The notes beneath the pieces are model-generated. The model was not told where the DNA came from and did no database searches. It saw only the letters and a list, made by a program, of their open reading frames with translations. A program made the position numbers and the translations under genes. 39,511 nt of DNA from NCBI GenBank assembly GCA_031282385.1, contig JAITDV010000010.1, positions 1 through 39,511 on the forward strand, given 5' to 3'. The DNA is from Planctomycetaceae bacterium. GTDB taxonomy: Bacteria; Planctomycetota; Planctomycetia; Pirellulales; Thermoguttaceae. How positions within the stretch are numbered: position 1 is the stretch's first letter; the number at the start of each line of letters is the position of its first letter. Below are positions 1 to 39,511 of the stretch, one piece after another.

Positions 1-290
1 TATTTTTTATCTCCCGTCGCCTGATAACAAGCCATGACGCCCGTGTAGTAAGTTCCTCTGATCCAATTATCATCAAATTTTTGGTGCGGATGAGCCAATT
101 GATATTGATTGACTTTATCCATGATATTCTTGATGTATTGTTTGTCAAAAATGTTGAGAAGATTATCGTGGACGTTTTGTTTTTTTTCTGTCAACTGTCC
201 TTCATTCAATGTTTCCGCCTGCAAATTACAAAAACCTGCCGTCCAAACTGCACAGACAAAAAACATTATTTGTACAAAAAAAGTTTTCAT
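1..290 (-). CDS. N-terminal part of a secreted glycoside hydrolase of the GH88/GH105 (unsaturated uronyl/rhamnogalacturonyl hydrolase) type; truncated by the window edge
   Basis: Not in the ORF track. Reverse-strand reading from ATG at 290: MKTFFVQIMFFVCAVWTAGFCNLQAETLNEGQLTEKKQNVHDNLLNIFDKQYIKNIMDKVNQYQLAHPHQKFDDNWIRGTYYTGVMACYQATGDKK..., open to base 1. Signal-peptide-like start, GGAGA Shine-Dalgarno upstream, and a NWIRGTYYTGVMACYQATGDKK segment typical of GH88/GH105. Confidence 0.75.
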   Translation of the reverse strand, partial: MKTFFVQIMFFVCAVWTAGFCNLQAETLNEGQLTEKKQNVHDNLLNIFDKQYIKNIMDKVNQYQLAHPHQKFDDNWIRGTYYTGVMACYQATGDKK

Positions 291-390
291 TAAATTCTCC
301 TTTTTGGAAAAGAATATTTGTCAATAGTGAGCTTCTACCAATTCTATTTTCCAGACAGAATTGATAAAAATTACGTAATTGAAAAGTTAG

Positions 391-516
391 TATTTATTCA
401 GTGGAATGTTTTTTTATCGTGAAATGCTTAAATTGATTTTGAGCTAAAATCGCGGCAATAGGCTGAAAGTCTTGGTTCAAAAAAACAACACAAAAAACAT
501 TCCACTAAAATATTAC
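391..516. repeat. Family B inverted-repeat element, copy B1
   Basis: TATTTATTCAGTGGAATGTTTTTTT at the left and AAAAAACATTCCACTAAAATATTA at the right form inverted termini; long internal similarity to 33061-33240. Confidence 0.75.
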
Positions 517-557
517 GAAAAAATGAATATTCATAACTGTTACTGAATAGTTAGCTT

Positions 558-773
558 TTATTTTAATACGAAATCGGCTTTGAAAGCGTTTGCGGTTTCG
601 GCGTGTAGTGATTCATTGATTCCGTTTTCAACGCATGTGAGTTTCATTGCGTCGGGGTTGTGTTTGAGTTGAACGGTTTCATGTTCAAGTGAAATTCGCG
701 GCGGTATTTCAAGTTGCAAAGGCGAGAGCAATACGTCGAGAGTATGACCTACGTCAATAAGTTGATCAATACC
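558..773 (-). pseudogene. Possible C-terminal gene remnant, family unrecognised
   Basis: Reverse-strand open frame ending in TAA at 558-560: GIDQLIDVGHTLDVLLSPLQLEIPPRISLEHETVQLKHNPDAMKLTCVENGINESLHAETANAFKADFVLK. Protein-like composition but no good start, and an in-frame stop immediately upstream (774-776). Confidence 0.4.
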
Positions 774-820
774 TTATCTAATTCAACGCTTCCGGCGCAA
801 GAAAAATCTATTCATCATAT

Positions 821-924
821 ACTGATCGTACAATAATAAATTGCGTACCTCAAGATTGTGGAGACTTTGATTTCCGATAGATAAGCAGGCGACGTTAAAG
901 GAAATTTAAAGTTTGGACAATTTA
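821..924 (+). repeat. Family A element, copy A1 (diverged)
   Basis: actgatcgtacaataataaattgcgtacctcaagattgt...tttccgatagataagcaggcgacgttaaaggaaatttaaagtttggacaattta matches the family A layout. Confidence 0.75.
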
Positions 925-1123
925 ATAATTAATTTTTTTCTTTATTTAATTGTCTGATATGTCTTGTAATTGTAAAGTTGCTCAAGTATATTCACTAACC
1001 GTTTTTTGAGAATTTTCCGAATCCTATATCGAACACGCTTTAGTTTTCGGCAACTTAAAAGCGTTATACTGATCGTTCTTTAAATTTCGCAGATGTTCCC
1101 CAAAGGGAGAACAATTTAAAATC

Positions 1124-2665
1124 ATGCCAAGATTAAATTATTATATTATTATAATTTCGTTATTGCTTTATTTTTTTTGTTCGTCGATTACGATTCGAGA
1201 TCGGATATTGATAAACACGTTTCATCTTATTGAGCAACATTCGCTTTCGCCTCCGGCTTCACGACAACTTTTTGAAGGCGCAATGAGCGGTATGTTTAAG
1301 ACGCTTGACAAATATTCGTACTACACTCCTGCGTCCGGTAAAAAAGATTACAACGATCACCTTGATAATAACTATGAAGGAGTCGGTTTGGTAACTACGC
1401 CTGCAAAGGATAAAAAATCAATCGAAACAATTTATCCGCTTATTGATTCTCCGGCGTTTCGTGCGGGTCTACGTTCAGGTGATCGGATATTGGCGATTAA
1501 TGGAGTTGATTTGACGGAAGGTCAAATTGAGAATTTCTCGTCAATGATCAGAAACTTAAATAACACCGATATTGTTCTTACGGTTTTACCATTTGGTAAA
1601 ACCGATACGAGCCAAATTACAATTAGAACGGCTCCGTTAAACATGGATAGTGTTGAAGGTGACAGTATTGATATTGATGGCACACGTAATTTTATACTTG
1701 AGAGTGACAACACAATCGGTTACATACGAATAACCTCTTTCAGCCGCCGTACCGCCGATGAGTTTAGCGACGCATTGCGCCAACTCTATAAAAAACAAGC
1801 ACAAAATCTGATTCTTGACTTGCGCGGTAATCCGGGCGGTTATGTTAAAGTGTCTGTTGAAATTGCAATGATGTTGTTGGATTTAACCGATAGCTCAAAA
1901 ATTATCGTATCAACAAAATCACGCAACGGAACTATAAAAACAAAATATTACGGCACCGAAAAAAGTCAGATTTGTTCTTTACCGATAGTTGTGTTGATCG
2001 ATAATAATACAGCAAGTGCATCAGAAATACTTGCGGCGGCATTGCAAGATTATAAACGTGCCGTTATTGTAGGTACTCGTTCATTTGGCAAAGGTGTTGT
2101 GCAGGAGATCTATGATTTGCCCGCAAATTCAGGAACGTATCAATTGACCGGCGTGAGTTATTGGCGGCCGAGTAATAAGAATATTAATCGTACGGAAAAT
2201 GCCAACTACTCCGACGAATGGGGCGTGATTCCTGATGTTGGATGTAAAATGGAATTGCAAAAATGGCGAAGCCGTGCAATAGATTCTATTCGCAGCAGAC
2301 GTGCAAATGTAGTTGGAGAGAACCGCGAACTTTATTTAGAATCATATATCGCAACAATTGAACAGGAAGTTGAAGAATCAAGAAACGAGCTTAAAAAATT
2401 AAATAAAGACAATAATCCAGATAAAAATACTACTTCGCCGTCCGATAATAAAACCATTGAAAAATCCGGCGACAATAATACAACTGAAATCAATAAAACT
2501 TCTAATAATGAAAACGAAAACAATATTGAAATTGACTTTGATGAAGATGATAACAAAGATATTGATATACCATTCAAGCTGCAAGGTAATCCGCCATATT
2601 TTGACCCGCAACTCGATAAGGCTATAGATATTCTCAAACAAGGAATCCAATTCAACAAGCCGTAA
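1124..2665 (+). CDS. S41 family (C-terminal processing) peptidase with PDZ domain and an Asn/Asp-rich C-terminal tail
   Basis: Hydrophobic N-terminus; PDZ-like YEGVGLV...IYPLIDSPAFRAGLRSGDRILAINGVDL; catalytic region LDLRGNPGG ... DNNTASASEILAAALQDYKRAVIVGTRSFGKGVVQ (Ser/Lys) typical of CtpA/S41. Confidence 0.93.
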   Translation: MPRLNYYIIIISLLLYFFCSSITIRDRILINTFHLIEQHSLSPPASRQLFEGAMSGMFKTLDKYSYYTPASGKKDYNDHLDNNYEGVGLVTTPAKDKKSIETIYPLIDSPAFRAGLRSGDRILAINGVDLTEGQIENFSSMIRNLNNTDIVLTVLPFGKTDTSQITIRTAPLNMDSVEGDSIDIDGTRNFILESDNTIGYIRITSFSRRTADEFSDALRQLYKKQAQNLILDLRGNPGGYVKVSVEIAMMLLDLTDSSKIIVSTKSRNGTIKTKYYGTEKSQICSLPIVVLIDNNTASASEILAAALQDYKRAVIVGTRSFGKGVVQEIYDLPANSGTYQLTGVSYWRPSNKNINRTENANYSDEWGVIPDVGCKMELQKWRSRAIDSIRSRRANVVGENRELYLESYIATIEQEVEESRNELKKLNKDNNPDKNTTSPSDNKTIEKSGDNNTTEINKTSNNENENNIEIDFDEDDNKDIDIPFKLQGNPPYFDPQLDKAIDILKQGIQFNKP

Positions 2666-2666
2666 T

Positions 2667-2762
2667 AAACTGTTCACACTTTAAACTGTTCACACTTTAA
2701 ACTGTTCACACTTTAAACTGTTCACACTTTAAACTGTTCATGCTTTAAATTATTCATACTTT
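2667..2762. repeat. Six tandem 16-bp units (aaactgttcacacttt) derived from the family A terminal repeat
   Basis: Read directly: four identical units at 2667-2730, then aaactgttcatgcttt (2731-2746) and aaattattcatacttt (2747-2762). Confidence 0.97.
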
Positions 2763-2800
2763 AATTTCTTTTGGGTCATGTGATTTATTGTACGAACATT
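2667..2800 (-). repeat. Family A element, copy A2: amplified right terminus, hairpin core missing, left terminus retained
   Basis: The tandem units are followed by aatttcttttgggtcatgtgatttattgtacgaacat, matching the reverse-oriented left arm of other copies (ttgagtcatgcaatttatagtacgaacagt). Confidence 0.75.
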
Positions 2801-2816
2801 ATATTATTTTATTTTT

Positions 2817-3734
2817 GTGCATATTTTTCTTGCTAATCCTCGTGGTTTTTGTATTGGCGTTAATATGGCGATCAAAACGCTTGAAGCGGCGATTACGCGA
2901 TTTGGGTTGCCGCTTTATGTTTACCATGAGATTGTTCATAACAGGTGGGTTGTTGACAATTTTAAGTCAAGAGGCGTGAAATTTGTCAGTACAATTGATG
3001 AAGTGCCTGAAGATGCGAGGTTAATGTTTTCAGCGCATGGAGTCGCTCCAGATATTCGTATCAAGGCAAGTCAAAAAAATATTGAAACGATAGATGCAAC
3101 TTGTCCGCTTGTTGCTCGTGTACATCGTGAAGTGTTGCGTTATGCGGCGAACAAGTACACTATCATTTTGATTGGACACAACGGACACGATGAAGTTATC
3201 GGAACAATGAATGAAGCTCCAGAGTCAATAATTCTCGTTGAACACGAATCAGATATTCACAACCTTTGTCTAAATCCGAATGATAAACTTGTCGTACTTA
3301 CGCAAACAACACTTTCTGTAACAGAAACTCAATCGATGATAGAATTATTGAAACAAAAATTTCCTAACATTATCAGCGGATCCAACGCCAACATTTGTTA
3401 CGCAACACAACATCGTCAAGAAGCGATTGCAATGTTGGCGCCGTTAGTTGATATTATTTTAATTGTAGGCAGTGGAAATAGTTCAAATAGTAAACGTCTG
3501 GCAGAACGCGGTGAAGCTTTGGGAGTTCGATCAATTTTAATTGACGGTGCAGACAATATTAACGTCGGTTGGTTTAACGGAAATGAAAAAATTCTGATTT
3601 CTGCAGGGGCAAGTGCGCCGGAATATGTTGTACAAGATTGCGTAAAAATGCTGCAAAAAAATTTTAACGCAACTGTAGAAGAACGACAAACAAGTACAGA
3701 TTCTCTTTCATTTCAACTACCAATTGTTGATTGA
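2817..3734 (+). CDS. ispH: 4-hydroxy-3-methylbut-2-enyl diphosphate reductase
   Basis: GTG start; LANPRGFCIGVNMAIKTLE, YVYHEIVHNRWVV, FSAHGVAP, IDATCPLVARVHREV, NICYATQHRQEA, VGSGNSSNSKRL; matches IspH architecture including the conserved Cys residues. Confidence 0.95.
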   Translation: MHIFLANPRGFCIGVNMAIKTLEAAITRFGLPLYVYHEIVHNRWVVDNFKSRGVKFVSTIDEVPEDARLMFSAHGVAPDIRIKASQKNIETIDATCPLVARVHREVLRYAANKYTIILIGHNGHDEVIGTMNEAPESIILVEHESDIHNLCLNPNDKLVVLTQTTLSVTETQSMIELLKQKFPNIISGSNANICYATQHRQEAIAMLAPLVDIILIVGSGNSSNSKRLAERGEALGVRSILIDGADNINVGWFNGNEKILISAGASAPEYVVQDCVKMLQKNFNATVEERQTSTDSLSFQLPIVD

Positions 3735-3920
3735 TAGTAACTATTCGGTTGTTGGACGAGAATTTGTTTTCAATATTGTACGGCTGTTGATGACAAGGTT
3801 CTTGACGAGTTAAAGAATTGGCTTGCAGGGATGGTTACGATTCAACGTGCAGTAATGGTAAATTATTTCCGAAAAAACAAAAAAATCGCCCAACTCCGAA
3901 CAATAAATATATAAGAAAAG

Positions 3921-4400
3921 ATGGTAGAACCGGAATTGAATAATACAGATAACCTGCGTGTTGCGAAGCCTGAATTGTTGGAGGCGGATAATTTATTGTT
4001 GCCGAGAATGGTGTTGTACAAACAGGATCGGGTTGTGATTATGTTTTTTTTGACGGTGTTGTTTGTGATATTTTGGGTGATTCATAGCGGAACAAGTTGG
4101 AATGTCGATGATGAGATTGTACTTGATTACCAATTTCATGTTGATCTGAACAACGCCACAAAAGCTGAATTTCAAACATTGCCCGGAATCGGTACAAAAT
4201 TATCAAAAAATATCGTCATTTACAGAGATTCTATAAACCGGTTTAACGATGTTGATGATTTACGCAACGTTAATCTTATAGGACAAAAGAAACTCGAAGC
4301 AATAAAACCATTCATCATAATCAACAATACTGATTCTTTTTCCAACAATACCGAAAACTCTTCAAAACGCAATAACACAAATTCATTGTCTAATAAGTAA
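3921..4400 (+). CDS. Membrane-anchored helix-hairpin-helix (ComEA-like) protein
   Basis: One TM (RVVIMFFLTVLFVIFWVIHSG), then HVDLNNATKAEFQTLPGIGTKLSKNIVIYRDSINRFNDVDDLRNVNLIGQKKLEAIKPFI, a ComEA-type HhH domain. Confidence 0.85.
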   Translation: MVEPELNNTDNLRVAKPELLEADNLLLPRMVLYKQDRVVIMFFLTVLFVIFWVIHSGTSWNVDDEIVLDYQFHVDLNNATKAEFQTLPGIGTKLSKNIVIYRDSINRFNDVDDLRNVNLIGQKKLEAIKPFIIINNTDSFSNNTENSSKRNNTNSLSNK

Positions 4401-4524
4401 ACATAGTTCAATATTTTTAATAGAGATTTGATTGTTGAATAATATTTGTGTTTTGTTTTGTTTCGTGCGGGCAAGAAAATTTCGGTGTCTCAAAAAATAA
4501 AAAATGATAAAGGCATCGTCAAAT

Positions 4525-6843
4525 TTATTTCATTTTTTGTTCGGCTAATTTTAGTGAGCTTGATAAATTTGCGTAATATCTTGATTTTTCAATATTACCT
4601 AATTCGTTGTACATATTCATTAGATTGGAGTATGGAATTGCGAAAGCGGATTCTTTGACGAAACCTAATTTTGCTCCGCGTTCAATTTGTTGCAAGCCGC
4701 GTTCCGTCAATCTTACCGCTTCGTCCCTCTGATCCGTCAACCAATATGAAACTCCCATACTTACTAACGATTCTCCAAACCGACCTGATTCTTCTGGATT
4801 GATTTTTGGAAATAGCCGTTCAAAAATCGGTTTTGATTTGTTGAACCATTCGAGTGCTGCGCGGTGATTTTTGTTACCCAATGCGTGAATTGTACCCAAT
4901 CGAAAATATAACCGACCAACAAGATATAAATCCGAATCATTCGTTTTACCTTTGATTCCCGTTTCCATGTACTCCGCTGCTAACTCTCCGTAATGTAGTG
5001 CAAGATTATACTTTCCGCGCAACTGATATATTTGAACCGCGTCATAAACCGCCAGACCTATTTCCCATTGTAATTTTTGTAACAAAATAGAATCATTCGT
5101 TTTCGTTAATAATTTTTCGCCTGTTTGAATAACTTCTTTAACATACGGCTCAATATCATTCTCTTCCTTCATTCCGGTTTGGCACGCCAACTCACAAATC
5201 GCTAATTTGAGCGGATATTCTTGTGAAAACCGCCGTGCCGCCATCATTTCCGGATCAGTTATTATAGATTGTGCGCTTGCCAGCCAATTTTCTATTGCGC
5301 GATCTTTACCTTTCCAACGCCCCCACGCAATATCTTTCGCGACCGCAAGACGCGACTCAAATAAAATATCTTTAGCAGTTTGGCGTATTGTTGGATTTGA
5401 GTGATCGGTTAGTTGATTTGCTATGTCAATTGCGTCGGAATGATGTTTGTACGCATTCTCACAATCAGGAACTTGACCTGTTCTGTAAAAATCACCAAGT
5501 AAACAATGCACACGAGCTTTATCAATAGGAAAGCGCTCACAAATTCTCAACGTCTCCTCAAGATATAACTTAGCATCTTCAACCCGATTCATACGGCTTA
5601 ATACTTGTGCAAGCGTCAGATGATATGCTGGTTTCCGTTCATCAAAACGAATTGCTTTTTGTATATTCAAGTTTGCCGTTTCAGTGTAACCTTGTAGAAG
5701 TTCTATTTTTGCAAGCAGCCAATATGCTTTGGCATCGGTGCGATTAATGCGAATTGCGTCTATCAAATCGCGGTATGATTCTGAAGGTTGGTCGTTCAAT
5801 GTCGCTTCGGCACGCAAAACGAATGGCTCAGAAATTACAGGTTCAATACCGATTTGTCTGACTTGATACATACCTCCGTTTTTTGAACTGGTAAAAAGAA
5901 AAACCACACCTTTTTCGGGAAACAATTCACCTATTATTTTGCCCGTTTCATCCGGTATCAACACAGGACGCGATTTCAAAAGCTCAGCTTCAAATTGTTC
6001 ACGCACAACATTTTCAGGAAATAACTCGTCAAACCGGACAACTATCGATTTGACAATTCTATTCTTGTCATACATCACCTCAATATGATTTAGGTCAGGC
6101 AATGAATAAAGATGAGCAAGTTCACCGCCGCTCGTCGATTCCTGTACAGGTTTGCCCCAAAGTTCAACTACATTTTTAATCGAAGAATGACCAGGCACAA
6201 TACCGTTGAAGGAAGCGGTTTTTATTGGCGGGTGATAAGGATCAACCATTGGTCGTAGATTTGGTTGTGTGGTATTTCGAGATTGATCTGGCCGGTTTTG
6301 ATCGGGGTTAGAGGTGTTGGGAATATTCGTAACATTATTTTGGTCAAGATTGTCAGCAGAATTATTAACAGATTCAAGTTTTCTTCTTGAGTTAATATTA
6401 TTAGCAAATCTGTCTTTTCTGTTCGTTTCTGTAGATGTATCTACTGAAGGCATCGGAGCAGCTGGAACAACTTGATCATCTTCATCGGCAGAACTAACAG
6501 ATGCAAGTCTGATTTTTTTATTGTTACGAAAATTATTTTTTTTCGTATTATTTACTGTATTTTTTACTGTATTTTTTGTTGTGTTGGGCAAAAACTGATT
6601 GGGGGCAGGTGCGTTATCAAATTGATTGGTTGAATAAATCAACAATGGATGTTTGGGCGTAGAATCATCTTGTGTAGTGTTAAAATCAGGTTGAGTGAGT
6701 TGTTGCGGCGAGGTTGTTTTTTGCGCGTAGTTTTCCTGCGCAAATATTACGTTGGTAAAAATTGAACCGTAATCAAATCCGATACAAAAAAAAGTAATTA
6801 TCAAAAACAAACAAACCGTAAGTCTGGAATAAAATGTACTCAT
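4525..6843 (-). CDS. Exported TPR-repeat protein
   Basis: Signal-peptide-like N-terminus, Asn-rich linker, then repeated TPR-like helices (e.g. SYRDLIDAIRINRTDAKAYWLLAKIELLQGYTETANLNIQKAIRFDERKPAYHLTLAQVLSRMNRVEDAKLYLEETLRI). Confidence 0.85.
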   Translation of the reverse strand: MSTFYSRLTVCLFLIITFFCIGFDYGSIFTNVIFAQENYAQKTTSPQQLTQPDFNTTQDDSTPKHPLLIYSTNQFDNAPAPNQFLPNTTKNTVKNTVNNTKKNNFRNNKKIRLASVSSADEDDQVVPAAPMPSVDTSTETNRKDRFANNINSRRKLESVNNSADNLDQNNVTNIPNTSNPDQNRPDQSRNTTQPNLRPMVDPYHPPIKTASFNGIVPGHSSIKNVVELWGKPVQESTSGGELAHLYSLPDLNHIEVMYDKNRIVKSIVVRFDELFPENVVREQFEAELLKSRPVLIPDETGKIIGELFPEKGVVFLFTSSKNGGMYQVRQIGIEPVISEPFVLRAEATLNDQPSESYRDLIDAIRINRTDAKAYWLLAKIELLQGYTETANLNIQKAIRFDERKPAYHLTLAQVLSRMNRVEDAKLYLEETLRICERFPIDKARVHCLLGDFYRTGQVPDCENAYKHHSDAIDIANQLTDHSNPTIRQTAKDILFESRLAVAKDIAWGRWKGKDRAIENWLASAQSIITDPEMMAARRFSQEYPLKLAICELACQTGMKEENDIEPYVKEVIQTGEKLLTKTNDSILLQKLQWEIGLAVYDAVQIYQLRGKYNLALHYGELAAEYMETGIKGKTNDSDLYLVGRLYFRLGTIHALGNKNHRAALEWFNKSKPIFERLFPKINPEESGRFGESLVSMGVSYWLTDQRDEAVRLTERGLQQIERGAKLGFVKESAFAIPYSNLMNMYNELGNIEKSRYYANLSSSLKLAEQKMK

Positions 6844-7038
6844 ATCATTTCAAATGCTAACAGTTAAGATTTAAACTGACAACATATAACCGATTAAACA
6901 AATTAACGGTTATAATAATGTTAAGGCGTAACAAAAATGCAAATTCGTAAAATAAATTCAGACGCCTTGTAATAAAATTAAACGAGATTAAAAACAACCC
7001 AACATGCGGATTTTATAGATTTATCAAATCCGTGTCCA

Positions 7039-7078
7039 GATCAAATTTTTGAGAAAACAAATTTTTGTAAATTTGATC
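7039..7078. other. Inverted repeat / hairpin with 10-bp arms
   Basis: GATCAAATTT (7039-7048) and AAATTTGATC (7069-7078), followed by an A-run. Confidence 0.6.
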
Positions 7079-7187
7079 AAAAAAAATTTTATTAAACCGT
7101 TCATTCCTTTCATTTAATCCATAAGCTATTTTTGGATTGCAGATAGCCCGCAACTAAATAGTTACAAATATTATTTTTCTGAATTAT

Positions 7188-7284
7188 ACTGTTCGTACTA
7201 TAAATTGTACGGCTCAAGAGCGTAAACGCTTGCTTTCCGATAAGTAAGCAGACGGCGGTGAAGGTAATTTAAAGTGTGAACAGT
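7188..7284 (+). repeat. Family A element, copy A3
   Basis: actgttcgtactataaattgtacggctcaagagcgtaaacgcttgctttccgataagtaagcagacggcggtgaaggtaatttaaagtgtgaacagt; both termini intact. Confidence 0.92.
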
Positions 7285-7360
7285 AGACCTTATTCTCTAA
7301 CCCAAAAATACATCAACGCAACAAAAAAACTACAACAAAAAACCGCCTTTAACTCCTCCA

Positions 7361-7403
7361 AGACCGCCCCTAACCCCTCCGATGGAGGGGTTAGGGGCGG
7401 TCT
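7361..7403. repeat. Perfect 20-bp inverted repeat with 3-nt loop (AGACCGCCCCTAACCCCTCC-GAT-GGAGGGGTTAGGGGCGGTCT)
   Basis: Direct reading; a degenerate direct copy of one arm (accgcctttaactcctcc) lies just before it, and a diverged relative occurs at 36311-36382. Confidence 0.9.
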
Positions 7404-7701
7404 CCTACAGGTTAGCGAAAAGGTCTAGTTTAAAAAGAGTCAATTTACAAATTCGATCTTGCCGATATTCCCTAATGTTGTCCTTTGTTTTTTGAGTGAG
7501 TCGTCAATTTGCTTGTTAAAATATGCACAATAAAACGATTATAACGATATTGGTTGTTATGATATACGGTATTTTGCAAAATTTTTGCATGTTTTGCGTT
7601 TAAATATCCGAGACAAAATTTCAGGTCGAAAATTGTCGGCATGTCGTACTGGTCAATTGCGCAAATTTTCGGGCAACAAATATTGAGGAATTAGAATTTA
7701 A

Positions 7702-7796
7702 CACGTTCAAACTTTAAATTTCCTTCACCGCCGTCTGTTTACCTATCGGAAGCAGGCTTTTACGCTCTTGAGTCATGAAATTTATGGTACGAAATA
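7702..7796 (-). repeat. Family A element, copy A4
   Basis: acgttcaaactttaaatttccttcaccgccgtctgtttacctatcggaagcaggcttttacgctcttgagtcatgaaatttatggtacgaaat. Confidence 0.9.
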
Positions 7797-7912
7797 TGTT
7801 ATTGAGTTACACAATTTATAGACGAACAATATATCTGTTTTTGTTACAAATAATCAACACAACAAAAAATACACTCACAAATAAAAATTTAACCATAACA
7901 AATAAAATATTA

Positions 7913-9232
7913 ATGAGAAAAATATTTATTTCACTCTGTACTATTTTAATATTCGCCGTTTCAACAATTATAAGTCCATCTTTGTCAAAATCCGACGAAT
8001 GTTTAGTTCCTTGTGATCCGGTGAATTTAAATTTGGATTTATCGGATTGTGAACCTTGTGAGCCTATTGGTTGCTCGCCGTTGGAAACTGAAATTTGTGA
8101 GGCGAACAAATTTTTCAAAAGTTACAAAAAAGATCACAGATGTGTATTGAACAATTTTGAGATTACCGGTTGGATTCAAGGCGGCTTTTTCGCTAACTCA
8201 CACGGAACAACAACCAAACGTAACAAAGTATCCAACTATGCCAACAGAACTGTTACCCAATTTGAGCCAACGTCAGGCAATGGTTACTTTTTTGGCAACA
8301 CACATTCAACAGATTTTCAAATAAATCAAATTTGGGTCGAATTTACAAAAGAAGCGGACGGTAAACATGGTCTTGATTGGGGCTTTGGTACGGGAGTATT
8401 TTTTGGTACGGATGCATGGTTTACGCAATCATTTTCTGATGCGAAATTTGATTATGGTTGGCAAAGCGGCGATTATTTTACATCAATTCCGACGTTGTTT
8501 TTTCAACTTGCGTACGGTGATCTTTCGTTGAAGGTCGGCAAATTTGAGACGTATATTGGTTATGAGTCTTTGCGTGCGCCGGATGCGATTTTTTATAGTC
8601 ATCCATATTCGTTTATGCTTGAACCGTCGTCGCATTCAGGAGTGCTTGCCGAATATACGCCAACAGATAAATTGCAAATCGTACTCGCATACACTGCCGG
8701 CGCGGATGCAAGTTTGGAAAATGATTACGACGATCACGGATTTTTAGGATCAATTTCGTATCAACTCACGAACAAATTGAATTTGACTTATTCATTGATG
8801 CACCAAAGATACGGCGGCGGAATTTACAAAAACAATGACGTTCGTGATTTTGCAAACTGCAATCAATTTTTCCATACATTTCTTGCAAGCTATGATATTT
8901 CGGAGCGATTGACGTATGTTTTGCAATGGACATTTTGCGATGTTAAGAATCGTTTGAATTTATCGCATGAACGGTCAAAAGGAATCGGTAGTTATTTGAA
9001 ATACAAGTTGGACAAATTTTGGAGTGTTGGTTTTCGTGCGGAATGGTTTGCGACTGATGGAGTTGACTATTCGGACTACACGCTAGGTTTGACATGGCAA
9101 CCAAACAAAAGTTTTATTGTACGACCTGAAATCAGATTTGATCACGCATCAGATAAAATAAATAAACCTTTCAATTACGGAAAAAGCCGTGATCAATTTT
9201 CAGGCGGTGTAACCGGAGTTTATATGTTTTAA
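7913..9232 (+). CDS. Beta-barrel porin of the OmpL-like/BBP2 type, paralogue 1
   Basis: Start moved from 7775 (inside A4) to ATG 7913, giving signal peptide MRKIFISLCTILIFAVSTIISPSLS. Cys-rich segment, then ITGWIQGGFFANSHGTTTKRN and alternating aromatic beta-strands to a C-terminal ...GGVTGVYMF, shared with the next gene. Confidence 0.85.
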   Translation: MRKIFISLCTILIFAVSTIISPSLSKSDECLVPCDPVNLNLDLSDCEPCEPIGCSPLETEICEANKFFKSYKKDHRCVLNNFEITGWIQGGFFANSHGTTTKRNKVSNYANRTVTQFEPTSGNGYFFGNTHSTDFQINQIWVEFTKEADGKHGLDWGFGTGVFFGTDAWFTQSFSDAKFDYGWQSGDYFTSIPTLFFQLAYGDLSLKVGKFETYIGYESLRAPDAIFYSHPYSFMLEPSSHSGVLAEYTPTDKLQIVLAYTAGADASLENDYDDHGFLGSISYQLTNKLNLTYSLMHQRYGGGIYKNNDVRDFANCNQFFHTFLASYDISERLTYVLQWTFCDVKNRLNLSHERSKGIGSYLKYKLDKFWSVGFRAEWFATDGVDYSDYTLGLTWQPNKSFIVRPEIRFDHASDKINKPFNYGKSRDQFSGGVTGVYMF

Positions 9233-9265
9233 CCGAGACATTACTTACTAGATACAAAATTATTG

Positions 9266-9312
9266 TAACGGCAACGGATTGCCTATTGGGGTGATCTGTT
9301 GCCGTTTTTTTT
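9266..9312 (+). terminator. Rho-independent terminator after porin 1
   Basis: AACGGCAAC ... GTTGCCGTT stem followed by a T-run (gttgccgttttttttg). Confidence 0.75.
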
Positions 9313-9413
9313 GCGCGCGTTGTTTTTTTATGGGGAAAGTTGTTTATAAAAAATGTCTGATTGTTTTGAAATTTGGCGAGGAGAAGTTTATTTCTTTTCT
9401 TCCTAAAAGGAGT

Positions 9414-9514
9414 ACTGTTTGTACTATAAATTGCATGATTCAAGATCGTAAAAGCCTGCTTTCAAATAGGTAAGCTGGCGGCGGCAAAGGAAATTTAAAG
9501 TGTGAACAGTTTAA
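9414..9514 (+). repeat. Family A element, copy A5
   Basis: actgtttgtactataaattgcatgattcaagatcgtaaaagcctgctttcaaataggtaagctggcggcggcaaaggaaatttaaagtgtgaacagttta. Confidence 0.93.
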
Positions 9515-9560
9515 AACAATTTTGAAAATACTTTGGATATTAAATTATTTACGTAATATT

Positions 9561-11360
9561 ATGAGAACCAGACAAATAATTATTGTAACAATAATCTTAA
9601 CAGCAATCTGTTTTGTTATTTTGCGCCCTGTTATATTATCAGCACAAGACAGTTTCGGCGCAACAAAAATATCTCCGCTTTTTATGCAGCCGGAAATATT
9701 GCAACAAAATTACCAGACATTAGATCAACTTTCATCAAATTCACCATTTGATCAATCTGTCAATCAACCCGTAACAAATCAACCGATTAACCCAATTCCG
9801 AATCAACCTTTTCCAAATTTACCGTTTGATCAATCTGTTAATCAACCTGTACCCGATCAGCCTTTTAATCATATTTCGAATCAATCTTTATCAAATTCAT
9901 TATTTGATCCATTTGTCAATCAATATTTGACGTATGATCCGTTTGATCGTTCAACAAATGAGTTGTTACCAACTCAAGTTTCGCAGCGAACTGAAATTAT
10001 TGATCAACCGGCGGTTAGTAGTGAAGTTCCATTATCATTTTCGCCAATTCATCGTAAGGTAACGGGACCGATAATTTATGATACTGCGGAAGGTGAAGAA
10101 TTAGTTACCAGTGGTGGTTGTAGTCCTGTTTGTGCGCCGGGTTGCGGTTCTTCGTGTGATGTTTCGGCGGTTGAAGGTGTTGGTCTTGAGGGTGTTGGTT
10201 GTTGTGGTGATGAGATTGTGTGTGTACCGGCTTGGTATTCGCGGGTGAAGTTTTATGGTTGGCTGCAAGGCGGTCTTTATGCGAATTCTCATGGCAGTAC
10301 GACGGAGCGTTATCACGGAATAAATAGGCGCGGACAACATGATTTACTTCAAAGACCGACAGGCGGTAATGGTGCGTCGCTTGGTAATGTTCGTCAAACG
10401 GGTGCGGTTTTGAATCAACTTTGGTTGGGATTAAGCCGGGAGTTGGATTTATGCGGAGGTTTTGATTGGGGATTTCGAGGTGAGTTTTTATTTGGAACGG
10501 ATGCGCGGTTGACGCAGAGTTATGGTGACGCAACATTTGATTATTTGACGATGCGGCGTGATTATGGATTTTCAATTCCGCAATTGTATGTTACGTTGGG
10601 TTACAGGTGTTTATCGGTCAAGGTTGGCAAGTTTGAGTCGTTGCTTGGTTTTGAGCATATTCAAGCGGTGGATTCGCCGTTTTATAGTCATTCGAATTTA
10701 TTTTATGCGGAGCCGCAATCGCATAGCGGAGTGCTTTTTGATTGCAATGTGAATCCTGATTTTTGGTTTAGTATGGGTTATGTGCAAGGTGCTGATTCAA
10801 CTTTATCAAATAGATTTGGAGACAACGGTCTTATTGGCGGGATTTATTGGCGTTGTTGTCCTTCGATGACACTTTGGTACACGATTTATTATTCAAAAAA
10901 TGCTGCGGGCATGTTTGCAAATGGCGAACCTCATGCGGGAGGTGATTTATTCCGGCATACATTTGTTTTAAATTGGAAGTTGACGTCGCGGTTTGATTAT
11001 GCGTTTCAATGGGACGTCGGCAACCGTAGAGGCAGAAGAGCGGGAGATGACAATTCTTCATATTTTGGTTGGGCGCAATATTTCACTTACAAGATACATC
11101 CGCGGTTAAACGGGGGCATCAGAATTGATCAGTTGCATTCGAATAAGCTCATGGCAACATCCGGTTTCGCGCGTCCGAATACAGGTAATTTTATCGGTAA
11201 TTTGTACGGTATTACAATTGGTATTGAGTGGAAGCCGTATCAAAATTTCAGTTTCAAGCCGGAATTACGTTACGATTATTCAGACACAAGAGGTACGTTC
11301 GGCAACGGCAAACACAGAGATCAGATTTCATTTGGATTTGGAATTGTGTATGATTTCTAA
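9561..11360 (+). CDS. Beta-barrel porin of the OmpL-like/BBP2 type, paralogue 2, with Asn/Gln/Pro-rich N-terminal repeats and a Cys-rich linker
   Basis: ATG 9561 gives MRTRQIIIVTIILTAICFVIL signal-like start; FYGWLQGGLYANSHGSTTERYHG aligns with GWIQGGFFANSHGTTTKRN of paralogue 1; C-terminus ...SFGFGIVYDF. Confidence 0.87.
   Translation: MRTRQIIIVTIILTAICFVILRPVILSAQDSFGATKISPLFMQPEILQQNYQTLDQLSSNSPFDQSVNQPVTNQPINPIPNQPFPNLPFDQSVNQPVPDQPFNHISNQSLSNSLFDPFVNQYLTYDPFDRSTNELLPTQVSQRTEIIDQPAVSSEVPLSFSPIHRKVTGPIIYDTAEGEELVTSGGCSPVCAPGCGSSCDVSAVEGVGLEGVGCCGDEIVCVPAWYSRVKFYGWLQGGLYANSHGSTTERYHGINRRGQHDLLQRPTGGNGASLGNVRQTGAVLNQLWLGLSRELDLCGGFDWGFRGEFLFGTDARLTQSYGDATFDYLTMRRDYGFSIPQLYVTLGYRCLSVKVGKFESLLGFEHIQAVDSPFYSHSNLFYAEPQSHSGVLFDCNVNPDFWFSMGYVQGADSTLSNRFGDNGLIGGIYWRCCPSMTLWYTIYYSKNAAGMFANGEPHAGGDLFRHTFVLNWKLTSRFDYAFQWDVGNRRGRRAGDDNSSYFGWAQYFTYKIHPRLNGGIRIDQLHSNKLMATSGFARPNTGNFIGNLYGITIGIEWKPYQNFSFKPELRYDYSDTRGTFGNGKHRDQISFGFGIVYDF
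9741..9971 (+). repeat. In-frame degenerate repeat (about 27-aa period) encoding PFDQSVNQPVxxQP...
   Basis: SPFDQSVNQPVTNQPINPIPNQPFPN / LPFDQSVNQPVPDQPFNHISNQSLSNS / LFDPFVNQYLTYDPFDRSTNE. Confidence 0.8.
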
Positions 11361-11396
11361 TGTTGAAATCGTAATATACTGACTGTTAAATTCTAT

Positions 11397-11497
11397 ACTG
11401 TTCGTACTATAAATTGTATGATTCAAGAGTGTAAAAATCTGTTTTCCGATAAGTAAGCAGACGGAGGTAAAGGAAATTTAAAGTGCGAACAGTTTAA
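11397..11497 (+). repeat. Family A element, copy A6
   Basis: actgttcgtactataaattgtatgattcaagagtgtaaaaatctgttttccgataagtaagcagacggaggtaaaggaaatttaaagtgcgaacagtttaa. Confidence 0.94.
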
Positions 11498-11527
11498 AGT
11501 GTTTTTGTTAGACCAAAATTCAAATCT

Positions 11528-14500
11528 ATGAGAAATTTTGTTGCCGTAATTTATGTGATTATTCTTTTTTTTGTTATCTCTTGTTGTAGTTTTGCTAATA
11601 TTGAAGCGGAGCGGTTACGGGATCGGTTTTGGCAAATTCTTGTTGAGTCTCCGCGGCGTGGTACGGCGTTGGATCGTATTTACAATCTCTACGCGGAGTC
11701 AAATGAAATTGATCAACTAATTGATAAAGGATTAGTGTTATCAAAACGGAAGTCAAATGATTCGCGGTCGTGGCTTTTGTTGGGTTTGATTTATGAACGT
11801 TGTGGAGAGACGGACAAAGCGATTGAGGCGTACAGGCACGCGATCAAACTTAATGTGAAAGAGCCGCTTGCGTTTTATTATCTTGGCGAAAAATTAATTG
11901 TGCAAGGAAAATTGCGCGAAGCGGTTAATATGCTGGAGATTTCTGTACAAAATAAACTTGCAAACAAGCAGGAACTTCGGTCTGTTCTTTTATTACTTGG
12001 CAAAACCGCAGAGCGATTGGGCGACACAAAAAAAGCTGATGCGGTTTGGAATCAGTTAGAACAACTCTATCCCAATAATCCTGAAATTATCGCTAACATA
12101 ACAAATATTCTCGAAACCGAAGGTCGCATTGATGAAGCAATAAAACGTTACGAACAATATTTGAAATTGTCGTCGGACAATTATACTTTTGTCCGGTTTA
12201 AGTTGGCTGTGATTGCGTTAAAAATCCGAAAAAACAATAAATATTCGCCGATTGATGATTATGTGGAGTTACTGGACAAACTTGATTCAGGCGGTTGGAT
12301 AGCGGAGATTGTGCGTAAGCGTTTGGAGCTGTATTTTACAGAGCGGGGTAATTTAACAGGACTTGCAGAATTCTACAGGAAAAGACTTTCAAAACACCCA
12401 AACGAATACACAACTATCTTGCAACTTGTAAATGTACTCATAAAACTTGACCGCGAAATCGAAGCACAAGAATTACTTGAAATTTCTGTTACAAAATTTC
12501 CAAATAACATTTTATTGCGGCGGGCAATAATTGATATTTACGTTACAAAAAATCAACTCGATAAAGCAATCGCACAATACCAAAAAATCGACGCACTTAA
12601 ACCTGCCGATCCAGATTATTTTATAACGTGGGGCGAATTGGTACTGAAAACTGATAAGCCGGACAAACAAAATGAAGCTGTAAAAATCTGGTCGCGAATG
12701 ATTGATTTATCGCCGAAAGACCCATTGGTTGCTGTTCGGGTTGCAGAAGTTGCAGCGCGGTATGATATTGTTGACGCCGCGGAAAAATATTACAAACTTG
12801 CAGTGGCATTGCGTCCCGATGAAGCGGCGTTTCACGAATATCTCGGAATTTTTTATTACCGCCAATCCGAAATCAAAAAAGCCATCGAAACAATTCAATC
12901 AATCGCCGAAAATAAACGAAAAAACGTAAATTCATTAATACACGCCGGAACATTGCTGCAATCAATTCACGCCGAAAAAGAAGCATTAGCCGTATTTGAA
13001 AATGCTGTAAAACTTGCGCCGTCAAACAGCGCAATAAGATGGAAATATATTGAGGCGTTGATACGTCTCGGCGAAATTGACAAATCAGTTACACAACTAC
13101 ACACAACAAATCAGTTACTTCAGTCAGATGATGAATTTGATACATTTTTGCAAAACGAAATCAGGTTCGTGTTAAAAAGTTTACAGATAAATAATATCTT
13201 AAAAATTTTGACAGATAAAATTTCAAATTACACTTCAGATAATATTGTAACGAAAATTCCAATGCAGAGATCGTACTGGCGGCTTGCGGTTTACAATCAG
13301 TACGCAGGCAAAAGCAAAATCGCCGTCAAAATGATGGACGACGCAATAGGATATTCAGATAATAATATCTTGAACAACGAATTATTATCGTTACGAATAT
13401 TACACGCGGCAGCAGAATTGTACGAAAAAAATAACGCGACAGACAAAGCAATAAAAATTTTGCAAATACTCGCCGAAAAAAATAACATCCGACAAAATAC
13501 ATATATCAGGCAACTTGCAGAATTGCAAATTAAAATCGGCAAAAAAGAAGAAGCGGCAAAAACAATCAATCGATTACTCGAATCAGGTATATCAAATACG
13601 GCTGTTATTATTTCATGTGCTGAATTACTTTTTGAATTGAACCGTGTTCAAGAAGCAATTGATTTATTACGGCGCGGTTTGCGGTTTCAACCAAATGATT
13701 TATTGATCCAAAAATCGCTTTCGGAATATTTGGCAAAAGACGGACAGTTTGAAAATGCAATTGATATAGCGCAACGTTTATTTGACCGGACTGAAAATAT
13801 TGAAAACAAAATGCAACTTGCAAAAAAAATTACTGAATATTATCTGATTTCCAACACGGCAAATAAAACCGATACTGATGTACAAAATACACAAAAGTTA
13901 AAAAATGAAAAATTAAAAGAACTCTTGTACAAAATAAAAAATTCAACAGACAAAAAAACATCGGTTCTTTGTGCTGCGGTTGTATTTGAGGTTTTATCGG
14001 ATTTTAACGCTGCGCGGTCGGAGCTTGAGGGATTTTTGATCGAAACGGGCAAGGAACAGCAAACTGATAAATTATTGTTACGTAAATTAGTAGATATTAC
14101 TGAAAAATTGCATGATTATGATGCGGCGGTTAAGTATCAGGAATTGATTTGTAAGAACAATTCTGATACAACAGAATTTGATAAATTATTTATACTTTAC
14201 GATGCCAACGGCAACCGCGAAAAGAGCTCGCAACTTTTCATGCGGCAGATATTGAATAAAACCGGCATCAATGAACAAATCAACATGATTGATAGAATGA
14301 TTTGCCGAGAGGAATATGATGCAGTTGATCATGTGCTTGCGTTTTTTGAGATACATGAGGAACCGAGTTGGGAAATAATGTATCGGCAGATTGTAATTGC
14401 AGCGTATAAAAAACAAAAAAATTTGCCCGAATTGGTACACAATTTCCGTAACAAAAAATTTATTGACGGCAAAAATATACACAACAAATATTCGCCCGAA

Positions 14501-14863
14501 GATCAATTCAATAATAACGCATGGAAATTATCGGCAGATTTGCCGACCAAAGATTTTACTATTTGGGAGGCGCATCCAGAATTGTTGCAGGTTTTCAAGG
14601 AGCAAGAGGTTTTTTTGTTGACGTTGTGTCGGGAACATTTGCGGCGAAATCAGAATTATCGTACATTTAATAACGTCCCGCCGCCGAAACCTTTTTATCT
14701 TGTCAATAATTTCACCGAAGCCAAATTTTTAGCGTTATGTTGGTTGTTGCGGGAACAAACCGTAGAAAAAATAATCGCCGCCAATAATCCAACTCCTCAA
14801 GAAATAATACGCCTAAAAGCATTATCAATATCACTAAAAAAAATCGTACCTTCACACAATTGA
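11528..14863 (+). CDS. Large exported TPR-repeat protein
   Basis: Signal-like MRNFVAVIYVIILFFVISCCSFA, then many TPR units (e.g. SWLLLGLIYERCGETDKAIEAYRHAIKLNVKEPLAFYYLGEKLIVQGKLREAVNML). Confidence 0.9.
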   Translation: MRNFVAVIYVIILFFVISCCSFANIEAERLRDRFWQILVESPRRGTALDRIYNLYAESNEIDQLIDKGLVLSKRKSNDSRSWLLLGLIYERCGETDKAIEAYRHAIKLNVKEPLAFYYLGEKLIVQGKLREAVNMLEISVQNKLANKQELRSVLLLLGKTAERLGDTKKADAVWNQLEQLYPNNPEIIANITNILETEGRIDEAIKRYEQYLKLSSDNYTFVRFKLAVIALKIRKNNKYSPIDDYVELLDKLDSGGWIAEIVRKRLELYFTERGNLTGLAEFYRKRLSKHPNEYTTILQLVNVLIKLDREIEAQELLEISVTKFPNNILLRRAIIDIYVTKNQLDKAIAQYQKIDALKPADPDYFITWGELVLKTDKPDKQNEAVKIWSRMIDLSPKDPLVAVRVAEVAARYDIVDAAEKYYKLAVALRPDEAAFHEYLGIFYYRQSEIKKAIETIQSIAENKRKNVNSLIHAGTLLQSIHAEKEALAVFENAVKLAPSNSAIRWKYIEALIRLGEIDKSVTQLHTTNQLLQSDDEFDTFLQNEIRFVLKSLQINNILKILTDKISNYTSDNIVTKIPMQRSYWRLAVYNQYAGKSKIAVKMMDDAIGYSDNNILNNELLSLRILHAAAELYEKNNATDKAIKILQILAEKNNIRQNTYIRQLAELQIKIGKKEEAAKTINRLLESGISNTAVIISCAELLFELNRVQEAIDLLRRGLRFQPNDLLIQKSLSEYLAKDGQFENAIDIAQRLFDRTENIENKMQLAKKITEYYLISNTANKTDTDVQNTQKLKNEKLKELLYKIKNSTDKKTSVLCAAVVFEVLSDFNAARSELEGFLIETGKEQQTDKLLLRKLVDITEKLHDYDAAVKYQELICKNNSDTTEFDKLFILYDANGNREKSSQLFMRQILNKTGINEQINMIDRMICREEYDAVDHVLAFFEIHEEPSWEIMYRQIVIAAYKKQKNLPELVHNFRNKKFIDGKNIHNKYSPEDQFNNNAWKLSADLPTKDFTIWEAHPELLQVFKEQEVFLLTLCREHLRRNQNYRTFNNVPPPKPFYLVNNFTEAKFLALCWLLREQTVEKIIAANNPTPQEIIRLKALSISLKKIVPSHN

Positions 14864-14970
14864 AATAATTTGATCGAAGTGTCAAATTAAGAGTCAAGGA
14901 AATAGGAATAAAGCAGACAAAAACGCAGCACTCTAAAGTAAACAACCCTTATTTATCCAATTTCCATTAA

Positions 14971-14998
14971 TAGCAGGCGGCGGTAAAAGAAATTTAGT
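14971..14998 (+). repeat. Family A right-half fragment
   Basis: tagcaggcggcggtaaaagaaatttag. Confidence 0.6.
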
Positions 14999-15266
14999 AA
15001 TATTTATGCGGATTGTTTTTTGTGTTATTTGTTGGTTACAAGACTCCCGCGACTGAATAATTACACGTCTTAATTGGGACAGGCAATTTACTCTTTTGGA
15101 GTATTGTTCAAGCCTTCCTATAGGTGGATTCAATTCTAATTGAAAAGGTGTTATACTGTAGGTTGTTTAATTTGCTTTCCGATGTTGTTTGGAACGATAC
15201 CGGAAAATAAAATCTTGATAAAAATGTATAACCGTTCACAGATAATTTGATCTGTTACTACCTTAC

Positions 15267-15367
15267 ACTGTTCGTACTATAAATTGCATGACTCAAGAGC
15301 GTAAAAGCCTGCTTTACAATTAGGTAAACAGGCGAAGGTAAACGAAATTTAACGTGCGAACAGTTTA
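15267..15367 (+). repeat. Family A element, copy A8
   Basis: actgttcgtactataaattgcatgactcaagagcgtaaaagcctgctttacaattaggtaaacaggcgaaggtaaacgaaatttaacgtgcgaacagttta. Confidence 0.94.
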
Positions 15368-15445
15368 AAATGACCGCCGTTTCAATACGGAACAACCTAA
15401 AAATTGCAATAGGTACAACGAAACCAGATCACCATAAAAAGCACA

Positions 15446-18109
15446 ATGGTAACAACTAAAAATAATAAAAATAACACTAACAATAATCGTAACGATAAAT
15501 CCGCACAACACCCGCACGCCAAACATCAGGATCGACATCCTGATTTGGTAGATTCTTTTCAATGGGGATTTGTTGAAGGGGCGGATAACGATACAGCCGA
15601 AAATCGAAATGAAGCCCGCACTCAAGGTAAAAGCCGAAAAAAATCTAAAATGAAAACAGTTGCGAAAAATACATCTGTCTCATCTGTTTCTTCGCCCGTT
15701 TCACTTGAGTCCGCCACAAAACAAATTAATACGCCCGCACCAAAAATTACAACATCTAAAACCAACAAAAATACAGAAAAAAACCGCCCAAAAAAGAAAA
15801 AAAACCGACAAATTATAAACACATCCGTAAATAACGTTACAGATATTGTAGAAGCAGATAAGTTAAATGCCGTTGGCGGAACTGCCGGTAAAGTTGTAAC
15901 AGATTCATCTTTTGTTACGTCGGCTAAAAATCCTGTTGCCAATCAAAACCAAACCGCAAACAATCCCAAATCCAAAGCCATCCCAAAAAGTCCGCGCCGT
16001 AAAATAACCGCCGCACAAAATAATTCGACCCCAAATATAAACAAAACAAAAGAACATGATACGAATTTGCTTTTTGAACCGTTTGACGACGAGAACGATT
16101 TGAATTTGCCAAGTTACGGACGGACGTATAAAGATAAAAAATTGCAACTTGATCAAGAAACAAAACACCCAGAATCACAAAATATCGTAAAAGAAAAACG
16201 ACAACACCCACACTATCAATCCCCAACACCAACACCAATTCCGTCTTCAATTCCTACACCGTCGCCGTCAATTCCGCACGCAACCGCTAAACCCGTAACT
16301 CCAAACTCCGTAACCGTAACCCCAACGCCGCCACAATCAAATTTCACCAAACCGGCGTCTTATCCGCAGCCGCCAATAACTTCTAATTCTGTTGCGCAAA
16401 ATATTGTTTCTGCTTCAGCTTCAGCTTCTGATTTTCGTAACGTTAATTTGGATTCGAATAAATCCGGTCATATACAGTCATCACTTGAAACACCTATATC
16501 TAAGCCCAAAAAGGAACAGATGGTTTGGGATCCGGATAAACGGGAATACGTTCCGCTCAAAGTTTTCGATCAAAGTTTACCTGCATCATTGCCCGAACCG
16601 CCGACTCAATCTCACACAAAACCACAACACCAAACAACCACTCCCAAACAACCTCAAACTAAATCCGATCAAAACACAAACACAACCGTAACTCAATCCA
16701 ATTTGATAAAAAATAATCAACCAATTGTGAATAATAAAATTGTTACGGAAAATAGCACGACACCGAAATTAAGTACAATCACAAATACAGAAAATCGATT
16801 ACACAGCAACGTCCCACAACGCGGCAATATACCGCGTCCAGTTGCGTCAACATGTCCCGATCCTGCGGATATTGAAGCAGATGCTCGTGGTTTTGCTAGT
16901 CTTGGTTTATCTGATGTTATGTTGGAAGCGTTGCGGATACTGCGTTATATTGAACCGACACCGATTCAAGCTGGAGTTTTTGACCGTGTTAAAACCGGCA
17001 AAGACATCATGGGTCAAGCACAAACCGGCACCGGTAAAACTGCCGCGTTTTCAATTCCAATCATCGAAGGAATCGAAGAATGTCCTCCTGGAGATGAACC
17101 GGTTGCGTTGATTCTTGTTCCGACGCGCGAGTTGGCAGTGCAAGTTCGAGACGAAATTCTCCGACTTTCCTACGGACGCGATATTCGGATCGCGGCATGT
17201 TACGGCGGCAAACCAATAGTTAAACAAATCGCCAAATTGAACGACGGAATTGATGTTGTTGTAGGTACGCCCGGTCGTGTACTTGACCTAATGAACCGCC
17301 GAACATTAATTACGGACTCACTCAAGTGGGTTGTACTCGATGAAGCAGACAGAATGCTTGATATTGGATTCCGACCCGATATAGAAAAGATATTAAAAAA
17401 ATCACCGTCAACCCGACAAACCCTACTTTTCAGCGCAACATTGCCGCCGCCCGTCGTCAAACTCGCAGAACGTTATATGCGCGAACCGGAAGTTCTGGAC
17501 TTCTCAAATAAACATGTTTCAGTTGATACAATTGAACAATTTTATGTTACAGTTGATCGCGAACGTAAATTTGATGCGCTTGTTTATCTATTGAATGAAG
17601 AACGTCCGAATCAAGCAATAATATTCACACGAACAAAACGCGGCGCAGACAGATTAGCAAGATTATTGTCAAAACAAATTCCAAGCCTATCAGCAATTCA
17701 CGGCGACCTCCAACAATCCGAACGCGATAAAATAATGAGTAAATTTCGTGCAGGCGAGTTGCGATACCTAGTTGCAACTGATGTTGTTGGACGCGGAATT
17801 GATGTATCAGGTATTTCACATATTATTAACTATGATATTCCGCATTTTTGCGACGATTACGTTCATCGCGTCGGTAGAACCGGACGAATGGGACGCGAAG
17901 GTGTTGCATACACATTCGTGACGGCAGAAGAAGGAAATGAATTGACAAGAATTGAAATGCGAATTGACAAACTACTAAAACGCGCAGACTTGAAAGGTTT
18001 TGAATCCTTCTCAAAACCCGTACAAGATACAAACAATAATGATAGTCAATCAATTAACCATAAACCAGTTTTCGGAAAACCAATCAGAAAAATAAGACGC
18101 GCATTGTGA
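15446..18109 (+). CDS. DEAD-box ATP-dependent RNA helicase with ~478-aa low-complexity N-terminal extension
   Basis: FASLGLSDVMLEALRILRYIEPTPIQAGVF (Q-motif region), AQTGTGKT, PTRELA, TPGR, DEAD, SAT, VATDVVGRGIDV, HRVGRTGRMG. Confidence 0.95.
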   Translation: MVTTKNNKNNTNNNRNDKSAQHPHAKHQDRHPDLVDSFQWGFVEGADNDTAENRNEARTQGKSRKKSKMKTVAKNTSVSSVSSPVSLESATKQINTPAPKITTSKTNKNTEKNRPKKKKNRQIINTSVNNVTDIVEADKLNAVGGTAGKVVTDSSFVTSAKNPVANQNQTANNPKSKAIPKSPRRKITAAQNNSTPNINKTKEHDTNLLFEPFDDENDLNLPSYGRTYKDKKLQLDQETKHPESQNIVKEKRQHPHYQSPTPTPIPSSIPTPSPSIPHATAKPVTPNSVTVTPTPPQSNFTKPASYPQPPITSNSVAQNIVSASASASDFRNVNLDSNKSGHIQSSLETPISKPKKEQMVWDPDKREYVPLKVFDQSLPASLPEPPTQSHTKPQHQTTTPKQPQTKSDQNTNTTVTQSNLIKNNQPIVNNKIVTENSTTPKLSTITNTENRLHSNVPQRGNIPRPVASTCPDPADIEADARGFASLGLSDVMLEALRILRYIEPTPIQAGVFDRVKTGKDIMGQAQTGTGKTAAFSIPIIEGIEECPPGDEPVALILVPTRELAVQVRDEILRLSYGRDIRIAACYGGKPIVKQIAKLNDGIDVVVGTPGRVLDLMNRRTLITDSLKWVVLDEADRMLDIGFRPDIEKILKKSPSTRQTLLFSATLPPPVVKLAERYMREPEVLDFSNKHVSVDTIEQFYVTVDRERKFDALVYLLNEERPNQAIIFTRTKRGADRLARLLSKQIPSLSAIHGDLQQSERDKIMSKFRAGELRYLVATDVVGRGIDVSGISHIINYDIPHFCDDYVHRVGRTGRMGREGVAYTFVTAEEGNELTRIEMRIDKLLKRADLKGFESFSKPVQDTNNNDSQSINHKPVFGKPIRKIRRAL

Positions 18110-18124
18110 ATGTATTAAACTACC

Positions 18125-18142
18125 TTACAATGCTCGTACTAT
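18125..18142 (+). repeat. Family A solo left end
   Basis: ttacaatgctcgtactatactg; preceded by ctacctta(c) as in A8. Confidence 0.45.
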
Positions 18143-18288
18143 ACTGTTGTTTTTTTTCGATTTAATTCACGTTTGGGACAACGTTACTCTGTGGAACCTT
18201 TCCATGAATAACCTCCAATTTCAACCGGAAACAAATTAAACATAAAGAGTATAATCACCAATTTAACTTACAAACAATTCAAAAAAAT

Positions 18289-19446
18289 ATGGAAGACTAT
18301 CAACGTTACGGCACTGACTTAGAATCAACCGCTCGATTTGGTTTTGACGAAATTGTGCAAAATTCGCAACGAATTAACCGAATATTTTTCTTGCCGATAA
18401 TACTTGTGAGCGGTCTGACAACAACGGCATTGGCTGTTCTTGCAGTTTTTCTGATCAACTTCTACACAGGACATAATCTTTTTGCATTTTTAATCAGTTT
18501 TGTTATACCGGTTGGTGCAATTGGTTGCGGCATAGTTGCGGGAATCGGTTATGCGGTTTCTTCACGAATACTTCAATTTTTTCCAAACAACAAATTTATA
18601 GTGTTTATATGTATTCTTCAAGTTTTCGTTTTTATTGCCTCCCGCTATTCGGAGTACACAATAGAACGAAAGATGATGTTGAACGTAATCGATAAAATGG
18701 CAAATGACAGTATAATTAAAGGCGAAAAAAAAGTAACTATTACAAATGCTGCTGGAGAAAAAGTTGAAATAGATACCGATAAATTTATAAAACACGCCAA
18801 AGAAACAATTCCTTCGTTTATTACTTTTTATCGGAATCTAGTTGAGGAAACAGAATGGTCGTCCATCAAAAAACAAGAAAAAGACGCATCTTTCAAGTTG
18901 GGAAAATGGGGTTGGCTAATTGAAATTTTAACTGCGTTGGCTTTTGCAATTTGTTCTAATGTTCCGTTATTTATGCTAGCTTCAACTGCATATTGTAAAC
19001 AATGCAGCAGATTCATGCGGAAACAAATTGATTTCAAATTTCCAGCCCGCGCTCCAATTCAAAAAATTAAAAAAAATGACGCCGAAGCAGCAGAAGCATT
19101 CTCAGAGGAAGATGAAAAACGACTCGTATACGCAACACTACAAATCAGCGAAATTGAAGATTTCCTGCGATCAAATATTCCAATAAAACGTGAAGAACTT
19201 GCAAATTTTTTATCAGATAAACAAAACAAAATCAAAACCGAAACCGCTAACATCAAAGGGCAAATTCCAAATGCAGTGCAAATTATTTATTCAGAATGCC
19301 CAGATTGCGACAATTTCTTGTTACTTGTAAAAATGGAGTTTGATCCTAATACGGCTAATGCCTTGCCTCCTGCTGAATTTTTACGGTTCTACAACGGAAT
19401 ATTCGTAACAGAATTTACTAAAAACACAAATAAAACTGACATGTAA
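18289..19446 (+). CDS. Multi-pass membrane protein with two CxxC pairs, function unknown
   Basis: Hydrophobic segments IFFLPIILVSGLTTTALAVLAVFLINFY, LFAFLISFVIPVGAIGCGIVAGIGYAV, FIVFICILQVFVFIA, GWLIEILTALAFAICSNVPLFMLAS; then YCKQCSRFM and ECPDCDNFL. Confidence 0.8.
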   Translation: MEDYQRYGTDLESTARFGFDEIVQNSQRINRIFFLPIILVSGLTTTALAVLAVFLINFYTGHNLFAFLISFVIPVGAIGCGIVAGIGYAVSSRILQFFPNNKFIVFICILQVFVFIASRYSEYTIERKMMLNVIDKMANDSIIKGEKKVTITNAAGEKVEIDTDKFIKHAKETIPSFITFYRNLVEETEWSSIKKQEKDASFKLGKWGWLIEILTALAFAICSNVPLFMLASTAYCKQCSRFMRKQIDFKFPARAPIQKIKKNDAEAAEAFSEEDEKRLVYATLQISEIEDFLRSNIPIKREELANFLSDKQNKIKTETANIKGQIPNAVQIIYSECPDCDNFLLLVKMEFDPNTANALPPAEFLRFYNGIFVTEFTKNTNKTDM

Positions 19447-19753
19447 AATACGATCATTGTAAGAGTTTTTTACAAAAAAGATAACTTCTATATTGCTCGT
19501 AAAATATATGCTCTTTAGTCGCGTAAATTATATTTGTGCATAACGAAAATTTTGGGTAGGACTTGAACAGAATTATTGAGATGATAAAATTCCGAACCTG
19601 TGTTTTGACAATATATTCACCAAACTTGCAATTTCGTTTTTTTAGGCTAACGGCAATTTTTTTCACGTCTCCAACGTCCATTTGTCTTTCATGTTCGTCA
19701 AAAAAAGGAGACCAAACTTAAAAAATTATACAAGATTTTAATTAGATCAAATT

Positions 19754-22594
19754 ATGAGTATTTTTGATGTTGATACGATGCGGGAAGTTTTGCTTGCACC
19801 TTTGCTCAAGAACCTTGATAAATTTGAACGCGAAGTTCATGAATTGCGGGCAAGCATAAAAAAAGGATTCGTAAACAAACGCTGCGAATTACTGGACAAA
19901 CTCTGCGACATCCTATTTCTAAAATCTAACATTCAACAATTTGACGAAGCAAAAGAAATAATAGCCGAAATAGTTGAAATTGGTAAATCTCTTGCCGCTG
20001 ACGGCAGCACTGAAGATTTAGAAATGTGCGGAATTAAAATAGGTAAAAACATCAGTATGGCCTGGCTGTTCCCCATTATGACCAATGTCGATTACGATAA
20101 AATAGAAGAAATGTTCGACCTCTACGATCAATGGATGAAATTATTGCCTGAAAACGAAATTAATAAAACAGACAACGACTTGATCTACGATAATTACCGT
20201 TTCTCCGACTACTTGCTAAAAAAAGGCAAAAAAGAGCAAGCTCTTAAATTGACAATTGAAACTCTCAACACATTTGAAACAAAATATTATCCGACATCAA
20301 CCAAAGTAGCAGATTGGCAACCTCTCACAGTCGGTTATAACACACTTGCCAAAATATATGAAGAACTCGGCGACAATGAAAACGCATTGCAGAACTATTT
20401 GAAATACGACGAAATCGCGGATAAAGTACACGACATGATGGTATGGAACAAGACCGATAATACAGTACAAATTGAAGACATTAACAAAAACGTTGAAGAA
20501 ATTAATAAAATCTTTAAAGGTGTAATAATCATCAATGCAAGTTCCGATCTAAGTGGTTTTTCATTAAACGACGTCGATTTCGATGAAGAACGTAACACGG
20601 TAATGTTACGACTCGGAGATATTTACGCCCAAAAATCCAACATTGATGAAGCATTGAAATATTACAATAAAGCGGCACGCACGGCAAAATTAGCAATTGA
20701 TAACGCCGTCTCATCCTCCCACGAATCAGTACCGGAAATACAATTCTCAAAGATTTATATTGCAATCAGAAAAATACGGTTGTACATGAAAATCAACGAT
20801 TGGGAAAACGCACGAAAACAAATTCAAAACGCTGCCAAAGAATTTAATTTCAAATCACAAAAACACGACTCATTAGGTTACACCGAAAAAGAAGTAATGG
20901 ATTCGTTGTATGACGAAATTAAAAATCTGCAACAAGAACTCGAAAAAATAACAAATAACAAAACAAATATTTTCTTTGAAAAAGAAAATGTATTTGGAAA
21001 AAAACAATCCGGTGCCGAAGATAGATTCGGGATTTTCAGCGGCAATATTAAATGGAATGAATTGCGGCTAACACTTGGCGAAAAGCATAATGAAGCTTGC
21101 AAGTTACTTGGACGCGGTCACTTTGAATTGAGTCGCGGACGTTTTAAGTCGGCAATTGTTTATTTATTACAAGCGCGAAATGTCTTGGATTCATTGTTTA
21201 TCAGTTTGGAGTTGGTTTCTTCTCGTGCAAATGTTGCTATGATTTATTCCATGCTTGGTCGGGCGTATCTGAAATTGCACGATTTTGCGAAGGCGGAAAA
21301 ATGGTCAAATAAAGCAGTAGAAGAAGTAGATTCCATTATCAAGAAAACCAACGAACTTGCAAATAAATCTCACAGAGATGCACGTGAACAATTCGAATAT
21401 AAATTGCTTATGCCAGTTGACTGCGGAACGACATTGTTGCTAACCTTGGAAACTGCTGCAAGTTTGTACATTTCGACAAATCGCTTTGATAATGCAATTA
21501 AAACGCTTACAAGATTACACGAAGTCAGTAAAGAATGGCATCAGAAACAACAATCCAGCAATACCAAACGAACAGCTAAAGAGTTACGAAGTCGTTACAA
21601 TTGGTGCGTAACAGCTATGACCACAATAGACGTTATTCGCGGAATAGAGGAATGTTGTTGTCATCTCGGTCGGTTTGATGAAGCAATTAAATGGGTAACT
21701 ACTGAGGTAAATGAATATTATGAGTTGTGTTATTTTTTGTCCGCAAACGATAATAAAATCTCCACAACATTCCGCAGCATGGCGGATTTTTCAACCGCGG
21801 CATTGCTCGTATGCACCAAACAATTCGGTCAAGCAGACGCAATGATACAAAAAATCGCACAACGATTTGTAAAAAACAAAATCGAAGACAAAATTGAGTC
21901 TGCATTGGACAGAGTGGAGTTATTTGTTGCCTTGCGGCGTTGCATGTTAATGTCGGAAATTGAATTTTCGGAAGAGCGCAACAAACTGATCGAAGCACGA
22001 AAGCTTATGCTGCATCAACGCGGCAAGGCAATTGAATTGTTCAATGAAGTTCTTGGCAAATTAGAAGAGAAACGCAAAAAAGCAGAAAATTCACACAACG
22101 TAATACGTAAACAATGGGACTTGTTAATCAAATATACACGTACAGCATTGAATTGGAGTAACGGCAACACAAAAGATTGGGATGCGTTATTGACCAAAAG
22201 AGAAAAAATGACCAACCGTTTGTCGTTGCTGGAATCTGATGATAAAGAATTTGATTTGGAGTTGGTTTTGTCAAGGCAATACGACGGCAATATCGAATTT
22301 GACAAAGTAGCAGAATGGGAACCGGACAATATTGATGATGAAATTGCAAAACATGATCTTGATTTTGAAGGACCGTTTGATAATCCGGTTGCGCCTGAAT
22401 ACGACATTCTAAAAGAAGGCACAAGTGCAGAAAGACACGAAGCGATAGAATCATTCCGTAAAATAATGACTTCACAAGATATTAGAGAGGGAGTAGAGAG
22501 ATTGCAAAATAAACATACAGTTGGGCGCAATGATCCTTGTCCGTGCGGCAGCGGAAAAAAATATAAAAAATGCTGTATGAACAAAGACACATAA
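19754..22594 (+). CDS. TPR-repeat protein with C-terminal SEC-C zinc motif
   Basis: Multiple TPR-like units; C-terminus VGRNDPCPCGSGKKYKKCCMNKDT is a canonical SEC-C motif. Confidence 0.92.
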   Translation: MSIFDVDTMREVLLAPLLKNLDKFEREVHELRASIKKGFVNKRCELLDKLCDILFLKSNIQQFDEAKEIIAEIVEIGKSLAADGSTEDLEMCGIKIGKNISMAWLFPIMTNVDYDKIEEMFDLYDQWMKLLPENEINKTDNDLIYDNYRFSDYLLKKGKKEQALKLTIETLNTFETKYYPTSTKVADWQPLTVGYNTLAKIYEELGDNENALQNYLKYDEIADKVHDMMVWNKTDNTVQIEDINKNVEEINKIFKGVIIINASSDLSGFSLNDVDFDEERNTVMLRLGDIYAQKSNIDEALKYYNKAARTAKLAIDNAVSSSHESVPEIQFSKIYIAIRKIRLYMKINDWENARKQIQNAAKEFNFKSQKHDSLGYTEKEVMDSLYDEIKNLQQELEKITNNKTNIFFEKENVFGKKQSGAEDRFGIFSGNIKWNELRLTLGEKHNEACKLLGRGHFELSRGRFKSAIVYLLQARNVLDSLFISLELVSSRANVAMIYSMLGRAYLKLHDFAKAEKWSNKAVEEVDSIIKKTNELANKSHRDAREQFEYKLLMPVDCGTTLLLTLETAASLYISTNRFDNAIKTLTRLHEVSKEWHQKQQSSNTKRTAKELRSRYNWCVTAMTTIDVIRGIEECCCHLGRFDEAIKWVTTEVNEYYELCYFLSANDNKISTTFRSMADFSTAALLVCTKQFGQADAMIQKIAQRFVKNKIEDKIESALDRVELFVALRRCMLMSEIEFSEERNKLIEARKLMLHQRGKAIELFNEVLGKLEEKRKKAENSHNVIRKQWDLLIKYTRTALNWSNGNTKDWDALLTKREKMTNRLSLLESDDKEFDLELVLSRQYDGNIEFDKVAEWEPDNIDDEIAKHDLDFEGPFDNPVAPEYDILKEGTSAERHEAIESFRKIMTSQDIREGVERLQNKHTVGRNDPCPCGSGKKYKKCCMNKDT

Positions 22595-22690
22595 ACTGTT
22601 CATACTTGAATTTTCCTTTACCTCCGCCTGCTTACCTATCGGCAAGCAGGCTTTTATGTTATTGAGTTACACAAATTATTTAATTCGAGA
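22595..22690 (-). repeat. Family A element, copy A10 (best central hairpin, degenerate distal end)
   Basis: actgttcatacttgaattttcctttacctccgcctgcttacctatcggcaagcaggcttttatgttattgagttacacaaattattt; adjoins the stop codon at 22594. Confidence 0.88.
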
Positions 22691-22823
22691 TTTTTTCATG
22701 TCAATTCATGGACAAAATGAGTTTTTAGAAGTTCCCTTAATTTAAGATCAGTGTATTGTTTTTGTGTTGCCGAAAGTTAAGGTGTGTTTGTTAAATGTTG
22801 TCTGTAGAACATGAACGGGAAAT

Positions 22824-24665
22824 ATGATGGAATCTTTACAATTGACGCAATGGTATCGCCAAGAAACGATCAGTGATCGTTTGCGTAGATGGTCTGAATC
22901 TGCACCGAAATGGGAAGCGGCTGATAATTGCAGCGCGATAGTCAAACGGTTTCTGCAACGTACAAATTCACTTGAGCGGCGTTTGGGAATGCCTCTTATT
23001 GTTGCGATGCTTGGCGGTACTGGAACGGGCAAGAGTTCTTTAATAAATGCGTTACTTGGCGAGCGGGTTGTTTTAGATGGTAAGACACGTCCTACAACTA
23101 TAGAACCTGTTCTTATTGTTCATAGTTCAATTGAGCCTGCGAGTTGGCGGCATAGCGGAATTGATGAAGCGGGATTGAATAAATGTAACGATAATTGCGG
23201 CATTCTTGATTTGTCTGGAATCAAGATAGAGAGACGTGATAATCCTATGTTGGAGATGTTGGCGATTATTGATTGTCCTGATCCTGACACGACAGAGAAT
23301 GCGGAGTTGCGGGAAAGTAATCTTGCGCGTTTACGTTCTGTTTTACCGATATGTGATCTGCTTATTGTTACGGCAACACAACAGAAATATCGCAGTCGTA
23401 GAGTATTGGACGAACTTTCTACGGCAGCTTCGGGAGCGCGTCTTATATTTGTGCAAACTCATGCGGACAATGACAGGGATATACGTGATGATTGGCGCAA
23501 TGTCCTTGAAAGTGATTATGACACTGGTCGGATATTTTTTATTGATTCGGCGTCGGCGTTTAAGTTGCAGCAGGAAAACGGGCGTTTGCCGAAGGAGTTT
23601 GAAGAGTTTCGTCAACTTCTTACGGTTGGTTTGAATGAGGAAGCGGCGTTACGAATCAGGCGTGCGAATTATTTTAGTTTGGCGGAATCGGTAGTTTCTG
23701 ATTGTTGTGATGAGATTGCGAATCAATGGAATGCGGTGAACAGGTTGCGGGAACGGATTTCGGAAGAGCGCCGTCGATTGGGGGAGCGTCTGGCGGAACG
23801 AATGCGAGAAGAGCTTATTCGGGACAGGCGTTTATGGGAGTCGCGTTTAGTTGGTAGGGTTGCGTCTCAATGGGGGTATAGTCCGTTTTCGTTGGTGTTA
23901 CGAATTTATCAAGGGTTGGGTTGGTTTTTTTCAGGCGCGTTGCTTTTTCGTGCAAGGTCTCCTATTCAACTTGCAATTTGGGGAACGTACACTGGAATAA
24001 GGTCAATTAATAATTGGTCAAAAAAGCGTAAGTCAAAGAAGCCTGTTGGTAATATTGTTTGGAATCAATGGGATGAACATCGTTTACGGGAAGCGGCGTT
24101 GATTTTGGCGGGTTTTGCCAATGATGCGTGTGTACCGACGGAGCATTATGATCCGAATTATGTTAAGGCGGAAGCGCGTGAGGCGGGTAATGCTTATATT
24201 GTGGATATTTCGCGGGAGTTGGAGGGGATTTGTGACAGGTTGGCAAGAAAAAATAACAAATGGCATCGGCGTTTATTTTATGAAATTCTGCTGGCGGGAA
24301 TGTTTTTATTTATATTGATGAGGCCAGCAAAAAATTTCTTTTATGATACGCTTGCCGATCCGCAAGTTAAAATGTTGGGAATGGATTTTTATTTTGTTTC
24401 ATGCTTTTGGATGTTTGTGTGGTGTTCAATTTTGTTGGGTTTATTTATGTTTCGGATAAGGTCTGGTCTTGAGAAAGAAATCAAAGAGGCGTCGAACAGT
24501 TGGCAACGTCTTGACGCGCTGGAATTATTTTTTGCAACAATCGAAAATGAAACCAATCAAATTATAAATTATAAAAACGAACTCGACACAATACGCCAAC
24601 GAATAACAACAATAAACCAGCAAGCTGATAAGTTAGACAAACGAATTGGTAGAAAAAAATTATAA
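22824..24665 (+). CDS. Membrane-anchored P-loop GTPase (dynamin/Era-like G domain)
   Basis: P-loop LGGTGTGKSSLINALLG; RPTT; IIDCPDPDT (G3-like); FVQTHADND (G4-like); hydrophobic segments near the C-terminus (FYEILLAGMFLFILMRP, FVSCFWMFVWCSILLGLFMF). Confidence 0.85.
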   Translation: MMESLQLTQWYRQETISDRLRRWSESAPKWEAADNCSAIVKRFLQRTNSLERRLGMPLIVAMLGGTGTGKSSLINALLGERVVLDGKTRPTTIEPVLIVHSSIEPASWRHSGIDEAGLNKCNDNCGILDLSGIKIERRDNPMLEMLAIIDCPDPDTTENAELRESNLARLRSVLPICDLLIVTATQQKYRSRRVLDELSTAASGARLIFVQTHADNDRDIRDDWRNVLESDYDTGRIFFIDSASAFKLQQENGRLPKEFEEFRQLLTVGLNEEAALRIRRANYFSLAESVVSDCCDEIANQWNAVNRLRERISEERRRLGERLAERMREELIRDRRLWESRLVGRVASQWGYSPFSLVLRIYQGLGWFFSGALLFRARSPIQLAIWGTYTGIRSINNWSKKRKSKKPVGNIVWNQWDEHRLREAALILAGFANDACVPTEHYDPNYVKAEAREAGNAYIVDISRELEGICDRLARKNNKWHRRLFYEILLAGMFLFILMRPAKNFFYDTLADPQVKMLGMDFYFVSCFWMFVWCSILLGLFMFRIRSGLEKEIKEASNSWQRLDALELFFATIENETNQIINYKNELDTIRQRITTINQQADKLDKRIGRKKL

Positions 24666-24678
24666 TGGCGTTGGTATT

Positions 24679-25947
24679 ATGGTTTATATTCCTGTGATTA
24701 TTGGGATGTTGTTATTGCTTTGTTTTTCTGCATTTTTTTCGATTAGCGAGGCGTCTTTTTTTTCGCTTAGCCGTTCTGATCGTCTTATACTTGCGGAGGG
24801 GCGCCGTGTTTCTCAACTTGCAGCAAAGCTGATTATCAAACCGGAGCGGTTATTGAATACAATACTATTGGGCAATTTGCTAGTGAATTTATTGATCTTT
24901 ACAATTTCGTCATCGATTACTTTTCATCTTCAAAAAGCGGGGCGGTCTGATTTAGCGGTTTGTTTTGCGTTTGTTGTAGTTTATGGTGTGATTTTGTGTG
25001 GTGAGGTTTTGCCAAAGATATTAGGAGTGATAAAGCCGCGATTTTTTGCGGCGTTGTTGGCAATTCCGCTTTCAATAATTGTCCGTTTGATGCAACCATT
25101 AATACCTGTTTTGAGTTTAATTAATTTATTATCTCGGCGGATTTTTTTACCGAAATTTGAACCTGAAAAAAATATTCGTGTTAGTGATCTTGAGCTTGCG
25201 GTTGAGTTATCGAAGGAGGATCAGACATTGTTACGCAGTGAGCAGCGTGTGATTCAAAATATTGTTTTGTTGTCGGACATTCAAGCGGAGGAATTGATGT
25301 CGCCGCGATCTTTATTGCGATGTTTTTCGCCGGATATTACGTTTGAAGAAGTATTGGAATCGTTTCGAGGCAAGTTACCGCGAAGCGGATATTGTCTTTT
25401 GAGCGAATCGGATTCGGACGAGATTGCGGCGGCGGTTAATTTCAACGGTTTATTAACGCACACGGAACAAGAATGGCGTAAACAAGCGGAGCAAGTAATT
25501 TATGTTCCTTGGAAAGCAACTGCGGCGGTTGTATTTGATCAATTGCAGAATAGAGGTTGTAATGTTGCGGTTGTGATAAATGAGTTTGGCGAGACGATAG
25601 GTATTTTGACGCTTGATGAAATTATTGAAACGATATTTACACGCAAGCAAGGTCGAAGTCGCCGATTATTTGACAGGTTGGAGATTGAGAGGATAGGTGA
25701 TGCGGAGTGGGCGGTCAATGAGTTGACGAGTTTGAGATCGATACGAAATCAATTTAATTTGTCGTTTAATGAATATTCAAGTGTAACGGTTGGCGGTTTA
25801 TTGAGAGAGATACTTGAACGTTTCCCGCGAGCAGGTGATGTGTGTGTTATAGACAACTACGAATTAAGAGTAATCGAAATTACAGAAGATTACCATTTGG
25901 CAGCACATTTACGCCGACTAAATAACAACAAAAAAGAAAAAACTTAA
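24679..25947 (+). CDS. CNNM/HlyC-CorC family transporter-like protein (DUF21 + CBS + CorC_HlyC)
   Basis: MVYIPVIIGMLLLLCFSAFFSISEASFFSLSRSDRLILAEGRR...NTILLGNLLVN; CBS region with INEFGETIGILTLDEIIETIF; C-terminal CorC/HlyC-type domain. An alternative TTG start at 24646 would overlap the GTPase gene. Confidence 0.92.
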   Translation: MVYIPVIIGMLLLLCFSAFFSISEASFFSLSRSDRLILAEGRRVSQLAAKLIIKPERLLNTILLGNLLVNLLIFTISSSITFHLQKAGRSDLAVCFAFVVVYGVILCGEVLPKILGVIKPRFFAALLAIPLSIIVRLMQPLIPVLSLINLLSRRIFLPKFEPEKNIRVSDLELAVELSKEDQTLLRSEQRVIQNIVLLSDIQAEELMSPRSLLRCFSPDITFEEVLESFRGKLPRSGYCLLSESDSDEIAAAVNFNGLLTHTEQEWRKQAEQVIYVPWKATAAVVFDQLQNRGCNVAVVINEFGETIGILTLDEIIETIFTRKQGRSRRLFDRLEIERIGDAEWAVNELTSLRSIRNQFNLSFNEYSSVTVGGLLREILERFPRAGDVCVIDNYELRVIEITEDYHLAAHLRRLNNNKKEKT

Positions 25948-25962
25948 TGGAACTTCTTGTAC

Positions 25963-26054
25963 ACGAATTTTCAGGAATTAAATAATTTGTGCAAATTTAT
26001 GGATAGGATAAATTTATTGTCTAAATTTGTCTATCCTGAAAATTTCGATAATTC
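25963..26054. other. Nested imperfect palindrome downstream of the CNNM-like gene
   Basis: Outer arms cgaattttcagga / tcctgaaaatttcg; inner arms ggataggataaattta / taaatttgtctatcc. Confidence 0.6.
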
Positions 26055-26230
26055 CGTCAAAAACAGGTTTTTAGAAGTTGCCTTTGGAAAGTACAGCAAC
26101 TAATCATAGGTAACTATTTCTTTTGAGTTGATATTGTAAACGGTTTAAAATTCCCCCCCCTAGTGTCTGTAGATTACTTGTGCTATACTTCGTAACCTTA
26201 TTTATGTTGTTGGGAGTTGGAATTATTTTA

Positions 26231-26347
26231 AGCTGTTCACACTTATACCGCTCGTATGATAAATTGCGTGATTCAAGAACGTAAAAGTCTGCTTGCCAAT
26301 AGGTAAGTAAACGGCGGTAAAGGAAAATTCAAGTTTGAACAGATTAA
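26231..26347 (+). repeat. Family A element, copy A11, with an extra right-terminus copy fused ahead of its left end
   Basis: agctgttcacactta|taccgctcgtatgataaattgcgtgattcaagaacgtaaaagtctgcttgccaataggtaagtaaacggcggtaaaggaaaattcaagtttgaacagatta. Confidence 0.88.
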
Positions 26348-26490
26348 AAGTTCGGTAAAACTTGCGGGTTTTCTTATTTGGAATCCTGATTTAATTTTTT
26401 GCGTTGCCGAAACTCAAAATGTGTTCCGTAACAGCTGCCGAATTCTAAAAATTCGTTCAAAACAGTCGCTGGACAACTTGGATATGTTAT

Positions 26491-26592
26491 AAACAGTCCT
26501 CACTTAAAATTTCATTTATCCTCGCCTGTTTACCTACCGGAAAACAGGCTTTTACGTTCTTGAGTTACACAATGTTTTATAACACGATCAGT
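26491..26592 (-). repeat. Family A element, copy A12
   Basis: aaacagtcctcacttaaaatttcatttatcctcgcctgtttacctaccggaaaacaggcttttacgttcttgagttacacaatgttttataacacgatcagta. Confidence 0.85.
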
Positions 26593-26756
26593 AATATAAT
26601 TTGCTCCAAATTTCGATTTTCATTTTTTGCAAAAAACAAAAAAATTACGACAAACTTGAAAACAACCCCCAAAACCGAAAACTCAAGTGCAATACATTTA
26701 ACTTTGACCAAAACGATCATAAACATGATCCAAACCAAACTTTACCAAAAAAACAG

Positions 26757-28961
26757 ATGATAAACAGCACCCAACAATCCGCCAATCCAAATAACCAAAA
26801 TCAAACAAATAACCAAAATAACTCGCCAATCGATACAGAAATCGAAGAAATAAAAAAATTATTCCAAGCACGGCAAATCAACTCCGCTCTAACACGAATC
26901 GAAGAAGCTCAACGAAAATTTCCTGGTAACCTTGAAATAATTGCTTTGAAGTTGCGTATATTCCGCGCAACCGGAAATACACAACTCGCTCTCGATATAG
27001 CAAAATCTCTCGTCAAAGATTCCCCAAATGATCCAATTGCTATCGGCGAATATATGTTGTCAAACGTAGTCAACGGCGCCAACAAAGAAGCTATCGATAC
27101 TCTCATCAAATATTGCGAAAGCTCAAACGATGAATTAAGTCCGTACATAGTAAACTCGGCGTTAGAACTCGCTTACTATCTGCTCTTGCAAGGCGCAGTT
27201 GGCACTGCAACCGGAATTGCTCAATGCCTCCGCCAAATTGAATCCATTAGCGATAGAGCCGATAACATAATCTACAGTGCAAGCTCCGCATCCGAAGTTC
27301 CGTTGCTCATCCGCGAATTCTCATTCGATCCAAATTACCCCGATAACTTCACCGCCAAAAAAGAATTTGAACACGCAACAACTTTGATCTCTCAAATGCG
27401 CTGGAACGAAGCCCTCAAATCACTGAAATCCATAACAAAATACGCCACCGAATGGGCAAATTTGTTACGCAATATCGCCGTCTTGCACTACTGGCTTCTT
27501 GAACCGGAAGCAGCTTGCGACACACTCAAAGCATACGCCGCTTGCCCCAATATCCAAGTTGAAGACGCCGCCGACATCGAAGCACTGAGACTCACCATTA
27601 ACCCCGGATTGCTCGGCGACCCCACTTACATCCTATTCGCCGAATACAAAATTTCCGACGCTAATACCGCATTGGAAAAATTACTCTCTTCACCCTACAT
27701 ATACTCCCTCCCATTTGACCAACGCGTATTCGTACAACAAAGTCAAGTTCCGCCCAAAGGAATCTTCAAAATTTTAAATCGTCCATTGTTGTTGCCTGAA
27801 ATTGAAATTACTGTCGACAACATTCCTTCACATGTTGCTATTTGTATGTTGTTCGGCAAAGAAACCGATAAAGATGCACGAATCGAAATAATCGACTTGC
27901 CGAAGTCCGAACAAAAAACGGTTGAAATATTACTCAAACAAATACTCGGCGACTTGCTCGTAACAAATTTATCCAAAACAGAAACAATAAAAAGCCACCC
28001 AAGATCATACGAATTAGCCATCCTGCGACTCCTGTTTACCCCAAACCGCCCCCTCTCTCCCGAACAACAAGAAAAATTAATCGAACAATATCTCACAACT
28101 ACTTTCACTTCACAATGGCTAAAAACCACATTCGAATCTCTCGGAAATAATACCCCAATCAACGCAGCAAAAGAACCCGCTTACAAAATCCGATTACTCG
28201 GTTTGCTGTCGTTGCTTGAACATGACGTCCTTGATGTTTTCGACAAAATTGGGACAAACGTCGTAAATAAATTGCGTGCAATTTTAGAATACCCGTTGAT
28301 CGACACGATACAAATTCAAGGCACAACAGACGAAGAACAGTTACAATTTCTAAGCGGCATTCCAGCATGGCGTTGGTACCGGCTCGACTTCAAAAATCTA
28401 TCCGACCTTGCACTCGCCGAAGGTTTCCAACTCATGCACGTAATCAACGAATCACGTTGCTTGCCGAAACTCGCACAAGAGGTATTAAACCGCCCGTTAA
28501 CTTCTGTTGATTTGAAAGTTCGCATGCTCGCCTACGATAGTTTAATAAAAATCAAACGCCAAAATAACGAACTCGAAGAAGCGCTAAAATTAATCGATAA
28601 AGCCAAAAATGAATCCGTCTTGGCAAACACAATCGACGCCGCTTGGTACATGCACGAAATCCCCATACGCTTACTCCTAAATCAACCAAAATATGTTGAA
28701 GATGCAATCAACTACGTCGTCAACCGCTACGGCAACAACGAAAAAATAATGAGAGAATTTTACTCTTTGTTAATGCAACTCGGAATAATTCGACCTGGCA
28801 ACAAAGATACATTTGAAGAATCCGACCTTGCAGGCGAAGGGAAATTGCCGCCCAATGCATCCCAACAAAATAGTACCAAACTCTGGACGCCGGATAATAT
28901 CAGCTCCGACAACTCCCAACCACAAGAACAAACAAAATCAAAACTCTGGACACCGGATTGA
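26757..28961 (+). CDS. TPR-like repeat protein with duplicated C-terminal KLWTPD motif
   Basis: Start moved from 26601 to ATG 26757 (MINSTQQSANPNNQNQ...). TPR-like IKKLFQARQINSALTRIEEAQRKFPGNLEIIALKLRIFRATGNTQLALDIAKSL; ends NSTKLWTPDNISSDNSQPQEQTKSKLWTPD. Confidence 0.85.
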   Translation: MINSTQQSANPNNQNQTNNQNNSPIDTEIEEIKKLFQARQINSALTRIEEAQRKFPGNLEIIALKLRIFRATGNTQLALDIAKSLVKDSPNDPIAIGEYMLSNVVNGANKEAIDTLIKYCESSNDELSPYIVNSALELAYYLLLQGAVGTATGIAQCLRQIESISDRADNIIYSASSASEVPLLIREFSFDPNYPDNFTAKKEFEHATTLISQMRWNEALKSLKSITKYATEWANLLRNIAVLHYWLLEPEAACDTLKAYAACPNIQVEDAADIEALRLTINPGLLGDPTYILFAEYKISDANTALEKLLSSPYIYSLPFDQRVFVQQSQVPPKGIFKILNRPLLLPEIEITVDNIPSHVAICMLFGKETDKDARIEIIDLPKSEQKTVEILLKQILGDLLVTNLSKTETIKSHPRSYELAILRLLFTPNRPLSPEQQEKLIEQYLTTTFTSQWLKTTFESLGNNTPINAAKEPAYKIRLLGLLSLLEHDVLDVFDKIGTNVVNKLRAILEYPLIDTIQIQGTTDEEQLQFLSGIPAWRWYRLDFKNLSDLALAEGFQLMHVINESRCLPKLAQEVLNRPLTSVDLKVRMLAYDSLIKIKRQNNELEEALKLIDKAKNESVLANTIDAAWYMHEIPIRLLLNQPKYVEDAINYVVNRYGNNEKIMREFYSLLMQLGIIRPGNKDTFEESDLAGEGKLPPNASQQNSTKLWTPDNISSDNSQPQEQTKSKLWTPD

Positions 28962-29089
28962 GTAATTAGAGCAAAGCGGTTATTCAATCACAAACCGCCT
29001 GCCTGTAAATTCCAAAACAACACAATTGTTCAGATGTTAGGAGAAATGAGCTTGGGAATAAAAACGAAGCAGGCGGTAATACTGCGATT

Positions 29090-29170
29090 ATTGTTCGTAC
29101 TATAAATTGCGTGAATCAAGAGTGTAAAAGCGGACGGTGGTTAAAGAAATTGAGAGAGCAAACAGTTTAA
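29090..29170 (+). repeat. Family A element, copy A13 (central hairpin deleted)
   Basis: attgttcgtactataaattgcgtgaatcaagagtgtaaaagcggacggtggttaaagaaattgagagagcaaacagttta. Confidence 0.8.
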
Positions 29171-29192
29171 GGTGTGTTTTTATATAATTGAC

Positions 29193-30005
29193 ATGTTACG
29201 AAAAATATTTATTGTTGGAATTGTTTTTTTGTTTTTTTTGGCGATATGCCGTGTAGGTTGGGAAGTTGAAATTGCGGCAAAAACAGACAATGTTGATGCC
29301 GTAAACGATATTAATAACAACTTGTCCGCGAACAACAACAGCAATAATGATAACACCGCCAAAACGCCAAATCAAAAGATAACTTTTTTTGGACTTTTAC
29401 ATGCGGGCGGTATTATTGGTTATATTATTATTTTTCTTTCTTTTGTTGCAGTAGCGATAGTAATTGAATCTTTGTTTACGGTTCGCCGCAACTTGATCAT
29501 GCCCAAAGAATTGACCGACGCCGTCCTGCAACAACTCACTCAAGGTCAATTAGGTACGGCAATGCAATCTTGCCAAGAAAATCCAAGCCTGCTTGCCAAA
29601 GTTTTGCTTGCGGGGATGAAGGGATTTGAATTCGGCTGGGATGCGGTGGAAAAAGACGCCGAAAACATAATAGAAGAAGAAGCCTCAAAACTCTACAGAA
29701 AAATCGAATACCTAAACGTTATCGGTAATATTGCCCCAATGCTCGGTTTACTTGGAACGGTTGTCGGTATGATTATCGCGTTCCAACACCTAGCGGAATC
29801 CGACGGCGCCGCCAAACCAACCGATTTAGCGGAAGGAATTTATCTTGCTCTAGTAACTACCGTGCAAGGTTTAATTGTTGCCTTGCCCGCACTCGGCTTG
29901 CATGCAATACTTGCCGGGCGTATTGCCTCTATAATATCAGAAACAACTCTAACCGCCGAACAAATATTAAATCCAATAAAACGAAGTTTCCTGAAAAAGA
30001 AATAA
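29193..30005 (+). CDS. MotA/TolQ/ExbB proton channel family protein
   Basis: Start moved from 29172 to ATG 29193. LLHAGGIIGYIIIFLSFVAVAIVIES...IGNIAPMLGLLGTVVGMIIAFQHLAESDGAAKPTDLAEGIYLALVTTVQGLIVALPAL is diagnostic. Confidence 0.95.
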   Translation: MLRKIFIVGIVFLFFLAICRVGWEVEIAAKTDNVDAVNDINNNLSANNNSNNDNTAKTPNQKITFFGLLHAGGIIGYIIIFLSFVAVAIVIESLFTVRRNLIMPKELTDAVLQQLTQGQLGTAMQSCQENPSLLAKVLLAGMKGFEFGWDAVEKDAENIIEEEASKLYRKIEYLNVIGNIAPMLGLLGTVVGMIIAFQHLAESDGAAKPTDLAEGIYLALVTTVQGLIVALPALGLHAILAGRIASIISETTLTAEQILNPIKRSFLKKK

Positions 30006-30200
30006 GCGTGAGATTGAGATGGTGTTGCGACAGTAATTTTTGCGGCACTTTCAAAGGAATCTTGTTTTCAAGAGAATTGCCGCCTTTTCGGAGGTGAAAA
30101 ATTTATTATACTGTTAGTTGCTTTGCACCTATTGGAGTACGATTTTATTTTATTTTATTTCGGCAATTTTTTGTTTGCCGTATTATTTTAACCTTAATAA

Positions 30201-30304
30201 ACTGTTCTCACTTTAAATTTCATTTACCTTCGCCTGCTTACCTAATTGGAAATCAGGCTTTTACGTTTTTGAGACACGCAATTTATATTTATAGTACGAA
30301 CAGT
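30201..30304 (-). repeat. Family A element, copy A14
   Basis: actgttctcactttaaatttcatttaccttcgcctgcttacctaattggaaatcaggcttttacgtttttgagacacgcaatttatatttatagtacgaacagt. Confidence 0.92.
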
Positions 30305-30318
30305 ATATTTCCAAATCA

Positions 30319-30903
30319 GTGAAAGTAATTAGTTATCCTAATCCGGTTTTGTTGTATAAGTGCAAGCCGATTACGGCGATCAATCAGCGGTTGCGGGATT
30401 TGGTGTCTGCAATGTTTCATACGATGTATGAGACTGGCGGAGTTGGTCTGGCGGCTAATCAGGTTGGTTATCCGATTCAATTATTTGTAATGAACGAAAC
30501 CGGCAGTATCGAGAAACCTGAAAATGAATATGTCTTTATCAATCCGATAATTTTAAAACGGAAAGGTAATAAAATTGATCAGGAAGGTTGTTTGAGTTTT
30601 CCTGGGATTTATGCGGACGTGAATCGGGCAGAGTTAATTGAAATCGAATCAATTGCACTAGACGGTTCAATTCAACAATTCCAATGGAAAGATCGACAAG
30701 CACGTATTGCCCAACACGAATGTGATCATTTGAATGGAGTGAATTTTGTTGATCGTTTAAATGAATTATCGTTACATGAAATCCGCGGCGACCTAGACGA
30801 TCTTCAAATAAATTATGAAGGCGACGTCCGGCTTGGTTTTGCTCCGAATGCAGAAGAAGTCAACAAAAGAATTGCCGAATTGGAAAAGCAATTTTGTGAG
30901 TAA
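30319..30903 (+). CDS. def: Peptide deformylase
   Basis: GTG start; GVGLAANQVG, EGCLSFPG and QHECDHLNG metal/active-site motifs. Confidence 0.97.
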   Translation: MKVISYPNPVLLYKCKPITAINQRLRDLVSAMFHTMYETGGVGLAANQVGYPIQLFVMNETGSIEKPENEYVFINPIILKRKGNKIDQEGCLSFPGIYADVNRAELIEIESIALDGSIQQFQWKDRQARIAQHECDHLNGVNFVDRLNELSLHEIRGDLDDLQINYEGDVRLGFAPNAEEVNKRIAELEKQFCE

Positions 30904-31027
30904 GGCAAGTTACGGCGAGTTATAACGAACACAATTAGAATTCGGTAATTCAAAGGTTGGTGCAAGTTTTTTGATATGTAAACTTGCGGGCGTTATTGCC
31001 AATTAAAGTGTTGACAAATTCAATATC

Positions 31028-32971
31028 ATGCTTATTTCATTTCGGACGATTACGATTACGGGTTTTTTAGCTTGGTTTTCTGCTTTTTTTGTGTTGATTT
31101 TTCCGGCGGTGGAGTTGCATTCGGCGGTGCAAGAGCTTTGGAAATATCCGCTTATTTATTCGCCTGAAGTTTTTGTTAATGCGCATTTGGCAGATCGGAT
31201 AACACTTTTTGGTTTTGCGATTGGGTTTATTTTTTTTGGCAGTTTGTGTGATCGGGTTGGGCGTTACAATGCGATGATAATGAGTTTGACGTGTGCGCCT
31301 TTTTGTGCGACGATTTGTGGTTATTTTGCGGATGCGTGGCTTTTTCTTATCTTACATTTTCTGGTTGGGGTGTTTGTCAGCGGGGTGTTGGTTTCTAGTA
31401 CAACTCTTATTTTTGAAGCGGTACCGTCAGCTCAACGTTGGCGGACGATTAATTTTGTTATAGTTGGCGGTGCTTTGGGTGCGATTTTACCGTTTTTATT
31501 TGAGTCGATTGGTTGGCGTTCTTTGTATCAAATTCAACTTTTACCGGTTTTTTTTGTACCGATATTTTGGCATTGGTCTGATGAGCCGTTACTCTGGAAA
31601 TACGCGGTTCGTGATAAACAACGTACCAACATTGCCAACAAGAAATCCGCGCAAAAAAATTCTCCATCGAATAATTTCGGTAAATTGCCTGACAAAACAT
31701 TGAGAGGCAAAATAGGTTTTCGTCAATTTTGTATTTCAATAATAAACAAACTTACGAACACATATTTTTTTTCGCTTAGCGATGTTTTATTGAATCGTCA
31801 ACATCTTATATTACCGGCGTTGTTTTTAACGACATTTGGAATGTGCGGTTTGGCAATATCGTTGATGAGTTTTGGCGACGGCGTGCGGCAACGAGCGTAT
31901 CAAAGTTATGATCTTGATGTACGGACTGCGTTGCGGGTTCAGAATAATGAGGTTGTTGTTGATGATATTGATGCGGCGTTGATGGCGTATATTATTGAGA
32001 AACCTCTTGTGCTTGATCTTATTAATCTTGACGAAAGCAGGATAGATTTGATGCCTCAAGTGTTGCGAAGTTATGGTTATTCAAGGGATGACATATCCGG
32101 TTGTGTTGCGGATGGTCTTTTTGAATTGGTGAAGCAGTTGCGCGGGGAGCGAATAACGAAAGAGTTAGTAACTGAACGTGCAGTGTTGCGGTGGAATTCA
32201 AAATACGGTAACGGACAATCTGAACTTGACATACCGGAGCCGATCAGAAACCGTATAAAATTGAAAGCCGGATTTTTTCTTACAGTAGGCGAAAGGACGT
32301 TGAATGAAATTCTTGCACAAAATCAGAAAGGCGATGGCAATAAAAAAAGAGACTTAGTAAGCGAACGCCGGAAAACAAGCGAGGACAAATGGAAAGAATG
32401 GTGCAATGAATTTTTATCATTGTGGGAAGGTTTATTATTTGTAACGGAAAATCGTTATGGAGAAGGCGAGTGGTGTGTTGAGCGATTGAAGTTATCTTTT
32501 TTGGCGGGTTGTTTGGTGTGCGGGTTGTTTGGTTTTATAGAATTTTTGTTTAATAAATTGCGGCACGGGTGGACGCAACGGCGTATATTTTGTGTGATGT
32601 TTGCGGTGTTGGCGATGATGGCGGTGACGGCAGTGATGTTGCGGCAAGTGAAGGTGCCGTTTATTTTGTTGGAGTTTTATGCGTTTATTTGCGGGTTAGT
32701 TGTTGTGCCGTTTGTTACGTGTTATATGACAACAATTCCCGCAATGTTTGCAGCGGCACATCGTGGAGCTGCAATTGGTTTTTGTTTTGGTTTACCGTTG
32801 TTTATAGTATTTCAGATAATTTATGTTATTCCTGTACCGTATATTTATTATTTAATTCCGATATGTTTTGTTGCAGGAGTTTTTGCAATAGGAATTCCGG
32901 CAAGAAAAAAACATTTCAAACAACAACCCGTAAAAATTGATGAACAAAATAGCATAGAGGATAGCGGCTAG
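31028..32971 (+). CDS. MFS-type transporter with a large soluble insertion in its second half
   Basis: N-half with GSLCDRVGRYNAMIMS (MFS loop 2-3 motif), about 12 hydrophobic segments, and a ~208-aa hydrophilic region (about 31870-32495). Confidence 0.82.
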   Translation: MLISFRTITITGFLAWFSAFFVLIFPAVELHSAVQELWKYPLIYSPEVFVNAHLADRITLFGFAIGFIFFGSLCDRVGRYNAMIMSLTCAPFCATICGYFADAWLFLILHFLVGVFVSGVLVSSTTLIFEAVPSAQRWRTINFVIVGGALGAILPFLFESIGWRSLYQIQLLPVFFVPIFWHWSDEPLLWKYAVRDKQRTNIANKKSAQKNSPSNNFGKLPDKTLRGKIGFRQFCISIINKLTNTYFFSLSDVLLNRQHLILPALFLTTFGMCGLAISLMSFGDGVRQRAYQSYDLDVRTALRVQNNEVVVDDIDAALMAYIIEKPLVLDLINLDESRIDLMPQVLRSYGYSRDDISGCVADGLFELVKQLRGERITKELVTERAVLRWNSKYGNGQSELDIPEPIRNRIKLKAGFFLTVGERTLNEILAQNQKGDGNKKRDLVSERRKTSEDKWKEWCNEFLSLWEGLLFVTENRYGEGEWCVERLKLSFLAGCLVCGLFGFIEFLFNKLRHGWTQRRIFCVMFAVLAMMAVTAVMLRQVKVPFILLEFYAFICGLVVVPFVTCYMTTIPAMFAAAHRGAAIGFCFGLPLFIVFQIIYVIPVPYIYYLIPICFVAGVFAIGIPARKKHFKQQPVKIDEQNSIEDSG

Positions 32972-33012
32972 AGAGTAGATGTTAGGTGTTAGAGGAATGA
33001 GTGTAAGTGGGA

Positions 33013-33048
33013 ATAGCGGCGGTAAACGAAATTTAACGTGTGAACAAA
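33013..33048 (+). repeat. Family A right-half fragment
   Basis: atagcggcggtaaacgaaatttaacgtgtgaacaaa. Confidence 0.65.
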
Positions 33049-33058
33049 TTAAAAAAAT

Positions 33059-33240
33059 TGTATTTATTCAGTGGAATGTTTTTTTATCGTGAAATGCTTA
33101 AAATTATTTTGAGTTAAATTCGCGGCAATGGACTGAAAACCCAACATCACTAGCGTAATGTATCGCCCTACGCTAGTGATTCAAGGCTTTCAGCCTTAGT
33201 TCAAAAAACAACACAAAAAAATTTCCACTGAAATATTACA
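33059..33240. repeat. Family B inverted-repeat element, copy B2, carrying an extra internal hairpin
   Basis: tatttattcagtggaatgtttttttatcgtgaaatgcttaaa... matches B1; right end ttccactgaaatatta is inverted. Internal atcactagcgta/tacgctagtgat hairpin (33146-33180) is absent from B1. Confidence 0.85.
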
Positions 33241-33261
33241 AAAAATTTAAGAGGTTTGAAA

Positions 33262-35232
33262 ATGTCTAATTGGATTACGATAACTTGGGAAAATGAACAA
33301 TTACGTCTTTTGGCGGCGCGAATACAAAGCGGAGCGGTGATTTTTGAACATGCCGTGCAATTTACGTTATCAAAAAACGACGACGGATTATCTATCAAAG
33401 ATCAATTGAGCCGGTTTCTGCAAAAAAATCGGATTGGCAAGGTTGATACGATTGTTTTGCTTAACCGTTCTGATGTTGAGGTCAGACCGATGGTATTTCC
33501 GCCTGTTCCGGTTGATGAGCTTTGTGATTTGGTACGGTTTCAGGCGACAAGGGAATTTAACGCTTATGATCAAAATTCTCCGCTTGACTTTTTTGTAACG
33601 AATAAATTTGATAATATTTCCCGCAGTGCGCTTTTCCCATCAGTATTCAGCGGGGCAAGTGCCAACAACAATAAAAATCACACGTCTGCAAACGGCAACA
33701 CAAATTCTACGAGTTCAGGCGGTTCGCCGATTCATTTACTTGCTTCAACAATTCGGCGTGATTTATTTCAGAAGATAAGCAATTTTTGTGAGGAGTTGGG
33801 TTTGAATTTACGTCGAATTTTATTGCGTCCTTGTGAGTCGGCTTATTTGTGGAAATTTTCTGTTGAGTTTAATCCGATGCGTACGTTTTTACTTCTTGAG
33901 CTTGATGAAAATGAGACTTCTCAAACGGTATTGTATCAAGGCGAGCCTATATTTATTCGTTCACCGAAGATCAGTTCTCCGGTGGATGTTTCTAATCCAG
34001 ATTTTGTTGTGGTATTAGCTGCGGAGTTACGCAGGACGATGATTGCGGTACGTAATGAGATTCAAGGAATTACGGTTGATGATGTGATAGTTTGCGGCAA
34101 GGACGCTCATTTTGCGAAGATGTCGCAATTACTTTCTGAAACTCTTGGAGTGCCGGTTAAAATGTTTGATGCTTGGACGGATCCGAAATTATCGGGTTCA
34201 AAGTTACGTGTTGCGGGCGGAGAGTTAATCAAGACGTCCGGCAAACTTCGCAATGATCTGGCAACAGGCAATATTTCAAATCCTGAACGTTATTCCGCGT
34301 TGATTGGTTCAATATTGCGAGCGGGGCGTAATACTCAATGCGATATTGATTTTTGCAATCCGAAACGGCGGCAGGAACGTATTGGGTATCGTGTTTTTGT
34401 CAATTTGGCGGTTGTAGTGGTGTTTTTGTTACTTGTTGGTTGGGTTGGTTATGAATTTTATATGAAAAACTTATTGACCGAAAATAACAAAGCAATCGCA
34501 AAACAACAAACTAAACTTGATAAAACCGCGAAATCAATTGCCCCGTTGCGAATGCAGCTGCAGGCGATTGAGAGTTGGCACGCGGACAAGATAGATTGGT
34601 TTGAACAACTCGGATGGCTTAACCGCAACGCTCCAGATCCGCGCGATATGATGTTGAAGACATTGACGTTGACGGCAACACAAGGCGGGTCGATGAATTT
34701 TACGTCATTGGTTCGCAATTCGTCGATTGTTTCGCCAATGGAGGAGAAATTCAGGTCGGACAATCATGACGTCAAAACAGGTGAAAAAAGTGAGATTCGT
34801 GATAATTCTCAATATCGTTATCAAGTTACGTTGTGGGTTTATTTGACGCAATCGGATTGGAATTTGGCACCGATTGAGGATGAACCGATTTTGGAACCGG
34901 TAATTAAGGATTTGCCCGGAACGGAAAAAAACGCCAATGATAAACCAAACTTGACCAATAGACCGAATTCGAGTTCGGTTGTTAATCTGCCTGAAATCAC
35001 ACGCACAACTCAACCTCAACCGGTATTGCCTCCAACACCAATGACTTTACCAACAACCCCGCCAACAAATTTCCCCCCCAATCCGCCAACTCCCGAATTC
35101 ACTCCCGAACCAATACCAACACAACCATACCAACACGATGACGACCAATTACCGCCGCCACAACCAAACGCCGAAATAAACGAAAACTACAACGAAAACA
35201 CAGACGAATACGATGAATACGAAGATATGTAA
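33262..35232 (+). CDS. PilM/GspL-like actin-fold protein with PilN-like membrane/coiled-coil region and Pro-rich C-terminal tail
   Basis: ATG 33262 with GAGG Shine-Dalgarno; MSNWITITWENEQLRLLAARI...; LLNRSDVEVRPMVFPPVPVDELCDLVRFQATREF (PilM/GspL-like); one TM VFVNLAVVVVFLLLVGWVGYEFY followed by a coiled-coil; Pro/Thr-rich end. Confidence 0.75.
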   Translation: MSNWITITWENEQLRLLAARIQSGAVIFEHAVQFTLSKNDDGLSIKDQLSRFLQKNRIGKVDTIVLLNRSDVEVRPMVFPPVPVDELCDLVRFQATREFNAYDQNSPLDFFVTNKFDNISRSALFPSVFSGASANNNKNHTSANGNTNSTSSGGSPIHLLASTIRRDLFQKISNFCEELGLNLRRILLRPCESAYLWKFSVEFNPMRTFLLLELDENETSQTVLYQGEPIFIRSPKISSPVDVSNPDFVVVLAAELRRTMIAVRNEIQGITVDDVIVCGKDAHFAKMSQLLSETLGVPVKMFDAWTDPKLSGSKLRVAGGELIKTSGKLRNDLATGNISNPERYSALIGSILRAGRNTQCDIDFCNPKRRQERIGYRVFVNLAVVVVFLLLVGWVGYEFYMKNLLTENNKAIAKQQTKLDKTAKSIAPLRMQLQAIESWHADKIDWFEQLGWLNRNAPDPRDMMLKTLTLTATQGGSMNFTSLVRNSSIVSPMEEKFRSDNHDVKTGEKSEIRDNSQYRYQVTLWVYLTQSDWNLAPIEDEPILEPVIKDLPGTEKNANDKPNLTNRPNSSSVVNLPEITRTTQPQPVLPPTPMTLPTTPPTNFPPNPPTPEFTPEPIPTQPYQHDDDQLPPPQPNAEINENYNENTDEYDEYEDM

Positions 35233-35240
35233 AAAACCGA

Positions 35241-35260
35241 TTATTTCAGTGGAATTTTTT
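35241..35260. repeat. Family B solo end
   Basis: ttatttcagtggaatttttt. Confidence 0.65.
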
Positions 35261-35400
35261 GAACACGCGAATATCGGTAAACAACCTCATATTCAACCTA
35301 TTTTTCTTACGAACTTATGTTACGCACTGTAAGTAAAAAAGTTGGTAAAACAACATCCCGTAGAATTGGAAATTTTTCCACGTTCCTTTATGGGTATTGC

Positions 35401-35510
35401 ATAACAACCCACCGCAACGCGGCGGGTTAAAACCCGCTTCTAAATTTCGCTCTGAAAGGGCAATACCAATCCGTTTTGCACTATCCTTTCAGGATGAAAT
35501 ACATTGTCAA
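35401..35510. repeat. Hairpin-rich repeat-like intergenic segment
   Basis: cccaccgc/gcggcggg, gcgggtt-aa-aacccgc (35422-35437), and ctgaaagg (35452-35459) / cctttcag (35485-35492). Confidence 0.55.
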
Positions 35511-35568
35511 TTTTGTACTTGCGACTTAATAGTTACAATAAAATTTGACGAATATATTTCAGTTTTTA

Positions 35569-35588
35569 AGCTGTTCACACTTTAAATA
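35569..35588. repeat. Family A solo end
   Basis: agctgttcacactttaaata. Confidence 0.6.
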
Positions 35589-35628
35589 ACATGATGTTTC
35601 TGTGAATTTACTGTTGCCTTTCTGCGGT

Positions 35629-36180
35629 TTATTTTTCTTGATTATTGATATTATTCAATATTTCGTTTATTAGGATTTTTTCGTTTTCAATTTCGGCAAA
35701 CCATTTATTTGCGCCGTTTAGTAATTGTAATTTATCAAGGATTTGCAATGCTTCGGCGTAACGTTCGGTGTGGCGGTATAAGGTTGCTTGCAACAGTAAT
35801 GTTTCTACATCGGTTGGGTTGTATTTCAATCGTGGTATTATGAACATTTCTACTTCGTACCAATTGCCGCGTAGATAGTGGATTAGTACTTCTTTGAATT
35901 TTTCTTCTTGCATACCGGATGAAATTAAATCAAATTGCCTTAAACGAAAATGCGAAAAACTACCAAGAATAAACCAAATGACAATTACACAAAAACAAAT
36001 TATATTGCGTTGTGCCGGTGTTATCTGAGCTGTCCAATAAAAATTTACTACTAGAAATAAATCAAGAATAAAGGCAAAAACCAACGCTATCACCAAAAAC
36101 GATGGATAACCATACTTCACAATCCCACGATAACCAGGCCAAAAAAACATCCGATTCACCAATCCAAAATTACTAAACAC
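35629..36180 (-). CDS. Small membrane protein with two TM segments and a TPR-like C-terminus
   Basis: TM segments SFLVIALVFAFILDLFLVVNFYW and IICFCVIVIWFILGSF; then NPTDVETLLLQATLYRHTERYAEALQILDKLQLL. Confidence 0.75.
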   Translation of the reverse strand: MFSNFGLVNRMFFWPGYRGIVKYGYPSFLVIALVFAFILDLFLVVNFYWTAQITPAQRNIICFCVIVIWFILGSFSHFRLRQFDLISSGMQEEKFKEVLIHYLRGNWYEVEMFIIPRLKYNPTDVETLLLQATLYRHTERYAEALQILDKLQLLNGANKWFAEIENEKILINEILNNINNQEK

Positions 36181-36480
36181 TCTTGAGAAATTAACGCCCT
36201 TGAGTCATAAAAAAATTCCGCAAATATTCAGTCGGCAACTTACGCCGCAAAAAATTACGGCAGACAGAAACGCAACATAACGCAGTTACCGCCTAAAATG
36301 GTTATGTTTTTAACCACCCATAATCCCTCCGATGAATGGTAATTTAATGATTCCTTTCCTTTGGAAGGGTTAGGGGCGGTTTATTAATACGACTGAATAG
36401 TTACCATTTTTCTACCGCGTAATACAATTTTTAACGGAAAATAAAACGAGCAGGATTTGGCAATATGTTTTGTGATATTA

Positions 36481-38544
36481 TTATCTGAAAACTCTTGTGC
36501 TTTCTTCTTTTGTTATTGGTTTTTCTAGATCGTCTGAAATGATTTGTACGGTGATTCTGTGATCGCCGTCGGCTTCGCATCTGGCGGCGATTTTGTACAC
36601 TTGTTCGCCTTTTGCGTCGAGTTGTGCTAGCGGTTCAAATTGTACAATTCCATTTTTTGACTGATGTCTTACAGGACCGTCTGCATTGACAAAAGACATC
36701 CCATTTGACAACTGCGCATTAACACGAACATTTCCTGCGTTCTTTGTTCCCTTGTTTGCAACCTTTATTTCATAAACGGCATTCTTGCCCAATTCAACCA
36801 AATTTGCATCTCCGGCTATTTCAAAAGAGATAGCAGAAATACCATCGATAACTATTGCGTGGGTTGTTTCTGCTTTTAAATTATTTTTACCGTTGCCTGC
36901 GAATTTTAGCGAATAATTACCGATTTTTGCCGGCATGAGTACAAGATCAATTTCACCTGATTTTTCTGCGGGCAACTCCTGTAAAGCCCAATGAACGGTA
37001 TGAGTTGACGATTCGTAAACGCCGCTTTGATTTGTACTGACAAATTGCATTGACACGGGAAGAGTCATTTTGAGTTCTACATCGTTTGCTGATGCAGTTC
37101 CGGTATTTGAGATTATTAATTTGAAATCAGATTTCCGTTCTAAAAATCGTTGTTTTGCGCCAACAATTTTTAAGTCCAATATTGGCGCCAACGCATTTAT
37201 AATAGTTTTTTCTTCTACTTTGAGGTTACCATTTGCTTTGACAACCAGCCTGTTTTGCAACGTTCCTGCGCCGACGCATATCAAAGGTAACGTCAACTTT
37301 TTTGCTTCTTTGGGTTTTAATGTGTCAATATTTCTATTGACAATATCTTTACCATCTTTGTGATAAAGACCATCAGGAATATGTTCTTCAACAATAATTC
37401 CGGTAGTAGTTGCGGTGCCTGGGTTGGAAATAGTTATTTCAATATTTGCGGTTTCGCCTAATCGTATTTCTTGTGGTGCTTTGACATCAACATGTATTTT
37501 TGGTCGTGTAACCATTGTTCTTGACGAAGCCTCTGCAAAATAATTTACCACCGCAACACTGCCGATTTCACCTTCCCTGATTGGAATTACACGCATCTCA
37601 ACAATTACTTGCTCACTACCGTCAAGATTACCAAGTCCCCAAAGTAATTCGCCATCGGGAGTAGTAGTTGCTTTGGGAGTAGTTGAGAGCAAGCGTGTTC
37701 CTAGCGGGACGCGGTCTTTGATCGTTACATTTTTTGCAGTTGAGCGACCGATATTGCGGACAACTGTTTTAATTGTCGTCGGTTGATCAATAACAATTTC
37801 GGACGGCAACACTTTCTCCAATGTGATATGAGGTGTTTGCACTCCTTCTAATGCAACTGGACCTGGAGTTCCTGTCCCTTCCTTTGTTCCCATGTCAACC
37901 CGTGTTGTGTTAGGAATGTCAATAACAGATTTTTGCGGTACGATTGTGTTGGGCAAAATTTCAGATTTAGAGTCGGCAATCGGCTCAGCCGTTGGTGTAA
38001 TTTCTTTTGACGAGGATATTGACGGCGGAATTGTTATGTTGTCTGGGGCAACTGTACTGGGAAAAGAAGCTGGAAACGGAGTTATTTCGTTGCCAAATGG
38101 ATCCGCAGTACCAAGAGAAGTCGGTTGAGCGGAGTTGGGCTGAGTTGAATTTGGTTTCAATGGATGAGGTTCAATTACTGTACCTACAGGTACAGAGCCA
38201 GACATTGATGCTCCGTAATCCGCATTAGGATTTCCGGCAACCGCATCAGGATAAATGCCTGATTCAGGTGGTTGTGGTATTATTTGAGATGTGTCTTGAT
38301 TGACATTATTACCCAAGGAATCATTCTTCGGAATTGTTCCTGAAGCGGTAATAATTGTACCGGACGCGGGAACTGTAACCGACGGCGGCAATTTGTTTTT
38401 GCTTGTTTTTGTACTGTTTGTACTTGAGGCAGTACGAAGCGGATTAACCCGAACCGGTTGTATTTGATTTTGACCAGATACAACTGATTCATTAAGCGTA
38501 AAAAAGAAAAGGGCAAGCCCTACACCAAACACTACAATTTTCAT
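36481..38544 (-). CDS. Exported protein with repeated DUF11/CARDB-like Ig-fold domains
   Basis: Signal-like MKIVVFGVGLALFFFTLNESVVSGQ; Pro/Ser/Thr-rich linker; repeated modules such as ITLEKVLPSEIVIDQPTTIKTVVRNIGRSTAKNVTIKDRVPLGTRLLS and ISNPGTATTTGIIVEEHIPDGL. Confidence 0.88.
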   Translation of the reverse strand: MKIVVFGVGLALFFFTLNESVVSGQNQIQPVRVNPLRTASSTNSTKTSKNKLPPSVTVPASGTIITASGTIPKNDSLGNNVNQDTSQIIPQPPESGIYPDAVAGNPNADYGASMSGSVPVGTVIEPHPLKPNSTQPNSAQPTSLGTADPFGNEITPFPASFPSTVAPDNITIPPSISSSKEITPTAEPIADSKSEILPNTIVPQKSVIDIPNTTRVDMGTKEGTGTPGPVALEGVQTPHITLEKVLPSEIVIDQPTTIKTVVRNIGRSTAKNVTIKDRVPLGTRLLSTTPKATTTPDGELLWGLGNLDGSEQVIVEMRVIPIREGEIGSVAVVNYFAEASSRTMVTRPKIHVDVKAPQEIRLGETANIEITISNPGTATTTGIIVEEHIPDGLYHKDGKDIVNRNIDTLKPKEAKKLTLPLICVGAGTLQNRLVVKANGNLKVEEKTIINALAPILDLKIVGAKQRFLERKSDFKLIISNTGTASANDVELKMTLPVSMQFVSTNQSGVYESSTHTVHWALQELPAEKSGEIDLVLMPAKIGNYSLKFAGNGKNNLKAETTHAIVIDGISAISFEIAGDANLVELGKNAVYEIKVANKGTKNAGNVRVNAQLSNGMSFVNADGPVRHQSKNGIVQFEPLAQLDAKGEQVYKIAARCEADGDHRITVQIISDDLEKPITKEESTRVFR

Positions 38545-38646
38545 GGCTTTAATAATATTAATTAATTTACGTCTGAATTAAATATTGTCAAAATTAATTT
38601 CCGTAACAAAACTCTGAACAATAACGCATTGATCAGAACCAACTAT

Positions 38647-38736
38647 ACTGCTTGTACTATAAATTGCGAGACTCAAGAGCGCAAAAAACCGGTAAGCAGG
38701 GCGAAGGTAAACGAAATTTAAAGTGTGAACAGTTTA
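38647..38736 (+). repeat. Family A element, copy A17 (shortened core)
   Basis: actgcttgtactataaattgcgagactcaagagcgcaaaaaaccggtaagcagggcgaaggtaaacgaaatttaaagtgtgaacagttta. Confidence 0.9.
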
Positions 38737-38914
38737 TAATCTGAAATTTTGCTGCCGATAAAAACAAAAAATTACAACTCATGCGCGTAGAATAACAATT
38801 TTCAAATTCCACGTAAAGAGCAATTTTTCAAAATTACAATTGAGAGTTTCCAAGAATATGATTTGGGCATATCTAATAATTTATTTTTATCACAAAGAAC
38901 ACAGAGAAAGAAAA

Positions 38915-39004
38915 TATATTTGTAACTATTCAGTCGTGTGTTTTATTATCTGCAACTATTTTGTTACCGATAAGAAATATACGACTGAATAGATACAAAT
39001 ATAC
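38915..39004. repeat. Family C element with both ends (~24-bp terminal inverted repeats)
   Basis: atatttgtaactattcagtcgtgt ... atacgactgaatagatacaaatat; arms match at 22 of 24 positions by eye. Confidence 0.8.
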
Positions 39005-39028
39005 TTCTTTTTCGTTACAAAAAAGTTT

Positions 39029-39066
39029 TTAAACTGTTCACATTTTAAATTTCCTTTGCCGCCGAT
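39029..39066 (-). repeat. Family A half-element
   Basis: ttaaactgttcacattttaaatttcctttgccgccgat. Confidence 0.75.
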
Positions 39067-39100
39067 AGCGCGGCTGGAAATGAACTGATTAAATCAAAAC

Positions 39101-39122
39101 ATAAAATCCACTGAAATATTAT
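39101..39122. repeat. Family B solo end
   Basis: ataaaatccactgaaatattat. Confidence 0.6.
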
Positions 39123-39124
39123 AT

Positions 39125-39511
39125 TTACTTTATTTTTTTTCTCCGATATATTAGCGCAACAATAATAACAAGAAATAACAATATAAATAATAACAAGAAA
39201 TACATCATTGTTTGTTGTGTTGTTGGTTGTGCCGATGTGTTGGGTGAAAGTTGTGATGCGGTTGTTGGGGCGGGCAAGTCTTCTGCGTCGTCGTTTGTTT
39301 TTTCAGCTTCAACAACAGCATCGGTTAGTTCTTTTTTGTATTTTTCCAGCGCAACAGATTTCATTTTTTTGCGGGTTTGTTTGGACAATTCGGAATTGAA
39401 CATTGCGAGTCGGCGGTAAACGAATTCATTGCGGTCAAAGCCTTCAATCTCTGAATACTTGACCAATATCTTTTCCAACTCTTCAGCCGAAAGCGAATAT
39501 AATTGCAAAAA
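39125..39511 (-). CDS. C-terminal part of a protein with a C-terminal TM anchor; N-terminus beyond the window
   Basis: Open to the window edge; ...SELSKQTRKKMKSVALEKYKKELTDAVVEAEKTNDDAEDLPAPTTASQLSPNTSAQPTTQQTMMYFLLLFILLFLVIIVALIYRRKKIK. Confidence 0.6.
   Translation of the reverse strand, partial: FLQLYSLSAEELEKILVKYSEIEGFDRNEFVYRRLAMFNSELSKQTRKKMKSVALEKYKKELTDAVVEAEKTNDDAEDLPAPTTASQLSPNTSAQPTTQQTMMYFLLLFILLFLVIIVALIYRRKKIK

Follow-up and report, generated by a model that had tools for sequence, protein, structure and literature searches.

Six tandem units of the left tip of a high-copy MITE between an S41 peptidase gene and ispH in a Pirellulales genome

A minisatellite carried by a bacterial MITE has been described for BrickBuilt of Porphyromonas gingivalis, which contains 1 to 22.8 head-to-tail 23-nt units without spacers (PMC4596501). 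The element described here resembles BrickBuilt in being a bacterial MITE with a minisatellite, an intergenic location and a limited host range (PMC4596501). In BrickBuilt, however, the repeat is internal and family-wide in 19 copies (PMC4596501), whereas here it is the terminus itself that is repeated, with six units at one of ~1,680 copies, and an internal tandem array is not typical of the family. In the Tetris foldback transposon of Drosophila virilis, tandem repeats inside the terminal inverted repeats seed satellite arrays; this system differs in being eukaryotic, with ~220-bp units, kb-scale arrays and a sequence unrelated to our element (PMC4079207). Correia and ERIC sequences are likewise short, non-coding and intergenic, with inverted-repeat ends and many copies (review PMC10969869). 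The element is set beside them by description, not by sequence, and its copy number of ~1,680 exceeds the values quoted in that review, namely 711 ERIC copies in Photorhabdus luminescens and >120 Correia copies (PMC10969869). With the MITEs derived from IS630/Tc1-mariner transposons it shares a 2-bp TA target-site duplication and short inverted repeats, TATA ends having been linked to IS630 (PMC4853749); it differs in that no IS630-type transposase with the element ends was found in its own genome or in the retrieved congener DDE_3 loci. REP/BIME sequences are also high-copy palindromic intergenic repeats, but they consist of a 20-40 bp palindrome, whereas the present element duplicates TA and its long inverted-repeat ends enclose an inner hairpin. 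Set against these systems the array is real but departs only modestly from mobile repeats already known.

The array lies on contig C265 of a 4.37-Mb assembly (Pirellulales, Planctomycetota; 669 contigs, ~85% complete), within the window, i.e. the whole stretch of 39,511 nucleotides that was analysed. The features of the locus are as follows.

1124-2665, forward strand: S41 peptidase gene with PDZ and Peptidase_S41 domains (ORF, Pfam)
2666-2667, no strand: left TA flank, target-site duplication side (profile of 265 left ends and nested insertions)
2667-2762, forward strand: tandem array of six 16-bp left-tip units, four exact (2667-2730), then two diverged (TRF, mismatch scan)
2763-2801, forward strand: degraded body and right end of the array copy (alignment to the element consensus)
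2802-2803, no strand: right TA flank of the array copy (flank profile, consensus alignment)
2817-3734, forward strand: ispH/lytB gene (ORF, Pfam)

TRF called a repeat at 2666-2764 with a period of 16, 6.2 copies, 93% matches and no indels. All six units are in register: units 1-4 (2667-2682, 2683-2698, 2699-2714 and 2715-2730) each read exactly AAACTGTTCACACTTT, while unit 5 (2731-2746) carries two changes and unit 6 (2747-2762) three. With no more than 3 mismatches allowed, the 16-mer matched the window 20 times, as compared to a shuffle mean of 1.04, and no shuffle reached 20. The left TA at 2666-2667 directly follows the stop codon TAA (2663-2665) of the S41 gene, position 2667 being both a base of this flank and the first base of the 16-mer as the preliminary description had written the unit. 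That description, made from the letters of the window, had reported four identical units followed by two changed ones, and its coordinates proved exact in both the TRF call and the mismatch scan. Its statement that the unit is the terminus of a repeat family also holds, since the unit corresponds exactly to the left tip, positions 1-16, of a 99-bp consensus built from 66 aligned copies. Furthermore, the array stops where the interior of the element starts, as had been proposed: 2763-2803 aligns to the remainder of the element with a single internal deletion of ~45 bp, which includes the GCCTGCTT...AAGCAGGC hairpin (score 30.8; maximum of 2000 shuffles 21.2). Pfam confirmed the neighbouring genes as an S41 peptidase gene and ispH, and the array forms one end of a degraded element copy lying between them. 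Among the own-genome loci matched, only this copy exceeds two left-tip units. As to a putative variable-number tandem repeat (VNTR), which the preliminary description raised as possible copy-number variation, the comparison covered one genome per species.

The consensus (66 copies; mode of the seed copies) reads AAACTGTTCACACTTTAAATTTCCTTTACCTCCGCCTGCTTACCTATCGGAAAGCAGGCTTTTACGCTCTTGAGTCACGCAATTTATAGTACGAACAGT, followed by ATA. Its terminal inverted repeats are imperfect (AACTGTTCACACTTTAAATT versus TACTGTTCGTACTATAAATT) and enclose an inner hairpin; folded as RNA, the consensus gave -27.7 kcal/mol (z = -4.4) with the terminal stem present. Including their flanks the ends read TA-AACTGTTC...GAACAGTA-TA. 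According to the profile of 265 left ends the flanks on that side are rich in T with T(A) as their last bases, while the right flanks show TA and then no preference; the preferred target is TTTTA. Further TA sites sit 14-16 bp inside each end. Nested copies provide known empty sites: one of them (L148), CAGGTTTTA-(element)-TACGCCC, sits at model position 62/63 of another copy, so that the consensus supplies the sequence before insertion. Therefore, insertion duplicates TA, and by structure the element is a MITE with a TA target-site duplication. This duplication, evident from flank profiles and nested sites, is shared with elements derived from IS630/Tc1-mariner and provides the only link to IS630; membership is not claimed. 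DDE_3 (PF13358) searches of the own genome (~85% complete as assembled) and of congeners, the only transposase family covered, yielded neither an autonomous partner nor an IS630-type transposase gene sharing the element ends: the loci were remnants or lacked the tips as ends, and in the own genome only broken remnants occurred. A terminator role was considered with regard to the inner hairpin followed by TTTT, which is terminator-like, and was rejected: copies are under-represented between convergent genes, and the array copy has lost this hairpin.

Copy numbers were derived from ~15% of the assembly (a sample of ~634 kb) and from pattern searches. The tip, exact or with one mismatch, occurs 916 times in the 4.37-Mb genome and its reversed control once. 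In 60 contigs picked regardless of matches (336 kb) 129 elements were found, corresponding to ~384 copies per Mb and, by extrapolation, to ~1,680 copies in the assembly or 3.5% of its bases. The element is non-coding; in the larger sample 249 of 255 copies lie outside ORFs, although ORFs make up 70% of the sequence. On the sampled contigs, 47 copies lie between divergent and 13 between convergent genes, the gaps of at least 100 bp of these kinds numbering 31 and 30, respectively. A first look at the genus gave 1,485 candidates in the own genome, 535 in G018, 295 in G020, 106 in G004, 49 in G009 and none in G003 and G006. Full-length copies from other species reach at best 83% identity to the own-genome consensus. 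Congener counts from zero to hundreds and this best identity suggest that the bursts are species-specific.

Besides the array copy, the window contains the following copies, all from the element search and where stated from a second source.

821-922, reverse strand: element copy
7188-7284, reverse strand: element copy
7705-7793, forward strand: element copy with frayed ends
9414-9512, reverse strand: full-length copy, the reference copy of the window
11397-11495, reverse strand: full-length copy
15267-15366, reverse strand: full-length copy
22593-22679, forward strand: element copy without its right end, abutting the stop codon of a TPR/SEC-C gene (also ORFs)
26230-26345, reverse strand: copy whose right end bears an extra inverted left tip (26230-26245), a hybrid tip stack (also tip scan)
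26491-26592, forward strand: element copy
30199-30304, forward strand: full-length copy
38647-38735, reverse strand: element copy

Other repeats are present as well. A second dispersed repeat of 92 bp (TATTTATTCAGTGGAATGTTTTTTTATCGTGAAATGCTTAAA...) occurs at 377-468 and 33047-33138 with 89% identity and, on a further contig (L263), lies beside a copy of the element. A G-rich repeat (GGAGGGGTTAGGGGCGGTCT-like) adjoins element ends at 7287-7400 and at L234, and a 78-bp tandem repeat with a 39-bp sub-unit occupies 9724-9957 within the ORF 9522-11360.

Stacked tips were observed elsewhere, too. Two-unit left-tip stacks with a period of 16 were found in the own genome on C404 and twice on C626 (weaker candidates include C495 and C299) and in the congener G018 on C375 and C506. 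Right-tip stacks occur at 12 places with a period of 14, and left tips fused to an inverted right end on C227, C290, C337, C362 and C661 as well as at 26230-26245 of the window. Intact nested copies with TA duplication at model position 62/63 are located at L148 6846-7042 and L086 3349-3548. At the right-tip TA, nested copies on C543 and C583 still retain a part of the outer copy, a long stretch in the former (its left part, on the far side of the insert) and a short piece in the latter. No intact nested insertion was detected at the left-tip TA (positions 15/16) in the ~634-kb sample. Tip stacking is thus general and recurrent, the array on C265 being its most extreme instance. Two-unit stacks amount to a few per cent or less of the remaining copies. 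We estimate that the nested or stacked share of a few per cent is about what random insertion would give with elements filling ~1/10 of the intergenic DNA, and special self-targeting is therefore unneeded.

Some further arrangements were noted. Two complete elements lie head to tail with one TA between them at L259 (G000 C521, 10294-10496). At L274 (C42) and L283 (C299) tip-like sequence extends beyond both ends, as if the element had inserted into a copy reduced to two tips; free-standing tip-pair mini-elements, which would explain both loci, did not occur in the sample. On C159 of G018 (L266) a nested element is accompanied by the 30-bp right-end unit AATCACTGAATTTCAAGTACGAACTGTATA, three times identical plus a diverged fourth, which follows the logic of self-insertion at another site.

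The array is probably, though by no means certainly, the left end of a decayed copy of a high-copy, non-autonomous TA-target MITE, which arose by self-insertion, collapse and subsequent expansion and is most likely neutral. Initially, another copy would insert into a TA inside an existing copy, so that a second tip comes to lie beside the first and the newly inserted copy is flanked on both sides by tandem duplications; at this locus the step is deduced, at others it is directly visible. The longer duplication would then collapse by recombination, so that the short tip duplication remains as a two-unit stack. That the longer duplicate should collapse more readily and leave the shorter fits the 14-bp right and 16-bp left stacks. 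Finally, and on C265 only, the perfect 16-bp direct repeats could have expanded by replication slippage or unequal exchange to the four identical outer units, while the inner units and the body decayed and the hairpin was lost.

The right-tip stacks are best explained by self-insertion rather than slippage, because their units are no more alike than the tips of unrelated copies: at the 12 places inner and outer units differ by a mean of 2.0 in 10 bp, as compared to 1.59 for random pairs screened alike (P of units as similar or more similar = 0.96). The case for self-insertion at the left tip is weaker and is drawn by analogy with the other sites. The three clear own-genome pairs, with 1, 1 and 5 differences, do not discriminate between the models. 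In favour of self-insertion, the outer left tips carry a C-to-T change making TTTTA in 3 of 5 clear cases (G000 and G018) against 5% of own-genome tips (P ~0.001, post hoc, the five cases mixing two species and the base rate being that of the own genome only). Within the C265 array divergence is highest in the innermost units. Simple self-insertion would instead predict the innermost tip to be the youngest, so that slippage or later decay must be invoked. This divergence speaks against repeated self-insertion as the sole cause, and five successive self-insertions with clean collapse would not be parsimonious. Exact tips account for 64 of 206, and four independent tips would all match the consensus with a chance of only ~0.009. 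The simplest last step on this contig is therefore that an initial stack expanded by slippage or unequal exchange. The more general idea that the TA sites 14-16 bp in from the ends make the element build its own minisatellites, by mutual tip insertion, collapse and seeded arrays that expand beside genes, is put forward tentatively.

Slippage without any transposition is possible but rather unlikely. The TAAA (often TTTAAA) which each left end owes to the TA duplication and the T-rich target recurs 16 bp inward (CTTTAAATT), so that slipped-strand duplication could yield one additional tip with the observed 16-bp period and further rounds could expand it; this accounts for the four identical units on C265 and for the rare variant T6C common to both units of the C626 4265-4296 pair. 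However, it cannot produce inverted tip hybrids or the stacks on C543 and C583 which retain the remainder of the outer copy, the right-tip units are no more alike than random, and the four left stacks of the own genome share TAAA only and not the longer TTTAAA of most copies. The slippage suggested in the preliminary description thus has partial support. It would suit units 1-4, but stacks of tips recur across the genome, and the units of the right-tip stacks look unrelated, with nested insertion visible at two loci.

It is very improbable that a short-read assembler joined the tips of several copies into an array. With ~1,680 near-identical tips and a fragmented assembly of 669 contigs such a joint is conceivable, but two diverged units and a unique degraded body are bordered by unique genes, by our calculation the stretch of perfect periodicity (2666-2740, 75 bp) should give no k-mer loop at k of at least 60, and like stacks arise independently in a second species.

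Of the S41-ispH orthologues examined, the closest (G004, IspH 81% identical) has 6 bp between the S41 stop and the GTG of ispH, and no element; G009 and G020 have different spacers without the array. A comparison of the regions upstream of ispH showed no orthologous array in these three genomes or in relatives further removed. Given the 6-bp spacing of G004, the 151-bp gap of the present genome, nearly all of which is element and array, is most simply explained by an element having inserted into a short spacer. The IspH protein has named relatives, at 85% and 82%, in the Planctomycetaceae MAGs Gsp477_bin102 and Pcl387_bin71, which, as a guess from their names, come from termite guts. In G008 and G015 (L051, L052) unrelated tandem arrays of TACCACGAGACTTTCGTGGTG-type and TAAACCCCGCCGTTAACAAACTTGTACAATCGCGGGG-type units lie upstream of ispH; tandem repeats near ispH are therefore not peculiar to this species. 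Although the array lies directly upstream of ispH, where G004 has only those 6 bp, and tip strings could conceivably bind a transposase or regulator, a selected regulatory site for ispH (protein-binding repeats or a length switch) is hardly credible, as no sigma-70-like promoter or terminator was found in 2500-2900, the relatives lack such an array, the body of the array copy has decayed and the tip is transposon sequence present ~1,680 times elsewhere. An Rfam scan of the window returned no RNA family. The array most likely represents neutral selfish-DNA debris between the S41 gene and ispH.

The element thereby offers a concrete path, open to counting, by which a bacterial transposable element can give rise to a tandem repeat. 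Nested copies, stacks of two units, hybrid ends and an array of six can all be seen as intermediates within a single genome. It also suggests an unusually heavy MITE load in an uncultured genus of Planctomycetota, for which species-specific bursts are indicated.
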